The notes beneath the pieces were generated by a model that saw only the letters and a program-made list of their open reading frames with translations, was not told where the DNA came from and made no database searches. The position numbers and the translations under genes are program-made. DNA of 64,000 bases from Thalassospira xiamenensis M-5 = DSM 17429 (GTDB lineage Bacteria; Pseudomonadota; Alphaproteobacteria; Rhodospirillales; Thalassospiraceae), in the NCBI RefSeq assembly GCF_000300235.2, contig NZ_CP004388.1:1097501-1161500 (forward strand), written 5' to 3'. Numbering within the stretch: position 1 is the first letter of the stretch; every line of letters begins with the position of its first letter. Of the stretch, positions 1 through 64,000 are shown piece after piece.

Positions 1-1
1 C

Positions 2-61
2 GGGCCGGAGGGGGAGAAAGCGGAAGTGAAGGATATCGTGCTGTTTTTACAGCGTGGTTGA
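2..61 (+). CDS. 3' end of an unidentified gene (partial)
   Basis: An open frame runs in from before the window and stops at TGA 59-61. It gives 19 residues ending in DIVLFLQRG. The mixed charged and hydrophobic residues look like a real C-terminus, and the insertion sequence starts only 18 bases after the stop. Too little is left to name a family, and it could be a chance frame. Confidence 0.3.
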   Translation, partial: GPEGEKAEVKDIVLFLQRG

Positions 62-79
62 TTTCTGGCGACATGGAAA

Positions 80-118
80 GGGCGGGGCCAATTGACCCCG
101 CCCCAGACTGCTGACAAA
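80..118 (+). repeat. Left terminal inverted repeat of the IS1182-family element
   Basis: 39 bases, matching the reverse complement of 1594-1632 with three mismatches. The inner end reads CTGACAAA on the plus strand. Confidence 0.85.
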
Positions 119-143
119 GTCCTCGCCATTGGCGGGGACTTTT
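119..143 (+). terminator. Subterminal hairpin stopping transcription into the IS from the left
   Basis: GTCCTCGCC (119-127) pairs with GGCGGGGAC (131-139), with one G-T pair and a 3-base loop, followed by TTTT. It sits between the left inverted repeat and the transposase start. This is the shape expected of a terminator shielding the transposase gene from outside transcripts. Confidence 0.55.
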
Positions 144-156
144 GATTCAATGGGGA

Positions 157-1524
157 ATGCTTAAGAAACCCAGCCCACATCAAACCGAACTTGAGATGGT
201 GACACTCGACAGTTTGGTCCCCAGCGATCATTTGCTTCGTAAGATCGATGCCGTGATCGATTTCAGTTTTATCCATGCGCGCGTGGCCGATTTGTACTGC
301 GCGAACAATGGCCGTCCCGCCCTTGATCCGGTGATGATGTTTAAGGCGCTGTTCATTGGCTATCTGTTTGGCGTGCGCTCGGAGCGCCAGCTTGTGCGCG
401 AGATTGAGGTCAATGTCGCCTATCGCTGGTTTTTGCAACTCAAGCTGACCGACAAGGTCTTTGATGCCTCGACCCTGTCGCAGAACCGGCGGCGTCGATA
501 TCATGATGCCAGTGTTGCGCAGGATATTTTTGACGAGATCGTCGAGCAGGCGATCAGGCACGGGCTGGTGGATGGTAAGGTTCTCTATACCGACAGCACG
601 CATTTGAAGGCCGATGCCAACAAGAACAAATGGGACCGCGAAGTGGTTGCCAAATCGCGCGCGGCCTATTGGGATGATCTGGATCTGGCGATTGAGGAAG
701 ACCGGGCGGCTCATGCGAAAAAGCCGCTCAAAGCCAAGGAACGCCAGCCGGTTGAGAAAGAAACCAAGATCAGCCGAACCGATCCCGACAGCGGATATAT
801 GGTGCGCGACGGCAAGCCCAAGGGCTTTTTCTATCTCGATCACCGCACGGTCGATGGCAAGCTTGGGATCATTACCGACAGTTACGCCACCCCGGCCAAT
901 CTGCATGACAGCATTCCCTATCTCGACCGTCTTGACCGACAAAGGCAGCGTTTTGACCTTGATGTTATCGCCGTCGGACTGGATGCGGGCTATGCGACCG
1001 CCGCGATTGCCAAAGGCCTTGAAGATCGTGACATCCTTGGCGTGACGGGCTATCGCCGCCCGAACCTTCGGGAAGGCTACATCCCCAAACGCAAATACGT
1101 TTATGACCCTGAACGTGATGCTTATCGCTGCCCCGAAGGTCAGCTTCTGTCTTATGCGACAACCGACCGAAATGGATACCGCCATTATCACAGCGACCCG
1201 GAAAAATGCCGCACCTGTCCTGTGCTGGCTTCCTGTACCGCCAATGCCCACCACCGAAAAACTGTCACGCGCCATGTCTGGCAAGACGCCAGAGACCGGG
1301 CTGACGCCTATCGTCTGACAGAGTGGGGCAAGCGGGTTTACAAGCGCCGAAAAGAGACGGTCGAACGCTCTTTTGCAGATGCCAAACAGCTTCACGGTCA
1401 TCGATATGCAAGGTTCCGGGGACTGATCAATGTCAAATGCCAATGTCTGCTGGCCGCCGCCGCCCAAAACATCAAGAAAATAGCCCTGGCTTTGGGCCCC
1501 AAGGGGCCAATCGCCGAGGGATAA
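157..1524 (+). CDS. IS1182-family transposase
   Basis: DDE transposase of 455 residues that cuts and joins the ends of its own element. The N-terminal third has the DUF772-type opening (ELEMVTLDSLVPSDHLLRKI) typical of IS1182/IS5-like enzymes. Candidate catalytic acidic residues sit in YTDSTHLKADANK, GLDAGYAT and KETVERSFADAK, in the right order. Four Cys residues in the last third (the RCPEG segment and the CRTC and ASC region) match the small zinc-ribbon-like stretch of the family. The ATG at 157 is chosen; a TTG five codons upstream (142) is also in frame. No frameshift or stop interrupts it, so it may be active. A short stem-loop (1513-1520 with 1527-1534) spans the stop codon. Confidence 0.9.
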   Translation: MLKKPSPHQTELEMVTLDSLVPSDHLLRKIDAVIDFSFIHARVADLYCANNGRPALDPVMMFKALFIGYLFGVRSERQLVREIEVNVAYRWFLQLKLTDKVFDASTLSQNRRRRYHDASVAQDIFDEIVEQAIRHGLVDGKVLYTDSTHLKADANKNKWDREVVAKSRAAYWDDLDLAIEEDRAAHAKKPLKAKERQPVEKETKISRTDPDSGYMVRDGKPKGFFYLDHRTVDGKLGIITDSYATPANLHDSIPYLDRLDRQRQRFDLDVIAVGLDAGYATAAIAKGLEDRDILGVTGYRRPNLREGYIPKRKYVYDPERDAYRCPEGQLLSYATTDRNGYRHYHSDPEKCRTCPVLASCTANAHHRKTVTRHVWQDARDRADAYRLTEWGKRVYKRRKETVERSFADAKQLHGHRYARFRGLINVKCQCLLAAAAQNIKKIALALGPKGPIAEG

Positions 1525-1570
1525 TCCCCTCGGCACACTCAAGCCAGCTTTCAAACACCTCTAAAAGCAA

Positions 1571-1595
1571 AACCCCGCCAAAATATGACGGGGTT
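1571..1595 (-). terminator. Subterminal hairpin stopping transcription into the IS from the right
   Basis: AACCCCG (1571-1577) pairs with CGGGGTT (1589-1595). Read on the minus strand, the stem is followed by TTTTGCTTTT, so it would stop transcripts entering from the ABC operon side. It mirrors the hairpin at the left end. Confidence 0.5.
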
Positions 1596-1632
1596 TGTCA
1601 GCGGTCTGGGGCGGGGCCAATTGACCCCGCCC
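1594..1632 (-). repeat. Right terminal inverted repeat of the IS1182-family element
   Basis: 39 bases matching 80-118 in inverted orientation with three mismatches. Confidence 0.85.
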
Positions 1633-1640
1633 GTTGTTTT

Positions 1641-2567
1641 TCATTCGCGGAACTTTTCGTGGGCGGGGGCACCGCCACGACCGCGTTTGAGGCTGGGCAG
1701 GGCCAGCATGGCAAGCACGAAAAGGCCGGTTGCCAGTTTCAGATCGGGCGGGGGCATACCGGCGGCCAGGCAGAGCGACACCAGTTGATAATAGATGATC
1801 GCGCCGACAAACGGGGCGAGGAGCTGGCGAAAGATGCTTTGTTTGCCAACGATGGCCTCGCCGATCATGAGGGCGGCCAGACCGTTGATCAGGATGCCAA
1901 GGCCCATATTCACATCGGCAAAGCCCTGTGACTGGACCATAAGCGCGCCGCTGGTGGCCGAAAAGGCGCTGGCAAGGCCAACACCGCCGATGGTCGAAAC
2001 CCAGACGGAAATGCCCTGGGCCTCTGCCATGGCCGGGTTGGCACCGACCGCGCGCATGGCTGTGCCCTTTTCGGTTTTGAAAAACCAGTTAAGCGCCACA
2101 AACACCGCCGCCCCGATGATCCCGGCAATGATGATCTTGGCCGCCGGGAAACCGGGGGTGACAAAGGGCGCCCAGTCAAACACCGAACCGGTGCCAAAGA
2201 TCGACAGGTTCGATTTGCCCATGATGCGCAGATTGATGCTGTAAAGCATCGTCATCATCAGGATCCCGGCCAGAAGCGTGTGAATGCGAAACCGCAGATG
2301 GATGAGTGCCGTACAGCACCCGGCAGCAAAACCGCACAGAAGGGCCGCGATGATGGCGAGTGCCGGATTGACCCCGGCGGCAATCAGAACCCCGGCAACA
2401 CAGCCGCCCAGCGGATAGGCGCCTTCGCTGGTAAGGTCGGGGAAATGCAGGGTGCGGAACGGGATCATGATGCCCATGACGACGAAAGCCAGGATCAGGC
2501 TTTGTGCCAGCGTGACCGGCACGAGCGCCACATAGCTTGTGAAGGTCGAAGAAAGGAATTCCATCAT
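1641..2567 (-). CDS. ABC transporter permease (TrpXYZ-like)
   Basis: Inner-membrane permease of 308 residues, last gene of a three-gene ABC import operon. It is almost entirely hydrophobic, with about eight membrane segments and the GALMVQSQGFADVNMGLGIL stretch typical of branched-chain-type (BPD_transp_2) permeases that pair with PF04392 binding proteins. Its start lies 3-9 bases past the ATPase stop, implying translational coupling. In-frame starts at 2570 (TTG), 2567 and 2564 (both ATG) are possible; 2567 is used. Related systems have been linked to tryptophan or tyrosine uptake, but nothing here shows the substrate. The stop is 8 bases from the insertion sequence; the C-terminal tail (KRGRGGAPAHEKFRE) looks natural. 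Confidence 0.85.
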   Translation of the reverse strand: MMEFLSSTFTSYVALVPVTLAQSLILAFVVMGIMIPFRTLHFPDLTSEGAYPLGGCVAGVLIAAGVNPALAIIAALLCGFAAGCCTALIHLRFRIHTLLAGILMMTMLYSINLRIMGKSNLSIFGTGSVFDWAPFVTPGFPAAKIIIAGIIGAAVFVALNWFFKTEKGTAMRAVGANPAMAEAQGISVWVSTIGGVGLASAFSATSGALMVQSQGFADVNMGLGILINGLAALMIGEAIVGKQSIFRQLLAPFVGAIIYYQLVSLCLAAGMPPPDLKLATGLFVLAMLALPSLKRGRGGAPAHEKFRE

Positions 2568-2570
2568 CAA

Positions 2571-3350
2571 TCAGGCCCCCAGCAACATGGCGTCAGACTT
2601 GACCGAGAAATGATCGATCAGCTTTGCCACCGTGACACCGGCCTTTTCTTCGCCGCCGATTTCCAGTTTGACCTTGCCTGCGTCAAGCATGATGACGCGA
2701 TGGCCGTAATCGACCGCGTGCTGCATGTTGTGCGTGACCATCAGGGTGGTGAGTTTAAGCGCATCAACCGCGCGCACGGTTGCCCCCATGACAAGATCGG
2801 CGGTGCGCGGATCAAGGGCGGCGGTATGTTCATCAAGCAACAGCAGATCGGGCGATCCGCCGACCGCCATGATGAGGGATAGCGATTGACGTTGCCCGCC
2901 GGAGAGCAGTTCAACGCGGGTATCAAGCCGGTTTTCAAGCCCAAGACCCAGGATCGACAGGCGTTCCTTGTAATCCGAAAGGCGTTTGGCATTCAGGCCA
3001 CGGGCGAAGGTGCGGCTTTTGCTGCGCAATTCGGCCAGAAGCATGTTTTCGGCCACCGTCATGCTGGCGGCAGTGCCGAGCATCGGGTCCTGAAACACAC
3101 GCGCAATGCGCATGGCGCGTTTATGCACGGGCATATTGGTGACATCATCGCCATTGATCAGGATCTGACCGCGATCAAGGGGCATTGCGCCGGAAATGGC
3201 ATTTAGCATCGTGCTTTTGCCCGCCCCGTTGGAGCCGATGACAACACCGAATTCGCCGGTCTGGAGAGTAAGCGACAGGTCGTCCAGCGCGATCTTTTCG
3301 TCGGGCTGGCCTTTATAAAAGGTTTTTCGTGCAGACCGGATTTCAAGCAT
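2571..3350 (-). CDS. ABC transporter ATP-binding protein (TrpXYZ-like)
   Basis: Cytoplasmic ATPase of 259 residues that powers the import system of its neighbours. Walker A is GSNGAGKST, the signature is LSGGQRQSLSL and Walker B is LLLLDEHTAALD. Methionine 1 is taken at MLEIRSARKTF (3350), preceded by a GGAGGA-like site on the minus strand. An upstream in-frame start at 3452 would overlap the binding-protein gene and adds residues unlike the family. The 80-base gap to the binding-protein gene holds a strong hairpin, which may lower ATPase expression relative to the binding protein. Confidence 0.88.
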   Translation of the reverse strand: MLEIRSARKTFYKGQPDEKIALDDLSLTLQTGEFGVVIGSNGAGKSTMLNAISGAMPLDRGQILINGDDVTNMPVHKRAMRIARVFQDPMLGTAASMTVAENMLLAELRSKSRTFARGLNAKRLSDYKERLSILGLGLENRLDTRVELLSGGQRQSLSLIMAVGGSPDLLLLDEHTAALDPRTADLVMGATVRAVDALKLTTLMVTHNMQHAVDYGHRVIMLDAGKVKLEIGGEEKAGVTVAKLIDHFSVKSDAMLLGA

Positions 3351-3372
3351 CCGTATCCTCCGTAAAGCAAAA

Positions 3373-3410
3373 TTGGCGCCCCCCGGTGATGCCGGAATGC
3401 GGGGCGCCAA
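3373..3410 (-). terminator. Intra-operon hairpin or attenuator between binding protein and ATPase
   Basis: TTGGCGCCCC (3373-3382) pairs exactly with GGGGCGCCAA (3401-3410). On the minus strand the stem is followed by TTTTGCTTT, only a weak T run, so partial termination or mRNA-end protection of the binding-protein transcript is more likely than full termination. Confidence 0.5.
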
Positions 3411-3430
3411 CAAAAAGACGAGGCCGGAAT

Positions 3431-4417
3431 TTATTCGACGATGCAGCCGCAATCGTTGAATTCGGCCGGGATTTCGATGCCAAAGGCGGCGGAGGCCTTT
3501 TTCGAAATCATCGGGGCGTGGTTTTCATAGGATGGTGCGGATGGCGGAATGGTCGCCGGGTCCTTGCCATTGAGGATTTCAGCCGCAATCTTACCGGCAT
3601 TCAGGCCGACCTGTTCATAATCGACCGAGAAGCTGGCGGGTACGGTGCCATTGGCAACCGCCGAGCTATCGGAATTGACAATCGGAACGCCGATCTGACG
3701 CGCAGCGGCGGAAACCGCAGCAATTGCCGGCTGGATCAGGTTTGAGGCCGGGGTATAGATGACATCAGCCTTGCCCGCGACGGCGGTGATGCGTTGCTGA
3801 ATGTCATTGACGTTATCGATGCCGACCGGAACAACGGTAAAGCCCGCGGCGGGGGCGAGTTCCTGAACCTTTTCAAGCAGGGCAACATCATTGGCTTCGC
3901 CCGGGTTATAGGGCACGGCAAGGCGTTTGGCATCGGGCAGGAATTTGTGGGTGAATTCAAGAACGGCTGCGATGTCCTGAAGATCGGACGCGCCGGTCAT
4001 GCCTTCGTCGCCCTTATCCCATGACGGGACCAGTTTGGCGGCCACCGGATCGGTCACGGCGGAAAACACGATTGGAATGCCCGAACCCGCCAGTGCCTTT
4101 TTGGCGATCTGGGAGACCGGGGTGGTGATGGTATAGATCAGTTTGGGGTTTTCGGCCTGCAATTTCGCGATCATCTGGGGCACCAGAGACGCATCAAAAT
4201 TGGTGTGGCTTTCGGAATAGACAACGTCCGTGCCCTCGGCAAAGCCGTTGGCGGCCATGGCTTCCTTGAAGCCCGCGATGGACGCGTTAAGCTGCGGATG
4301 TTCGCCGAAATTGGCAATGCCGACCCTGATCGGTTCGGCGGATGCGCTGTTCATGGCGGCAATCATTGTACCCGCGATCAGAAGGCCTGAAAGCGCACCG
4401 GATTTGAAAAGTTTCAT
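3431..4417 (-). CDS. ABC transporter substrate-binding protein (PF04392, TrpX-like)
   Basis: Periplasmic binding protein of 328 residues, first gene of the import operon. A signal peptide covers about residues 1-27 (MKLFKSGALSGLLIAGTM, then a cut after SASA). The mature part has the ABC_sub_bind fold signs: IRVGIANFGEHPQLNASIAG at the start, TITTPVSQIAKKAL, and IVFSAVTDPVAAKLV. It would capture a small ligand and pass it to the permease. Homologues include TrpX, but the ligand cannot be read from sequence. The start at 4417 has GGAGCC upstream. The two C-terminal cysteines (CGCIVE) could form a disulfide. Confidence 0.87.
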   Translation of the reverse strand: MKLFKSGALSGLLIAGTMIAAMNSASAEPIRVGIANFGEHPQLNASIAGFKEAMAANGFAEGTDVVYSESHTNFDASLVPQMIAKLQAENPKLIYTITTPVSQIAKKALAGSGIPIVFSAVTDPVAAKLVPSWDKGDEGMTGASDLQDIAAVLEFTHKFLPDAKRLAVPYNPGEANDVALLEKVQELAPAAGFTVVPVGIDNVNDIQQRITAVAGKADVIYTPASNLIQPAIAAVSAAARQIGVPIVNSDSSAVANGTVPASFSVDYEQVGLNAGKIAAEILNGKDPATIPPSAPSYENHAPMISKKASAAFGIEIPAEFNDCGCIVE

Positions 4418-4573
4418 TGAATGAGGCTCCCTGATTTATTGGGTCGGCATGTGGCAGGCCGACCGTGCCACCGGATCATGCGAAGTTCGGCATTATCCGT
4501 CAACAGGATGTCGCACAGGGCGCAAAGCATTGCCGGGAATGAGGGAGCATACGGACAGGGTATCTGAGCCCGG

Positions 4574-4942
4574 TCAGGAACGGATTGCAAAGGCCCGGCT
4601 GGAAATCGAAACCGGATTTCCGGACGGGTCTTTCATATTGGCGAATTGATAGCCATCCGCCTGATGGATCGGGCCGACATCAACGCCACGGGTCACCAGT
4701 TGCTTGCGGAAGGCGTCGACATTCTTGACGTCAAAGACCAGTTTGATCAGCGACTGGCCTTCTTTCTGGCCCTTGCCCGCGGGATGGAGCATCAGGATCA
4801 GCCCATCAAGGGCAGGCCTGAGTTCGACGATGCGGTCACCTTCGAGGCGGATGGCCTGATAGACGAAAAGATCGCAGTAGAAATGGACCATTTCGTCGAT
4901 CTTTTTCGTGTAGATCACGATCCGGTTGCAGGTCGTCGGCAT
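4574..4942 (-). CDS. VOC family (glyoxalase/bleomycin-resistance fold) protein
   Basis: Small cytoplasmic protein of 122 residues made of one VOC module: a first beta-alpha-beta unit (RIVIYTKKIDEMVHFYCDLF) and a second ending in the usual ANMKDPSGNPVSI strand. Members bind a metal and act on varied small substrates or bind drugs. The reaction cannot be assigned from this sequence. It lies upstream of the ABC operon on the same strand with a 156-base gap, so it probably has its own transcript. Confidence 0.75.
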   Translation of the reverse strand: MPTTCNRIVIYTKKIDEMVHFYCDLFVYQAIRLEGDRIVELRPALDGLILMLHPAGKGQKEGQSLIKLVFDVKNVDAFRKQLVTRGVDVGPIHQADGYQFANMKDPSGNPVSISSRAFAIRS

Positions 4943-4959
4943 CAGGTTTTCCGTTGTTA

Positions 4960-6120
4960 TCAGCTGCCACTTGCGGCGCTGAATACCGTTACGCCATTCA
5001 CGACAATCCGGCCATCGCGCAACAGTTCGACATCGTAATTCGTCATGCCTTGTTGGCCGGGTTCACCGGCGGCAAGGCCATCGACGGCAAAGGGCACCAG
5101 CGCGCCCAGCAGGGTCGGGCTTTGCGGGGTGCCGATCAGGTCCTGAAGGCGTTCGCGTCCGATCAGGTCAAGGTCAAGCTGGCCTGCAAAGCCGTAGCGC
5201 GCGGCCTGCTGGGCGATGAATTCACCCTTGCCCAGTGCTTCGAGGCCGCGGCCTTCGACATAGATTTCATCAATCTTGACCGGGGCACCGTTATCGGCGG
5301 CCTTTTGCCAAAGCTCGTTGGCGATCTGGCGGCGGGCAGCGCGCGGCGCAAGACCGGTCAGCATATCATTGAAGCCCTTTTCAATGATGGGTTTGGCTTC
5401 GAGCCAGGGCAGGCCGGTGCTGCTGCTTTTGATGCGCACGGTGCGCGGTTGCAACAGGCTTGGCAGCCAAAGGCCATCATGGGCGTAGTCAAGATGGGTT
5501 TCGCCATTTTCGCCGGGATAGAGCAGGAAGCTTGTCGATTTTACCGCGCCGCGTTTTTCCCGGTTCGGGCCGGTCCATTCGGCGGCCTGCCAGGAAATCC
5601 GGGCTTCGTCAGGCAGCCATCGAATGACAAGTCCGTTCATCAGCCAGTGTTTGCGCGTGATCGGTTCATCGCCAATCAGGAAATCGGCGCCGCCGGTGAA
5701 ATTGACCGCCGTGCCGTTTATATAGTTCCAGCGCAGGCTGCCGAGTGCCTTGCGCATGGTCAGTTCGCGCTGGTCACTGGTGGCATCGGCCAGCATCTTG
5801 CCGCGTTCGGGCAGGGCAATGTCGATATCGACCTGATTGGCGATATCGGTATCGCTTAGCGTTACCCGGACATCTTCAAGGGCCAGTTCACGCGCGGTGC
5901 TGTAGCCGCTGAGATCAAGGCGCACACCGTCATAGGTGAAGGTGACCGCACCGTTGCTGTTTTCCGCGGATGTTTCGGTTGCGGAAATGCCGTTTTGCAT
6001 CAGGATTCCATCCATGATTTCGCGCGCCTTTTGCGTTTCAAGCGCAAAGGCATTTGCACCGGCGGCGCAAATGGAAATCAGAGAAACACCAATGCCGATG
6101 ACAATACGGCGTACAGGCAT
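4960..6120 (-). CDS. Exported protein of unknown function
   Basis: Protein of 386 residues with a clear signal peptide (MPVRRIVIGIGVSLISICA, cut near NAFA). I do not recognise a family. The mature part is rich in beta-strand-like alternating residues with few charges in blocks, and includes the phrase VTFTYDGVRLDLSGY and repeated short RLDLSG/VRVTLSD-like strands, somewhat like DUF945 or AsmA-type envelope proteins; that is only an impression. The start at 6120 gives the signal peptide at the N-terminus; 13 codons upstream (6159) is another in-frame start. It is 17 bases upstream of the VOC gene on the same strand and may be cotranscribed with it. Confidence 0.6.
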   Translation of the reverse strand: MPVRRIVIGIGVSLISICAAGANAFALETQKAREIMDGILMQNGISATETSAENSNGAVTFTYDGVRLDLSGYSTARELALEDVRVTLSDTDIANQVDIDIALPERGKMLADATSDQRELTMRKALGSLRWNYINGTAVNFTGGADFLIGDEPITRKHWLMNGLVIRWLPDEARISWQAAEWTGPNREKRGAVKSTSFLLYPGENGETHLDYAHDGLWLPSLLQPRTVRIKSSSTGLPWLEAKPIIEKGFNDMLTGLAPRAARRQIANELWQKAADNGAPVKIDEIYVEGRGLEALGKGEFIAQQAARYGFAGQLDLDLIGRERLQDLIGTPQSPTLLGALVPFAVDGLAAGEPGQQGMTNYDVELLRDGRIVVNGVTVFSAASGS

Positions 6121-6293
6121 GATCAAGACCCCTATGGGTAATGGTTTGAACGGTTCCATTGTTTAGCGCAAATTTGGTGAAGATGGGGCAGGGATTGTGG
6201 CGAGGGCAGGCGAAGCACAGCAGAAGGACACAAGTATGACATGGATCACATCTTGTCCTGGCTGTCATCTGGAAAGCATGGGGGCGTTGCCGG

Positions 6294-6965
6294 TCAGTCG
6301 GTGGCGCAGCCGATTTTGTCACGCTTGCTTTCGACGGTGACCCCACACAGGAAGACGTCGACGGCGCGTTTGACCCTTTTTGTGATCTCTTCCTCGCTGA
6401 GTTTCGGAGGAGAGATCATTTTCATCACCTGATTCTGCCAGTCGCCGACAATCATCGCATCGAAAATTTCGGCATAATGATCGGGATCGTCGATGACAAG
6501 ATTACCAAGGTCATTCTGGCGTTTCAGGTAGTTTGCAAGGTGTTTGCGCGTGCTTTCGGGGCCGACTTCAAGGAACTTCTCAACCATTGGTATGAAATGC
6601 TGTCCTTCGGAGAACAGAATCTGCGTGAAGCGAACGGCTTCCTCGGTTAGTATCTTGGTCGATAGTTTAAAGGCGAAGTCGGTCAAAGCGTCACGAGGGG
6701 GGAGATTGGATTCCAGCGAAATATGCAATTCCGCGGAAAACGCCATGCACCGTTCTGTCATAACGGCAGTCAGCAACCCATCCTTTCCGCCAAATGCCTC
6801 GTAGAGAGTTGTACGGGAGCCACCGGATCGAGAAATTACGTCATTTAGCGTAACGCCAGAAAAGCCTTTCTCCAGCAGAAGCTGCCATGCAGCATCCATC
6901 ATCGCGCGTCGCCGTGCGAAGCCGCGACTGGATTGTTTTCCTTGGGTTTCTGACGTTTCGCTCAT
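6294..6965 (-). CDS. TetR/AcrR-family repressor of the divergent RND pump
   Basis: DNA-binding regulator of 223 residues. The N-terminal helix-turn-helix is at about residues 20-65 (GFSGVTLNDVISRSGGSRTT then LYEAFGGKDGLL), followed by an all-helical ligand domain with the AcrR C-terminal type (TetR_C_7-like). It is transcribed away from the efflux genes at 7131-11492, and a perfect 17-base palindrome lies between them, so it most likely represses the pump and itself until a pump substrate binds. The ATG at 6965 is chosen; a start 19 codons earlier at 7022 would overlap the operator region. Confidence 0.85.
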   Translation of the reverse strand: MSETSETQGKQSSRGFARRRAMMDAAWQLLLEKGFSGVTLNDVISRSGGSRTTLYEAFGGKDGLLTAVMTERCMAFSAELHISLESNLPPRDALTDFAFKLSTKILTEEAVRFTQILFSEGQHFIPMVEKFLEVGPESTRKHLANYLKRQNDLGNLVIDDPDHYAEIFDAMIVGDWQNQVMKMISPPKLSEEEITKRVKRAVDVFLCGVTVESKRDKIGCATD

Positions 6966-7026
6966 GGTTTTTCGATCTTTTCTGTCGACGTTGTTTTTGG
7001 CTCTTGATCGTGCAGTGCACAATGTG

Positions 7027-7043
7027 TACTGTACCGTACAGTA
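7027..7043. promoter_or_regulatory. Palindromic operator between TetR regulator and RND pump
   Basis: TACTGTAC (7027-7034) and GTACAGTA (7036-7043) form a perfect inverted repeat around one C. It sits between the divergent starts (6965 and 7131) next to AT-rich promoter-like DNA. Half-site length and spacing fit a TetR/AcrR dimer. Confidence 0.65.
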
Positions 7044-7130
7044 TTTAATAATTCAATGGCAAAGCTGCCTGATATTCCCCGGCACGGCAGCGCTGCTTAC
7101 AGGACTGTGAGAAGGAAAATCATTTTGTCG

Positions 7131-8321
7131 ATGCGATCTTGTTTGAAACTTGCAGGCGTTGCTGTGCTTGCATTGATGGTTGCGGCCTGTGACGAGCAGA
7201 AAGAAGCGCAACAGTCGGATGCCAGCGCACAGCAGCAACCGCAGGCAACGCCGGTTGGTACCGTGACACTTGAAGCGCAGACCGTCGGTCTGATCGAGGA
7301 AATGCCGGGTCGTACCGTTGCCTTCCGCAAGGCTGCGGTGCGCCCGCAGGTCGATGGTATCATCAAGGAACGCAACTTTACCGAAGGCGCGTTTGTTGAA
7401 GCCGGTCAGCAGCTTTATATGATTGATCAGGCCGTTTATATGGCGGAACTTGACGCGGCACAGGCGGAACTTGCCAAGCAGCGCGCGACACTTGATCAGA
7501 CGACCAAAACCCGCAAACGATACGAAAGTCTTGTGAAAACCCAGGCGGTTTCCGAGCAGACCTTTGACGATGCGATTTCGGCAGAAGCCCAGGCAAAAGC
7601 CGCGGTTGCCGCCGCGCGTGCGCAGGTCGATCAGGCGCGGATCAATGTGGAATACACCACCGTAACCGCCCCGATTTCCGGCCAGATCAGTTCGTCTGAT
7701 GTGACCGAAGGTGCGCTTGTGACCGCCAACCAGACCGAAGCACTGACCACGATCACCCAGCTTGACCCGATCTATGTCGATGTGACGCAGGCCGGTGGCC
7801 GGTTAATGAAGATCAAGCAGGCGATCCAGAACGGCCGCATTCAGGGTGTTGAAAACGGCAAGATCGAAGTTGCCCTGATCATTGATGCGACCGGTGTTGA
7901 ATATCCCCATACCGGGACGTTGCAGTTTTCCGACGTATCGGTGAATGAAACCACCGGAACGATCCGTCTGCGCGCGGTTTTCCCGAACCCGGATGGTGTG
8001 TTGCTGCCGGGCATGTTCGTGCGTGGACAGGTGCGTCAGGGCAAGCTTGATGGGGCCTTCCTTGTGCCGCAGAAAGCCGTGATGCGCCGTCCGGATGGCA
8101 CGGCATATGTTTACACCATCGGTGACGGCAAGGTCGTTTCCAAGGATATCCAGATCGAACAGTCGCAAGGCGAGAACTGGGTCGTGACAGACGGTGTTTC
8201 GGATGGCGAACAGCTGATCGTCGATGGCATTCAGCGTATCGCACCGGGGGCGCCGGTAACGGCGCAGCCTGTCGAGAATGCGAATGCTGGCCAGGGTGCC
8301 GCCCAAGGTTCAGCCCAGTAA
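7131..8321 (+). CDS. RND efflux periplasmic adaptor subunit (AcrA/MexA type)
   Basis: Membrane-fusion protein of 396 residues linking the inner-membrane pump to an outer-membrane channel. It has a lipoprotein signal with lipobox LMVAAC; Asp at +2 is the classic signal for staying in the inner membrane. Then come the first half of the lipoyl domain (GRTVAFRKAAVRPQVDGII), an alpha-hairpin (about residues 75-160), the second lipoyl half (TTVTAPISGQISSSDVTEGA) and beta-barrel domains. ATG 7131 is used; a TTG two codons upstream (7125) is closer to the AAGGAAA ribosome site. The pump gene follows 24 bases later. No TolC-like channel is encoded nearby, so an unlinked one must serve. Confidence 0.92.
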   Translation: MRSCLKLAGVAVLALMVAACDEQKEAQQSDASAQQQPQATPVGTVTLEAQTVGLIEEMPGRTVAFRKAAVRPQVDGIIKERNFTEGAFVEAGQQLYMIDQAVYMAELDAAQAELAKQRATLDQTTKTRKRYESLVKTQAVSEQTFDDAISAEAQAKAAVAAARAQVDQARINVEYTTVTAPISGQISSSDVTEGALVTANQTEALTTITQLDPIYVDVTQAGGRLMKIKQAIQNGRIQGVENGKIEVALIIDATGVEYPHTGTLQFSDVSVNETTGTIRLRAVFPNPDGVLLPGMFVRGQVRQGKLDGAFLVPQKAVMRRPDGTAYVYTIGDGKVVSKDIQIEQSQGENWVVTDGVSDGEQLIVDGIQRIAPGAPVTAQPVENANAGQGAAQGSAQ

Positions 8322-8345
8322 GCTGACGATTAAGGACGATTTCTA

Positions 8346-11300
8346 ATGGCAAAGTTTTTTATTGATCGCCCCGTCTTCGCCTGGGTTGTGGCCCTGGTGA
8401 TCATGCTGGCGGGGGGGCTGTCCATTTTGCAGCTGCCGATCGAGCAATATCCGTCGATTGCACCGCCATCGGTGCAGATCGAGGCGACCTATCCGGGTGC
8501 TTCGGCGGAAACTGTTGAAAACACGGTGACGCAGGTCATCGAACAGGAAATGAACGGGCTGGATTACCTGCGCTATATGTCGTCGAACAGTAGTGCGACG
8601 GGGAGTGCATCGATCACCCTGACCTTTGAACCCGAAGCCGATCCCGATATCGCGCAGGTGCAGGTGCAGAATAAGTTGCAGGCCGCCATGTCGCGTCTGC
8701 CAAGCGAAGTTCAGCAGCAGGGCATCACGGTTTCGAAATCAAGCGGTTCGTTCCTGATGGTGGCGGGCTTTGTGTCGGCCGATGGCTCGATGAATGCCGA
8801 AGACCTTTCGGACTTTGTGGTATCGACCATCGAAGACCCGATTGCACGTGTGAACGGTGTCGGTTCGGTTCAGGTGTTTGGTGCGCAGCATGCGATGCGC
8901 ATCTGGCTCGATCCGAACAAGCTGATTTCCTATAACCTGACGGTTTCCGATGTCAGTTCGGCAATCGAAGCGCAGAACACGGAAGTCACGGCCGGTCAGA
9001 TCGGCGGTGCGCCATCCGTGCCGGGACAGCAGATCAACGCGACGATTACGGCGCAAAGCAAGCTTACGACCGTTGACGAATTCGCCAATATTCTGCTGCG
9101 TGTGAATACGGATGGTTCGCAGGTCCGTCTGGGCGATGTGGCGCGCATCGAGATCGGTGGCGAAAGCTACGAGGTCGTTGCGCGGTATAATGCACAGGCC
9201 GCTACCGGTATCGGTATCAACCTTGCGACCGGGGCCAACGCGCTTGACACCGCCGAGGCGGTGAAAGCCCGCCTTGAGGAGCTTAAACCTTTCTTCCCGC
9301 AGGGGATGGAAGTTGTTTATCCGTATGACACGACCCCGTTCGTCAAGGTTTCGATAGAGGAAGTGGTCCGGACCCTGTTTGAAGCCATCGCGCTTGTTTT
9401 CGTCGTGATGTTCGTGTTCCTGCAAAACTGGCGCGCGACCCTGATCCCGACGATTGCGGTGCCGGTGGTTCTGCTTGGTACGTTTGGCGTTCTGGCGGCG
9501 TTCGGATACTCGATCAACACGCTGACCATGTTTGGCATGGTGCTGGCGATTGGTCTGCTGGTCGATGACGCCATCGTTGTGGTCGAAAACGTCGAACGCG
9601 TGATGCATGAAGACGGCTTGCCGCCGCGTGAAGCAACGCGCAAATCCATGAGCCAGATTACCGGTGCGCTTGTCGGTATTGCGCTGGTTCTGTCGGCGGT
9701 GTTTGTGCCGATGGCGTTCTTTGCCGGGTCGACCGGGGCGATTTATCGCCAGTTTTCGATCACCATTGTTTCGGCGATGGTGCTGTCGGTGATCGTGGCG
9801 ATTGTCCTGACACCGGCCCTTTGCGCGACCATGCTTAAGCCGTCCAAGGGCGATCCGCATGCCAAAAAGGGTTTCTTTGGCTGGTTCAACCGCGGGTTTG
9901 ATAAAACCAACAATTTCTATCAGGGCAGTGTCGGCCATGTTGTGAACCGCAAATGGCGTTACCTGTTCGTTTATGGCATTCTTGTCGGGGCTTTGGCCTT
10001 CCTGTTCGTGCGTCTGCCGGGCTCGTTCCTGCCGGAAGAGGATCAGGGGATCATGTTCTCGATGGTTCAGCTGCCGGCCGGTGCCTCGCAGGAGCGGACG
10101 GTCGAGGTTCTCAAGAAGCTCGAAAAGCACTTCATGGAAGACGAGAAGGAAGTGGTGAACGGTATCTTTACCGTGGCTGGTTTCTCGTTTGCCGGGAGTG
10201 GTCAGAATGCGGGTATCGCCTTTGTGAACCTGAAAGACTGGTCGGAACGGACATCGCCCGGTCAGTCGGTTGAGGCGGTGATCGGGCGGGCCTATGGTGC
10301 CTTTGCCCAGATCCGCGAAGCCATGGTCTTTGCCTTTGCCCCGCCTGCGATTATCGAACTGGGCACGGCGAACGGCTTTGACATGCAGTTGGTGGACCGT
10401 GGCGGTGCGGGGCACGATGCCCTGATCGCGGCACGAAACCAGTTGCTTGGCATGGCGGCACAGGATCCGCGTCTGGTCGGGGTGCGTCCGAACGGCCTGA
10501 ATGATACACCACAGTTCGACATCAATATCGATCAGGAAAAGGCAAGCGCGCTGGGTGTCAGTATTGCCGACATCAACCGCACGCTGGCAACTGCCTGGGG
10601 CTCAAGCTATGTCAACGACTTCATCGAGAAGGGCCGTGTCAAGCGCGTCTATATGCAGGCAGATGCGAAATACCGCATGATGCCCGAAGATATGGATCAT
10701 TGGTATGTGCGCAACAGCCACGCTGAGATGGTGCCGATTTCGGCCTTCTCGACCACGCAGTGGACTTATGGCTCGCCGCGGTTGGAGCGCTTTAACGGTC
10801 TTTCGTCTGTCAATATTCAGGGGCAGGCGGCACCGGGCGTTGCATCGGGTGATGCGATGACGGCAATGCAGGAAATCGTTGCCAAGCTTCCGGGCGGCAT
10901 CGGCCTTGAATGGCAGGGGCTTTCCTATGAGGAACGCGAAGCAGGCGAACAGGGCCCGGCCCTTTATGCCCTGTCGATGATCGTGGTCTTCCTGTGCCTT
11001 GCCGCACTTTATGAAAGCTGGGCCATTCCGGTTTCGGTGATGATGGTCGTGCCATTGGGCGTTTTGGGGGCCGTGATTGCAGCGCTGCTGCGCGGGCTTC
11101 CCGATGACGTGTACTTCCAGGTGGCGATCCTGACCACGATTGGTCTGTCGGCCAAGAACGCCATTCTGATCGTCGAGTTCGCGCGCGAACTTTATGATCA
11201 GGGGATGGGCCTGCTTGAGGCAACGGTCGAGGCCGCGCGCCAGCGTCTGCGTCCGATCATCATGACCTCGATGGCCTTCACGCTGGGCGTTCTGCCGCTT

Positions 11301-11492
11301 GCGATCAGTACCGGTGCCGGTGCGGGGGCGCGTATCGCGGTGGGGACCGGGGTGATGGGCGGCATGATTGCGGCCACGATCCTTGCGATCTTCTTCGTGC
11401 CGCTGTTCTTTGTGCTGATTGTTGGCACCTTCGCCAAAAGCCGTTCGAAACGCGGTGATGTGAAGGCGGCCCACGAACATCCCGCGGAATAA
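8346..11492 (+). CDS. RND multidrug efflux pump (AcrB/MexB, HAE-1 family)
   Basis: Inner-membrane proton-drug antiporter of 1048 residues, the same length as E. coli AcrB. It starts with the family hallmark [20 protein letters not shown] without the first residues, has two large periplasmic loops and 12 membrane segments. The proton-relay aspartates are in [16 protein letters not shown] (about residue 405) and the relay lysine in [14 protein letters not shown]. The hydrophobic-drug binding pocket cannot be read for specificity. It forms an operon with the adaptor and is probably controlled by the divergent TetR repressor. Confidence 0.95.
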
Positions 11493-11502
11493 ACCAAAAA
11501 GC

Positions 11503-11535
11503 AAAGCCGGTCTGAATTAACAGACCGGCTTTGTC
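11503..11535 (+). terminator. Terminator after the RND pump operon
   Basis: AAAGCCGGTCTG (11503-11514) and CAGACCGGCTTT (11521-11532) form a perfect 12-base stem with a 6-base loop 10 bases after the stop codon. The T run is short. Confidence 0.75.
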
Positions 11536-11882
11536 GGCGCGCTCGCGACGGTTGCAGACTTGTCTGCGCAGTCCCCCGACCCCGCCGTTGCGCGTGCGTA
11601 AGAAGGGCTGGTGCATTGCACCAGTCCTTTTGTTTTGTCCCGACATGGTCATAAGGTCAAGCGGGTAATTTTCCCTACTCATTCGAATGGGTTTCAACTT
11701 TCAGGTGCTATTCCTTTGTATTGGATAGGCAAATTGGCGATTTCTGTTTCACTGATCTTGGTTTTTTTCAAGCAATTTAATTGCTTTTGCGTGTGTTCAA
11801 GTTGCATTGACATCTAAAAGTTTAGTTCGATAAATCTTTATTAGGGACAGTCGTTTGATTTGCTTAACAGGGGCATACTTTT
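11536..11882. other. AT-rich intergenic region before the envelope locus
   Basis: No convincing gene. Its second half (from about 11650) is clearly richer in A and T than the surroundings and holds the promoter at 11807-11835. Short open frames here lack ribosome sites and coding bias. Confidence 0.6.
11807..11835 (+). promoter_or_regulatory. Sigma-70-type promoter for the envelope locus
   Basis: TTGACA (11807-11812), 17-base spacer, ATAAAT (11830-11835). Transcription would start near 11842, giving a leader of about 40 bases before the lipoprotein gene. Confidence 0.6.
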
Positions 11883-12752
11883 ATGAATAAAGCAGTGTTA
11901 CGTGGCACGACCGCGCTCGTTTTGATGTCTTTACTTGCCCTTGGGGGATGTAACAAAACTACCGGCCAGACCGTTGGCTCCATCGTTGGGGTGGTTGGCG
12001 GAACGATACTTGGTGCACAATTCGGGAACGGCACGGGGCAGCTTGTTGCGACAGCGATTGGGGCAACAGCGGGTTATATGATTGGCGATTGGATCGGGGG
12101 AATGCTGGACCCGGCGGACGCCGAAGCCGTGCAGCAAAGAACCAATCAGACACTTGATGCCGGAAATGATGGCGAGGTGGTTACCTGGAACAACCCCGAT
12201 ACGGGGGCAAGTGCGGAAATTGTTCCGACCAACACCCGCCAGGTTGCAGCCAAGGTGGAAGTGCAGCGCCCGAAAGTCGTGGCAAGCCCGGTTGGTATGA
12301 CGATTGTCGGTGAAGAGCGTGTGGTCACCAAGGGGGCCAATGTGCGTTCCGCGCCTTCGACGGATTCTGATGTCCTGACAGGATTGCGGGCAGGAGACCG
12401 GATCAATGCGGTTGGTAGTGTTGCCAACGGTAACTGGTATCTGGTGGGGCGTGATGGCAAGGCCATTGGGTATGTGTATCACACGCTTCTGGCAGAGCCG
12501 AATGTGATCCCCGATATGCAGATGGCCGCAGCAGATACGGCACAAGATCCCGAAGCAGCGAAGGTCGCCGAGGAAAAGGTTGTAGAACGCGATAGCGATG
12601 TCATTGATCTTGACGCAGAGTTTGAGACCGAAACCCTTATCGTGCAGACGACCTGTCGCGATGTTTCCATGACAGTAAGTGACGGCAGCGAGAGCGAGCA
12701 GAAAAACTATTCTGCCTGCAAGTCGCCGGATGGTGTCTGGGAGCTGGGTTGA
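11883..12752 (+). CDS. Glycine-zipper lipoprotein with SH3b domain
   Basis: Lipoprotein of 289 residues, first gene of the envelope trio. Lipobox LALGGC, with Asn at +2, suggests sorting to the outer membrane. Residues about 30-75 are a glycine-zipper segment (GSIVGVVGGTILGAQFGNGT) of the Rickettsia 17-kDa antigen type. Residues about 145-200 are a bacterial SH3 domain (GANVRSAPSTDSDVLTGLRA then GNWYLV and GYVYHTLL), which usually binds cell-wall peptide. The C-terminal 90 residues are acidic and carry two cysteines near the end. It may tie the outer membrane to peptidoglycan. Its stop overlaps the next start (TGATG), so the two are translated together. Confidence 0.8.
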   Translation: MNKAVLRGTTALVLMSLLALGGCNKTTGQTVGSIVGVVGGTILGAQFGNGTGQLVATAIGATAGYMIGDWIGGMLDPADAEAVQQRTNQTLDAGNDGEVVTWNNPDTGASAEIVPTNTRQVAAKVEVQRPKVVASPVGMTIVGEERVVTKGANVRSAPSTDSDVLTGLRAGDRINAVGSVANGNWYLVGRDGKAIGYVYHTLLAEPNVIPDMQMAAADTAQDPEAAKVAEEKVVERDSDVIDLDAEFETETLIVQTTCRDVSMTVSDGSESEQKNYSACKSPDGVWELG

Positions 12753-14446
12753 TGGGATATCGGCGTTTTATTTTGGCACCGCTGATGATATCAGCGGTGG
12801 CTTTGTCATTGCCGTTTGACGTTGAAGCGGCAGAAACGAAGCAGATCGCGCGGTCCTCGAAGCTTGGCATTGAGCTGTTTGGTGTGGGGGGTGATAATTG
12901 GTGCAAAGCGGATGCGCATTTGAAGCTTGCACGCAACGCCGACAGTCCTTTGGTCGATAAGGAAGAAACCCTTTTTCCGACAATCGCAAAGGTATTTGAT
13001 GCGGAATGCCCGCAGATGGAAACCGCAAGGATCGAGGTAACCGACAGCGCCGGGACTCTGACTCGCGACTTCCGAATTGCGAAGGCCAGTGGGTGGGCTA
13101 TTGCGCCTGAGGCTGCGGTGGGTGATCCCGCGCAAAAAACTGCGGAGGATGTGACGCCGAAAGACGATGCAGCGAAAGAAATAACCGAAGTACCGGAAGC
13201 GCCGCCAGCGCCGACTGTTGCAAAGCAGGAAAAGCCGGTTGTTGTTGAGAAGAAGCAACCAGATGTTAAGCCGGTTTCCTTGACGGCCGAGAATGTCTTT
13301 TGGCTTGCAGCGAAATATTACCCGGAAGCTTTAAATGATGATCGTGTGATTGATCAGTTAGCGTCAATAGATGGCTGCAAAGAATATAACGCGGTAAAAA
13401 ACAATGAATTTGATTATCGGGACTGGCGGGAAAAGGTCAGGCCGGGGGTTTTGGTTAGTTCATTGGCCGCCGGTGACGTCTTTGAGTTTACCCTCGATTT
13501 TCGCGTCGACCGGGGCTACGACTTTGATACCTCTATGTTGGATATTGGAAGCTTTACTCCTCGGGCGAAGACTTACTCTCTGACTTGCAGGTATGATAAC
13601 TTCAATGACAATGTAATTGCAGGGAAGGTGTCCGTTAGTTTCGAAGGGCTACCAGATAGTTTTAACCAAAAAATCTATTTGCCGGATGATTTAGGGCGTA
13701 GCGCGGTTGATCGACTGCAGGAAACGCGCAATGAAGTCCATGTTACTTATCGTGCACGGTTAAAGGATGGTGGGCTTGAAGACGAGCGTTGGAACCGGTT
13801 TTACAAGCTTAAAGCCGAATTCATTGATGTTAAAATCTATACCGGAAAGCAAAAGGATTATTTGCTGGTCCATCATGATGAGGCGAAGTTTGTTGCGGCG
13901 CGTGAACAGCATATGGCCGAAGTGAGGAAGGCCGCAGAAGAGCAGCGTCGGGCCGAGGAACAGCGTCTTGCTGCCCAGCGCAGCCATGAAGAAGAGCTGC
14001 GCCGTGTTCAGCAGGAACGCGAGGATGCGCAAGCGCAAAAGCTTTATGAAAGTCTTGCCGGAGATGGTGTCGTTCCGGCCAAGCTTGCGGCCCTGCATCA
14101 CGATGGCAATCCGTCTTTTGACAATCCCTATGATATTGCCGCCACTGCATTTTCACGCGGGCGGAAATTCCCGGTTCGGGCTTTTGTGGAGGTCGGGGAG
14201 CGCGACAGTGTCGGTTATCGCGCCAAATGGCCATCGCGTGTCTATCTGACGGGGGAGGGGCTAGAAGAAGGTGATTGGTATTTTGTTTCCGGCATGGGGG
14301 ACGGCCAGAAGATCGATGGCGCGCTTTATAGCGTTATATCAGTTGATAAGGCGACGAAATGTGATGGCCGGATTTGCATGAATAAAGAAGATGTTGCGGC
14401 TTATGTCCGGTCACAATATCCACAATGGTCAGGCGCAAGGGAATAG
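12752..14446 (+). CDS. Exported protein with Pro/Ala/Lys linker and coiled coil, unknown function
   Basis: Protein of 564 residues, middle gene of the envelope trio. A signal peptide ends near residue 27 (DVEAAET). Then follow a small N-terminal domain with two cysteines, a Pro/Ala/Glu/Lys-rich linker (about 135-175), a globular part starting NVFWLAAKYYPEALNDDRVI that may belong to the DUF4852 group (weak impression), a charged coiled coil (about 385-435, rich in EEQRRAEEQRLAAQ-type repeats), and a C-terminal domain ending at SQYPQWSGARE. ATG 12752 shares one base with the preceding stop. The stretch 13260-13700 is more AT-rich than neighbouring genes, a possible sign of separate ancestry. 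No enzyme motif is seen. Confidence 0.65.
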   Translation: MGYRRFILAPLMISAVALSLPFDVEAAETKQIARSSKLGIELFGVGGDNWCKADAHLKLARNADSPLVDKEETLFPTIAKVFDAECPQMETARIEVTDSAGTLTRDFRIAKASGWAIAPEAAVGDPAQKTAEDVTPKDDAAKEITEVPEAPPAPTVAKQEKPVVVEKKQPDVKPVSLTAENVFWLAAKYYPEALNDDRVIDQLASIDGCKEYNAVKNNEFDYRDWREKVRPGVLVSSLAAGDVFEFTLDFRVDRGYDFDTSMLDIGSFTPRAKTYSLTCRYDNFNDNVIAGKVSVSFEGLPDSFNQKIYLPDDLGRSAVDRLQETRNEVHVTYRARLKDGGLEDERWNRFYKLKAEFIDVKIYTGKQKDYLLVHHDEAKFVAAREQHMAEVRKAAEEQRRAEEQRLAAQRSHEEELRRVQQEREDAQAQKLYESLAGDGVVPAKLAALHHDGNPSFDNPYDIAATAFSRGRKFPVRAFVEVGERDSVGYRAKWPSRVYLTGEGLEEGDWYFVSGMGDGQKIDGALYSVISVDKATKCDGRICMNKEDVAAYVRSQYPQWSGARE

Positions 14447-14454
14447 GTGTGGAT

Positions 14455-15483
14455 ATGGAACAGAATAATAATCATATGTCCGAGCCTTCCCGGAAAGGTC
14501 GCAAAAAAGTCGGGCTGATTGCAGCGTTGGTTGCGATTGTGGTTCTTGTGGGGGGATATTTCGCCTTTCAAAGTCATATCGCGAATGAGGCAGAAATCGA
14601 GATCGCCCGGTTCCTTCGTGAAAACCAACTTGATCGCGACATCCGTTATCGTGAAATCGATGCGTCCCTCATTGGGCAGAGCGTGACTTTGTATAACCTG
14701 CGACTGAGTTTGCAGGGAACAGAGGGCACTGTTGGGGCATTAACTGTTTCGAACTATGATTTGGACGAACGTAGCGGCCAGTTGAGAAGTGTCGATCTTC
14801 TGCTGGAAGACGTTGATTTTCCGATTGCAGCAAGTCCGTTCGGACTATTTGGCGGACCGTCGCCGTTTCTGATCGGAATGGACGCTATGCGAGGCGATAT
14901 TGGTATTGAGTATGAGTATGATATCGCCAAAGGTGACGTGTTGGCGGCCGTTGAGGTTTCGATGCCTGATTTACTTGATGGTGAGTTCGAAGTCAGTATC
15001 AGCCGTTTCACGGCCCCACCAGTGGAGCGTTTTTCTGCGCGTGGCTTTAATACAATGGGGCGGATGCTTGATGACATGGGGAAGGCCGATTTGAATTCGG
15101 TTTCTCTGCGTTTGACGGATCGGGGGCTTAAAGACCGGATTGCAGAATATGCCAGTGTGGAAAGTGGGGCTGCTCTTGATGGGGCAGCCTATCGCAAAGA
15201 GCTTTTCCATAAGCTGGATCATCAAATTTCGGAAAATCCACCCCAAAGTCGGTTCGAGAATGACATGGCTGAGGTGGCCAAATCAGTACTCGATGCTTCC
15301 GGGGGGACTTTAAAAGTTGCCTATGAACCGCAGTACCCGACACCGTTTGAAGATATTGGTTCGGCTGTATTCGAGGTTATGTTTGGTGGCTTTGGGGGGC
15401 TTGGAAAACAGGCGCCCCGTAACCGTGATGCCTTGTCAGATATGATCGATCGCGATGTGTTGAAAATCGAGTTCGATAGCTGA
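14455..15483 (+). CDS. Membrane-anchored protein of unknown function
   Basis: Protein of 342 residues, last gene of the envelope trio, starting 8 bases after the previous stop. A basic N-terminus (EPSRKGRKK) precedes one membrane segment (VGLIAALVAIVVLVGGYFAF), so the rest faces the periplasm. The periplasmic part reads like stacked beta strands with amphipathic alternation (SVTLYNLRLSLQGTEG), and could be AsmA- or DUF945-like, which I cannot prove. There are no cysteines. The arrangement (outer-membrane lipoprotein, free periplasmic protein, inner-membrane anchored protein) would allow a trans-envelope complex. Confidence 0.6.
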   Translation: MEQNNNHMSEPSRKGRKKVGLIAALVAIVVLVGGYFAFQSHIANEAEIEIARFLRENQLDRDIRYREIDASLIGQSVTLYNLRLSLQGTEGTVGALTVSNYDLDERSGQLRSVDLLLEDVDFPIAASPFGLFGGPSPFLIGMDAMRGDIGIEYEYDIAKGDVLAAVEVSMPDLLDGEFEVSISRFTAPPVERFSARGFNTMGRMLDDMGKADLNSVSLRLTDRGLKDRIAEYASVESGAALDGAAYRKELFHKLDHQISENPPQSRFENDMAEVAKSVLDASGGTLKVAYEPQYPTPFEDIGSAVFEVMFGGFGGLGKQAPRNRDALSDMIDRDVLKIEFDS

Positions 15484-15485
15484 TT

Positions 15486-15520
15486 AAAAAAGGAAGCAGC
15501 CGTCAAAGGCTGCTTCCTCT
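15486..15520 (+). terminator. Terminator after the envelope trio
   Basis: AGGAAGCAGCC (15491-15501) and GGCTGCTTCCT (15508-15518) form a perfect 11-base stem. A-rich DNA precedes it, so it could also serve the opposing argE gene. Confidence 0.65.
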
Positions 15521-15549
15521 GCTTCCTTGAAGCAATCTGGGCTAAAAAT

Positions 15550-16737
15550 CTATTTCCGCACCAACACCGCCAAAAGCCTATCCAGGAACTTTTCGCAGCG
15601 CGCGAGTTGGTCGAGTTCGATGAATTCGTCGGGTTTGTGGGCCTGTTCTATGCTGCCGGGGCCGCAGACGACGGTGGGGATGTCGCCCATCGCCGAGAAT
15701 ACACCGGCTTCGGTGCCGAAGCTGACCTTGCCGGTGGTGTTCGCCCCGGTCAGTTCCATGACCAGTTTTGTGACTTCCTCGTCATCGCCGGTGGCAAGGC
15801 CCGGCATGTCGGAGACGACTTCGATTTCGACCCCGACATCGTCATAGGTTTCGCGCATTTGCGGGATCAGGGTGTTGTCGAGATAATCGAAGATCAGGCC
15901 TTTGAGTTCGTTGCGATCATGATTGGGAAGATTGCGGAATTCGAAATCGACATAGCAATTCTGCGGAATGATGTTGAGCTGTGTGCCACCATGGATCACG
16001 CCGCTGTGGAAGGTCGTGTGATTGGGCACGAATTCATCATCATGCGGGCCTTCATTGCGGAATTTTTGGCCAAGGCGGCGCAGGAACACCATGAATTCGG
16101 ATGCGAATTCAACCGCATTGACACCTTCGCCCGGCAGCGACGAATGGCCCGACCGGCCGGTGAAATGTGCGCGGGCGGAATATTTGCCCTTGTGCTGGGT
16201 AATCACCTGCATGTTGGTGGGTTCGCCCACGATGCACATGGCGGGCTTATGGGGCAGGGCGTTGATCGCCTCGACCAGGCTTGGCACGCCAAGGCAGCCG
16301 ACTTCCTCGTCATAGGTGAAGGCCAGATGGATCGGCACGCGCAGATCGGCATTTTTGAAGGTTTCTGCCTTGGCCAGCAGACAGGCCAGGAAACCCTTCA
16401 TGTCGCAGGCCCCACGGCCATAAAGTTTGTCGCCGCGGATATCGGTGGTGAACGGGTCGGATGCCCAGTTCTGGCCTTCGACCGGGACCACGTCGCTGTG
16501 ACCTGACAGGATCACGCCACCATCGACCGCCGGGCCGATGGTGGCATACAGGTTGGCCTTGCTTCTGGTTTCGTCAAACACGACCGCGCACAGATAGCCC
16601 AGACCTTCAAGATAGCTTTGCGCCTGTTCGATCAGGGCAAGGTTCGGGGTCAGGCTGACACTTGGATGGCTGATCAGTTTGGCAAGCCAGTCAAGGGTTG
16701 CGGCAGACGGCATGGCGGTGGTGTTGGCGGCACTCAT
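15550..16737 (-). CDS. argE: Acetylornithine deacetylase
   Basis: M20-family zinc amidohydrolase of 395 residues that removes acetate from N-acetylornithine in arginine synthesis. Metal and catalytic residues are visible in [21 protein letters not shown] and [11 protein letters not shown]; the dimerisation lid follows ([13 protein letters not shown]). The C-terminal part contains [20 protein letters not shown], a signature of ArgE rather than of the succinyl-diaminopimelate enzyme DapE. The start overlaps the stop of nadK by four bases (ATGA), so the two are made from one message. Related acylases share the fold, but the motifs favour ArgE. Confidence 0.88.
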
Positions 16738-17501
16738 TCGACGAATTGTTCCTTAAGAATGCGTTCTTCCAGATTGTGTTCGGGATCGAACAGCAATTTG
16801 ATTTTCATGTTGCTGTCTTCGCGGATGATCACGCGTGAGACATCGCGAACCTCGGTATAATCGGCCACGGCGGAAACCGGACGTTTTTGCGGATCCTGCA
16901 CATCAAAAACGACTTCGGCCCCATGCGGCAGAAGCGCGCCGCGCCAGCGACGCGGGCGAAACGGGCTGATCGGGGTCAGGGCCATAAGGCCGCTTCCCAT
17001 CGGCAGGATCGGACCGTGGGCCGACAGGTTATAGGCCGTACTTCCGGCCGGTGTGCAGACCAGTGCGCCATCGCACACCAGTTCGGCCAGCCGTTCGACC
17101 CCGTCGATCTTGATGCGCAGTTTTGCTGCCTGCCGGGTTTCGCGCAGAAGCGAGACTTCGTTGATCGCAAGCGCGCACATGCTTTCGCCCTGCATGGTGT
17201 GGGCTTCCATCTGAAGCGGGTGCAGTTGCACGGTCTGGGCCTCTGCAATGCGTTCGGGCAGGTCCATTTCACGGAATTCATTCATCAGAAATCCGACCGT
17301 GCCCCGGTTCATGCCATAGATCGGCACCTTGCGCCCCATATAGCGATGCAGGGTTTCCAGCATGAAGCCATCCCCGCCAAGTGCGACAATCACATCCGCC
17401 GTTTCCGGTGAGACATGGCCATAGCGATGCTTTAACCGGTACATCGCGTCCTGGGCAATTTTGGTGTCGGCGGCGACAAAGGCGATGGAATGAATATGCA
17501 T
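16734..17501 (-). CDS. nadK: NAD kinase
   Basis: Cytoplasmic kinase of 255 residues that phosphorylates NAD to NADP. Family motifs are present: [15 protein letters not shown] (the GGDG loop), [12 protein letters not shown], the NEVSLL stretch and [19 protein letters not shown] 17501 has GGAAAG seven bases before it; a second in-frame start at 17531 lacks a good ribosome site. The 3' end overlaps argE, which links NADP supply to the NADPH-using arginine branch, possibly only by chance. Confidence 0.92.
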
Positions 17502-17826
17502 CTGCTTTCCGATCGAATGCGATCCTGTCATCGCATGCCACCATAATCGTGTCAGGGTGGCGTTGGGCGTGGTTCCGGGCGTGGTTCTGAACGTTTCCGG
17601 TTTTATTTCTGGCCGGATATGGGGGCCGTATCACCGGCCCGCAATCCCGTAATAGAGACTGGTTTACATGTAATTGCAAGGGGCTGCATCATCGCACGCG
17701 CGGGGATCGCGCGGGGATACTGTGCGCAAGGTCACGTTGGGTTCGATGTGCTCTCATATTGACCTTGGGGCAAAAACAGGGGAACCTTGGGCAGCCTTAT
17801 CGAACATGGCACAAGATATAAAAATC
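17502..17826. other. Intergenic region with short tandem duplications
   Basis: No gene is convincing here. Two short direct repeats are seen: GGGCGTGGTTC at 17565-17575 and 17577-17587, and CGCGCGGGGAT at 17697-17707 and 17708-17718. Part of the 3' end may be coding if the TetR gene starts upstream. Confidence 0.5.
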
Positions 17827-18552
17827 ATGAGCAAACCGCCCTTTAGCATTACTGCCGCACTGGCCCGGATTTCCCATCCGGATGATCCGGTCGATGAGGG
17901 CACGATTGAAAATGCCATTGCCGACCATGCGCAAAATGCGCTGGCGACGACCCGACAGCCCCGCAATCCGCAGGCAACCCGCAAGCTGATCCTTGATGCG
18001 GCGTTTTATGAAATCCGCATGGCCGGGTTTGCCGGGGCATCGATCAATCAGATCCTGGAACGGACCGGCACGACCAAGGGCGCGCTTTATCATCATTTCC
18101 CCGGCAAGGCCAAACTTGCCCATGCCGTGATCGAGGAATGCCTGCCGCAATATATTGATGATGTGTGGCTGCGGCCGCTTGACGGGGCGGATGATATCCT
18201 GCCGGTGATGATGGGGCAGGTGGATTGCCTTGGTACCAAGGATGCGCCAAAACTGCTTGAAGGCGGTTGTCCTCTGGCACGGCTGGCGTCGGGGGCGGCG
18301 GAACTTGATGAAAATCTGCGCAAGCGTATTGATGGGGTTTATCGATACTGGCGGCGCGGTCTGGCGCTGCATCTGGGCCATGGACAGTTCAATAAAACCA
18401 TCCGCACCGATATCGAACCGTCATCGGTTGCGGAATTCATCATCGCCGCCCTGCATGGCTTCCTGACCCGCCCGCCTGCCTTGCGCAACAGCGAAACCCA
18501 TGGCGCGTTTGCGCGCGAATATGCGCGGTATCTTAATGGGTTGCGGCCCTAG
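17827..18552 (+). CDS. TetR-family transcriptional regulator
   Basis: Regulator of 241 residues. The helix-turn-helix is at about residues 46-92 (ATRKLILDAAFYEIRMAGFA, then TGTTKGALYHHFPGKAKL). The C-terminal part (LLEGGCPLARLA) resembles the TetR_C_6-type ligand domain. A 40-residue N-terminal extension precedes the DNA-binding domain; the true start could be 17827, 17806 (ATG) or further upstream at 17674, none with a strong ribosome site. Target genes are not obvious; the sulfur operon downstream is a candidate because it begins 146 bases after the stop. Confidence 0.8.
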   Translation: MSKPPFSITAALARISHPDDPVDEGTIENAIADHAQNALATTRQPRNPQATRKLILDAAFYEIRMAGFAGASINQILERTGTTKGALYHHFPGKAKLAHAVIEECLPQYIDDVWLRPLDGADDILPVMMGQVDCLGTKDAPKLLEGGCPLARLASGAAELDENLRKRIDGVYRYWRRGLALHLGHGQFNKTIRTDIEPSSVAEFIIAALHGFLTRPPALRNSETHGAFAREYARYLNGLRP

Positions 18553-18606
18553 CGTTTAAAGGTTGCGGGGGATGCTCAAACACTAATGGCTGTCTTTATA
18601 ACAAAA

Positions 18607-18619
18607 AATAACTGTTATT
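18607..18619. promoter_or_regulatory. Inverted repeat upstream of the sulfur operon promoter
   Basis: AATAAC (18607-18612) and GTTATT (18614-18619) form a perfect 6-1-6 repeat 10 bases upstream of the -35 box. A regulator site is possible but the repeat is short and AT-rich. Confidence 0.35.
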
Positions 18620-18628
18620 ATATATTAA

Positions 18629-18656
18629 TTGACATCAGATGTATGGTGATTATATA
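18629..18656 (+). promoter_or_regulatory. Sigma-70-type promoter of the sulfur operon
   Basis: TTGACA (18629-18634), 16-base spacer, TATATA (18651-18656), about 43 bases before the rhodanese start. Confidence 0.6.
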
Positions 18657-18698
18657 GATTTCACAAATTTCTAATTCACCACATCGGAGACAGGCCCC

Positions 18699-19622
18699 AT
18701 GCGTTCTCTTATTCTTTCTGCTGCGGCAGCAGTGGCGATTGTCTTTGGCGGTGCGGCAGCACAGGCCGAGCGCCTGACAGAAAAGCCGCTGGTTGATGCC
18801 GCGTGGCTTTCGGACAATCTTGATAACCCGTCTTTGGTGGTTGTCGATATCCGGTCGCTGACCAAAGAAGGCAGCCCCTATGATGCCGGGCATATTCCGG
18901 GGGCGGTGTTTGCGCCCTATGGCAAGTTCGGCTGGCGCGCCAAGGTTGGCGATGTTGTCGGCCAGTTGCCGCCGGTTGATGTGATATCGGCCCGGATCGG
19001 CAGCCTTGGCATTGATAATGACAAACAGGTTGTTGTTGTGCCGGCCGGTCAGAACAGTTCGGATTTCGGTTCGGCGACCCGTGTTTACTGGACCTTTAAG
19101 GTGCTGGGCCATGATGCGGTTACCATCCTTGATGGCGGGCAGCGTGCCTGGGAAGCAGCCGGCAAGCCGGTTTCAACCGACGCGGTCGCCCCGCAGACCT
19201 TGGCATTCAATGCCAATTTCCGCCCGGAGCTTCTGGCGACGGCCGATGATGTTGCCAAGGCGCGTGAAAATGGTGTCGCGCTGGTTGATGCGCGTCCGTC
19301 GGCACAGTTCCGCGGCGAGCAGACCAGCCCCGTCGTGGCGCGTGCCGGTGCGATCCCCGGTGCGGTCAATATCGAACAGTCGGCGTTTTATGATGATCAG
19401 AAAGGCCAGTTTGTTGCATCCGATGTGATCAGCGGCCTGGTTGAAAATGCCGGTGTGTCGAAAGACGGTGATGAAATCACCTATTGCAATACCGGCCATT
19501 GGGCATCGGTTGCGTGGTTTGGCCTTTCGGAAGTGATGGGCAACAAAAACACCCGGATGTATGACGGCTCCATGACCGAATGGGCGGCTGATCCGTCGCG
19601 CGACGTGGTCGTTCCGGAATAA
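18699..19622 (+). CDS. Periplasmic thiosulfate sulfurtransferase (tandem rhodanese)
   Basis: Exported protein of 307 residues; the signal peptide ends after AAAQA (residue 23). Two rhodanese domains follow. The first, with VVDIRSLTKEGSPYDAGHIP, lacks a catalytic cysteine; the second has VDARPSAQFRGE and the active loop CNTGHWAS, with Cys as sulfane-sulfur carrier. The enzyme moves sulfur from thiosulfate or a persulfide to an acceptor such as cyanide or a thiol. Its place ahead of a YeeE/YedE transporter and a Cys-repeat protein suggests periplasmic handling of sulfane sulfur. A hairpin lies between it and the next gene. Confidence 0.88.
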   Translation: MRSLILSAAAAVAIVFGGAAAQAERLTEKPLVDAAWLSDNLDNPSLVVVDIRSLTKEGSPYDAGHIPGAVFAPYGKFGWRAKVGDVVGQLPPVDVISARIGSLGIDNDKQVVVVPAGQNSSDFGSATRVYWTFKVLGHDAVTILDGGQRAWEAAGKPVSTDAVAPQTLAFNANFRPELLATADDVAKARENGVALVDARPSAQFRGEQTSPVVARAGAIPGAVNIEQSAFYDDQKGQFVASDVISGLVENAGVSKDGDEITYCNTGHWASVAWFGLSEVMGNKNTRMYDGSMTEWAADPSRDVVVPE

Positions 19623-19666
19623 TTCGGAAATACGGCGTAACACCCCTATAATACACGATGTTTTGA

Positions 19667-19697
19667 CGGAACCGGGTTGCCCGGTTCCGTTCGTTTT
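19667..19697 (+). terminator. Hairpin between rhodanese and YeeE genes
   Basis: CGGAACCGGG (19667-19676) pairs with CCCGGTTCCG (19680-19689), with a 3-base loop, followed by TTCGTTTT. It may stop part of the transcripts, letting the rhodanese be made in excess of the transporter. Confidence 0.6.
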
Positions 19698-19728
19698 CAG
19701 GTTTCCAGTCAGATAGAGCGTCACCACC

Positions 19729-20937
19729 ATGTCTGAAACGACCCTTAATGTCCGTGCTTCGGGCTTTAGTTTTGACAAAGGGCCCGCAGCCGTCACGGCG
19801 ATCCTGTTTGTGATTGTCGCGGTGCTGATTGCGCAGGCAGTCGATATCCATCAGGCCGCGCTTTATGGCCTTGGCGGGTTGCTGGGCATTGCCCTTTATC
19901 ATGCGTCATTCGGTTTTACCGGTGGCTGGCGGCGGTTTTCGGTCGAAAAGCGCGGCCGCGCGATGCGGGCCCAGCTTTTGATGATCGGCATTGCCGCGGC
20001 GGCGTTTATTCCCTTGCTTGCCATCGGCGCACCACTTGGTACCCCGATTGTCGGCGCGGTGGCACCGGTTGGCGTTTCGGTTCTGGTCGGCGCGTTCATG
20101 TTCGGCCTTGGCATGCAGCTTGGCGGCGGATGCGGATCGGGGACGCTGTTTACGGTTGGCGGCGGCAGTGCGCGCATGTTGCTGACCCTTGTGTTCTTTA
20201 TCGTGGGTGCTGTGATCGGCACCGCGCATTTGCCGATGTGGCTTGAACTGCCTTCCATGCCGCCCATGAGCCTCGGAACCGAATTTGGCATTTGGGGCGG
20301 GTTGGGCGTGACCTTTGCTGGTCTGGCTTTGGTGGCGTTGATCACGATCTGGGTTGAAAAACGCGCCCACGGTTCGATTGAAACCGCACCGGTGGCATCG
20401 CGTGCGGGCTTTGCCCGGTTGCTGCATGGTCCGTGGCCATTGGTCGGGACGGGTATCCTTCTGGCCGGGCTTAATGTTGCAACGCTTCTGAGTGCGGGGC
20501 ATCCGTGGTCGATCACGTTCGGGTTCGGGCTTTGGGGGGCGAAGATCGCCCAAGGTATCGGCATTCCGGTTGAAACCTGGGAATTCTGGAACTGGGCCGG
20601 TCCGGCCAAGGCGCTTTCAAATTCGGTGCTGGCGGATAATACGTCGGTGATGAATTTCGGCATCGTGATCGGGGCGGCATTGGCGGCAAGCCTTGCGGGC
20701 AAATTCGCGCCCAAAGTGAAGGTGCCGTTTGCGTCGCTTCTGGCGGCGGCAGTTGGCGGGATTTTGATGGGCTATGGGGCGCGGCTGGCGTTTGGCTGCA
20801 ATATCGGGGCGTTGTTTAGCGGCATTGCCTCGGGCAGCGTGCATGGCTGGCTCTGGTTTGTGATGGCCTTTGCCGGTAGCTGGATCGGTATTGCGCTGCG
20901 CCCGGTATTTGGCATGGACGGATTTAAAAAGTCATGA
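19729..20937 (+). CDS. YeeE/YedE-family sulfur transporter (TsuA-like)
   Basis: Inner-membrane protein of 402 residues with about ten or more membrane segments. Both family halves carry the conserved cysteine motif: GGGCGSGTLFTVGGG near residue 133 and AFGCNIGALFSGIASG near 350. In TsuA these cysteines pass thiosulfate through the membrane. With a rhodanese before it and a Cys-rich anchored protein after it (ATGA overlap), import of thiosulfate or another sulfane-sulfur species is the likely role. Export or sulfur trafficking other than thiosulfate cannot be excluded. Confidence 0.85.
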   Translation: MSETTLNVRASGFSFDKGPAAVTAILFVIVAVLIAQAVDIHQAALYGLGGLLGIALYHASFGFTGGWRRFSVEKRGRAMRAQLLMIGIAAAAFIPLLAIGAPLGTPIVGAVAPVGVSVLVGAFMFGLGMQLGGGCGSGTLFTVGGGSARMLLTLVFFIVGAVIGTAHLPMWLELPSMPPMSLGTEFGIWGGLGVTFAGLALVALITIWVEKRAHGSIETAPVASRAGFARLLHGPWPLVGTGILLAGLNVATLLSAGHPWSITFGFGLWGAKIAQGIGIPVETWEFWNWAGPAKALSNSVLADNTSVMNFGIVIGAALAASLAGKFAPKVKVPFASLLAAAVGGILMGYGARLAFGCNIGALFSGIASGSVHGWLWFVMAFAGSWIGIALRPVFGMDGFKKS

Positions 20938-21377
20938 GCGAGAAAAATACAATCCTGTTTGGTGCGGTGTTCCTCGCGGCCAGCGGTGCGGTGGTGTTTG
21001 ATCATTATCATCACACCAGCACGCCCGCCAATCCACCGGCAATATCCAACCCGGCCAACAGTCCGGCGGTCGGGTGTAATCCGTGTGCGGGTAATCCGTG
21101 CGGATCGAACCCTTGTGCGGCGAACCCTTGTGCCGCCAATCCTTGTGCGGGCTATAACCCATGTGCTGCGAATCCATGTGCCGCGAGTCCCTGTGCGGGT
21201 TATAATCCTTGTGCCGCAAATCCATGTGCCGCAGCGCCGTGCGGTGCCAACCCGTGTGCCGCATATAACCCGTGCGGCGCGGGAAACCCCAGTGCGGCGT
21301 TTAACCCGTGCGCAGCAGAAAATCCGTGTGCGGCATATAATCCTTGGGGGGCAGGGAGCCCTTGTTCTGCCAATTAG
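20934..21377 (+). CDS. Membrane-anchored Cys-rich Asn-Pro-Cys repeat protein
   Basis: Protein of 147 residues in the sulfur operon, overlapping the transporter gene by four bases. One N-terminal membrane segment (ILFGAVFLAASGAVVF) is followed by a His cluster (DHYHHT), a Pro/Asn linker and then about 100 residues of repeats with the core NPCAA or NPCAGY, holding 17 cysteines (first at residue 48). Two units have lost the Cys (GNPSAAF, YNPWGAG). No enzyme domain is seen. The charge pattern suggests that the repeats face the periplasm. The many regularly spaced thiols could carry sulfane sulfur handed over by the rhodanese or bind a soft metal such as copper; both are inferences. The family is unnamed to me. 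Confidence 0.8.
   Translation: MSEKNTILFGAVFLAASGAVVFDHYHHTSTPANPPAISNPANSPAVGCNPCAGNPCGSNPCAANPCAANPCAGYNPCAANPCAASPCAGYNPCAANPCAAAPCGANPCAAYNPCGAGNPSAAFNPCAAENPCAAYNPWGAGSPCSAN
21075..21369 (+). repeat. Coding repeat region of the Asn-Pro-Cys protein
   Basis: About 18 imperfect units, mostly 12-18 bases, each centred on an Asn-Pro-Cys block written as AAYCCRTGYG. Third positions vary between units, which shows selection on the protein rather than a recent DNA expansion. Confidence 0.8.
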
Positions 21378-21397
21378 GAACAAGGATATTTGCAATC

Positions 21398-21435
21398 AAA
21401 ACAAGCCCGCGCTGCTTAAGTGACGGGCTTGTTTG
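21398..21435 (+). terminator. Terminator of the sulfur operon
   Basis: AAACAAGCCCG (21399-21409) pairs with CGGGCTTGTTT (21424-21434), 11 bases, 21 bases after the stop codon. The A- and T-rich arms let it work on both strands. Confidence 0.85.
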
Positions 21436-21698
21436 CAAAATAAGCGTGGCCCATGACAAACATGGTGTTTGACAAGCAGACAAAACTCTGCGCATGTTGC
21501 CCTTGTTATCTGATCGCTCCAGAAGCGTAGAGGGGACTTTATTGGCCTCGCCTGTTGAGTGATCTACCGGAAAACCGCATTGAAGGGCCCTACTACGCGG
21601 GCTTTTCCGAAAGAATATGCAAGGCGCAGAGCTGACGTAATACATTCAAGGGCCGATTCCCTTCCCTCTGCTGCCGCAATACCAAGAGATACTTTTAT
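21436..21698 (+). other. Leader region upstream of the RNA helicase
   Basis: About 260 bases without a convincing gene. The helicase starts with TTG at its end, with only a modest AGAGAT ribosome site. Such long leaders before cold-inducible helicases can hold temperature or autoregulatory RNA structure, but I cannot draw a definite fold. Confidence 0.4.
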
Positions 21699-23528
21699 TT
21701 GACCCAATTTTCGGATCTCGGCCTGGCCGAGCCCGTCCTTCGCGCTCTCAAGCATGAAGGCTATGATGCGCCAACGCCGATCCAGGCACAGGCCATCCCA
21801 TCTCTCCTTGAAGGCAAAGACCTTCTGGGGATCGCACAGACCGGCACTGGCAAGACTGCTGCTTTTGCACTGCCGATCTTGGACCGTCTTTCCAAAAACG
21901 AAACCCGTACCCCGGCGAAATCATGCCGTGTGCTTGTGCTGGCGCCGACGCGTGAACTGGCCGCCCAGATTGGCGACAGCTTCCGTGCCTATGGCCGCTT
22001 CATGAACACCACGGTTGCCGTTGTTGTTGGCGGGGTTGCGCATGGTCCGCAGATCAAGGCGATCACGCCGGGTGTTGACGTTCTTGTCGCAACACCGGGC
22101 CGTTTGCTTGATCACATTGATGCAGGCAAGCTGAAACTTAACAATGTTGATGTCGTCGTGCTCGACGAGGCCGATCACATGCTTGATCTTGGCTTCCTGC
22201 CGCCGATCAAACGCATTATCAAGATGCTGCCGCGTTCGCGCCAGAACCTGTTCTTCTCGGCCACCATGCCGTCGCAGATCGGGCAGCTTGCCGGTGATAT
22301 GCTTTCCGATCCGGTCAAGGTTTCGGTGACCCCGGTTGCCACGACCCAGGAACGCGTCGAGCAGTCGGTCTATATGATCGAGAAAAATCGCAAGCGTCAG
22401 CTTCTGGCGGAATTGCTTGATAACCCGCTTTTCAAACGCACCCTTGTTTTCACCCGCACCAAGCGCGGGGCGGATCGTGTGGCGCGTCATCTTGAAAGCT
22501 GCAAAATCAGTGCTGCTGCGATTCATGGCAACAAAAGCCAGAATCAGCGCGAACGTGCCTTGAACGCGTTCAAGGATGGTCAGATCGGCGTTCTGGTCGC
22601 AACCGACATTGCCGCACGCGGTATTGATGTCGACGGTGTGACCCACGTTGTGAATTTCGAACTTCCGAATGTTCCGGAAAGCTATGTTCACCGTATCGGT
22701 CGTACCGCACGCGGTGGGGCCAGCGGTTCGGCGATTGCATTCTGTGATGAAGAAGAGCGCGGTCTTCTGCGTGATATCGAAAAAACCACCCGTCAGTCGA
22801 TCCCGGTAATCGATCGTCGCGATGCAAAGGCAGCCGCCGAGCAGGACGCTATTTCAAAAGCCGAACGCGATGCCAATCCCGATCGTCGTGCCAGCAATGG
22901 TAACGGTAATGGGCGTGGCCGGAATGGCGGTGGTCGTCCGGGTGCAGGTGGCCGTAACGGTCAGGGGCGCAATGACGCCCGTGGTCGTAATGATCGCAAT
23001 GACCGGAGCAATGATCGTCGTCGCACCGAAGAAACCACGCGCGATGTCGCCAGCGGATCGGAAAATTCCGGCCGTTACAAGGGCGGCATCAAGGGTGGTG
23101 CGGATCGTAACGAACGCAATGATCGCAATAACGAGCGTCCTGATCGCGCAGCGGCCCGTCCGCAGGCCCGCGACGGCGCGCGTCGTGACGGTCGTGACAG
23201 TCGCGATGCCCGTGATACCCGTAACGCCAATGGCGATAACCGGGTTCGGACACCGAAAAAGGTGACTTCGAACGGGACGGGCGGCGGTGACAACCGCATT
23301 GCATCCAACCTTTCATTCCTTGGCAGCTCGGACGAGCGCCGCACAACCGGCAACGGTGCGACTGCAAATGGTAAACCGGGTCAGTCCGGCAAACCGGCAA
23401 CCCGCAACGCACGTCCGGGTCGTGCGCGCCCCGGCAAGCCAGTCGGTGGTCGTCCGGGCGCACGCCCGAATGGCGAACGCCGTTCTGAAAACAATTCCGG
23501 AAACCGCAGCAGGCGCGAAATCGCCTGA
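21699..23528 (+). CDS. DEAD-box ATP-dependent RNA helicase (RhlE/DeaD-like) with RG/RN-rich tail
   Basis: RNA helicase of 609 residues that unwinds RNA duplexes in ribosome assembly or mRNA decay. All motifs are visible: Q motif (PTPIQAQAIPSLL), AQTGTGKT, PTRELAAQ, TPGRLLDH, DEAD in VLDEADHMLDLG, SATMP, ARGIDVDGV and HRIGRTARGG. From about residue 385 on, the tail is low in complexity, rich in Arg, Gly, Asn and Asp, and probably disordered RNA-binding or condensate-forming. The start is TTG (MTQFSDLGLAEPVL), since no ATG is in frame before the Q motif. The cold-shock gene follows 78 bases later, suggesting a joint cold response. Confidence 0.9.
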   Translation: MTQFSDLGLAEPVLRALKHEGYDAPTPIQAQAIPSLLEGKDLLGIAQTGTGKTAAFALPILDRLSKNETRTPAKSCRVLVLAPTRELAAQIGDSFRAYGRFMNTTVAVVVGGVAHGPQIKAITPGVDVLVATPGRLLDHIDAGKLKLNNVDVVVLDEADHMLDLGFLPPIKRIIKMLPRSRQNLFFSATMPSQIGQLAGDMLSDPVKVSVTPVATTQERVEQSVYMIEKNRKRQLLAELLDNPLFKRTLVFTRTKRGADRVARHLESCKISAAAIHGNKSQNQRERALNAFKDGQIGVLVATDIAARGIDVDGVTHVVNFELPNVPESYVHRIGRTARGGASGSAIAFCDEEERGLLRDIEKTTRQSIPVIDRRDAKAAAEQDAISKAERDANPDRRASNGNGNGRGRNGGGRPGAGGRNGQGRNDARGRNDRNDRSNDRRRTEETTRDVASGSENSGRYKGGIKGGADRNERNDRNNERPDRAAARPQARDGARRDGRDSRDARDTRNANGDNRVRTPKKVTSNGTGGGDNRIASNLSFLGSSDERRTTGNGATANGKPGQSGKPATRNARPGRARPGKPVGGRPGARPNGERRSENNSGNRSRREIA

Positions 23529-23606
23529 GGCAGCTTTCCAAACTGATTGGTGCATCCACGCGGGATGCGCCGTAACGCCAATCGACACTCTAAAGGAGAT
23601 TTAAAG

Positions 23607-23816
23607 ATGGCAACTGGTACCGTTAAATGGTTCAACGCAACCAAAGGCTTTGGTTTCATTCAGCCGGACGAAGGCGGAAATGACGTATTCCTGCACATCA
23701 GCGCCGTTGAACGCGCTGGTATGAACCACCCGCAGGAAGGCGACAAGATCAACTACGAACTGCGCACCGACTCACGTTCGGGCCGCGTTTCGGCTGACGA
23801 TCTGACCGCTGCCTAA
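23607..23816 (+). CDS. Cold-shock protein (CspA family)
   Basis: RNA chaperone of 69 residues, one cold-shock domain. RNP1 is KGFGFIQP and RNP2 is DVFLHISAV. It melts RNA structure, helping translation and opposing termination. The start at 23607 has AAGGAG upstream. It may be read from the helicase promoter or from its own. Confidence 0.93.
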   Translation: MATGTVKWFNATKGFGFIQPDEGGNDVFLHISAVERAGMNHPQEGDKINYELRTDSRSGRVSADDLTAA

Positions 23817-23853
23817 TTCGGTTTGCCTTCGCTTGCGAAGGCGCTGATTTGCG

Positions 23854-23890
23854 AAACCCCCATCCGGGCAACCGGGTGGGGGTTTTGTTT
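23854..23890 (+). terminator. Terminator after the cold-shock gene
   Basis: AAACCCCCATCCGG pairs with CCGGGTGGGGGTTT around a short loop and ends in TTTTGTTTT. It lies between convergent genes and can serve both. Confidence 0.85.
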
Positions 23891-23904
23891 TCGGGCCTGC
23901 TTTT

Positions 23905-24582
23905 TTATGGGCGCAGAAAGGCAATATTGGCCCGGGTCGCGGCACTGAGCACATGAAAGTGCATGGCATCGCGCGCACCCGATGGATTGCGGTCGCGTAC
24001 ATAGCGCAGGATCTGTTCATGTTCGCGCAACGGTGCCTTGATCGCGGCTGCATTGGCAAAGGGCAGCATCTGGTTTTCATGGATGGTCTGGGCGGCGGGA
24101 AAGATCGCAGCGGCAAATAACGGATTGCCCGATGCGGATAGCAGGATTTCATGAAATTCGGTATCGGCATTGGCGGCCGTGATCAGGTCGTCAGCCTCGA
24201 ACGCGGTTTGCATGTCATCGATGCTGCGTTGAAGGACGATCAGATGATCGCGGGTGCGGGCCTGTGCGGCGAGGCCCGCGACATAGGGTTCTATGGCAAG
24301 GCGGAACTGATAGACCTGTGCGGCCTGACGTTTCTGATTGTCATCGCGTGGCATTCCGTCATGGGGATCGGCGACATAGGCGCCCTTGCCAGCCTGAACC
24401 CGGATCAGTCCCATGGCTTCAAGCGTTGCGAGCGCCTCGCGCAGGCTGGCGCGGCTGATGCCAAGGTCGGTTGCCAGTTCGCGCTGGGCTGGTAAAGAGT
24501 CGCCAGGACCTAAGCCGTTGCTTTTAATCAGGTTGCGAATGGCGCGTGCGGCGCGTTCCGGGGCGGTTTCAGTGCGTGTCAT
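23905..24582 (-). CDS. FadR-subfamily GntR regulator
   Basis: Regulator of 225 residues. The GntR winged helix is at about residues 8-75 (SLPAQRELATDLGISRASLR then EALATLEAMGLI). The C-terminal FCD ligand domain (about 95-215) includes the metal or ligand residues of ADTEFHEILLSASGNP and a His near HFHVLSAAT. It is transcribed away from an amino-acid ABC transporter and has a TGGTNNNACCA-type site upstream of its start, so it most likely represses the transporter, itself, or both until the nutrient appears. ATG 24582 is chosen over the longer frame from 24633. Confidence 0.86.
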   Translation of the reverse strand: MTRTETAPERAARAIRNLIKSNGLGPGDSLPAQRELATDLGISRASLREALATLEAMGLIRVQAGKGAYVADPHDGMPRDDNQKRQAAQVYQFRLAIEPYVAGLAAQARTRDHLIVLQRSIDDMQTAFEADDLITAANADTEFHEILLSASGNPLFAAAIFPAAQTIHENQMLPFANAAAIKAPLREHEQILRYVRDRNPSGARDAMHFHVLSAATRANIAFLRP

Positions 24583-24593
24583 GCGTTTTCCAT

Positions 24594-24610
24594 AACTGGT
24601 CTGACCAGTT
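24594..24610. promoter_or_regulatory. FadR/GntR-type operator
   Basis: AACTGGTC (24594-24601) and GACCAGTT (24603-24610) form a perfect inverted repeat around one T, with the TGGTNNNACCA core known for FadR-subfamily sites. It lies 12 bases upstream of the regulator start. Confidence 0.7.
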
Positions 24611-24678
24611 GTATCAAAATTTATCCGGCGCAAAAATCCAATATATTTAAGGGTTATAGCTTTAATCAGCTTGTGATT

Positions 24679-24726
24679 TTTCGCAAGTGCGAAATTTACC
24701 CATAGACAATAGCATAAATTTTATGC
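24679..24726. promoter_or_regulatory. Two further inverted repeats before the amino-acid transporter
   Basis: TTTCGCA (24679-24685) with TGCGAAA (24688-24694), and GCATAAA (24712-24718) with TTTATGC (24720-24726), are perfect. A 10-base direct repeat TTTTATGCAG occurs at 24719-24728 and 24732-24741. These may be regulator sites or promoter DNA. Confidence 0.45.
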
Positions 24727-24786
24727 AGTTATTTTATGCAGATTAAAAATAAGTCTAATAATCCACTTTCATACGGGTAGAGGCAA

Positions 24787-25569
24787 ATGAACAAATTTCT
24801 GAAATCAACCATCGTCGCGATTGCCATGATTGCGGCCCCGCTGGCAGGCGTATCAGCAGGGGCACTTGATACCATCAAGGAAGCCGGCGTTTTGAAAGTC
24901 GCCGTGCCGCAGGACTTTCCGCCGTTCGGAAGCGTTGGCACCGACATGCAGCCCAAGGGCTATGACATCGATATGGCGGCCCTGATCGCAAGCGACCTTG
25001 GTGTGAAGCTTGAACTGGTGCCGGTCGCGTCCAGCAACCGCATCCCGTATCTGACCACCGGCAAGGTCGATCTGGTGATTTCCAGTCTTGGCAAAAACCC
25101 GGACCGTGAAAAGGTGATTGATTTCACCGATGCCTATGCACCGTTCTATAACGGCGTTTTTGGCCCGGCTGATATCGACGTCAAGGGTGCCGAAGACCTT
25201 GCGGGGCATTCGGTTGGTGTGACGCGCGGCGCGATTGAAGATCTGGAACTGACCAAAATTGCCCCGGCGGATCTCGAAATCAAACGGTATGAGGATAATA
25301 ACGGCACGATTTCGGCCTTCCTTTCGGGCCAGGTTGACCTGATTGCGACCGGCAATGTCACGGCAGCGGCCATCATCGAACGCAACCCGCCGCGCAAGCC
25401 GGAGCCGAAATTCCTGATCAAAAACTCCCCTTGCTATGTGGGGCTGAACAAGGAAGAGGATGCATTCAAAGCCAAGGTCAACGAGATCATTGCGGCGTCG
25501 ATTGCCGATGGCCGTCTGAATGCGATTGCCGAAAAGTGGCTTGGCATTCCGCTGCCGGAAAAGCTCTGA
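24787..25569 (+). CDS. Amino-acid ABC transporter substrate-binding protein
   Basis: Periplasmic SBP_bac_3 protein of 260 residues. Signal peptide about residues 1-25 (cut near GVSAGA). The mature start IKEAGVLKVAVPQDFPPFGS and the KGYDIDMAALIASDLGVKLE stretch are family hallmarks; the ligand-site Arg is in SSLGKNPDREKVIDF and the Asp/Thr-Arg pair in GVTRGAIEDLEL. A polar amino acid is the expected ligand. First gene of a four-gene operon. Confidence 0.9.
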   Translation: MNKFLKSTIVAIAMIAAPLAGVSAGALDTIKEAGVLKVAVPQDFPPFGSVGTDMQPKGYDIDMAALIASDLGVKLELVPVASSNRIPYLTTGKVDLVISSLGKNPDREKVIDFTDAYAPFYNGVFGPADIDVKGAEDLAGHSVGVTRGAIEDLELTKIAPADLEIKRYEDNNGTISAFLSGQVDLIATGNVTAAAIIERNPPRKPEPKFLIKNSPCYVGLNKEEDAFKAKVNEIIAASIADGRLNAIAEKWLGIPLPEKL

Positions 25570-25621
25570 TCCTGACTTGATTGACTGATGGCTTCACCCC
25601 TGACCGGATTGCTTGGTTTCA

Positions 25622-26293
25622 ATGGCTTATGAATTCGATTTCGGTGCAATTGTCCCGCATTGGCAATTGCTGCTTGACGGGGTTGTTCTGACAACCGAAC
25701 TGACCGTCATCGGAGCTGTGGTTGGCGTCAGTCTGGGGACTTTGGGGGCGTGGGCGCGCGCATCGCGTGCCCCCGTCATCAGCCAGATCGTCGGCATATA
25801 TGTGGAACTGATCCGCAATACGCCGTTTCTGGTGCAGTTGTTCTTTATCTTTTTCGGTCTTCCGGCGCTTGGCGTGAAGCTAAGTGAATTTCAGGCTGCG
25901 GTTCTGGCAATGATCGTCAATCTTGGTGCCTATTCGACCGAAATCATCCGGGCGGGTATCCTTGCGATCCCCAAGGGGCAGATCGAGGCCGCCCAAAGCC
26001 TTGCGATGAACCGGGTGCAGATTTTCCGCTATGTCATTATCCGTCCGGCGCTCAAGAAAATCTGGCCGGCATTATCAAGCCAGATCGTGATTGTCATGTT
26101 GGGGTCGTCGGTCTGTTCGCAGATCGCGGCCGAGGAGCTGACCTTTGCGGCGAACTATATCCAGGCCGTCAATTTCCGTGCCTTCGAGGTCTATTTCGTG
26201 GCGACCGCACTTTATCTGGTGATGTCGGTATTGCTGCGCTGGGGTTTGAAGATATTTGGCAACTTCCTGTTTGAACGGCGCAGTCATGTCTGA
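25622..26293 (+). CDS. Amino-acid ABC transporter permease 1
   Basis: Inner-membrane permease of 223 residues (HisM/GlnP family). It has the ELIRNTPFLVQLFFIFFGLP motif and the EAA loop (EAAQSLAMNRVQIFRYVIIR) that contacts the ATPase. The ATG at 25622 is used; a TTG at 25613 is also in frame. Its 3' end overlaps the next gene by eight bases. The paired permeases suggest a heterodimeric channel. Confidence 0.9.
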   Translation: MAYEFDFGAIVPHWQLLLDGVVLTTELTVIGAVVGVSLGTLGAWARASRAPVISQIVGIYVELIRNTPFLVQLFFIFFGLPALGVKLSEFQAAVLAMIVNLGAYSTEIIRAGILAIPKGQIEAAQSLAMNRVQIFRYVIIRPALKKIWPALSSQIVIVMLGSSVCSQIAAEELTFAANYIQAVNFRAFEVYFVATALYLVMSVLLRWGLKIFGNFLFERRSHV

Positions 26294-26939
26294 ATTCAGC
26301 CTTTGGGATATTGTTTATAATCTGCTGCTGGCCGCACGCTGGACGGTGTTGCTGTCACTTACCGCCTTTGTGCTGGGCGGGATTGTCGGGCTTTTGCTTT
26401 TGATGGTTCGGACCGCCGGTAATCCGTGGGCGATGCGACTGGTGCGCGGCTATGTCGAACTGTTTCAGGGCACGCCGCTTTTGATGCAGCTATTCATCGT
26501 GTTCTTCGGTCTGCCGCTGATCGGGATTGATGTGTCGCCCTGGATCGCGGCGATGTTGGGGTTAACGCTGTTTACCAGTGCGTTTCTGACCGAAATCTGG
26601 CGGGGGTGCGTTGAATCCATCGGGCTTGGCCAATGGGAAGCATCGGCAAGCCTTGGCATGAATTTCCGCCAGCAGATGCGCTATATCATTCTGCCGCAGG
26701 CGCTTCGTATTGCGGTGCCGCCGACGGTCGGTTTTTCGGTGCAGGTGGTCAAGGGGACAGCCGTTGCCTCGATCATCGGGTTTGTCGAACTGACCAAGGC
26801 CGGAACCATGATCACCAACGCGACCTATGCGCCCTTTACGGTCTATGGCTGTGTGGCCGTCATGTATTTCCTGATCTGTTTCCCGCTTTCGCTTTATGCC
26901 CGCCATCTGGAAGGAAAACTTCGTCATGTCGCTCGTTGA
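26286..26939 (+). CDS. Amino-acid ABC transporter permease 2
   Basis: Second HisQ/GlnP-type permease, 217 residues, with VELFQGTPLLMQLFIVFFGL and the EAA loop WEASASLGMNFRQQMRYIIL. About five membrane segments. It starts inside the end of permease 1 and ends inside the ATPase gene, so the three proteins are translationally coupled. Confidence 0.9.
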   Translation: MSEFSLWDIVYNLLLAARWTVLLSLTAFVLGGIVGLLLLMVRTAGNPWAMRLVRGYVELFQGTPLLMQLFIVFFGLPLIGIDVSPWIAAMLGLTLFTSAFLTEIWRGCVESIGLGQWEASASLGMNFRQQMRYIILPQALRIAVPPTVGFSVQVVKGTAVASIIGFVELTKAGTMITNATYAPFTVYGCVAVMYFLICFPLSLYARHLEGKLRHVAR

Positions 26940-27654
26940 ACTGCACGCTATCCACAAAAGCTTTGGCGAGCTCGAAGTCCTTAAAGGCATTGATCTTAAG
27001 ATCGAGGAAGGGCAGGTGATTGCCCTGATCGGGAAAAGCGGGTCGGGCAAAAGCACGCTTTTGCGCACCATCAACGGCCTTGAAACCATCAATGACGGAA
27101 CGATCATGGTGGCGGGCAAGAAGGTTGGTGACCGCGATACGGATGTGCTTACGCTTCGGCTTAACGTTGGCATGGTGTTTCAGCAGTTCAATCTGTTCCC
27201 GCATTACACAGCACTTGAAAACGTCATGCTGTCGCCGCAGGTCGTGAAAAAGCAGTCAAAGGCCGAGGCGAAAGAAGTGGCCGAGGAAATGCTGGCCAAG
27301 GTCGGGCTTGCCGACAAGATGATGCATTACCCCGATCAGCTTTCAGGCGGGCAGCAGCAGCGCGTGGCGATTGCGCGTGCCCTTGCCATGAAGCCACGTG
27401 TATTGCTGTGTGACGAGGTGACATCGGCCCTTGATCCCGAGCTGGTGAATGAGGTTCTGGCTGTCGTGCGCCAGCTTGCCGAGGAGGGCATGACATTGGT
27501 GATGGTGACGCATGAAATGCGTTTCGCGCGCGAGGTGTGCGATAAACTGGTCTTCATGCATCAGGGCCGCATTCATGAAAGTGGTGCCCCCGAAGACGTT
27601 TTTGCCAATCCGAAAACCCCGGAACTTGCCAGCTTTGTTGGTGGGTTGGCGTGA
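26926..27654 (+). CDS. Amino-acid ABC transporter ATP-binding protein
   Basis: Cytoplasmic ATPase of 242 residues, GlnQ/HisP type. Walker A GKSGSGKST, Q-loop MVFQQFNLFPHYT, signature LSGGQQQR, Walker B LLCDEVTSALDPE and switch His in VTHEMRFAREV. It starts within the permease 2 gene with AAGGAAA upstream. Last gene of the transporter operon controlled, by position, by the FadR-type regulator. Confidence 0.92.
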   Translation: MSLVELHAIHKSFGELEVLKGIDLKIEEGQVIALIGKSGSGKSTLLRTINGLETINDGTIMVAGKKVGDRDTDVLTLRLNVGMVFQQFNLFPHYTALENVMLSPQVVKKQSKAEAKEVAEEMLAKVGLADKMMHYPDQLSGGQQQRVAIARALAMKPRVLLCDEVTSALDPELVNEVLAVVRQLAEEGMTLVMVTHEMRFAREVCDKLVFMHQGRIHESGAPEDVFANPKTPELASFVGGLA

Positions 27655-27785
27655 TCGCAGCCGGACAGGCTGTGATGGTTTTGTGACATCCTGATCGCGG
27701 GACGCGGAAAAAATTTCACTCTTTTTAGTTGAAACGCTAGAACGGTTCTTTGATATCGCCACCCGATAACAAGGACATCAGTGAA

Positions 27786-29030
27786 ATGCGCGACGGGGTT
27801 ACAGGACCGGATAGTCCCAATGAACAGCCTGCCATGAATGCCATGCTGGCACGGCTTGACCGATATCCGTTGCTGGTTCTTGCACTGGTGCTGATCGGGG
27901 CGTTTGCAACAAGCTGTGTTGCTCCCCTGACCGGGCTTTATATTGTTGAAGGACTGGGCGAACCACCCTGGAAAACCAGCCTTGTTGCGATTGTGCAGGT
28001 TTGCGTCACGCTTTTGACCAACCGGGCATACGGGCGCGCGATTGATCGCGGTGTGCCGATCCGTTTCCTTGTGATCCCGAGTGTTACCTGCTTTGCCGCG
28101 GGTATGCTGTTGCTGGGTACTTTTCAGGTTTACTGGGTGTATCTGGCGATTGTGTCGGTGTTGCTGGGTGTCGGGTCCGGGGTTTTGTCGGTTGTCTATT
28201 CGTTTGGACGGCTCTTTGCCGAGCAGACCGGGCGCAATATCGCCAAATTCAATGGATTCCTGCGGATGCAGACATCGCTTGGCTGGATGGTCGGACCTGC
28301 GGTGTCGCTGACGGTTTTCGGGGCATATGGCTTTGCCGTGACCTATTACGCGATTGCGGCATTGGCGGTGATCTGGTTTGGCGTCTGTTTGATGGTTGTG
28401 CCTGCTGCGTTTCGGACCCACCATCCCGGAATGCTTGATCCCAATGCAAAGATTCCGTTCAATCGCGGGCTTTTGGTTGCCTGTATTCCGGTGTTCTTGC
28501 TGGGTTCCGGGAATGTGGTTTTTGTGTCGGCCATGCCGCTTTATTTCTCGACCGAGCTTGGTTTGATGCCGTCTGCAGCCGGTCTTGAGCTGACCGTTAA
28601 ATGCTTTGTCGAAGTGGTGGTGATTTATTACTGCGCATCAATCATTCGCAAGGTCGGCGAACGCAAGGGCATGGTGATTGCAGCGATCCTTGCCATCATC
28701 TTCTTTGGGGCAATCCACAGTGCCGACAGTCTGGCCGATGTTCTTGTTCTGTCGGTGCTTGACGGGCTTTATTACGGCATCTTCGCAGGGATCAGCATGA
28801 CGTTTGTTCAAAACTTTGCCCCCGAGCAGCCCGGTGTCGCGACCAGCTATTATATGAGTTCGCTTTTTGTTGGGGGACTGGTCGGCAATCTTTTGACCGG
28901 GCTTGTGGCCAGTGCATTTGATTTCCGCACGACAACACTTTTTGCCTGTGGCCTTGCGGCGATTGGCTGTTTTGTTTTGGTGTTGATGCGCGAAGCAAAG
29001 CATTCAGAGCGGACAATAGGGACAGCGTGA
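27786..29030 (+). CDS. MFS transporter (SetA-like sugar efflux type, tentative)
   Basis: Inner-membrane carrier of 414 residues with 12 membrane segments and a central cytoplasmic loop (about residues 195-215). The sequence around GLGEPPWKTSLVAIVQVCVT and the lack of sugar-uptake signatures recall the SetA/SetB efflux branch, but this is an impression. ATG 27786 has AAGGACA upstream; a TTG at 27750 and an ATG at 27834 are alternatives. It stands alone downstream of the amino-acid transporter. Confidence 0.75.
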   Translation: MRDGVTGPDSPNEQPAMNAMLARLDRYPLLVLALVLIGAFATSCVAPLTGLYIVEGLGEPPWKTSLVAIVQVCVTLLTNRAYGRAIDRGVPIRFLVIPSVTCFAAGMLLLGTFQVYWVYLAIVSVLLGVGSGVLSVVYSFGRLFAEQTGRNIAKFNGFLRMQTSLGWMVGPAVSLTVFGAYGFAVTYYAIAALAVIWFGVCLMVVPAAFRTHHPGMLDPNAKIPFNRGLLVACIPVFLLGSGNVVFVSAMPLYFSTELGLMPSAAGLELTVKCFVEVVVIYYCASIIRKVGERKGMVIAAILAIIFFGAIHSADSLADVLVLSVLDGLYYGIFAGISMTFVQNFAPEQPGVATSYYMSSLFVGGLVGNLLTGLVASAFDFRTTTLFACGLAAIGCFVLVLMREAKHSERTIGTA

Positions 29031-29071
29031 AGATGGCTTGACTTTCATCGTGTCCCGGCGATGATCGCGCC

Positions 29072-29545
29072 ATGTCAGAACAAACCCAAAATACGCGCCC
29101 GCGTTTGTTTGTCGATGCCGATGCCTGCCCGGTGAAGGCGGAATGCGAACGTGTGGCCGAACGCCATCGTCTGGAAATGATCATGGTGTCAAACGGCGGT
29201 ATTCGCCCGTCGCGCAATCCGTTGGTCCAGATCGTGATTGTGCCGCCGGAACCCGATGCCGCCGACGACTGGATTGCCGAAAATGCGGTTAGAAACGATG
29301 TAATCGTAACCAACGATATTCCGCTGGCATCGCGGGGGCTTGAAATCGGGGCGCGCGTGTTGCGACCCAATGGTCAGGAATTTACCGAGGCGAATATCGG
29401 CAATGCGCTGGCGGGGCGTGAAATTGCCGCCCATATGCGCGAAGTCACCGGGGAGCAGGGCCGCAATGCGGGCTTTACCCAGAAGGACCGGTCGCGGTTT
29501 TCCAATATGCTGGAAGTCACGATACAGGCCGCCCTACGCGGTTAA
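29072..29545 (+). CDS. UPF0178/DUF188 family protein (YaiI/YqxD)
   Basis: Cytoplasmic protein of 157 residues, widespread but without a firm role. The fold is PIN/NYN-nuclease-like: acidic residues sit in FVDADACPVK, DDWIAENAV and VTNDIPLASR, as needed for a metal site. The family C-terminus FTQKDRSRFSNMLE is present. Confidence 0.88.
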   Translation: MSEQTQNTRPRLFVDADACPVKAECERVAERHRLEMIMVSNGGIRPSRNPLVQIVIVPPEPDAADDWIAENAVRNDVIVTNDIPLASRGLEIGARVLRPNGQEFTEANIGNALAGREIAAHMREVTGEQGRNAGFTQKDRSRFSNMLEVTIQAALRG

Positions 29546-29626
29546 GCGCAAGGCGGCCTGCCACAGGTCCCGGCCGATCATCTGAGGGAGTGCGACCGGG
29601 CTTCCCCCCTGCGGAATGTGATATTC

Positions 29627-31084
29627 CTAGAACGGATAGTGGCGTTTGCCGCTTTGGATCGTGATCCAGCGCATTTCGGTGAATTCATCAATCGATGCCT
29701 GCGATCCGAAGCGGCCATAGCCGCTGGCTTTCACCCCGCCAAACGGCATCTGGGCTTCGTCCTGAACGGTCGGGCTGTTGATGTGGCAGATGCCGCTTTC
29801 GATCCGTTTGGCGACTTCCATCGCGCGCGGGATGTTGGTCGAAAAGACGGCAGATGACAGACCATATTCGCTGTCATTGGCGATGCGGACAGCTTCGTCT
29901 TCGTTACCGGCACGGATAACAACACAGACCGGGCCAAAGCTTTCCTCGGCATAAATCCGCATGGCGGGGGTGACGTGATCAAGCAGGGTCGCATCCATCA
30001 GCACGCCATCACGTGCCTTGCCGGAACCGGCGACCAGTTTTGCGCCCTTGGAAACCGCGTCTTCGACCAGCTCTTCGATCCGGTTGACGGCCTCGACATT
30101 CACGACACCGCCCAGAATATGTTCGGCCTTTGCCGGATCGCCGGCGGTCAGCGTTTTGGCCTTGGCGGCCAGTTTGGCAACGAAATCATCGGCAACCGCA
30201 TTGTCAACGATCAGGCGTTCGGTCGACATGCAAATCTGGCCCTGGTTCATATAGGCCCCGAATGCGGCACCATTGACCGCTTCGTCAATGTCGGCATCGT
30301 CCAGCACAAGGAAAGGTGCCTTGCCACCCAGTTCAAGCAGAACCGGTTTAAGATGTTCCGCCCCCAGTTTGGCGATGATGCGGCCAACCCGGGTGGAGCC
30401 GGTAAAGTTGATGCGGCGCACTGCCGGATGGGCGATCAGGGTTTCGACGATTTCCGGGGCGTCTTCGGGGGCGTTGGTCACGACATTGATGACACCGGCC
30501 GGTGCGCCGGCTTCGACCAGGCATTGCCCGATCAGGCGATGCAGGGCGGGGCACAGTTCGGATGCCTTGAGCACCACGGTGTTGCCACAGGCAAGCGGCA
30601 TGGCAATCGCGCGCGTGCCAAGGATGACCGGCGCATTCCATGGCGCAATGCCCAGAACCACGCCAACCGGCTGTCGAATGCCCATGGCCATCAGGCCCGG
30701 CGTGTCGGACGGGATCAGGTTGCCCTGAATCTGGGTTGTCATTGCACCGGCCTCGCGCAGCATATTGGCCGCAAGATGGGCGTTGAAACCGCCCCACATG
30801 CGGGTACTGCCGGTTTCTTCAAGGACGAGACGACCAAACTCGTTGCCTTTGTCTTCCATGATGTCGGCGGCTTTGAGCAAAATCTTGCGCCGTGCGCCCG
30901 GACCCATTTTTGACCATTCCGGGAATGCGGCGGCGGCGGCATCGGCGGCCTTGCGCGCATCGGCTGGGCTGGCGGCGGCAGCAGAGGTTGCGACCTTGCC
31001 GGTGACCGGGTTCTTGCGTTCGAATGTCCGGTTGCTGGTGGCATTCACGGCTTCGTTGTTGATCAATAGCTTGGCATCGTTCAC
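29627..31084 (-). CDS. NAD(P)-dependent aldehyde dehydrogenase (vanillin/salicylaldehyde type)
   Basis: ALDH-superfamily enzyme of 485 residues that oxidises an aldehyde to its acid. The general-base Glu is in LLELGGKAPFLVLDDADID and the catalytic Cys in NQGQICMSTERLIV; the cofactor GSTRVG loop and EESFGPV are present. The ending FTEMRWITIQ is typical of the branch holding vanillin and salicylaldehyde dehydrogenases. The start is GTG 31084 with AGGAGAAAC upstream. It is divergent from an AraC regulator that may induce it in the presence of an aromatic aldehyde. Confidence 0.87.
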   Translation of the reverse strand: MNDAKLLINNEAVNATSNRTFERKNPVTGKVATSAAAASPADARKAADAAAAAFPEWSKMGPGARRKILLKAADIMEDKGNEFGRLVLEETGSTRMWGGFNAHLAANMLREAGAMTTQIQGNLIPSDTPGLMAMGIRQPVGVVLGIAPWNAPVILGTRAIAMPLACGNTVVLKASELCPALHRLIGQCLVEAGAPAGVINVVTNAPEDAPEIVETLIAHPAVRRINFTGSTRVGRIIAKLGAEHLKPVLLELGGKAPFLVLDDADIDEAVNGAAFGAYMNQGQICMSTERLIVDNAVADDFVAKLAAKAKTLTAGDPAKAEHILGGVVNVEAVNRIEELVEDAVSKGAKLVAGSGKARDGVLMDATLLDHVTPAMRIYAEESFGPVCVVIRAGNEDEAVRIANDSEYGLSSAVFSTNIPRAMEVAKRIESGICHINSPTVQDEAQMPFGGVKASGYGRFGSQASIDEFTEMRWITIQSGKRHYPF

Positions 31085-31450
31085 GACGTTTCTCCTGATT
31101 TCTTCTTTATGTTCTGCTGTGCGGCGGCGAAAGGCAGCTTTGCGCCGGGTAAGACCCGGAAAGGTCTTTGGGCAGTGATTTCGGTTTTCCCGCTTTGGCG
31201 TTACCTCAGGAAGATGGATACAGAAAATCTGTTATCTACTTTGATGTTCAAAGTAAAAAAGTGACGTATCCTCCTGTCCGTTTACTCGCATGTGCAAAAT
31301 AACGGAAACGCATTGTTCAATATGTCTTGTTGTTATTGGCGGTTGTTTTGACCGCAATATTAGTAAGCGCTGTAAGCGTTCCGATGTAAAGGTGGTCAAA
31401 TTGACATTTTAAGACGAAAAATTGTACTATTTTACATATAACCATTTGGA
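31085..31450. other. Control region between aldehyde dehydrogenase and AraC gene
   Basis: 366 bases without a gene. It contains an inverted repeat TACTTTG (31237-31243) with CAAAGTA (31249-31255), an AT-rich half from about 31230 on, and the AraC promoter at 31401-31430. The repeat is placed where it could control the dehydrogenase. Confidence 0.55.
31401..31430 (+). promoter_or_regulatory. Sigma-70-type promoter of the AraC regulator
   Basis: TTGACA (31401-31406), 18-base spacer, TACTAT (31425-31430), about 20 bases before the start codon. Confidence 0.55.
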
Positions 31451-32446
31451 ATGTTTCAGGATCAAAAAGGCATGGTTTCGCCGGTGATTGCAAAAAATCA
31501 ACACCCGGAAGCGTTTGGCATCCAACCGTTTGATGATCCAGTGCCGGTCACGACACAGGCAGTGATGTACCGTTTTGATCATGCATTGTCGTCCCAGGAA
31601 TGGGTGATGAATGACCGGGCGCGTCGGGACCGGTGCCATGCGGTTTTGATGCTGTCGGGGCGGGCGCATATCCGGTTGCGTCAGGGCACGATTGATTGTC
31701 ATGCCCCGGCACTTGTGTGGTTGCCGCTTGGCGAAACGCAGGCGATATCCGTCAATGCCGGGGCGGATGGATATCTGTTATCGGCGGCGGACGATCTGGT
31801 GGCGCGCCATTGCGGGGGCAGTTCAACCGGCACAAGTGTGCCGCCAGTGCCGGGCGGGGGGCTGCCGTTACGGTTTGCCGCCGATACGGTTCATAACGTC
31901 ACCCCGGCGGAGGGCAGCAATAATCTGACGTTACTTGCGCGCAGCTTTGATGCGATCCGGGCGGAGCTTATGCAAAATGGGCTTGGTGCTGGGATCGTGG
32001 TTGGGGCGCATCTTCAGATCATCCTGACGATGGTTTTGCGACTGGCCAAAGGGATGATCGAACAGCGCGATAAACATCGCCCCGGATCGATCACGTTTCA
32101 GCGGTTTTTGCAGACGCTAGAGCTTCATTTTCGCGAACATTGGAACATTGCCGATTATGCCACGGCCCTTGGCGTCAGCGAGCGGCGGCTGGGGTCGGCG
32201 GTGATGCGGGCGACCGGAAAGCCGCCCCTGACACTCGTGCATGAGCGTGTCATTCGCGAAGCCTGCATGCGGCTGGAACAAAGTCCGCTGGCGGTCGCGC
32301 AGATCGCCTATGGGCTTGGTTTTCGTGATCCGGCCTATTTCAGCCGGTTTTTCAAACGTTACATGGGCGAGGCACCCGGCGCTTATCGCCGCCTGCGCCG
32401 GGCCGAGGAACGGGCGCGCGACCATACCTTTGCCGCGTGGCCATAA
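31451..32446 (+). CDS. AraC-family transcriptional regulator
   Basis: Regulator of 331 residues. The N-terminal two thirds is an AraC_binding_2-like sensing domain (about residues 30-210). The C-terminal part has two helix-turn-helix units: DYATALGVSERRLGSAVMRA and VAQIAYGLGFRDPAYFSRFF. It resembles regulators of aromatic-compound genes such as FeaR, and it faces an aromatic-type aldehyde dehydrogenase. Starts at 31451 and 31472 (ATG) are both possible. Confidence 0.85.
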   Translation: MFQDQKGMVSPVIAKNQHPEAFGIQPFDDPVPVTTQAVMYRFDHALSSQEWVMNDRARRDRCHAVLMLSGRAHIRLRQGTIDCHAPALVWLPLGETQAISVNAGADGYLLSAADDLVARHCGGSSTGTSVPPVPGGGLPLRFAADTVHNVTPAEGSNNLTLLARSFDAIRAELMQNGLGAGIVVGAHLQIILTMVLRLAKGMIEQRDKHRPGSITFQRFLQTLELHFREHWNIADYATALGVSERRLGSAVMRATGKPPLTLVHERVIREACMRLEQSPLAVAQIAYGLGFRDPAYFSRFFKRYMGEAPGAYRRLRRAEERARDHTFAAWP

Positions 32447-32592
32447 GGGGGGCGCAAGGCAATTGTCGCAGAATTGTCGCAAAGCCTCACCGTTTTTTGA
32501 TGCTGCTTTGCAAACCAATTGCCATTTTTTGATCTTATTTGTCGTTTCACATCGTAACATTAATGAAACGTGACATCTGACAGGATTGATTG

Positions 32593-33435
32593 GTGAGAAA
32601 AGGCAGAAATTTCATTCTGGGCTTTCTGGCGATGCTTGTGCTGCCGTTTGGCATCAGCCTTGCGCAGGACCCGCCCGCCGAAAAGGCCGAAAAACGCCAG
32701 ACATGGCGTAATGCACCGCGCCATTCATCGGGCGTTGCCGCCGATCCGGTGGCAAATGCCGATATTGCGATTGTGCAGGTCATGGCGGCCCATACTTATG
32801 GCTGGCGTGGTTATTTCGCGGTTCATCCGTGGATCATCTATAAGCGGGCTGGTGAAACCAGTTACACGCGATATGACGTTGTTGGCTGGGGCGGGGGCAA
32901 TGTGGTGCGCAAGAATTATGCCTTGCCCGATGGGTTGTGGTTTGGCTCCGAGCCACAAATTCTGGCCGATCATCGCGGCGAGGGTGTCGATGATCTGATC
33001 GATCAGATCGAAGCCGCGATCAAGGATTATCCCTATCCGGATCAGTATCGCAGCTATCCGGGGCCAAACAGCAATACCTTTGTCGCCCATATCGGGCGCA
33101 GCGTGCCCGACCTTGATCTTGATATGCCGGCCAACGCGATTGGCAAGGATTTCCGTGCGATCACCGATCCAGTCGGATTGTCATCCAGTGGTCAGGGTAT
33201 TCAGGCCAATCTTTTGGGGCTGCTTGGTTTTTCCATCGGTCTTGAAGAAGGGATCGAGTTGAACCTGCTGGGTCTTAACCTTGGCATTGATTTCAATCGC
33301 CCGGCCCTGCGTCTGCCGTCTGTCGGTAGGTTGGGCATGGATAATGTTGCCCCGGTTGGCGATGTCGAGACGGTTAAAGCCGCAGAAGCCGAAGAAGCAG
33401 CGGATGCCGACGGTGCCGGAACGCCAGCGTATTGA
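32593..33435 (+). CDS. DUF3750 family exported protein
   Basis: Protein of 280 residues with an N-terminal signal or anchor (FILGFLAMLVLPFGISLAQ). The body carries DUF3750 signatures: YGWRGYFAVHPWIIYK, YTRYDVVGWG, YPGPNSNTFVAHIGR and ALRLPSVGRLGMDN. The His and Asn residues in these motifs could form a catalytic site like that of a peptidase or transferase, but no function is known. The start is GTG 32593 with AGG eight bases upstream; a TTG one codon earlier is also possible. The tail is an acidic Ala/Glu stretch. Confidence 0.8.
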   Translation: MRKGRNFILGFLAMLVLPFGISLAQDPPAEKAEKRQTWRNAPRHSSGVAADPVANADIAIVQVMAAHTYGWRGYFAVHPWIIYKRAGETSYTRYDVVGWGGGNVVRKNYALPDGLWFGSEPQILADHRGEGVDDLIDQIEAAIKDYPYPDQYRSYPGPNSNTFVAHIGRSVPDLDLDMPANAIGKDFRAITDPVGLSSSGQGIQANLLGLLGFSIGLEEGIELNLLGLNLGIDFNRPALRLPSVGRLGMDNVAPVGDVETVKAAEAEEAADADGAGTPAY

Positions 33436-33451
33436 GAGCATGAACCAAACG

Positions 33452-33494
33452 ACAAAGCCCCGCTCATTTTGATTTGGCGGGGCTTTGTTTTTTT
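33452..33494 (+). terminator. Terminator between convergent genes
   Basis: ACAAAGCCCCGC (33452-33463) pairs with GCGGGGCTTTGT (33477-33488), followed by a run of T. Strong on the plus strand and usable on the minus strand. Confidence 0.88.
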
Positions 33495-33512
33495 AAGGGC
33501 TTCTATGGCGGA

Positions 33513-34526
33513 TCAATCGGCGAGTTTAACCAGCATCTTGCCGGTATTCTTACCCTTGAACAGATCGATAAAGGCCTCGGGGGCGTTTTCCAGTCCTTTG
33601 ATCACGGTTTCACGGCTTTTGAGCTGCCCACTTCGGACCAAATCGGCCCCTTCGCGCACGAAATCGGGGTAACTGCCCCAATGGTCGCTGACGATGAAGC
33701 CTTCCATCTTCGCGCGTTGTGTCGTTAACCTGAACAGGTTGCGTGGGCCGGGTTGCGGGGATTTGTCATTATAGTTTGAAATCATGCCGCATACGGCAAT
33801 CCGCCCGCCAGTATTGATATGATCAAGGGCGGCCCCAAGATGCGCGCCGCCGACATTTTCATAATAAACATCAATGCCCTGCGGGGCGACTTCGCCAAGG
33901 CTTCCTGAAAGGTCGTCGGTATCGCGGTAATTTATTACCGCATCAACGTTCAATTCGGTGCGCAGCCATTTTGCCTTGTCCCTATCACCGGTCGATCCGA
34001 TAACCCGGCATCCCTTGGCTTTGGCGAGTTGGCAAACCACAGATCCAACCGCCCCGGCGGCGGCGGAAACAAAGACGGTATCGCCCGCCTTGCAATTGGC
34101 GATCCGGTTCAACCCCACCCAGGCCGTCATGCCGGGCATACCAAGCACACCCAGAAACTTTTCGGATGGAATATCAGGCATATCGGGGATGGGATGCAGG
34201 TAATCACGTTCAAGCAGTGCATGGCTGCGCCAGCCGGTCATCGAGGTAACAAGCGACCCTTCGGCAAAGCGTGGGTCGCGGCTTTGCATGACCCGGCCAA
34301 TCGCGTGGCCTTCAAGCGGGGCATTCAGTTCGAACGGCGGGATATAGCTTTTGCGTTTGGTCATGCGACCGCGCATATAGGGATCGACCGACATCCAGAT
34401 ATTTTCAATCAGGACTTCCCCGTCAAGCGGATTTGGCAGGACGCTGTCTCTTACCGCGAAGTCTTCCGTGGTGGGAACGCCATCGGGGTAATGTAAAAGG
34501 TGGATTTCCTTTGCTGCAATGCTCAT
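33513..34526 (-). CDS. NADP-dependent oxidoreductase (CurA/leukotriene-B4-dehydrogenase type)
   Basis: Zinc-free medium-chain reductase of 337 residues that uses NADPH to reduce an enone or alkenal double bond. The nucleotide site is VSAAAGAVGSVVCQLAKAKG with the NADP-preferring Lys in GDRDKAKWL. MSVDPYMRGRM and YYENVGG are hallmarks of the 2-alkenal/prostaglandin reductase branch that includes E. coli CurA (YncB). Stands as a single gene with its own terminator. Confidence 0.88.
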   Translation of the reverse strand: MSIAAKEIHLLHYPDGVPTTEDFAVRDSVLPNPLDGEVLIENIWMSVDPYMRGRMTKRKSYIPPFELNAPLEGHAIGRVMQSRDPRFAEGSLVTSMTGWRSHALLERDYLHPIPDMPDIPSEKFLGVLGMPGMTAWVGLNRIANCKAGDTVFVSAAAGAVGSVVCQLAKAKGCRVIGSTGDRDKAKWLRTELNVDAVINYRDTDDLSGSLGEVAPQGIDVYYENVGGAHLGAALDHINTGGRIAVCGMISNYNDKSPQPGPRNLFRLTTQRAKMEGFIVSDHWGSYPDFVREGADLVRSGQLKSRETVIKGLENAPEAFIDLFKGKNTGKMLVKLAD

Positions 34527-34645
34527 CTGGGCCTCCTCGGTCGGTTTTATGCACGCTAAGATGTGCCCGACGTAGGATTCTGACCGTCATTTCGCAATGG
34601 CGGATTTCGGTCGAATTTCAAAAGCCCTTTGGTTTCAGGAGTGTT

Positions 34646-35155
34646 TCAGGGGTTAAGAAAATAAATCGATCCGTTGAGCAATGTAGCGAAGCCAACCCAC
34701 AATGCATAGGGCACCAGAAGCATCCCCGCCAGACGATCAATCCGCCAGAACATCGCGCAATTGACAATGATCAGGATCAGAAGCGGGATGATATCGACCA
34801 GCCCGAGAAATGGTGACTGCGCCCCGAAAAACAGGAATGACCACAAAAGGTTCAGGGTCAGTTGGGCGGCGTAGATGGCAAAGGGGCCCTTTGCCCCGTA
34901 AATCCCGCGTTTAAGCCAGACGCGCCAGCCGCTAAAGGCGATCAGGAAATAAATCAGGCTCCATGCCGGACCAAACAGCCAGTTTGGCGGATTGAAAAAC
35001 GGCTTTTCCAGTGTCGGATACCAGTCATGGACGCTGGTTGCCGTGACGGCCCCGCCTGCTGCCGAAATAATCAGACACAGCACCATGAACGCAATCAGGG
35101 CAAAGACGCGCGTGCGATGATTGGGCTTGAAGATGGTGCCGGTGTGATCGGTCAT
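34646..35155 (-). CDS. tspO: TspO/MBR family membrane protein
   Basis: Five-helix membrane protein of 169 residues that binds porphyrins and related ligands in tetrapyrrole control. The family region FFNPPNWLFGPAWSLIYFLI and the LNLLWSFLFFGAQSPFLGLV stretch are clear. ATG 35155 has GGGA about ten bases before it; 35176 and 35215 are other in-frame starts. Single gene. Confidence 0.88.
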   Translation of the reverse strand: MTDHTGTIFKPNHRTRVFALIAFMVLCLIISAAGGAVTATSVHDWYPTLEKPFFNPPNWLFGPAWSLIYFLIAFSGWRVWLKRGIYGAKGPFAIYAAQLTLNLLWSFLFFGAQSPFLGLVDIIPLLILIIVNCAMFWRIDRLAGMLLVPYALWVGFATLLNGSIYFLNP

Positions 35156-35385
35156 GGTTTTATCCCTGTCTGCCATTGGACATCCAATAGATCGGACCAG
35201 AAGGCTTATCCGCAAGAGGATGCCCGCCCGAACGACCGTGAAGCCATGATAAATATAGCTCCATAAGTGATTAATATCACAGCTGAAATATGTGTGAATA
35301 TTGTATGCGCTGATATAGTCTGATTATTCTCACCGCCGGAAATGTAAAATAAGGTGCGCCGGTGGCGGGCTACTTGAAAAGAACA

Positions 35386-35413
35386 AAACGTTGCCAACAT
35401 GTTGGCAACGTTT
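35386..35413. promoter_or_regulatory. Perfect 28-base palindrome upstream of the chemoreceptor gene
   Basis: AAACGTTGCCAACA (35386-35399) is followed directly by its exact reverse complement (35400-35413), with no spacer. It ends 24 bases before the chosen start codon. A dimeric repressor site is likely; a zero-loop stem of this sort is poor as a terminator. Confidence 0.6.
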
Positions 35414-35437
35414 AGGCACTGGCTTATGGGGATGGAA

Positions 35438-37129
35438 ATGTTCAATCTGAATTCAATGAAGATCGGCACGCGAATGCTGATCATCGTCGCGGGGGCGATC
35501 CTTGCGGCTCTGCTGGTTGGGGCGTTCGGTCTGACCGAATTGCGCAGCAATATGCTTGAAGATCGTAAGGCAAAAACCAAAAATCTGGTTGAATCAACAA
35601 TCAGCCTGATTGGGCATTTCCATGCGATGGAACAGTCCGGCGAAATGACCACCGAACAGGCGCAAAATGCGGCCAAGGCGGCGGTGGCGGCCCTTCGGTA
35701 TGATGAAACCAACTATTTCTTTGTGTTTGATTACACGCCGGTGGTTCTGATCCATGACATCAAGAAGGATCTTGTTGGCAAGAATCTGAGTGATGCGGTT
35801 GATGGATCGGGTAAACACCATTACCGCGAATTCGCCCGTGTCGCCAAAGAAGAGGGGCAGGGCTTTGTCGATTATACCTATCAGGTGCCAAAGTCTGACA
35901 AGCTCCGTCCGAAGCTTTCCTTCGTCAAGGCGTTCAAGCCGTGGGGCTGGGTTGTTGCCACAGGGATATACATTGATGACGTGAATGCCGTCTTCATGCA
36001 GAGCATGCTGGTGATGGGGCTGGTGGCATTGGCGGTCTTGTGTGCGGTTGTCGGTGTTTCGCTGATGATCAGCCGGGGCATTACCCGTCCGCTTTATGCC
36101 ATTTCGGAAAACATGCTGCGTCTGTCGCAGGGCGATCACAAGATCGACGTCAAATATACCGATCAGAAAAGCGAGATCGGCGATCTGGCCCGCGCCATGG
36201 ATATCTTCAAATCGAAAACAATCGAAATGGAAGAAATGCGCGAAGCGCGTGAAGAGCAGGAGCGTGTTGCCGAGGAAGAAAAACGCGCCGCACTTCGCAA
36301 AATGGCCGACAGTTTCGAGGCCAGCGTCGGGCAGGTGGTTGCACAGGTTATTCAGGCATCGGGTAACATGCAGCATTCCGCCAATGCGATGACCGATACC
36401 TCTAAACAGGTTGGTCAGCGTTCGACCATTGTTTCCGCAGCTTCGCAGGAAATGTCGAGCAACGTGGAAACCGTTGCATCGGCAGCCGAGGAATTGAGTG
36501 CCTCGATTGCGGAAATCAGCAATCAGGTCGCACAATCATCTTCCATTGCCAATGGTGCGGTTCGCACATCCGAAGACACCCACCAGAAGATCGAACTGCT
36601 GGCCGAGGCGGCAAACCAGATTGGCGAGGTCGTCTCGCTGATTACCGATATTGCCGAACAGACCAACCTTCTGGCGCTTAACGCTACCATCGAGGCGGCG
36701 CGAGCCGGTGATGCAGGCAAAGGCTTTGCCGTGGTGGCCAACGAGGTCAAAAACCTTGCCAACCAGACTGCACGCGCAACCGAGGATATCCGATCCCAGG
36801 TCGGTGATATTCAGGTTGCGACATCCAACGCGGTAACGGCCATTGCCGAGATTGCCGAAACCATCCGCCGTCTTGACGGTGCGACAACCACGATTGCAGC
36901 AGCCGTTGAAGAACAGGGTGCCGCAACCCAGGAAATCGCACGTAATGTCGAACAGGCAGCACACGGCACCCGTGATGTTTCGGAAAACATCACGGGCGTT
37001 TCTTCGGCCGCGGATGATGCTGAAAAGCTTTCGAACGAGGTGCTTGGCCTTGCCGAAGGTCTTGGACGTCAGGCGGCGGTTCTGAACGATGCCGTCGAAG
37101 CCTTCCTGGCCGAGGTTCGAAGCGCCTAA
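35438..37129 (+). CDS. Methyl-accepting chemotaxis protein with single Cache domain
   Basis: Chemoreceptor of 563 residues. TM1 is about residues 11-32 ([18 protein letters not shown]), then comes a periplasmic sCache_2 sensor (about 40-185, with [18 protein letters not shown] and [20 protein letters not shown]), TM2 ([18 protein letters not shown]), HAMP and a long methyl-accepting coiled coil. The CheA/CheW tip is [18 protein letters not shown]. No CheR-tethering pentapeptide at the C-terminus. Starts at 35426, 35432 and 35438 are in frame; 35438 has GGGGATGG before it, and an ATG at 35399 would lie in the middle of the palindrome. Ligand probably a small organic acid, by family. Confidence 0.9.
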
Positions 37130-37155
37130 GCTGCGGGTTCGCAAAGATCATTGAC

Positions 37156-37191
37156 GCCGCCAGCCTCGTGAAAAGGCTGGCGGCTTTTTTT
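37156..37191 (+). terminator. Terminator after the chemoreceptor gene
   Basis: GCCGCCAGCC (37156-37165) pairs with GGCTGGCGGC (37175-37184), followed by seven T. Also usable by the opposing GTPase gene. Confidence 0.88.
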
Positions 37192-38416
37192 ATGCCGCGG
37201 TTTTGCGGCCCCAGACCGGGAAGGGATCAGGCAGGGATTTATAGCGGTCGGGTTCAAAGCTTCCGGCGTCCAATGCCGCGTCCTCGTCAATCAGGCAGGC
37301 GGCAAGGCGGGCGCGAAGGGTTGCTTCGTTCATCTGATCGGCAAGGCCGATAAAGACGATTTCCTGCCGACGGTCGCCGAAAGTCGGATCCCAGTTCGAC
37401 AGCACCTTATCGCGCCAGTCATTGTTGTCGGGCCAGCGATCACGCGGTACCGCACACCACCATGTGCCAAGGGCCTCGTGCTTCACCGCAGCCCCGGCCT
37501 GACTGATTTCGCCAACCCAGTTGGGGCGTGTGGCGATCCAGAAATGCCCCTTGGCGCGGATAATGCCCGGCCATTCGGAATGGATGAAATCGTAAAAACG
37601 TTTGGGGTGAAACGGCAAAGGCGTGCGGAAGGTAAAGCTTTTGATGCCGTATTCTTCGGTTTCGGGCACATGATCGGCAAAGCCATATAGTTCCTTGGCC
37701 CAAAGCGGATGATCCTGCGCGCGGTCGAAATCAAACAGCCCGGTATTGAGGATTTCATGCGGATCAACCTGGCCATGATCGGTTTCGATGATTTTGGCAT
37801 CGGCATTGAGCGCGCGAATGATGCCAAGCACGATTTTGCGTTCGTCTGCACCAATCAGGTCAAGTTTGTTCAGCACAATCACATCGGCAAATTCGATCTG
37901 ATCGACCAGAAGATCGACGATGCTGCGGTCATCATCGTCGCCAAGGCTTTCGCCCCGGTCATTAAGGAAATCGGTACTGCTGTAATCGGCAATCATGCGC
38001 GCGGCATCAACAACCGTCACCATGGTGTCAAGTCGGGCAATATCGCCAAGAGACTGGCCGGTTTCATCGCGAAAATCGAACGTCGCGGCAACTGGCAAGG
38101 GTTCGGATATGCCGGTTGATTCGATCAGCAGATAATCAAACCGGCCTTCTTCGGCCAGACGGCGGACTTCGATCAAAAGATCGTCACGCAGCGTGCAGCA
38201 GATGCAGCCATTGGTCATTTCAACCAGCTTTTCATCCATTGCCGAAAGTGCTGCCCCGCTATCGCGGATCAGGTCGGCATCTATATTGACCTCGCTCATA
38301 TCATTGACGATTACCGCGACCTTCAGCCCGGCGCGATTGTTCAGCACATGATTAAGCAGGGTGGTTTTGCCTGCACCGAGAAACCCGGACAAAACCGTAA
38401 CAGGAAGGCGTTGCAT
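37190..38416 (-). CDS. CobW/COG0523-family zinc metallochaperone GTPase (ZigA-like)
   Basis: Cytoplasmic GTPase of 408 residues. Walker [10 protein letters not shown], the metal-binding GCICC motif, the [10 protein letters not shown] stretch and VLNKLDLI are present, followed by the CobW_C domain. Such proteins deliver zinc to client enzymes during zinc shortage. A 28-base palindrome of Zur-box type lies just upstream, which fits induction by low zinc. The length and C-terminal GTWW segment match ZigA/YciC rather than cobalamin-type CobW. Possible clients are not adjacent. Confidence 0.88.
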
Positions 38417-38428
38417 GATGGTTCCTTT

Positions 38429-38456
38429 TAAATGTTATGTTATAACATAACATTTA
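38429..38456. promoter_or_regulatory. Zur-box-like palindrome upstream of the ZigA GTPase
   Basis: Perfect 28-base palindrome centred between 38442 and 38443, built from AATGTTATGTTA and its complement. It matches the TGTTATNNNATAACA-like Zur operator pattern and starts 12 bases before the gene. Confidence 0.75.
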
Positions 38457-38484
38457 TTGGGTTTGGGATTACGATGCAACCGGT

Positions 38485-38519
38485 TTTAAATGCCCCCGCC
38501 CGAACGGGCAGGGGCATTG
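38485..38519 (-). terminator. Terminator after the first glutathione S-transferase gene
   Basis: AATGCCCCCGCCCG (38489-38502) pairs with CGGGCAGGGGCATT around a 2-base loop, with one mismatch. On the minus strand it is followed by TAAAA and is 17 bases past the stop codon. Confidence 0.65.
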
Positions 38520-38535
38520 CGCATAACAAATTGGA

Positions 38536-39237
38536 TCAGGTGTTTTGGGTGCTTCTGGCGGTTTGGCCGAACAGGACTTTTTTGTCCTCTTCGCTCATCT
38601 CGCCAGATCGCAGACCTTCGCCGGCCTTATAGGCCGCGATGGTTGCCGGGCGGGCTTGGATGTTTTCAAACCAGCGTTTCAGGTTGGGGAAGTTGTTCAG
38701 GTCCTGCTGCTGTTTTTCATGGCTGACAATCCACGGATAGCAGGCCATATCGGCAATCGAATAATCGTCCCCGGCGATGAAAGTGCGGCCATCAAGGCGC
38801 TTGTTCAGCACACCGTAAAGGCGGTTGGTTTCATTGACATAGCGCGTGATGGCATAGGGGATTTTTTCCGGCGCGTAACCGCTGAAATGATGGTTTTGGC
38901 CGGCCATCGGACCAAGCCCGCCCATCTGCCAGAACAGCCATTCCATTACGGTTTTCTTGGCCCGGACATCGGTCGGCAGGAACTTGCCGGTTTTTTCCGC
39001 CAGATATTGCAGGATGGCACCGGATTCAAAAACCGTAATCGGATCGCCGCCATCTGCCGGGTTCTGATCAATGATCGCAGGCATGCGGTTATTGGGCGAA
39101 AAGGCCAGGAATTCCGGTTTGAACTGATCCCCGGCACCGATATTGACCGAATGGATTTTGTATTCAAGTCCGGCTTCTTCAAGGAAAAGCGTGATTTTGT
39201 GGCCGTTCGGGGTTGGCCAGTAATAAAGATCAATCAT
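38536..39237 (-). CDS. Glutathione S-transferase family protein (YfcG/Nu-type)
   Basis: Cytoplasmic protein of 233 residues: thioredoxin-like N-domain (about 1-85, MIDLYYWPTPNGHKITLFLE) and helical C-domain (about 95-210, with DYSIADMACYPWI). The Asn/Thr-type active site in TPNGHK and the PNNRMPAIID loop are typical of the YfcG/YghU branch, which reduces disulfides or binds glutathione persulfide. Divergent from a second, related GST. Confidence 0.86.
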   Translation of the reverse strand: MIDLYYWPTPNGHKITLFLEEAGLEYKIHSVNIGAGDQFKPEFLAFSPNNRMPAIIDQNPADGGDPITVFESGAILQYLAEKTGKFLPTDVRAKKTVMEWLFWQMGGLGPMAGQNHHFSGYAPEKIPYAITRYVNETNRLYGVLNKRLDGRTFIAGDDYSIADMACYPWIVSHEKQQQDLNNFPNLKRWFENIQARPATIAAYKAGEGLRSGEMSEEDKKVLFGQTARSTQNT

Positions 39238-39388
39238 GGGGCGAAGCCTCCTTTAACTTTCATGATGTGTGGCTCATCTCAAACTATGACCTTGCCAACA
39301 CGTTTCTGATACGTCAATTTAAACTGATCGTTCCATAATTCAAGGGCAGGCGAAAAATACGGTTTCGCGCCCTTATCAGGAGACCCCG

Positions 39389-40081
39389 ATGATCCGCTTT
39401 TACTTCCACCCGACCCCGAACCCGGCCAAGATTTCGCTTTTCCTTGAAGAATCTGGTCTGCCTTATGAAATCCATCCGGTCGACACCAAAAAGGGCGAAC
39501 AGCACAGCCCGGAATTCCTGGCAATCAACCCGAATGGCAAGGTCCCGGCGATTGTTGACACCGACGGGGCGGGTGGCAAGGAAACCCGCGTTTTTGATTC
39601 AAACGCCATCCTGCAATATCTGGCGGAAAAGACCGGAAAGTTCCTTGGTACGGCGGAAGATCGCGGTGAATTGCTGTCATGGTTGATGTTCATTGCATCG
39701 GGCCTTGGCCCGTTTTCCGGGCAGGCGGTGCATTTTCAGCATGTGGCACCGGCGGGCAACGATTACGGTGTGAACCGCTATCGCAAGGAAATCGAACGCC
39801 ATTACAAGGTGATGGATGATCACTTGGCCCAGCGCGAATTTGTTGTCGGTGACAGTTATACCATTGCCGATATGTCACTTTGGGGCTGGATCGAGCGGGC
39901 GGCATTCGTCATGAAAAATGATGCGCCGCTTGATCCTTATCCGAACCTGAAAAAATGGTATCAGGGCATCTGTACCCGCCCTGCGGTGGAACGGGCACGC
40001 AAAGTTGGCAGTGACCATGCCTTCAAATCGGAAATGGATGACGTTGCCAAACGGGCACTGTTCCCGTCGAATTACAGCTGA
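39389..40081 (+). CDS. Glutathione S-transferase family protein
   Basis: Protein of 230 residues, with the same layout as its divergent neighbour: MIRFYFHPTPNPAKISLFLE, the NPNGKVPAIVD cis-Pro loop and DSYTIADMSLWGW. The two share the SNAILQYLAEKTGKFL block almost exactly, so they are paralogues, probably from an old inverted duplication. Substrate unknown; detoxification or stress defence is likely. Confidence 0.87.
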   Translation: MIRFYFHPTPNPAKISLFLEESGLPYEIHPVDTKKGEQHSPEFLAINPNGKVPAIVDTDGAGGKETRVFDSNAILQYLAEKTGKFLGTAEDRGELLSWLMFIASGLGPFSGQAVHFQHVAPAGNDYGVNRYRKEIERHYKVMDDHLAQREFVVGDSYTIADMSLWGWIERAAFVMKNDAPLDPYPNLKKWYQGICTRPAVERARKVGSDHAFKSEMDDVAKRALFPSNYS

Positions 40082-40098
40082 TAGTCCGATTTTAACAA

Positions 40099-40136
40099 AA
40101 ACACCCCCGGTAGATGACTGCCGGGGGTGTTTCGTT
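40099..40136. terminator. Bidirectional terminator between GST and MFS genes
   Basis: AAACACCCCCGG (40099-40110) pairs with CCGGGGGTGTTT (40121-40132), with a 10-base loop. A-rich and T-rich arms suit both converging genes. Confidence 0.85.
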
Positions 40137-40155
40137 TCACATAGGGAAAGATCAA

Positions 40156-41496
40156 TCAGTCGGTGTTTTTCTGTCCGAACTGCTTGTTGAAATGCAGGAC
40201 GAGCAGAGTGACCGCCGCCCCCGAAAGCAGATACGCTCCAACGCCAATCGGGCCATAAGCCACGCAGAGCAGAAGGGCAATCAGCGGGGCGAAGCCGGCA
40301 CCGAGCAACCATGCAAGATCGGATGTCAGGGCCGAACCGGTATAGCGATATTCACGTTTGAAGTTCGATGCCAGTGTCCCGGCCGCCTGACCAAAGCACA
40401 GACCCAGAACCGCAAAACCGCCCAGAACGATCATGCCTTCATTGATGATGTTATAGGCATAAAGCAGCGGGGTCAGGAGCGCACCGACCGCGATGATGGC
40501 CGCCGAATAACCCAGCAACCGGCGACGACCGATCTGATCGGCAATGAAGCCCGATGCGATAATGCCAAGCGCGCAAAGCACCGCTCCGACACCCTGGGTC
40601 AACAGGAACTGCCCCGGATTGGCCGGGGTGTAAAGCACGACCCAGCTAAGCGCGAAGACAGTGACCAGATGGAAAAGCGCGTAGCTGACGAGTGGCACAA
40701 GCGCGCCGAGAAGCACGGTCCGGCCGTGATGGCGGATGGTGTCGCGGACACGGACGGCCTGCAATTCATTCTTTTCAAGCAGGCTTCCGAATTCGGACGT
40801 TGCGACCAGACGCAGACGGGCAAACAGCGCCACCACGTTGATTGCAAAGGCAACAAAGAAGGCATAGCGCCAGCCGAATGCGAGGAAATCCTCGGGCGAC
40901 AGGGTCAGGATCAGGTAGGCAAACAGCGAGGATGCCAGAATGAAGCCAAGCGGTGCGCCAAGCTGTGGCATCATGGCATACCAGCCCTTGCGATTATCAG
41001 GCGCGTTGAGTGCCAGCAGGGAGGCAAGACCATCCCATGCACCGCCAAGTGCCAGCCCCTGCGTAAAGCGAAGCACGCACAGCAGATAGATCGCAAACAT
41101 GCCCGCACTGTCAAAGCTTGGCAAAAAGGCCATCGCGGCGGTTGAACCGCCCAGCAGGAACATGGCAACCGTCAGCTTTGTGCCGCGGCCATAGCGCCGG
41201 TCCACTGTCATGAAGACGAGGGACCCGATCGGGCGGGCGATGAAAGCCAGCGAGAATATAAAGAAGGAATGGATGGTACCGACGATCGCGCTTTCGCCGG
41301 GGAACAGGAGTTGGGGGAACACCAGCACAGAGGCGATGCAATAAACGAAGAAATCGAAAAACTCCGATGACCGGCCGATAATCACGCCAAGCGCGATCTG
41401 TCCGGGGTCGTTGACTGTGCCAGCCGAGTGTTGGCGTGCGTCGCGTTCCAGTCCAGAGGAGGTGGAGGTCGCTAAGGTATGAGTGGGTTGATTCAC
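40156..41496 (-). CDS. MFS transporter of the metabolite:H+ symporter (MHS) type
   Basis: Inner-membrane carrier of 446 residues with 12 segments. The stretches IIGRSSEFFDFFVYCIASVL, FIARPIGSLVFMTVDRRYGR and GGAWDGLASLLALNAPDNRK are characteristic of the MHS family (shikimate, proline/betaine, citrate carriers). Substrate cannot be deduced. The N-terminal 30 residues are hydrophilic. It is divergent from the cyo operon with a 426-base gap. Confidence 0.85.
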   Translation of the reverse strand: MNQPTHTLATSTSSGLERDARQHSAGTVNDPGQIALGVIIGRSSEFFDFFVYCIASVLVFPQLLFPGESAIVGTIHSFFIFSLAFIARPIGSLVFMTVDRRYGRGTKLTVAMFLLGGSTAAMAFLPSFDSAGMFAIYLLCVLRFTQGLALGGAWDGLASLLALNAPDNRKGWYAMMPQLGAPLGFILASSLFAYLILTLSPEDFLAFGWRYAFFVAFAINVVALFARLRLVATSEFGSLLEKNELQAVRVRDTIRHHGRTVLLGALVPLVSYALFHLVTVFALSWVVLYTPANPGQFLLTQGVGAVLCALGIIASGFIADQIGRRRLLGYSAAIIAVGALLTPLLYAYNIINEGMIVLGGFAVLGLCFGQAAGTLASNFKREYRYTGSALTSDLAWLLGAGFAPLIALLLCVAYGPIGVGAYLLSGAAVTLLVLHFNKQFGQKNTD

Positions 41497-41539
41497 GCCT
41501 GTCTCCCTAATTATCTGACTTCATTGCTTCTCATTGGAC

Positions 41540-41565
41540 CCATCTTGATTGGCCATCTTGATTGG
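41540..41565. repeat. Two tandem 13-base repeats upstream of cyo
   Basis: CCATCTTGATTGG occurs twice in direct succession. The unit contains TTGAT, a half-site core seen in FNR/ANR-type sites, but as direct not inverted repeats. Confidence 0.6.
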
Positions 41566-41650
41566 ATCGAGTCTAATTATAGACATGTGAATTGCAAACG
41601 TCAGTGTCAATTATTGTGTTGCGTTGCACAACGCATGGTTTACAGCTTTT

Positions 41651-41662
41651 TGATAATTATCA
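41651..41662. promoter_or_regulatory. Short perfect palindrome resembling part of a Fur-type site
   Basis: TGATAATTATCA is perfectly palindromic and contains GATAAT and ATTATC elements. It lies about 30 bases upstream of the possible cyo -35 box. Confidence 0.35.
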
Positions 41663-41922
41663 TAAACACCAACCGATGTTTGGCGGCCTGCTTGACATTG
41701 TTGCGGCGCAGCTATAGCTAGTGAGCGAAATTTTCTGCTGGTGATCTTTAAGAAAAAAGTTCGCCAAATTTGTGTCTCTTCCGTGGAAGTTTGGAATTTT
41801 AATTCCTATATGCCGCTACGGTTGGGGTACGACGTGTGCCGGTCCGGTGGGCTGGTTATGCGGCTCGCAAGCATATGGTTGCTTGTGAGAACATCTTCCA
41901 GAGACAGACAAAGTAGAAGCGC

Positions 41923-43053
41923 ATGCTCTCAAAACTTGCACGCGGCGTCGCAATTGCTTCTGTGTTCACGTTACTGACCGGATGTAATCTGGTCGTGATG
42001 GATCCGTCTGGCGATATTGCGTCACAGCAAGCCGACCTTATCGTTGTTTCCACGATCCTGATGCTGATCATCATCCTTCCGGTGATGGCGCTGACAGTGT
42101 TCTTTGCCTGGAAATATCGTCAATCCAATAAGGATGCAGAGTACGATCCTGAATGGCACCATTCCACCAAGCTGGAAATTGTCATCTGGTCCGCCCCGCT
42201 TGCGATCATTATCGCGCTGGGTGCGATCACCTGGGTCAGTACGCACACCCTGGACCCATACCGCCCGCTGGATCGTATCGATGCGGAACGTCCGCTTGAG
42301 AAAGATCACAAGCCGATGGTGGTAGAAGTCGTTTCCCTCGATTGGAAATGGCTGTTCATCTATCCCGAGCAAGGGATTGCGACCATCAATGAGCTGGCCG
42401 CACCGATTGATACGCCGATCCAGTTCAAAATCACCTCTTCGGGGATCATGAACTCCTTCTATGTTCCGGCACTGGCCGGGATGATCTATTCGATGGCCGG
42501 TATGGAAACCAAGCTCCATGCCGTGATCAACGAGGAAGGCGTCTATGACGGGTTTTCGGCGAACTATAGTGGCGAGGGTTTCTCGCATATGCGCTTCAAG
42601 TTCCACGGGCTGAGCAACGCAGGCTTTGATGACTGGGTTGCCAAAGTCAAATCCGATAGCGCCACTTTGGGCCGTTCGGAATATCTGGAACTTGAAAAGC
42701 CAAGCATTGCGGAACCGGTCCACTATTTCGGTAATGTCGATCCGGAACTTTACACGGCCATCCTGAATATGTGCGTCGATCAGTCGAAAATGTGCATGAA
42801 CGAAATGATGCATATCGACAAAAATGGCGGTGGCGGTCTTGCGGGTATCTATAACGTTATGTCGCTGACATACGACACCCCGCGCGAACGTGGCAGCCAG
42901 CCTTTGCCGTTGACCGAATCATTCGTGGCAACGCTTTGCACGACGCCGACAGGCGGTCTGAGCCAGGAAATTTCTTCGATCCCGCTTTTTGAAAACGGGT
43001 CTGAAGACAGCCGGTTCAGCCCCGTTCCTGCCAGCGTATCGACAGGGTTCTGA
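41923..43053 (+). CDS. cyoA: Cytochrome bo3 quinol oxidase subunit II
   Basis: Membrane-anchored subunit of 376 residues. Lipoprotein signal with lipobox LLTGC, two membrane helices (about 38-60 and 85-105), then a periplasmic cupredoxin-like domain. The CuA ligands of true cytochrome c oxidases are absent (SSGIMNSFYVPALAGMIYSM), as expected of quinol oxidases. It is about 60 residues longer than the E. coli protein, mostly in the C-terminal tail. First gene of cyoABCD. Confidence 0.93.
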   Translation: MLSKLARGVAIASVFTLLTGCNLVVMDPSGDIASQQADLIVVSTILMLIIILPVMALTVFFAWKYRQSNKDAEYDPEWHHSTKLEIVIWSAPLAIIIALGAITWVSTHTLDPYRPLDRIDAERPLEKDHKPMVVEVVSLDWKWLFIYPEQGIATINELAAPIDTPIQFKITSSGIMNSFYVPALAGMIYSMAGMETKLHAVINEEGVYDGFSANYSGEGFSHMRFKFHGLSNAGFDDWVAKVKSDSATLGRSEYLELEKPSIAEPVHYFGNVDPELYTAILNMCVDQSKMCMNEMMHIDKNGGGGLAGIYNVMSLTYDTPRERGSQPLPLTESFVATLCTTPTGGLSQEISSIPLFENGSEDSRFSPVPASVSTGF

Positions 43054-43145
43054 AGCAGTGCCGGTTGATGTAAGTCGACCGGCCCTTCGCGGCTTGCGCA
43101 CCGGCCCGGCCGGTGCGTTGCCGCATCGAAAAGAAGAGTAATCCG

Positions 43146-45155
43146 ATGTTTTCAAATCCGGACCTTTTGCATTTTATATTTGGCCGGCTTTCACTCGACT
43201 CCTTCCCGATGTTCCACGAGCCGATCCTGGCTGTGACATTCGCGGGGGTTGTTCTGGGTGGTATCGTCGTTGTTGGCGCGCTGACCTATTTCAAACTGTG
43301 GGGTTACCTGTGGCATGAATGGATTACATCTATCGATCATAAAAAGATCGGTATCATGTATATCATTCTGGCTCTGATCATGCTTTTGCGCGGCTTTGCC
43401 GACGCGATCATGATGCGTGCCCAGCAGGCGATTGCCTTTGGCGATGTTGCTGGCTATCTGCCGCCCGATCACTACGACCAGATCTTTACCGCCCACGGCG
43501 TGATAATGATCTTCTTCGTGGCGATGCCGCTGGTGACAGGGCTTATGAACTTCGTCGTGCCGCTTCAGATTGGTGCGCGTGACGTTGCCTTCCCGTTCCT
43601 GAACAATTTCAGCTTCTGGATGACGGCGGCGGGTGCGATCACGGTGATGATCTCGCTGTTTGTTGGCGAGTTTGCCAAAACCGGCTGGCTGGCCTATCCG
43701 CCGCTTTCGGACATTGTCTACAGTCCGGGGGTCGGGGTTGATTACTATATCTGGGCCTTGCAGATTGCCGGTGTCGGTACATTGTTGTCGGGCGTGAACC
43801 TGATTGTGACCATCGTCAAGATGCGCGCACCGGGCATGTCGATGATGAAAATGCCGGTCTTCACCTGGACCGCGCTTTGCACCAACATCCTGATCGTTGC
43901 CGCCTTCCCGGTTCTGACCGCGGTTCTGGTTCTGCTGTCGCTTGACCGTTATGTCGGCACGAATTTCTTCACCAATGATCTTGGCGGCAACGCCATGATG
44001 TATGTGAACCTGATCTGGATCTGGGGCCACCCGGAAGTTTACATCCTGATCCTGCCGGCATTTGGCGTATTTTCGGAAGTGGTTTCGACCTTCTGCCGTA
44101 AACGCCTGTTCGGTTACAGCTCGATGGTTTACGCAACGATCGTTATTACCATCCTGTCCTATCTGGTCTGGCTGCATCACTTCTTCACCATGGGGTCGGG
44201 TGCCAGTGTGAACGCCTTCTTTGGTATCACCACGATGATCATCTCGATCCCGACCGGGGCCAAGATATTCAACTGGCTGTTCACCATGTATAAGGGCCGC
44301 ATTAGCTTTGACGTCCCGATGCTGTGGACGATGGGCTTTATGCTGACCTTCGTGATTGGTGGCATGACCGGTGTGATGCTCGCGGTTCCGCCGGCGGACT
44401 TCGTGCTGCATAACAGCCTCTTCCTGATTGCGCATTTCCACAATGTCATCATCGGTGGCGTGGTGTTCGGGATGTTTGCCGGTATCGTTTACTGGTTCCC
44501 GAAGGCGTTCGGTTACAAGCTTGACCCGTTCTGGGGCAAAATGTCCTTCTGGTTCTGGCTGATCGGGTTCTATTTCGCCTTCATGCCGCTTTATGTCCTT
44601 GGCCTGATGGGCGTTACCCGCCGCATGAACCATTTCGATGACGGCTCGCTGCAAATCTGGTTCATCATTGCTGCCTTTGGTGCGGTTCTGATTGCCATCG
44701 GTATTGCATCGTTCCTGATGTCGCTGGTCGTGTCCTTCATCAAGCGTGAAGAACTGCGTGATGAAACGGGCGATCCGTGGGATGGCCGTACGCTGGAATG
44801 GTCGACCTCGTCGCCGCCCCCGGCATACAACTTTGCCTTCACCCCGGTCGTTCACGATCTTGATGCCTGGGCTGATATGAAGAAGCGTGGCTATGTCCGC
44901 CCGACTTCCGGGTTCCTCGACATTCACATGCCGAAAAACACCGGTGCCGGTGCGATCCTTGCGGGGATGTCGCTTGTTCTCGGTTTCGCGCTGATCTGGC
45001 ATATCTGGTGGCTTGTCGCCGTCAGCTTCATCGCCCTGATCGGTACCGCGATTGCGCACACCTTCAACTACAACCGTGATTACCACATCCCGGCCAGCGA
45101 AGTTGTTGCAACCGAAGACGAACGTACCGCCCTTTTGGCAAAGCAGCAGGCGTAA
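43146..45155 (+). CDS. cyoB: Cytochrome bo3 quinol oxidase subunit I
   Basis: Catalytic subunit of 669 residues with 15 or so membrane helices. It holds low-spin haem b, haem o and CuB, reduces oxygen to water and pumps protons. Visible residues: haem His in [20 protein letters not shown], CuB His and cross-linked Tyr in [17 protein letters not shown], the His pair in [11 protein letters not shown], and haem ligands in [23 protein letters not shown] 43146 is used. Confidence 0.96.
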
Positions 45156-45165
45156 GGGAATGACA

Positions 45166-45786
45166 ATGGCGAATACAACTGCCTCTCAGACCGAAGCGCC
45201 GGTCTTTTACCTGAAGGAAGAGCATCACCCGCAGAACGGGACGATGCTTGGCTTCTGGCTCTATCTGATGAGCGACTGCCTCATCTTTGCGATCCTGTTT
45301 GCAACCCATGGCGTGCTTGGCCGCAATTATGCGGCCGGGCCGGCACCGGTGGATCTGTTTGATCTGGAACTGGTTGCGATCAACACCTCCATGCTGCTGT
45401 TTTCCTCGATCACCTATGGCTTTGCCATGCTGGCGATGGAAAAGGGCAGCATCAAGGGAACCCAGATGTGGCTGGCGATTACCGGCCTGTTCGGTGTTGC
45501 CTTCGTCGGGTTGGAAATTTACGAGTTCCATCATCTTTGGAGTCTCGGCGCCACCCCGATGCGCAGTGGTTTCCTGTCGTCGTTCTACACGCTGGTTGCG
45601 ACCCACGGGCTTCATGTGACGTTTGGTATCATCTGGCTTGTCACCCTGATGGTTCAGGTTGCAAAGCGTGGTCTGATCGTCGAAAACAAGCGTCGTTTGA
45701 TGTGCCTTTCGCTGTTCTGGCACTTCCTTGACGTGATCTGGATCGGCGTATTCTCCGTTGTTTACCTGTTGGGAGTTCTGGGATGA
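45166..45786 (+). CDS. cyoC: Cytochrome bo3 quinol oxidase subunit III
   Basis: Five-helix subunit of 206 residues, needed for assembly and stability of the oxidase. Shows LGFWLYLMSDCLIFAILFAT and the ATHGLHVTFGIIWL segment. ATG 45166 has AAGGGA six bases before it; an ATG two codons earlier overlaps that ribosome site. Confidence 0.93.
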   Translation: MANTTASQTEAPVFYLKEEHHPQNGTMLGFWLYLMSDCLIFAILFATHGVLGRNYAAGPAPVDLFDLELVAINTSMLLFSSITYGFAMLAMEKGSIKGTQMWLAITGLFGVAFVGLEIYEFHHLWSLGATPMRSGFLSSFYTLVATHGLHVTFGIIWLVTLMVQVAKRGLIVENKRRLMCLSLFWHFLDVIWIGVFSVVYLLGVLG

Positions 45787-46175
45787 GCACGCATTCTCAT
45801 GCACATGATGACCATCACGGTCACGATCATGCTGACGGTGCCAGCCACGGCACCTTCAACAGCTATCTGATCGGTTTCATCCTGTCGGTAATCCTGACCG
45901 CCATCCCGTTCTGGCTGGTGATGGATGGAGTTCTTGACAGCAAGGTGGCAACCGCGGCCTGGGTCATGGGCCTTGGTGTCGTGCAGATTGTCGTCCATAT
46001 GGTCTACTTCCTGCACATGAACACCAAGTCCGAAGGCGGCTGGAACATGCTGGCGCTGATCTTTACTCTTGTGATCGTGGCGATTGCCATCGCCGGTTCG
46101 CTGTGGGTGATGTATCACCTGAACACCAACATGATGCCGCAGATGGATCATGAAATGATCCGAAGCTTCGGCTAG
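45783..46175 (+). CDS. cyoD: Cytochrome bo3 quinol oxidase subunit IV
   Basis: Small three-helix subunit of 130 residues, needed for CuB insertion or assembly. The N-terminus is unusually His-rich (HSHAHDDHHGHDHADGASHG), which could hold copper or zinc. The body has the family segment VVHMVYFLHMNTKSEGGWNM. Overlaps cyoC by four bases. Confidence 0.92.
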   Translation: MSTHSHAHDDHHGHDHADGASHGTFNSYLIGFILSVILTAIPFWLVMDGVLDSKVATAAWVMGLGVVQIVVHMVYFLHMNTKSEGGWNMLALIFTLVIVAIAIAGSLWVMYHLNTNMMPQMDHEMIRSFG

Positions 46176-46193
46176 GTTTTGCTGATGTAATTG

Positions 46194-46229
46194 GGGCGCG
46201 ATACTTTCACCGGTATCGCGCCCTTTTTT
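46194..46229 (+). terminator. Terminator after cyoD
   Basis: GGGCGCGATAC (46194-46204) pairs with GTATCGCGCCC (46213-46223), followed by six T. SURF1 starts only about 30 bases on, so readthrough or a separate promoter must serve it. Confidence 0.85.
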
Positions 46230-46261
46230 GTTCCGATGATGTTTTGAAGGTCATGAAGATT

Positions 46262-47032
46262 ATGGCTGATACGGATATGTCTACCGCCAAGGGACCGTCG
46301 ATCAGGACCCGCATCGTGGTTTGCATTCTGGCCGCGATCCTGTTTTCGGGTTTTGCGGGCCTTGGTGTCTGGCAGGTTGAACGCCGGGCGTGGAAGCTTG
46401 ATCTGATTGAACGGGTTGATGCCCGCGTTCATGGTGACCCGTTAACCGCACCGGACCGGGCGGATTGGGAAAATGTTACCCGCGAACGTGACGAATACCG
46501 CAAGGTTACGTTGCTAGGCCGTTATCGCAACGATCTGGAAAGCCACGTTTATGCTGCCACGGATTATGGTGCGGGATACTGGGTCATGACCCCGTTCGAA
46601 CGGGTCGATGGCACCATTATCATGATCAATCGCGGCTTTGTCCCAACCGACCGCCGCGAACCTGATAGCCGGACGGATGGCTTGGTTTCAGGCGATACGC
46701 GCGTCACCGGTCTTTTGCGGATGGATGAGCCGGGCGGTACCTTTATCCGGGACAACGTGCCTGACGAAGACCGCTGGTATTCGCGCGATGTGCGCGCCAT
46801 GGCCGCGAAACGCGGCCTTAACCCGGATGATGTCGCACCATATTTCATTGATGCCAATGGAAGTAACAATCCCGGAAAACTGCCGGTGGGCGGGCTGACA
46901 CGGATCAGTTTCCCCAACAATCATCTGATGTATGCCATAACGTGGTTTGGCATGGCGGCGCTGACGCTGGTGGCGGCATGGATCGTTCTGCGTACAAGGC
47001 GTAGCAGAGATGATGACAGTGATCCTGAATAA
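46262..47032 (+). CDS. SURF1 family oxidase assembly protein
   Basis: Inner-membrane protein of 256 residues with two helices (about 18-37 and 222-242) and a periplasmic loop. Family motifs are GLGVWQVERRAWKLDLIERV near the start and FPNNHLMYAITWFGMA near the end. SURF1 proteins help place haem into subunit I, fitting its place after cyoABCD. Starts at 46253 and 46262 are both ATG. Confidence 0.9.
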   Translation: MADTDMSTAKGPSIRTRIVVCILAAILFSGFAGLGVWQVERRAWKLDLIERVDARVHGDPLTAPDRADWENVTRERDEYRKVTLLGRYRNDLESHVYAATDYGAGYWVMTPFERVDGTIIMINRGFVPTDRREPDSRTDGLVSGDTRVTGLLRMDEPGGTFIRDNVPDEDRWYSRDVRAMAAKRGLNPDDVAPYFIDANGSNNPGKLPVGGLTRISFPNNHLMYAITWFGMAALTLVAAWIVLRTRRSRDDDSDPE

Positions 47033-47128
47033 GTGATCGCTGTCGCTACTGTCTTGCCGTGGATCACATCCGGCTATCAAAATTCCCGCGGTCTTCGGCG
47101 ATAACCCGAAGAGCTATCGAAACAAAAG

Positions 47129-47170
47129 GGCCGGTTTCTGCGAAATGAAACCGGCCGTTTCGTTTTTCAA
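47129..47170. terminator. Terminator between SURF1 and the peroxiredoxin-like gene
   Basis: GGCCGGTTTC (47129-47138) pairs with GAAACCGGCC (47147-47156), followed by GTTTCGTTTTT. Serves convergent genes. Confidence 0.8.
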
Positions 47171-47188
47171 AATGTCGCCGCGCAGTGA

Positions 47189-47746
47189 TCAGATATTTGT
47201 ATGATCAATGACTTCGCCGCGTGCCGGATAGTTTTTGGCAATGACAAAATCAAGCGCCCCCAGAATCTCGGCAAAGGCCGGGCGGGCGAATGGCATGGTT
47301 TGAACGGTGCCAAAATAAAGTGTGCCATCAGGCCGGACAAGGAACAGGCCCGGTTCGGAAAACAGGGCCGGTTCTTCGAACCCGGACGATGTCACGCCGT
47401 TGCTTGACGAAATATACAGGCCCCATTCGCGGGCTTTTTCGAGGCTGAGGCCATAACCGAGATCAAGGTTTTCAAGGGCCCATTTTTCTCTGGCCGTTTC
47501 GGCGCGGTCCTGTGTATCCGATGACAGGACAATCACATTGACACCTCGTTTGGCGAAGTCGGCCAGCTTGTCATCAAGGTCTTTAAGGTATTTGCCGCAG
47601 ATCGGACAATGCAGGCCGCGATAGAACACTACCATGGTAAAGCTTTCCGGCGTCTGCTCGGCAAGCGACCATGTGCCGCCACCGACAAGCGGGACGGACA
47701 GGGCAGGGACCTTTTGGCGCGGCATCAGGGGCGTAATTGCGGACAT
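47189..47746 (-). CDS. Peroxiredoxin-like AhpC/TSA family protein
   Basis: Thioredoxin-fold protein of 185 residues. The active site FYRGLHCPICGKYLKDLD holds a CxxC pair, as in PRX-like2 proteins rather than the PxxxTxxC of classical peroxiredoxins. It probably reduces peroxides or disulfides. ATG 47746 has GAGGA six bases upstream; the frame extends up to 47833. Confidence 0.85.
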   Translation of the reverse strand: MSAITPLMPRQKVPALSVPLVGGGTWSLAEQTPESFTMVVFYRGLHCPICGKYLKDLDDKLADFAKRGVNVIVLSSDTQDRAETAREKWALENLDLGYGLSLEKAREWGLYISSSNGVTSSGFEEPALFSEPGLFLVRPDGTLYFGTVQTMPFARPAFAEILGALDFVIAKNYPARGEVIDHTNI

Positions 47747-47860
47747 TTCGTTCCTCATGAATGTTATCTGACTGAATGACGAATAATGTGGAATGATCAT
47801 TCCGAAATAACAACAAACAAATGGTTCCATCACCGAACTGTGATGGCGGATGGTCTGGAA

Positions 47861-48484
47861 TCAGAGTTTGCGGGCAACCACGAAACGGGCATGGTCCGAG
47901 GCAGGGTAAAGGCCGGTTTCGATGATTTCGAAACCCTCGCTTGTGATCATTGCGTCCAGTTCGCCATAGCGCAGGGAATGGACAAACGGCGCAAAACCAA
48001 GCTTGCGCATCACGACAATGACAAGGGCAAGGAACCGACCGGCTTCACCAAGGCAGCCGGTTTTTGAAATGAACAGCCCGCCGGGTTCCAGTCGCCGATG
48101 AATTGCACGGATTTCAGCAGGAATATCGCGGACAAGATGCAGGACATTAAACGCCAGAACGGCATCAAATACCTGATCGGCAAGATCGCCATCGGACAGG
48201 CGGGCGGTGCGGAAATGGATATTCGGGTGTTTCCCATCGGCAAGCTTATCCTGCGCAATGGCGATCATGGCAGGGGACAGGTCGGTTGCTGTGATCTGTC
48301 CGACCGACGGGGCTAGCAGCAAGGCGGTTGAACCGGTGCCGCATCCGATTTCAAGAACAATCTGGTCCAGTCTCAGATAATGACGGGTGCGATCCAGAGT
48401 TTCGGCATAAGCCGACTGATTCCTGACCGGTTTTCGGGCATATTTCGTCGCGGCCTTGTCCCAGAATTTTGTATCTTGGTCCAT
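47861..48484 (-). CDS. Class I SAM-dependent methyltransferase
   Basis: Rossmann-fold methyltransferase of 207 residues. Motif I is VLEIGCGTGSTALLLA, motif II ITATDLSPAMIAIA, and the post-motif FDAVLAFNVLHLV. Substrate unknown. ATG 48484 follows GGGGGATGGC; longer frames add residues unlike the family. Confidence 0.85.
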   Translation of the reverse strand: MDQDTKFWDKAATKYARKPVRNQSAYAETLDRTRHYLRLDQIVLEIGCGTGSTALLLAPSVGQITATDLSPAMIAIAQDKLADGKHPNIHFRTARLSDGDLADQVFDAVLAFNVLHLVRDIPAEIRAIHRRLEPGGLFISKTGCLGEAGRFLALVIVVMRKLGFAPFVHSLRYGELDAMITSEGFEIIETGLYPASDHARFVVARKL

Positions 48485-48591
48485 GCCATCCCCCGTATAT
48501 GGTTGCGTGACCCGCGATGGGTATACACGCAAAACGGGTGAATGTGAATTCACCCATCCGGGGCAGGGCGACATTTTGCCGAGATCGGGGT

Positions 48592-49173
48592 TCAGTCGAG
48601 CGTGGACAGGATGATATCGACGTAATCGTCAAGCGTATCCTTGTCCGCACCACGGCGCGCCATCAGATGCACGCCCTGAATGGAGCCGGCCAGAAAGCGC
48701 GAGAAGGAGCGGATATTTTTATCCTTGCTGATGGTGCCCTGTTCAACGCCGCGATGAAGTGCGCGGGCAAACATATCTTCGACCCGGCGGAATGACGCCT
48801 GTGCAATTGCTGCGGTTTCGGGATCGTGTGGTGCCAGTTCCATGCCGGAATTGACGATCAGGCAACCCTTGTGGCGGCCTTCGCCGCAGCCCTGTCGTCC
48901 GGCATCGCGGAAGGTCGCGACGATGGCCTCGCGACCATCGACGGTTTCGCGCAGTTTGGCAAAGCGAACCGTGCTGACCTTCTGGCTGTAATGGTCTAGA
49001 ACACGGAGGAACAGGGCCTTTTTATCGCCGAAGCTTGAATACATACTTGCACGGTTAATACCGGTTTCCTCGACCAGGTCCTGCACCGAGGTCGCCTCGA
49101 AGCCTTTGCTCCAGAAAATGTTCATGGCGTTATCAAGAACGCTTTCTTCGTCAAATGTGCGGGGGCGGGCCAT
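48592..49173 (-). CDS. TetR/AcrR-family regulator
   Basis: Regulator of 193 residues. Helix-turn-helix at about residues 8-55 (FEATSVQDLVEETGINRASM). The C-terminal part has GCGEGRHKGCLIVNSGMELA, seen in TetR_C_16/NemR-like members, where a cysteine can sense electrophiles. ATG 49173 follows AAGGAAGG. A 15-base palindrome lies 17 bases upstream, so autoregulation is likely. It may control the methyltransferase and peroxiredoxin genes downstream. Confidence 0.85.
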   Translation of the reverse strand: MARPRTFDEESVLDNAMNIFWSKGFEATSVQDLVEETGINRASMYSSFGDKKALFLRVLDHYSQKVSTVRFAKLRETVDGREAIVATFRDAGRQGCGEGRHKGCLIVNSGMELAPHDPETAAIAQASFRRVEDMFARALHRGVEQGTISKDKNIRSFSRFLAGSIQGVHLMARRGADKDTLDDYVDIILSTLD

Positions 49174-49189
49174 CGGCAATCCTTCCTTG

Positions 49190-49204
49190 TTCCAGTAACT
49201 GGAA
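49190..49204. promoter_or_regulatory. Palindromic operator before the TetR gene
   Basis: TTCCAGT (49190-49196) and ACTGGAA (49198-49204) form a perfect inverted repeat around one A, just upstream of the regulator start. Confidence 0.6.
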
Positions 49205-49298
49205 TGGATGTTCTGAAACATATTCAAAATAGGCGCGGGAGCGCGCAATATCAACTGACAAAGTCAGAAGCAACCGGTAGTGCGCACATTCCCGATAT

Positions 49299-49730
49299 CT
49301 ATTGTTCCTTGCGCTTTGCCAGCAGGTCGCGGATTTCGCGCAGAAGGGCGACATCCTCGGGCGTTGCGGGCGGGGGCGTTTCACCGGCTTTTTCGTCTTC
49401 TTTTTTCTTGGCCCTGTTGATTGCCTTGACGACAAGGAACAAGACCCAGGCAATGATCGCGAAATTAAGCGCAATGGTAATGAATGCGCCATAGCCGATT
49501 ACGGCCCCCTGTGCCTTGGCATCGGCGTAATTCGTTGCGGTTACCGCGTCCGACAGGGCAATGAAATAGTTGGAAAAATCGAGCCCGCCAGAAATATAAC
49601 CGATCACCGGCATGATGACGTCCCCGACAAGAGATGTGACAATCCGCCCGAATGCCGCCCCGATGATCACACCGATTGCCAGATCGACAACATTGCCGCG
49701 CAGGGCAAACTTCTTGAATTCTTCAAACAT
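49299..49730 (-). CDS. mscL: Large-conductance mechanosensitive channel
   Basis: Pentameric inner-membrane channel of 143 residues that opens on osmotic downshock. N-terminal helix [22 protein letters not shown]1 with the gate, a periplasmic loop, TM2 ([20 protein letters not shown]) and a charged C-terminal helix ([15 protein letters not shown]). Length is normal for MscL. Confidence 0.95.
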
Positions 49731-49855
49731 GTTTACCTGTCCTCTTTCATTCTTGGTTTTATCGGGAAGGCGGTTTGATGCCCTACCGATAAAAAACTTT
49801 AGAATTGAAATGCGAAAACAGGAATTGTTTTGTTTGGTTGAGGAGGGCTATCCGA

Positions 49856-50395
49856 TCAGCCCGCCACCAAAAGGCGATTTAACGTGACAAAGCTGTAATC
49901 CGGTCCATCGGGATTGTTGATGGTGGCACGCGCGGTTTCCTGCCATTTTTCGGCGGGCAGGGGATCAAGAAACGCATCGCCTGCAAAATCGGCATGGACT
50001 TCGGTCAGCTCGTATCGCGTGGTGTAGCGCATGGCGAGTTTGTATATCTGCGCGCCACCAGCGATGATGACCTCGTTGACATCGTCCCTGGCCGCGATCT
50101 GATCGGCCAGTTTGATCGCACTTTCGATGTCATGGCAGACGCGGACATTTTCATGATCAAATGTCCAGTCGGTATCGCGTGTCACCACGATGGTGGTGCG
50201 TTTGGGAAGCGGTTTGCCAATCGCCTCGAACGTCACGCGGCCCATGATCATTGGTTTGCCAAGGGTGAGTGCCTTGAACCGTTTAAGGTCCTCGGGCAGG
50301 TGCCAGGGCATCCAGCCATCCTTGCCAATCGCACCGTTTTGGGCGGCGGCAACCACGGCAACCCGTTCGATCCGGTCGTTATTGTTGGCGGGCAT
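49856..50395 (-). CDS. folA: Dihydrofolate reductase
   Basis: Enzyme of 179 residues that reduces dihydrofolate with NADPH. AAAQNGAIGKDGWMPWHLPE holds the Met20-type loop and the catalytic acidic residue (Glu in HLPEDLKRF); GRVTFEAIGKPLPKRTTIVV and VIIAGGAQIYKLAM bind NADPH. The start shares one base with the thyA stop, so both are made from one message, as suits enzymes working in the same cycle. Confidence 0.94.
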   Translation of the reverse strand: MPANNNDRIERVAVVAAAQNGAIGKDGWMPWHLPEDLKRFKALTLGKPMIMGRVTFEAIGKPLPKRTTIVVTRDTDWTFDHENVRVCHDIESAIKLADQIAARDDVNEVIIAGGAQIYKLAMRYTTRYELTEVHADFAGDAFLDPLPAEKWQETARATINNPDGPDYSFVTLNRLLVAG

Positions 50396-51189
50396 CAGAC
50401 GGCCACCTTGCCCGCGATATGCGGATGCGGGTCATAGCCGGTCAGTTCGAAATCGTCATACTTGAAATCAAAGATCGATTTGACTGCCGGATTGATTTTC
50501 ATGGTCGGCAACGGGCGCGGTTCACGCGACAGCTGCAATTCGACCTGTTCAAGATGGTTGGTGTAAAGATGGGCATCGCCCAGCGTATGGACGAAATCAC
50601 CCACGCCAAGATCGCAAACCTGCGCGACCATCATGGTCAGCAGGGCATAGGATGCGATATTGAACGGTACGCCCAGGAAGATATCGGCACTGCGTTGATA
50701 AAGCTGGCAGGAAAGTTTGCCATTCGCGACATAGAACTGGAACAGGCAGTGGCAGGGCGGCAGCGCCATGTTGGGCACATCGGCCACATTCCATGCCGAA
50801 ACGATCAGGCGACGGCTGTCGGGATTGTTTTTGATCTGGTCGATCAACTGGGTGATCTGGTCGATGGTTTCGCCGTTTGCCCCGCGCCATGACCTCCACT
50901 GGCCGCCATAAACCGGGCCAAGTTCACCGTTTTCATCGGCCCATTCGTTCCAGATGCGTACTCCATTGTCCTGAAGATATTTGACATTGGTGTCACCGGC
51001 CAGGAACCAGAGCAATTCATGGATGATCGATTTCAGATGCAGCTTTTTGGTGGTGACCATCGGAAAGCCCTTTGACAGGTCAAACCGCATCTGGTGACCA
51101 AAGACCGATACCGTGCCGGTGCCGGTGCGATCTTCCTTATGTGCGCCAGTATCGCGCACCAGTCGCATCAGATCGAGATATTGCTGCAT
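50395..51189 (-). CDS. thyA: Thymidylate synthase
   Basis: Enzyme of 264 residues, the same length as the E. coli one, that makes dTMP and dihydrofolate from dUMP. The catalytic Cys is in [33 protein letters not shown] and the C-terminal [12 protein letters not shown] are conserved. Upstream of folA, which regenerates the folate it consumes. Confidence 0.96.
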
Positions 51190-51356
51190 GCCGCATCCTG
51201 TTGTTCGGAATCATGTTTGGGGCAGCATAGTTGGCAATGGATGGGGCGGCAAGTCACCCGGTGACGGTATCAGGGCTTGGGTGCTGTATGGCAGGGCGTC
51301 GTTCGTTTGCTTTGTCGGCTTAAAGGTCGATCTGGTGAAAGTTTTTGCCAATTCCC

Positions 51357-51386
51357 TTGCGAAAGCAGACCCATTTGCCCTATATA
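51357..51386 (+). promoter_or_regulatory. Promoter of the permuted tmRNA gene
   Basis: TTGCGA (51357-51362), 18-base spacer, TATATA (51381-51386). Transcription would start around 51393, at the foot of the first hairpin of the acceptor piece. Confidence 0.6.
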
Positions 51387-51390
51387 GGGG

Positions 51391-51728
51391 CTGTCGGGGC
51401 AACCCGACTATGGCGTTACACGACTTGGCAGAATAGACATTACGGACCCGGGGGCGGTACCCGGCGGCTCCACCAACTTTCATCTATCTGACTTCGTCCG
51501 ACTCAGGCGAAGATGTTGGGGCCGAAATAGGATCGACGTGTGTAGTAAAAGCCTCTGTTGGCGCTCGGCATGGTACCACCGTTATCGGGCTAATGTTTGT
51601 AAACGCAAACGACAACAATGCTCCGGTTGCTGTTGCCGCCTAAGCGGTACTAGCACCAAAGCGAAATTCCGATTGCCGGGAGCGGTAGTCTGGTGGGGGA
51701 TGGGGCACCTAGCAACAGAACGCCCCGC
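51391..51728 (+). ncRNA. ssrA: Two-piece (circularly permuted) tmRNA
   Basis: The acceptor piece comes first: a GTCGGG-GCAA-CCCGAC hairpin (51393-51408), a T-arm CCGGG/CCCGG around 51448-51463, and the acceptor strand CGGCTCC ending in ACCA at 51475. A 42-base excised segment (51476-51517) follows, then the coding piece beginning GGGGCCG (51518-51524), which pairs with CGGCTCC. The tag frame starts with resume codon GCA 51605 and ends at TAA 51641-51643, giving ANDNNAPVAVAA. This order (3' part before 5' part) is the permuted form found in Alphaproteobacteria. The RNA frees stalled ribosomes and tags the product for ClpXP. The 3' end is uncertain to about 20 bases. Confidence 0.88.
51605..51643 (+). 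other. Degradation-tag reading frame inside tmRNA
   Basis: Encodes ANDNNAPVAVAA then TAA; with the alanine carried by tmRNA the added tag is 13 residues. The N-terminal ANDN part is the SspB-binding region and the AA end is the ClpX signal. Confidence 0.85.
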
Positions 51729-51740
51729 TCTTGTATTTTT
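51702..51740 (+). terminator. Possible terminator of ssrA
   Basis: GGGGC (51702-51706) may pair with GCCCC (51722-51726), followed by GCTCTTGTATTTTT. The short stem may instead belong to tmRNA folding. Confidence 0.35.
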
Positions 51741-51866
51741 CCCCCTCTCCGTTATGAATAGAAGCAATTCAATTGCGTCATCTGCAAATGACGCGATCAG
51801 GTGCCATATATAAATGACGGGCATATCCTGAAATCATCAGGGAACCCGCCAGACACAGGATTATCG

Positions 51867-52409
51867 ATGCAGGAACCGGAAGAATTCCGTTACGACCTTA
51901 TGGTCGATCAGGCGCTGCGCGGCGTGGTGAAGCAGATCCTTTCGCGCGTGGCCGAAGAAGGCCTTTTCGGCGAGCATCACTATTACATCACGTTCCAGAC
52001 CAATCATCCCGGCGTTGCTTTGCCTGAAGGACAGCGCAAGGCGCACCCGGATAATATCACCGTTGTATTGCAGCACCGGTTCTGGGACCTGAAAGCGGAA
52101 GACGATCATTTTTCGGTCGGCATGAGCTTCGATGGCATGCCAACCACCGTGGTTGTCCCGTTTGATGCCATGCTGGCCTTTGTCGATCCGTCTGCCAATT
52201 TCATGCTGACCTTCAGCGTCGAAGAAGAAATGGGCGACGATGATTTCGATTACGACGAAGATGACGATCTTGACGCCGATCTGGTTGATGGCGATGAAGA
52301 CGCGACCCCGCAGCTGGTGACCGAGCCTTCCAAGCGCGGTAAGAAAAAGCCCGCCGAACAGGGCGAAACCGGCGAAGTCATCGCCCTTGATGCGTTTCGA
52401 AAAAAATGA
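51867..52409 (+). CDS. sspB: ClpXP adaptor protein SspB (alpha type)
   Basis: Protein of 180 residues that binds ssrA-tagged proteins and delivers them to the ClpXP protease. The N-terminal 110 residues form the tag-binding fold (ITFQTNHPGVALPEGQRKAH and MPTTVVVPFDAMLAFVDPSA). A long acidic linker (DDDFDYDEDDDLDADLVDGD) leads to the C-terminal ClpX-binding tail VIALDAFRKK. ATG 51867 follows AGGA. Its gene comes directly after ssrA, whose product it helps to destroy. Confidence 0.9.
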   Translation: MQEPEEFRYDLMVDQALRGVVKQILSRVAEEGLFGEHHYYITFQTNHPGVALPEGQRKAHPDNITVVLQHRFWDLKAEDDHFSVGMSFDGMPTTVVVPFDAMLAFVDPSANFMLTFSVEEEMGDDDFDYDEDDDLDADLVDGDEDATPQLVTEPSKRGKKKPAEQGETGEVIALDAFRKK

Positions 52410-52415
52410 GCTTCA

Positions 52416-52446
52416 AAGGGGCGGGCATTTGGCTCGCCCTTTTTTC
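52416..52446 (+). terminator. Terminator after sspB
   Basis: AAGGGGCG pairs with CGCCCTTTT around a G/T-rich loop, ending in a run of six T, six bases after the stop codon. Confidence 0.75.
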
Positions 52447-52592
52447 TTTCCCGCATGCCCGGTCCGGTTTCCCGCCGATTGCCGGAAGTCTGTTCATCTA
52501 ATGTATCGTGGAAATTTGCCGCGTTTGGCGTTATGAACGGCACAAATTAAAACAAACCCACCTTGTTTTTGAGAGAGACGAGAACTTATCCC

Positions 52593-54209
52593 ATGAGTGA
52601 TTTTGTCTATAAACCCATGTTCGAGCAGGGTAAGGACACGACCCCTTACCGCAAGATCGGTGACGAAGGCGTTTCAACCGTTGAGGTCAATGGCGAGACG
52701 TTTTTGAAAGTCGAACCCGAGGCGATTGAGAAACTGACGCTTCAGGCGTTTTTCGATTGTTCGCATTTGCTGCGCCCGGGCCATCTCGAACAGTTGCGCA
52801 AAATCCTTGATGACCCGGAAGCAACGCCGAATGACAAGTTCGTTGCGATGGACCTTCTGAAAAACGCCAATATCGCATCGGGCGGCGTTTTGCCGATGTG
52901 CCAGGATACCGGTACGGCGATTGTCATGGGCAAGCGCGGTGGCAAGGTCATCACCAATGGTGCCGATGAAGAAGCCCTGTCAAAGGGCATCTGGCGTGCC
53001 TATCAGGAACATAACCTGCGTTATTCGCAGGTGTCGCCGGTTAATATGTTCGAAGAAAAGAACACGGGTTCGAACCTTCCAGCCCAGATCGATCTGTATG
53101 CGACGCCGGGCAATGAATATAAATTCATGTTCATGGCAAAGGGCGGTGGTTCGGCCAACAAGACCTTCCTGTATCAGCAGACCAAGGCGCTTCTGAACCC
53201 GGAAAGCCTGCGGAAGTTTCTGGACGAGAAAATCAGAACGCTGGGTACTTCTGCCTGCCCGCCCTATCACCTTGCCATCGTGATTGGCGGAACATCAGCC
53301 GAGGCAGCGCTCAAGACCGTTAAAATGGCATCGGCACGTTATTACGATAACCTGCCGACCGAAGGCGGTGTGCATGGCCAGGCCTATCGTGATCTTGAAT
53401 GGGAACAGAAGGTTCTTGAGATGACGCGCGAAATGGGCATTGGCGCACAGTTCGGCGGCAAGTATTTCTGCCATGACGTGCGTGTTGTCCGCCTGCCGCG
53501 CCACGGGGCAAGCTGCCCGGTGGCGATTGGTGTTTCGTGCTCGGCCGACCGTCAGGTTCTGGGCAAGATCACCAAGGACGGCATTTTCATCGAAGACCTG
53601 GAACACAACCCGGCAAAATATCTTCCGGAAGTGTCGGACGAACATCTTGATGACAATGTGGTCAAGGTTGACCTGAACCGTCCGATGGATGAAATCCGTA
53701 AACAGCTTTCCGGGTATTCGGTCAAGACGCGTCTGGCGCTGACCGGGACCGTGATCGTGGCGCGTGATATTGCGCACGCCAAGATCAAGGAACGCCTTGA
53801 TGCTGGCGAAGGCATGCCCGATTACATGAAAAACCACCCGGTTTATTATGCAGGCCCGGCAAAAACACCCGAAGGCATGCCGTCCGGTTCGTTCGGCCCG
53901 ACCACGGCGGGACGTATGGATGCCTATGTTGAACAGTTCCAGGCCGCAGGCGGATCGTTCGTCATGCTTGCCAAGGGCAACCGTTCGAAACAGGTCAAGG
54001 ATGCGTGTAAAAACCACGGCGGGTTCTATCTTGGTTCCATCGGTGGTCCGGCCGCGCGCCTTGCGCAGGATTGCATCAAGAAAGTCGAAGTCCTTGAATA
54101 CCCCGAACTGGGCATGGAAGCCGTCTGGAAGATCGAGGTCGAAGATTTCCCGGCCTTTATCGTGATCGACGACAAGGGCAATGACTTCTTTGCCGAATTT
54201 GGCATCTGA
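52593..54209 (+). CDS. Class I (iron-sulfur) fumarate hydratase
   Basis: Fe-S enzyme of 538 residues interconverting fumarate and malate in the TCA cycle. The N-terminal part has a cluster Cys in [17 protein letters not shown]; further conserved cysteines lie in [17 protein letters not shown] and [20 protein letters not shown]. The C-terminal beta domain contains [20 protein letters not shown]. Cluster chemistry makes it sensitive to oxygen stress, unlike class II FumC. Single gene with its own terminator. ATG 52593 is used. Confidence 0.93.
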
Positions 54210-54229
54210 TTTCGATATTACTGATTTGA

Positions 54230-54268
54230 AACAGGGCAGTGCGGGCAATCCGTGCTGCCCTGTTTTTG
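54230..54268 (+). terminator. Terminator after the fumarase gene
   Basis: AACAGGGCAG (54230-54239) pairs with CTGCCCTGTT (54255-54264), followed by TTTTG. Confidence 0.85.
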
Positions 54269-54373
54269 TTTGCGGCCGGTTATGCATAGCTGACCCACGG
54301 TCAAAATTCTTGCCTTGATTGGTGCTGCGTGGTCTGATTTTCGCAAAATCAACCCTTTAGCGGGAATGCTGAT

Positions 54374-55294
54374 ATGTCTCGAACTTCTGCTGTTGCCATG
54401 AACAGTGCAACAGAAAGCCGTCTGGTCGGTGTGACATCGGCCCTGGCGACGGTGGCGATCTGGGCTGCGTGGCTGATTGTCACGCGCTATGCCATGACAT
54501 CCGATTTTACCGCGGTCGATATCGGGCTTTTGCGCTTTGTCGTGCCGTTTGTGTTGCTGGCCCCGATCTGGCTTAAACGCGGGATCTGGCCCAAGGGGCT
54601 TTCGATTGCCAATGGCCTGATCATGCTGGTGGGATCAGGCGCATTTTATACGCTTCTGGTGGCCAGTGCCCTGCAATATGTTCCGGCAAGCCATGTGGGC
54701 ATTTTACTGCCCGGTGTGATGGCGGTCTGGGCGGTTCTGATTGCGGTTGTGATGTTCGGTGAACGGCCGGGCTGGGTCCGGCTGGCGGGTTATGCCACGG
54801 TGATTACCGGTATCGTCCTGTTGGCGGTGCTTAAACCCGGCCATTCGACCGGTGACACGATCCTTTATGGCTATGGTCTTGTGTCGGCCGGGGCATTCAT
54901 GTGGGCGTGCTATACTCACGCAATGCGTCAAAGCGGCCTTGGTGCGCTGGAAGCGGCGGCATTTGTCGGCTTCTGGTCGTTTGTGATCATGGCGGTGGTA
55001 GCCCTGTTTACGGGCACGCACATCCCTGATGCGCCGATGGATGACGTGCTGCTGTTGCTCGTCACACAGGGCCTGCTGGCGGGATGCGTTGCGGTGGTGA
55101 CCTATGGGCTTGCGGTGCGTCATATCGGGTCAACCGGTGCCTCGGCCTTTGGTGCGATGACCCCGGCATTGACCGCGCTCGGCGGTGTGTTCCTGCTTGG
55201 TGAGGAAGGCAATCTTGCGCTGGCGATTGCAGTGGCACTGGTGATTTTCGGTGTGATGGTTGCATCGGGCATTTTCCGCAAGGTTTTGCGTTAG
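54374..55294 (+). CDS. EamA/DMT-family transporter
   Basis: Inner-membrane carrier of 306 residues with ten helices in two EamA repeats (about 18-145 and 165-300). The first starts TVAIWAAWLIVTRYAM and the second contains ATYG-like GCVAVVTYGLAVRHIG with the conserved late Glu in LLGEEGNLALA. Substrates in this family range over amino acids and nucleotides; none is indicated. Single gene. Confidence 0.87.
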   Translation: MSRTSAVAMNSATESRLVGVTSALATVAIWAAWLIVTRYAMTSDFTAVDIGLLRFVVPFVLLAPIWLKRGIWPKGLSIANGLIMLVGSGAFYTLLVASALQYVPASHVGILLPGVMAVWAVLIAVVMFGERPGWVRLAGYATVITGIVLLAVLKPGHSTGDTILYGYGLVSAGAFMWACYTHAMRQSGLGALEAAAFVGFWSFVIMAVVALFTGTHIPDAPMDDVLLLLVTQGLLAGCVAVVTYGLAVRHIGSTGASAFGAMTPALTALGGVFLLGEEGNLALAIAVALVIFGVMVASGIFRKVLR

Positions 55295-55318
55295 TCCCCT
55301 GTTGCCAAAGACATGTTT

Positions 55319-55367
55319 GAAGGTGCCGGTGGCGGGATAATTCAGCCCGCCGCTGGTGCCTTTTTCT
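55319..55367 (+). terminator. Imperfect terminator after the EamA gene
   Basis: AAGGTGCCGGTGGCGGG faces CCCGCCGCTGGTGCCTT with a few mismatches and G-T pairs, followed by TTTC. Confidence 0.6.
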
Positions 55368-55420
55368 TTGGGATGCGCAGTTCTGCCGATGCGCACAGAA
55401 AATTCTTTTCGCAGGTGCAA

Positions 55421-55447
55421 AATCACGTTAGCATCATATTCGTGATT
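55421..55447. promoter_or_regulatory. Inverted repeat upstream of the GAF chemoreceptor
   Basis: AATCACG (55421-55427) and CGTGATT (55441-55447) are perfectly inverted with a 13-base spacer. A regulator site or a leader hairpin is possible. Confidence 0.4.
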
Positions 55448-55560
55448 GCAAAGGCGCAGTTACGAACAATCGGCAGGCAACGAGGCTTGCAAGACAATCG
55501 CGCGACCGGACGGCGTTATGCACGGTCGATTTCAGATGTCCCATGCCTCGGAGAAGTTCA

Positions 55561-56994
55561 ATGTTTGCCGGTTTCATGCGTTCCGTTTCCCCCGATGAAG
55601 ACAGCCGTTCAAAACAGGGCCGCGAGGCCGGGCTTGGCGATATTCTGCGCCTGTTGCGCACGGTTGGGACAATTGCCGATGATGCACGACAAAGTGACGC
55701 GGCGATTGCCGGTATCCTTGATGCGGTTTGCGATTATTGCCACTGGCCGGTCGGTCATGCCTACCTGCTTCGCGAAGACAATACGCTGTCTTCGGCCAAA
55801 ATCTGGTCGATCGGGCGGGGTGTTTTGCCCACAGATCTGACCGATTTTCGGTTGCAGTCAGAGGCCACGGTTTTCACCATCGGGCAGGGCCTGATCGGGT
55901 CGGTTGCAAAGACGGGGGAACCTGTCTGCATCGAAAACGTTGTTACTAAGGACGGCTTCCTGCGCGCCAGCGGGGCTGCCCGGAACGGGTTGCAGGGCTG
56001 TTTCGCGTTGCCGGTCAAAATGGCCGGTAAAGTGGTGGCCGTCATCGAATTTTTCAGCCGTGATATCGCCCGTCTTGATGATGAGATGCTTGAACTGCTT
56101 GGCTTTGTTGGCGGGCAGGTCGCACGCGTGCTCGAACGTGATGCGGCACTGGCCGCGCGCGAAAAACTGGCATCGGATTTTGAAAGCCAGGTGCAGGGTA
56201 CGGTCGGGATGCTGGGTGCCGCGGTCAGCCAGATGCGCAGTGCGCTTGACGTGCTGGGCGATAGCAACCGGCGGACGGATGCATGCGGCAAGGGCATTGA
56301 TCAGGCGGCCCATGCCGCCCTCTCCCGGATTGAAAATGTCGCCGGACAGATGGATGCGCTTCAGGCGGCGTTGACCACGATTGGCGATGATGCCGGGGCG
56401 AATGTGGAAACCACCCGTGCATTGGGGGCGCAGGCACGTGAGATGCGCGATGAATTTGCCAAATTGCAGGCGCGTGCAGCCGATGCGGGCAAGATGCTGT
56501 CGACAATTTCGGCCATCGCCAGCCAGATCAAATTGCTGGGGCTGAATGCCTCGATCGAGGCGGCACGTGTTGGCGAGGCCGGGAAGGGCTTTGCCATCGT
56601 TGCCAAGGAAGTCAAGGCGTTGGCGGGGCAATCCGAAGCCGCAACTGCCGAAATCGCCCAATGGATGGATGGTGTCACCGGGGCGATTTCAAAGGCCGGT
56701 GGGGATATCGACCGGATTTCCGATGCGATGGGCGACTTGCAGGCGCGTGCCGAAATCACCGCGGATCAAACCGGTGGGCAGGTTGAAATTTGTCGCACCG
56801 TTGCAGGGGATGCGCTTGATGCGTTGAAACAGGCGCGGGTGGTGGGTGCCAGTGTTTCCGATATTGCAGAGGCAATTTCCCATAACGGGCAGGTCGCGGG
56901 CGAACTTTCCGATGCAGCGCGGAATCTTGAAACACAAGGATCGGACCTTAGCCATCGGGTCGAGGGCTTTGTCGGTCAGATCCTGGCGATGTGA
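55561..56994 (+). CDS. Soluble GAF-domain chemoreceptor-like protein
   Basis: Cytoplasmic protein of 477 residues without a membrane segment. A GAF sensor covers about residues 25-190 (DAVCDYCHWPVGHAYLL, FTIGQGLIGSVAKTGEPVCI, FALPVKMAGKVVAVIEFFS). The second half is an MCP-type signalling coiled coil whose tip reads IASQIKLLGLNASIEAARVG; the Gln-Thr-Asn usual at the tip is Gln-Ile-Lys here. It may sense a cytoplasmic ligand and act on CheA/CheW, or on another output if the changed tip does not fit. ATG 55561 follows GGAGAAG. Confidence 0.87.
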   Translation: MFAGFMRSVSPDEDSRSKQGREAGLGDILRLLRTVGTIADDARQSDAAIAGILDAVCDYCHWPVGHAYLLREDNTLSSAKIWSIGRGVLPTDLTDFRLQSEATVFTIGQGLIGSVAKTGEPVCIENVVTKDGFLRASGAARNGLQGCFALPVKMAGKVVAVIEFFSRDIARLDDEMLELLGFVGGQVARVLERDAALAAREKLASDFESQVQGTVGMLGAAVSQMRSALDVLGDSNRRTDACGKGIDQAAHAALSRIENVAGQMDALQAALTTIGDDAGANVETTRALGAQAREMRDEFAKLQARAADAGKMLSTISAIASQIKLLGLNASIEAARVGEAGKGFAIVAKEVKALAGQSEAATAEIAQWMDGVTGAISKAGGDIDRISDAMGDLQARAEITADQTGGQVEICRTVAGDALDALKQARVVGASVSDIAEAISHNGQVAGELSDAARNLETQGSDLSHRVEGFVGQILAM

Positions 56995-56997
56995 GGG

Positions 56998-58140
56998 TTA
57001 GACTATCCGGTCGGGGAATTTCGATGTGCGTTTTGCCACCATGCGGGCCAATGGCGGACCAAACAGCAGTACCATGAAAAAGCGCGTTGCCTGTAACACC
57101 AGGATAAAGGACAAGTCGACATTGGTGCTGGCCGCGATGATGGCGACCGAGTCAAGCCCGCCGGGGCTGGTGGCGAGATAGGCGGTCAGTGGATCAACAT
57201 CCATGAAAATCACCAGCAATACCGAAATCCCGGCACAAAAACCGATCAGAACGAAAATCGAAATCAGGATTTTCGGCAGGGCGTACGCCGCGTGGCGTAA
57301 AACTGCAGGTGTGAATTTCAACCCGATCATCCAGCCGATCACGGCATAGGTCAGGCCAAGAAACCATTCAGGCAGGACGATATCGACCATACCGGTGATG
57401 CTTAACACCATGACGACGATCATCGGCACCAGAAGCGGACCCGATGGCAAACGTGACTTTGCCCCGACAATGCACAGGATGACGGCGATTGCCACTGTTA
57501 TACCGAAATCGCCGATATCAAACGGGCTAAACCATTGATGCGGATGGGCCGCCGCCAATGCCGGATCGACCCAGAAATTGGCAACACTTGATGCCACGGC
57601 AACCACAATCACCACCCGGACATATTGCATGAAGGCCACTAGTCTGGCATCGGCGCCAAAGGCCTCGGCCATGATGACCATGGCGGATGCGGCACCCGGT
57701 GATGATCCCCAAATGCCTGCCGTTCCCGGCAGGACCTGCTTGATGCACAATATCCAGCCCAAAAAGCTGCTGGCGATCAATGTCAGTGCCGTAACGCCCA
57801 GAACCAGCGGCCAGTCATGCATGAAAGATGTGATGATCCCGGCGGTCATTGACCCGCCGACCATGCAGCCAAGCACCGATTGCGCGCCAAGATAGATCGG
57901 CTTTGGCATGGCGATGGTGGTGCCATTGGTACCCATGACAATGCCAACAATCATCGGGCCGAGCAAAAGGGCGGCCGGGATATCCGCATCATGCAGGATC
58001 ACGGACAGCACAAGCGAAACGCCAATCAGCAATCCCCATTGCATAAGATGCGGCATTTTGCCGAGCTTTTCCCGATCAGGGGGCGAGTTGGGTTTGGGGG
58101 ACTTGGGGGCGTGGGGCGCATGGGGCGAGGTATCTGGCAC
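56998..58140 (-). CDS. AbrB-family (PF05145) membrane protein
   Basis: Inner-membrane protein of 380 residues with two AbrB-duplication halves of about five helices each (IPAALLLGPMIVGIVMG and the later SGPLLVPMIVVMVLSITG). Homologues include putative ammonia-monooxygenase-named proteins and regulators of aid-operon type; the biochemical role is unknown, and transport is a guess. The start is GTG 58140. The N-terminal 30 residues are Pro/His/Lys-rich. Confidence 0.83.
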   Translation of the reverse strand: MPDTSPHAPHAPKSPKPNSPPDREKLGKMPHLMQWGLLIGVSLVLSVILHDADIPAALLLGPMIVGIVMGTNGTTIAMPKPIYLGAQSVLGCMVGGSMTAGIITSFMHDWPLVLGVTALTLIASSFLGWILCIKQVLPGTAGIWGSSPGAASAMVIMAEAFGADARLVAFMQYVRVVIVVAVASSVANFWVDPALAAAHPHQWFSPFDIGDFGITVAIAVILCIVGAKSRLPSGPLLVPMIVVMVLSITGMVDIVLPEWFLGLTYAVIGWMIGLKFTPAVLRHAAYALPKILISIFVLIGFCAGISVLLVIFMDVDPLTAYLATSPGGLDSVAIIAASTNVDLSFILVLQATRFFMVLLFGPPLARMVAKRTSKFPDRIV

Positions 58141-58168
58141 GGGAAAGCCTTTGTTTGGGGCAGCAGGG

Positions 58169-58750
58169 TTATGGGGTGGTAAAGGTCAGTTCGGCTGATT
58201 GGCGGACACGCGCAATGCGCGGCAGGATTTCGGTGATTGAAAACTGGTGCATTTCGACCGATTTGGTGGCGGTGGTATCCTCGGCAATCACGATGTTATA
58301 GCCGTGTTCCCACGCCGACCGGGCGGTGGATTCCACGCCGAAATTGGTGACAACACCGCCAAGGACGATGGTTTCAATCCCGCGACGGCGAAGCTGCAGA
58401 TCAAGATCGGTGCCGTAAAACGCGCCCCATTGATGTTTGGTAATGACGATATCGCCGGGTTGTATCAAGTCATCCACAAGGGTGCCCCAATCTTCGGGCG
58501 GGCATTTCGCCGGGACGGATGGCAGATCAACCATCTGGTGCGGGGCATCGGCCATGTCAGAAGACCAGTAAACGCGGACCAGAACGATGGGGGCTTTGGC
58601 CGAACGGAATTTGGCGATCAGATTGCGGGCATTTTCAAGCACCACATCACCGCTTCGCGGATGCAGGGACTGGGCCAGAATGCCGTTTTGCAGGTCGATC
58701 ATGACAAGGGCGGTACGCGCCGGATCCAGCAGGATTTGGTCTTTGGGCAT
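58169..58750 (-). CDS. Isochorismatase-family hydrolase (YecD-like, without the Cys nucleophile)
   Basis: Protein of 193 residues with the cysteine-hydrolase fold: Asp in ALVMIDLQNGIL and Lys in IVITKHQWGAFYGTD. At the place of the nucleophilic Cys the sequence reads TNFGVESTARSAWEHG, with Gly. This change is seen in true isochorismatases and in E. coli YecD, to which the following NIVIAEDTTATKSVEMHQ segment is close. A vinyl-ether hydrolase or an unknown reaction is likelier than amide hydrolysis. ATG 58750 is used. It is 28 bases upstream of the AbrB-family gene and probably cotranscribed. Confidence 0.82.
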   Translation of the reverse strand: MPKDQILLDPARTALVMIDLQNGILAQSLHPRSGDVVLENARNLIAKFRSAKAPIVLVRVYWSSDMADAPHQMVDLPSVPAKCPPEDWGTLVDDLIQPGDIVITKHQWGAFYGTDLDLQLRRRGIETIVLGGVVTNFGVESTARSAWEHGYNIVIAEDTTATKSVEMHQFSITEILPRIARVRQSAELTFTTP

Positions 58751-58978
58751 GGGGCACCTGATTGGGGCAAGGTATCGGATCGGGGCGGATGGCGACGCCG
58801 TTTGGGAGTGGCGCACTGCTTTGGGGAAGGATCATGATAAACCGAAACATCCTGATATGGCGAGTTTTTCGGATGAATAGCGGGGAAACAGCGGGCAGGC
58901 AGGGGATTGGGACTTGGCCCGATCAATCGCGGTGGCTTATGTTTTTGATCGCCACAGGAACAGGGAAACCCGATTGTC

Positions 58979-59602
58979 ATGACCATCGATTTTATCTTTG
59001 ACGGGCCTGATGATGCCAAGCAGACCATTTTGCTGGCGCATGGGGCGGGGGCTGCAATGGATAGCCCGTTCATGAATGAAATGGCGGCCGGTCTGGCGGC
59101 ATGTGGCTATCGCGTGGCGCGGTTTGAATTTCCTTATATGGCGAAACGCCGGGTGGACGGGAAAAAGCGTGGGCCGGATCGGGCCCCGGTTCTGATCGAG
59201 ACTTATCAGCAGGTTGTGACACAGCTTGACACGCCCGAAAAACTTGTGATTGGTGGCAAATCAATGGGCGGGCGGATCGCCAGTATGGTCGCAGATGACC
59301 TTGGCGTGCGTGGTGTCGTCTGCCTTGGTTATCCGTTTCATCCACCGGGGAAGCCTGAAAACCTGCGGACTGCGCATTTACAGACGATGAAAACACCTAC
59401 CCTGATTTGTCATGGCACGCGCGACCCGTTTGGCAGTCCGGACGAGGTAGCGGGTTATGGACTGGCCGACACGGTATCCCTGCACTGGGTCTCCGACGGT
59501 GATCATGATTTCGACGCGCGCAAGAAGTCCGGTCACACACAGGAAGGCAATATTGTCGAAGCGATCAACGCGATTGATGCCTTTGTCAAAAGCACGGGAT
59601 GA
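58979..59602 (+). CDS. Alpha/beta hydrolase (KANL3/Tex30-like)
   Basis: Compact hydrolase of 207 residues. The oxyanion region is LLAHGAGAAMDSPFM, the nucleophile Ser is in GGKSMGGRIAS, the acid Asp in CHGTRDPFG and the base His in DGDHDF. Substrate unknown; esterase activity is likely. Single gene. Confidence 0.83.
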   Translation: MTIDFIFDGPDDAKQTILLAHGAGAAMDSPFMNEMAAGLAACGYRVARFEFPYMAKRRVDGKKRGPDRAPVLIETYQQVVTQLDTPEKLVIGGKSMGGRIASMVADDLGVRGVVCLGYPFHPPGKPENLRTAHLQTMKTPTLICHGTRDPFGSPDEVAGYGLADTVSLHWVSDGDHDFDARKKSGHTQEGNIVEAINAIDAFVKSTG

Positions 59603-59637
59603 CGTGGTTGGTTGCGCCATCCCGCAAAAATCCGGGG

Positions 59638-60117
59638 TTACTGTGCCAGTAACCCGCCATAGGGATCATCCAAAATGATCCGCCATACATTGCCGTTCGT
59701 TCGTTTCAGAACAGAAACCGAAAGGCCGTTATCATTGATTTGCGTTCCGTCCGGTGCCGTTCCCTGCATCGTCCATGGTGCAATGTGAAGGGCTGTATCA
59801 TCGGTGACGAATACCTTGTGCCCGCCATAATCAAATGCCGGGTTGATGTCAAAGAACTGAATGAACTGTTCACGGATTTCCATGGCACCGCTTGTGGCAG
59901 TACCCGGTGTGAAGGCAATAACAGCATCATGGTCATAATGCGCCAGAACGCCTTCGATATCGCGGTTTTCAAATGCCTGTGTCATCGACAGAACGGTATC
60001 AAGAACCTGTTTTTCATCGGTGTTCATGGTCTGTCCTGGTTCGGTTGATTGTGCTGGAGTATTTAACCCCGGCAGCAAAAAGAACATCAAGGTTGGCAGG
60101 AATACCTTTTTCCTCAT
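59638..60117 (-). CDS. Exported SnoaL/DUF4440-like (NTF2-fold) protein
   Basis: Protein of 159 residues with a signal peptide (VFLPTLMFFLLPGLNTPAQS). The mature part is an NTF2-like fold: a helix FENRDIEGVLAHYDHDAVIA and strands ending in ILDDPYGGLLA. Members act as isomerases, cyclases or ligand binders. If translation begins at the inner ATG (60027) the protein would be cytoplasmic, so export is not certain. Confidence 0.75.
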   Translation of the reverse strand: MRKKVFLPTLMFFLLPGLNTPAQSTEPGQTMNTDEKQVLDTVLSMTQAFENRDIEGVLAHYDHDAVIAFTPGTATSGAMEIREQFIQFFDINPAFDYGGHKVFVTDDTALHIAPWTMQGTAPDGTQINDNGLSVSVLKRTNGNVWRIILDDPYGGLLAQ

Positions 60118-60262
60118 GACACCCCCAGCGGGGCAAGGGGAATGACATGGAAGGTGTTGGTTTTTTCAAAATATGACATTGGGGACGAGATGTGGTCAGG
60201 GATCATGTGTTTGGTTCCGCAATCAGGTGATGTAGAGCGCGAACATTGGTGACGCGAAGGGA

Positions 60263-60700
60263 TCAGGCCGGTATGCCTTCGACCGGCATCAGGAAATCCT
60301 TGGCATATTCATCACTCATTTCGGCGTCCTGACTGGCGATATCGATCCTTATCCCATTGGGGTCAAGCAGGGTGAAATGACGCTGGCCCCATGGTTCGTC
60401 GCGCAGTTCGAGCGCAAATTCGAAACCCTTGGCGCGGAGCTCATCGGCGGCAGTTTTGGCGTCCTCGACGCTGATGCCAAAGATGCTGCCGTCGCCCATG
60501 GTGCGGCCATGGAATAGCGGCGGCTGTGTCGGATGGTCGGGCTGCATCAGGCCGATTTGGACTTCCATGCATTCTGGCCAGACAAGGTGGATATACCAGT
60601 CCCCGGCAAAGACGGCGACAAAGCCGAGTTCTTCGTAAAAAGTCCGGCTTTCTGTCAGTTTTTCGGTGACGATAATCGGAAAGGCGCTGGTGACTTTCAT
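60263..60700 (-). CDS. VOC family protein (glyoxalase-like)
   Basis: Protein of 145 residues, one VOC unit pair: VTSAFPIIVTEKLTESRTFY, the FHGRTMGDGSIFGISVED stretch and the final HFTLLDPNGIRIDIA strand. ATG 60700 follows AGGAGAAAACC; the longer open frame up to 61075 runs into the divergent regulator and is not coding. It is almost certainly controlled by the YafY-type regulator that faces it, since such pairs are common. Confidence 0.82.
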   Translation of the reverse strand: MKVTSAFPIIVTEKLTESRTFYEELGFVAVFAGDWYIHLVWPECMEVQIGLMQPDHPTQPPLFHGRTMGDGSIFGISVEDAKTAADELRAKGFEFALELRDEPWGQRHFTLLDPNGIRIDIASQDAEMSDEYAKDFLMPVEGIPA

Positions 60701-60760
60701 TGGTTTTCTCCTGACGAATGTTGAAACCCTGTTCCCGATAATTGTCATGTTTGCACATGC

Positions 60761-60784
60761 CTCCTGACAGGAGCCTGTCAGGAG
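60761..60784. promoter_or_regulatory. Operator between VOC gene and YafY regulator
   Basis: CTCCTGACAG (60761-60770) and CTGTCAGGAG (60775-60784) form a perfect inverted repeat with a 4-base spacer. The inner CAGGAGCCTG is nearly symmetrical too. It lies between divergent genes. Confidence 0.7.
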
Positions 60785-60825
60785 CGTTATGATAATTTCT
60801 CGGTCATGCTGAGAAAGGAGCGAAC

Positions 60826-61530
60826 ATGAGAAGGGCCGACCGACTTTTCCGTCTTGTGCAGATTTTGCGCCGTCGCAAACTGTGCCGGGCGCGCGAACTT
60901 GCCGAGGAACTGGAAGTTTCCGAGCGCACGATTTACCGCGATATTCGCGATCTTGCCGCGTCCGGTGTTCCGGTCGAAGGCGAGGCGGGGGTGGGCTATA
61001 TCCTGCGCGATGGTTATGATCTGCCGCCATTGATGTTTGATGCCGACGAGATCGAGGCACTGGTGGTTGCCGCACGCATGGTGCAGAGCTGGACCGATCC
61101 GCAGATGGCGCGGGCCGCGGGCGATGCCCTGACCAAGATCGAGGCGGTCTTGCCGGAAAAAATGCGGGGTCTTATTGGCGGGGTGCCGATTGCGATTGCC
61201 GAAATCGCACAGGCCCCGATTGCGATTTCGATGCCCGATTTGCGGCGTGCCATCCGTGAACGGCATCTGATCAATATCGATTACACCGATGCCAAGGGGG
61301 ATGACACCAACCGGCGGGTCTGGCCGTTGGGGATGCTGTTTTTTGGCACCATCTGGCTGTTGGCAAGCTGGTGCGAACTTCGCCAGGCCTTCCGCGTTTT
61401 CCGTGCAGACCGGATCAAGAACATGCAGATCACCGCAGATCATTTCCGGCCGACACCGGGGCGGACATTGCGTGACTACCTGATTTCCGAAGGCGTCGAG
61501 GGGGAAATCCTCAATGGCATCGGTCGATAA
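60826..61530 (+). CDS. YafY-type regulator (HTH_11 plus WYL domain)
   Basis: Regulator of 234 residues. The N-terminal winged helix (LAEELEVSERTIYRDIRDLA) is followed by a WYL domain (about 140-200, INIDYTDAKGDDTNRRVWPL), which senses a small ligand or nucleic acid. It faces the VOC gene across a strong palindrome and likely represses it. The TfoX gene starts inside its last codons. Confidence 0.87.
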   Translation: MRRADRLFRLVQILRRRKLCRARELAEELEVSERTIYRDIRDLAASGVPVEGEAGVGYILRDGYDLPPLMFDADEIEALVVAARMVQSWTDPQMARAAGDALTKIEAVLPEKMRGLIGGVPIAIAEIAQAPIAISMPDLRRAIRERHLINIDYTDAKGDDTNRRVWPLGMLFFGTIWLLASWCELRQAFRVFRADRIKNMQITADHFRPTPGRTLRDYLISEGVEGEILNGIGR

Positions 61531-61897
61531 CGAATTTGTCCAGATGGTAAGCGAATTGTTATCCCCACTGGGAAACATCCGCCCGAACCGGATGTTTGGT
61601 GCATTCGGGCTTTATTGCGATGGGGTACTTTTTGCGATCATTGATGAAGATGTGCTGTATCTGAAAGGCGATGAACAAACTGCCGGGGCCTACGATGCGC
61701 AAGGTATGGCACCCTTTTGTGTGCCATCAGGTCGCCCGATGACACTGTCTTATTTCGAGGTTCCGGGTGACTGGCTGGACGAGCCAGATCAATTGATGGA
61801 ATTTGCCCATATGGCACTTGGTGCTGCGCATCGTGCGGCAGCGGAAAAGGTGGCCAAAGCCAAGCGCAAAAAATCGAAAACCGGCAGTAATGGGTAA
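61514..61897 (+). CDS. TfoX N-terminal domain protein
   Basis: Protein of 127 residues with only the N-domain of TfoX/Sxy: MFGAFGLYCDGVLFAIIDED, YLKGDEQTAG and SYFEVPGDWLDEPDQLMEFA. The C-terminus is a Lys/Ala tail. Full-length TfoX controls competence; single-domain forms have no proven role. It overlaps the YafY gene by 17 bases and is probably cotranscribed with it. Confidence 0.87.
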   Translation: MASVDNEFVQMVSELLSPLGNIRPNRMFGAFGLYCDGVLFAIIDEDVLYLKGDEQTAGAYDAQGMAPFCVPSGRPMTLSYFEVPGDWLDEPDQLMEFAHMALGAAHRAAAEKVAKAKRKKSKTGSNG

Positions 61898-62025
61898 AAG
61901 TTTTCAGGGAGATCTGGGGCAAAACTATCCGATTGTTTGAGGGCGCACTGAAAGGGCTGCATTTGCCGCGGATTTTCGTATAAGATTTTCCTGTAGTAAG
62001 AAAACCACGGGGAAAGCGCATCGGT

Positions 62026-64000
62026 GTGGCGTTAAAGGATTTGTGCCGGAGCATTGTCGGGACGTTCCGCGTTCGGGAAGATCAACCCGAACTGGTTCGC
62101 GCGCAGGTCAAGGCCCTTTCCCGTCAAATCCCGTTACTTTACATCCTGCTTTTTGCAAACGCGGTCGCGCTGGCTTTCACGCATTACGGAACCGCACCCG
62201 ACTGGATGACGGTTTATATTCCAGCGGTTCTGGGGATTGTCTGTCTGATCCGTGGGCTTGCATGGATGCGCTTGCGTGATACGGCAAATGATTTTGCCAG
62301 TGCGGTGCTGCATTTGCGCCGTATCCGCATTCTGGCCGCAGTCATCAGCGTCGTCTTCACCGCCTGGGCGATCAAGATGTTTGGTTATGGTGATGCCTAT
62401 CAACAGGGGCATGTCGCCTATTTCATCTCGATCACCGTGGTTGGGTGCATCTTCTGTCTGTTGCATTTTCCCCCAGCTGCTCTTTTGGTCGTCATCATCG
62501 TTCTTGGGTCTTTCATCCTGCATTTCGGGTCTACCGGGAACGAGGTTTACGTCGCGATTGCGGCCAATATGGCGATGGTATCCTTGATGATTGTCCAGAT
62601 CATCCGAAGCTACTACGCGGCGTTTTCTGGACTGGTGGAATCGCAAATCGATCTGGAAAAGCAGCACACCAAAACCATCGAGCTTTCCAACCAGAACCGT
62701 GAACTGGCCTTTCGTGATGCCTTGACCGGTCTTTCCAACCGCCGCGCATTCTTTTCCCATCTTGACGAAGCGGTAGCACGCGCAAAGGACGGCGGGCGTT
62801 TTGCGGTTGCGATGATTGATCTGGACGGATTCAAGCCGGTCAATGACGTGCATGGCCATCCGGCTGGCGATGATGTGCTGGTCAAAGCCAGCGCCCGCTT
62901 ACGCGACATTCTGGGACCGGATGTCTTGTTGGCGCGACTGGGTGGGGATGAATTCGGTGTGATCCTTGACGATATTACGGATGCCGCGGAACTGATCCGT
63001 ATCGGACGGGAACTTTGCGGAACGCTTAATGATCCGTTCGAGGTTGGCGGGGGAACGGTGCAGCTTTCCGCATCGCTTGGTTTTGCGACCTACCCGGCGG
63101 TGGCACGTAAACCCAACGCCCTGTTCGAGCGTGCCGATTTCGCGCTTTACTACGCCAAGAAGAACATGCCGGGCCATCCGGTTTTGTTCGCCGCCCATCA
63201 CGAAACCCTGATCCGCCATGACAGCCAGATCGAACAGGCCCTGCGCAAGGCTGATCTGGAAAGCGAATTGTCGATCCATTATCAACCGGTTTTTGATTTG
63301 CACAGCGGTAAACTGCATTCGATCGAGGTGCTTGCCCGGTGGGATAATGATAAAATGGGGCGGGTTTCACCCGAAATGTTTTTTCCGGTGGCCGAAAAAA
63401 CCGGGCAGGTCGGAACTCTGTCGACGATCCTGTTCCAGAAGGCGCTGAAATCCATGATCGCCTGGCCACAGGATGTACCGTTGTCGTTTAACCTGTCGGC
63501 CCGCGATATAGTTTTGCCCGACATGGCGCACTGGCTGATTGATCAGATCAAATTCTTTGGGATTGATCCGGGACGTCTGACATTTGAAGTGACGGAAACG
63601 GCTTTGCTGCGCGATTTTGTGTCGGCCCGTGCCAGCATTCGCTATCTGCGCCGCCACGGGGCAAAGGTTGCGCTGGATGATTTCGGAATCGGGTATTCCA
63701 GCCTGCGCTATGTTCATGAACTGGAATTCGACTGTCTGAAGATTGATCGCAGTTTTATCGAACCGATTGTTACCAGCGAACGCAGCCAGCGGATTGTCAA
63801 AACCGTGATCGACATGTGCGACAATCTGGGCACCGATTGCGTGATCGAAGGGATCGAGACACCCGAACAGCGCGACCAGGTCCTGCGTCTTGGCGGGCGT
63901 CTCGCACAGGGATATTTCTTTGCCCGGCCATCGGCCAGCATTGATTGGGATGCCTTGCCCAATGTGGCAGATCGGGATTGGACAGAAACCCCATCGGATG
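62026..64000 (+). CDS. Membrane GGDEF/EAL protein (cyclic-di-GMP turnover), 3' end beyond window
   Basis: At least 658 residues; the frame is open to the window end. Six membrane helices occupy about residues 35-200. The GGDEF domain follows (DALTGLSNRRAF; GGDEF at 306-310), with no RxxD inhibitory site in front. The phosphodiesterase domain has EVL (434-436) in place of EAL, but keeps NLSAR, VTETAL, LDDFGIGYSS, LKIDRSF and IEGIETPEQ, so activity is plausible. It may make or break cyclic-di-GMP at the membrane. The start is GTG 62026 after GGGGAAAG; no ATG lies in frame before the first helix. Confidence 0.88.
   Translation, partial: MALKDLCRSIVGTFRVREDQPELVRAQVKALSRQIPLLYILLFANAVALAFTHYGTAPDWMTVYIPAVLGIVCLIRGLAWMRLRDTANDFASAVLHLRRIRILAAVISVVFTAWAIKMFGYGDAYQQGHVAYFISITVVGCIFCLLHFPPAALLVVIIVLGSFILHFGSTGNEVYVAIAANMAMVSLMIVQIIRSYYAAFSGLVESQIDLEKQHTKTIELSNQNRELAFRDALTGLSNRRAFFSHLDEAVARAKDGGRFAVAMIDLDGFKPVNDVHGHPAGDDVLVKASARLRDILGPDVLLARLGGDEFGVILDDITDAAELIRIGRELCGTLNDPFEVGGGTVQLSASLGFATYPAVARKPNALFERADFALYYAKKNMPGHPVLFAAHHETLIRHDSQIEQALRKADLESELSIHYQPVFDLHSGKLHSIEVLARWDNDKMGRVSPEMFFPVAEKTGQVGTLSTILFQKALKSMIAWPQDVPLSFNLSARDIVLPDMAHWLIDQIKFFGIDPGRLTFEVTETALLRDFVSARASIRYLRRHGAKVALDDFGIGYSSLRYVHELEFDCLKIDRSFIEPIVTSERSQRIVKTVIDMCDNLGTDCVIEGIETPEQRDQVLRLGGRLAQGYFFARPSASIDWDALPNVADRDWTETPSD

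Follow-up and report, generated by a model that had tools for sequence, protein, structure and literature searches.

The gene at positions 20934..21377 (+) of the window, the 64,000-nucleotide stretch of Thalassospira xiamenensis DNA analysed here, encodes a protein of 147 aa with 17 Cys that has homologues in the genus. This probably exported cysteine-tail protein comes third in a conserved operon for sulfur handling, after a rhodanese and a transporter of the YeeE/YedE family; in other orders the gene for DUF6969 comes next. The operon is marked by its gene order, a 4-base overlap, a near-invariant N-terminal segment of the third protein, its Pro-Cys tail and a tie to one YeeE subfamily. As read from the sequences, the protein may act as a periplasmic acceptor of sulfane sulfur, an arm placed between rhodanese and YeeE, a role that is regarded as a serious possibility, slightly short of probable.

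Gene organization in the window

The first of the three genes (18699..19622, +) encodes a tandem rhodanese of 307 aa with the loop YCNTGHWAS (PF00581, E 1.6e-27). It is probably periplasmic, as a preliminary description of the locus had stated, the signal-peptide-like start being judged by eye. The second gene (19729..20937, +) encodes a YeeE/YedE-family sulfur transporter of 402 aa (PF04143, E 8.9e-74) with Cys135 and Cys357, placed by alignment to 6leo. The ATG of the cysteine-tail ORF shares four bases with the TGA of this gene, an ATGA stop/start overlap (20934..20937, +) that is found in 29/29 genus genomes. The earlier observation of a cysteine-rich ORF that overlaps yeeE behind a rhodanese is confirmed as a whole. 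Two other explanations of the ORF were discarded. A chance ORF or frame artefact is excluded by homologues with the identical overlap in the 29 genomes, and a cysteine-sensing leader peptide is rejected by inference from the position of the gene, which sits after the transporter with no further gene downstream in the operon. An inverted repeat with perfect 11-base arms, 14 bases apart (21399..21434, +), begins 22 bases beyond the stop of the cysteine-tail gene and is a possible transcript end; it has no T run and is absent from the terminator scan listing. Pfam assigned the seven other window genes tested to rhodanese, Sulf_transp, TetR, M20 peptidase, NAD kinase and DEAD helicase, with one unmatched.

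The 17 Cys, correctly described as regularly spaced, occupy positions 48-144 of the 147 aa; the spacings range from 3 to 12, 13 of the 16 are 5 or 6, and there is no CC or CxC pair. From the first to the last Cys codon (21075..21365, +) the tail is rich in Pro-Cys and, on the pLDDT of the model, probably disordered. In the 16 PC[AGS] units Pro is written with four codons (7/5/3/1) and Cys with 12 TGT and 4 TGC, and the 13 Asn of the repeat units are written with 7 AAT and 6 AAC. The third-base variation from which selection on the protein had been read is therefore as described, in the form of a simple codon count rather than a formal selection test.

Conservation within the genus

Among 60 related genomes searched, 35 had a match; the N-terminus was matched in all 29 genus members and the repeats only in six others. 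The order of genes around DUF6969 is similar in L159 and L174, in keeping with Thalassospira as the genus. The rhodanese is also present in 29/29 genus genomes and shares a contig with the cysteine-tail gene in 28; the locus of one genome (G008) is divided over two contigs. The genus proteins are 125-233 aa long and contain 14-31 Cys, and their N-terminus hardly varies. A near-constant head combined with varying length and Cys number indicates that the repeats grow and shrink behind a fixed head.

The operon outside the genus

Named species genomes were searched with DUF6969 as the anchor, and the best 80 of at least 569 confirmed matches were analysed, a selection and not a census. These loci split into 49 of an 'a' type and 31 of a 'b' type. 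YeeE lies upstream in 44 of the 49 'a' loci in this best 80 of at least 569, and a cysteine-tail ORF stands in between in 44/44, 39 of them recognized by one motif and five by a looser motif (LFA for LFG) adopted after the first failed. The other five are L112 and L133, whose DNA starts no more than about 140 bases from the gene, and L117, L134 and L141, which are without YeeE on the locus. Within the same best 80 of at least 569, the 4-base overlap with yeeE recurs in 38/44 loci of other groups, a rhodanese is present on 43/49 'a' loci (same strand on 35), and DsbD-type and thioredoxin genes occur on 13/49, one pair of which was checked in Pfam. The flanks of ten loci were looked over by eye only. 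Hosts among the best 80 of at least 569 include Devosia, Mesorhizobium, Aminobacter, Chelativorans, Pelagibacterium and Ochrobactrum and, beyond the class, Thauera and Pseudothauera.

Several loci deviate from the common order. L134 (Thauera) has a three-domain rhodanese, a protein with one tail Cys, and DUF6969, in a locus without YeeE. L141 (Defluviimonas) has the tail protein beside DUF6969 and neither YeeE nor rhodanese on the locus, and L117 (Devosia) has DUF6969, rhodanese, thioredoxin and DsbD and neither YeeE nor the tail protein. In L109 and L127 YeeE is present and the rhodanese is missing on the locus. DUF6969 as a recurring fourth gene, like the occurrence of NPC repeats in other architectures (see below), goes beyond the preliminary description.

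A [KR]N..L head followed by Asp, a place 3' of YeeE or 5' of DUF6969 and a Pro-Cys tail are found together in the 29 genus genomes, the window included, and in 46 operon proteins from the best 80 of at least 569 DUF6969 loci, one of which is without the Asp. The absence of a named family, noted earlier, holds for the window protein and its homologues in Pfam, NCBIfam and PHROGs. The sole Pfam row for the window protein is a weak Extensin_1 (E 0.019, below the cut-off), and the protein has no match in NCBIfam, PHROGs or the PDB sequences. Neither a SoxY nor a TusA-type domain in Pfam matches the window protein or five homologues. No paper on the family or its operon was found among the openly licensed papers of PubMed Central.

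Head and tail of the protein

The conserved N-terminal segment (20934..21014, +) is a membrane anchor or a signal peptide, with Asp-His after the hydrophobic part. The consensus of the head in 75 proteins is [KR]-N-(mostly T)-x-L-[FY]-[GA], in which [KR], N and one Leu are present in 75/75; Asp follows the hydrophobic part in 74/75, and then His in 63. The protein had been called membrane-anchored. This is likely, but the hydrophobic segment often ends in a signal-peptidase-like A-x-A, so that cleavage is possible; a strict A-x-A ends it in 27/29 genus proteins and in 35/46 others (best 80 of at least 569 DUF6969 loci), and the window's own protein has AVV in its place. An anchor that would touch YeeE is favoured, as such conservation of the head would be unusual for a plain signal peptide. 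Charge counts predict the N-terminus inside and the tail outside in 26/29 genus proteins, with 3 ties; for the 46 others (best 80 of at least 569) they give tail-out in 17, ties in 22 and the opposite in 7. AlphaFold gave no usable model of the window protein (pLDDT 43), with a short helix of low confidence at residues 5-18, disorder elsewhere and pLDDT <50 for residues 42-147.

Across the family, as seen in the genus and in the best 80 of at least 569 loci, the tail holds 1 to 31 Cys, nearly all of them after Pro: 652/660 in the genus and 258/263 in the operon proteins of those best 80 loci. In the 46 operon proteins (best 80 of at least 569) the tail Cys number 1-17; 29/46 have four or fewer and two, L134 and L139, have a lone tail Cys, three residues before the C-terminus. 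Each of the 29 genus proteins has its final Cys 3 or 5 residues from the C-terminus. Among the operon proteins of the best 80 of at least 569 loci this Cys lies within 11 residues of the end in 27/46 and 35-89 residues from the end in 19/46, mostly preceding a Pro-rich tail. The window protein ends in SPCSAN, others for example in PCAAY or PCSAGAL; GGCGG is not present.

These numbers bear on two readings of the preliminary description, a sulfur store and the binding of metal; both are weakened by the tails with few Cys. If the tail bound metal, it would soak up Cu(I), Zn, Cd or Hg in the periplasm in the manner of a metallothionein, aided by the His behind the helix; this is considered unlikely. 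The many thiols of the genus proteins (14-31 Cys) would suit such a role, as would the DHxxH kept in 28/29 of them, which bears out the His cluster described after the membrane segment as far as the genus is concerned. Elsewhere the cluster is not general: the second His is present in 13/46 operon proteins, and 10/46 have no His within six residues after the Asp (best 80 of at least 569). The proteins with four or fewer tail Cys, or with one, lie beside the same kinds of genes in these best 80 of at least 569 loci, and the one- and two-Cys forms in the same operon speak against a basic role in storing metal. The window protein also lacks CC and CxC pairs, and it has no match to a metallothionein family in Pfam or NCBIfam. 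One locus that points towards metal is L081 (G153:C26:14000-31000), where NPC proteins, YeeE and DUF6969 occur with a pyridine-nucleotide disulfide oxidoreductase and an RND pump.

The YeeE subfamily

YeeE Cys135 and Cys357 are the equivalents of TsuA Cys91 and Cys293 and are both present in 66/66 aligned homologues. No Cys of the window YeeE aligns with TsuA Cys22, and against the NCBIfam TsuA models the protein scores below the cut-off (66.5 bits where 400 are required and 47 where 645 are). In a quick tree it groups with sequences of Aminobacter, Mesorhizobium and another member of the Rhizobiales. On this 66-row tree, which contains the window and six genus members, lacks eight of the 49 'a' loci, has rows chosen in mixed ways and has long branches among the rows without a tail gene, the label 'has tail partner' requires 2 changes as compared to a mean of 15.4 when shuffled. 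This shows that the cysteine-tail gene is tied to one YeeE subfamily.

Residue 158 of YeeE is Cys in 14/17 rows without a tail gene and in 0/49 with one. The difference may reflect one ancestral change and no more.

Class-wide searches

Because the DUF6969 anchor is selective, the class sample was also searched with the head alone. Profile A4 comprises the N-terminal 27 residues and was built from the window protein, two genus members, L097 and L109; it was run against 385 class genomes at E <= 0.01. Nine matches were obtained, seven of them directly behind YeeE. The five strong ones (G000, G007, G274, G372 and G438), all behind YeeE, are profile members or close kin and were thus to be expected; L097 is a contig of G274 and L109 a contig of G372, and the class, anchor and head-profile searches overlap. 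Among the four weaker matches, G305 and G074 are new and lie directly behind YeeE, while G137 and G123 look unrelated. The independent support from this search is therefore two new relatives of two, both behind YeeE. G438 and G274, of another family, carry true relatives that share the head and directly follow yeeE, and 11 genomes of their order yielded no further strong relative. In G372 the head is present with only three Cys behind it. The preliminary description had asked whether homologues lie mostly away from sulfur genes; seven of nine A4 matches, two of them new, lie behind YeeE. Against this, among the 46 homologues near DUF6969 (best 80 of at least 569), L134 has a rhodanese and no YeeE, and L141 has neither on the locus. 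The earlier interpretation overall is partly supported.

Profile A1, which comprises 20 of the 29 genus proteins, matched in 33/385 class genomes. DUF6969 has an NPC match no further than 5 kb away in 21 of these genomes (0.15 expected by random placement); for Sulf_transp the number is 9 (0.18 expected) and for FGE/SUMF1-type genes 8 (0.21 expected). The count omits G030, G037, G044, G048 and G053 as well as weak or fragment Sulf_transp and FGE rows, and it retains G257, which is probably a low-complexity artefact; the NPC match of G046 is in frame.

DUF6969 and NPC repeats in other proteins

Class-wide, NPC repeats occur in small secreted proteins and in long N-terminal arms on cytochrome P460-like domains. 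Two of these domains match Pfam PF16694 just under the cut-off (E 4e-5 and 1e-4), and the others were named by eye. Arms of this kind were seen in L035, L036, L037, L039, L045-L048, L050-L053, L055, L056, L059, L061, L063, L065 and L068, and several of these loci also carry an adjoining small secreted NPC protein. The genome of the window encodes a second, secreted NPC-repeat protein at L031:8515-8847 (G000:C1 about 3362514-3362846). It adjoins an exported protein of FGE/SUMF1 type and DUF6969, a trio that was seen again, by eye, in L033, L034 and L040. Among openly licensed PubMed Central papers, none was found on DUF6969 or on P460 combined with cysteine repeats and FGE.

In alignments of eight and six rows DUF6969 shows two invariant HxH motifs, a fifth His and no invariant Cys. 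It is present in 31/33 class genomes with NPC matches as compared to 59/352 without (Fisher p 1e-19, uncorrected for relatedness). One alternative to a plain thiol protein is, in this respect, a modified peptide: a DUF6969 enzyme would alter the Cys of Pro-Cys-Ala/Gly/Ser before export, and the modified residue would act for sulfur or metal. This is improbable, although the genome-wide co-occurrence, the proximity within 5 kb in 21/33 genomes, the conserved His and the Pro that precedes 82/85 Cys even in operon proteins with four or fewer Cys (best 80 of at least 569 DUF6969 loci) would all fit it. The AlphaFold model of DUF6969 has a pLDDT of 87, but the domain matches no enzyme by sequence or clear fold: no PDB sequence was matched, and structure searches (Foldseek best E 1.2, VIA-align best Z 3.2) gave no clear PDB neighbour, though its fold may be a known one. 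No recognition sequence was seen either. Furthermore, DUF6969 is present in 29/29 genus genomes and there never lies within the cysteine-tail operon, and an ORF of three or more NPC is found on just 8/31 'b' loci, within the locus DNA examined (best 80 of at least 569). Such a modification is compatible with the sulfur acceptor arm.

The broader proposal is that DUF6969, as a putative cytoplasmic His-rich metalloenzyme, modifies Cys in Pro-Cys-Ala/Gly/Ser motifs of exported proteins and constitutes a new post-translational system; it is judged quite unlikely. If true, the enzyme would act on the YeeE-coupled tail protein, on small NPC proteins that are secreted and on the NPC arms that precede cytochrome P460-like domains, and the modification would supply sulfur- or metal-active groups to the periplasm. 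The cysteine-tail protein also connects DUF6969, an uncharacterised domain, with a recognisable Cys motif in many Alphaproteobacteria.

Proposed function

In the proposed acceptor arm, the N-terminal helix would keep the tail protein beside YeeE with its tail in the periplasm. The rhodanese would make a persulfide and hand sulfane sulfur to the tail thiols, and the tail, as a swinging arm, would offer the sulfur to the two invariant Cys of YeeE. With its extra repeats the genus might gain further sites for accepting sulfur, or a modest reserve of it in bound form. The operon context (rhodanese, YeeE and, in part, DsbD and thioredoxin) points to thiol and sulfane-sulfur chemistry. The relay is favoured by the conserved overlap, the co-occurrence of rhodanese, the two new relatives behind YeeE, the fit of the YeeE tree, the DsbD-type and thioredoxin genes nearby, the closeness of the last Cys to the C-terminus in the genus and in 27/46 others (best 80 of at least 569), which recalls SoxY, and the retention in YeeE of both Cys that are called indispensable in TsuA. 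Proteins with one or two Cys occupy this operon slot as well, which suggests that one or two thiols suffice for the basic task, as in a carrier, and that the repeats of the genus are an elaboration on it; the single Cys three residues from the end in L134 and L139 is as expected of a carrier thiol.

Several observations count against the relay. A tail of up to 31 Cys exceeds its need, and the charge counts are clear for tail-out in the genus only. On their loci L134 and L141 have no YeeE, L117 has neither YeeE nor the tail protein, and L109 and L127 have no rhodanese. Also, the last Cys is far from the end in 19/46 operon proteins (best 80 of at least 569), and NPC repeats are found in secreted and P460-like proteins.

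A redox buffer or disulfide scaffold, in which the tail thiols cross-link mutually or bind neighbour proteins, is very unlikely. The model for it is CdeC of Clostridioides difficile, for which such a role is proposed; CdeC is described as having a 6-NPC repeat and a self-assembly that is partly disulfide-dependent (PMC7677010), and by title the CdeC work alone was relevant to NPC repeats among openly licensed PubMed Central papers. The DsbD and thioredoxin genes on 13/49 'a' loci (best 80 of at least 569) would agree with a scaffold, whereas the single-Cys form of L139 is unable to build a network, and a scaffold leaves unexplained why the gene is tied to one YeeE subfamily.

The import of sulfur into the cytoplasm has been called poorly understood (PMC11582611). 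As a sulfane-sulfur acceptor, the cysteine-tail protein would bear on the route from periplasmic enzymes to YeeE-type transporters, and its natural versions with one to 31 Cys behind one YeeE subfamily provide a set of variants on which a periplasmic carrier could be tested.

Comparison with known systems

Bufferins are copper peptides modified by MNIO enzymes. They are described as peptides rich in Cys that have an enzyme gene dedicated to them (PMC12452194), and the cysteine-tail protein resembles them as a Cys-rich protein with a recurring gene partner. The partner, however, is DUF6969 and not MNIO; the window protein matches no bufferin family in Pfam or NCBIfam, and an MNIO gene is not among the seven window genes tested. 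CdeC is an exosporium (spore-surface) protein, and its likeness to the tail protein is limited to the motif.

SoxT and TsuA are reported to have 330-350 aa and three conserved Cys, and the two TsuA cysteines whose equivalents are kept in the window YeeE were called indispensable (PMC11582611). Like SoxT1 and SoxT2, the window transporter is a full-length member of the YeeE family beside sulfur genes, in Alphaproteobacteria too; it differs in having 402 aa and two invariant Cys, a comparison made by description, with SoxT outside the tree. YeeD (TsuB) is described as soluble, cytoplasmic and TusA-like (PMC11582611, PMC11073785). It shares with the tail protein a gene beside yeeE and a thiol proposed here to exchange sulfur with YeeE. 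The tail protein, by contrast, probably leaves the cytoplasm and lacks an ordered structure, and the YeeE that goes with it shows no Cys where TsuA has Cys22.

The SoxYZ system, in which the carrier arm of SoxY has a C-terminal GGCGG, offers a further parallel. SoxV and SoxW reduce SoxYZ, and genes of the DsbD/thioredoxin type lie near some cysteine-tail loci. Both belong to sulfur systems, and in many members the thiol of the tail protein is placed near the C-terminus on a flexible stretch; SoxY is described with a C-terminal cysteine (PMC6067878). The tail protein differs from SoxY in the absence of the SoxY Pfam match and of GGCGG, and in its hydrophobic N-terminus, its disordered tail and its content of 1-31 Cys.
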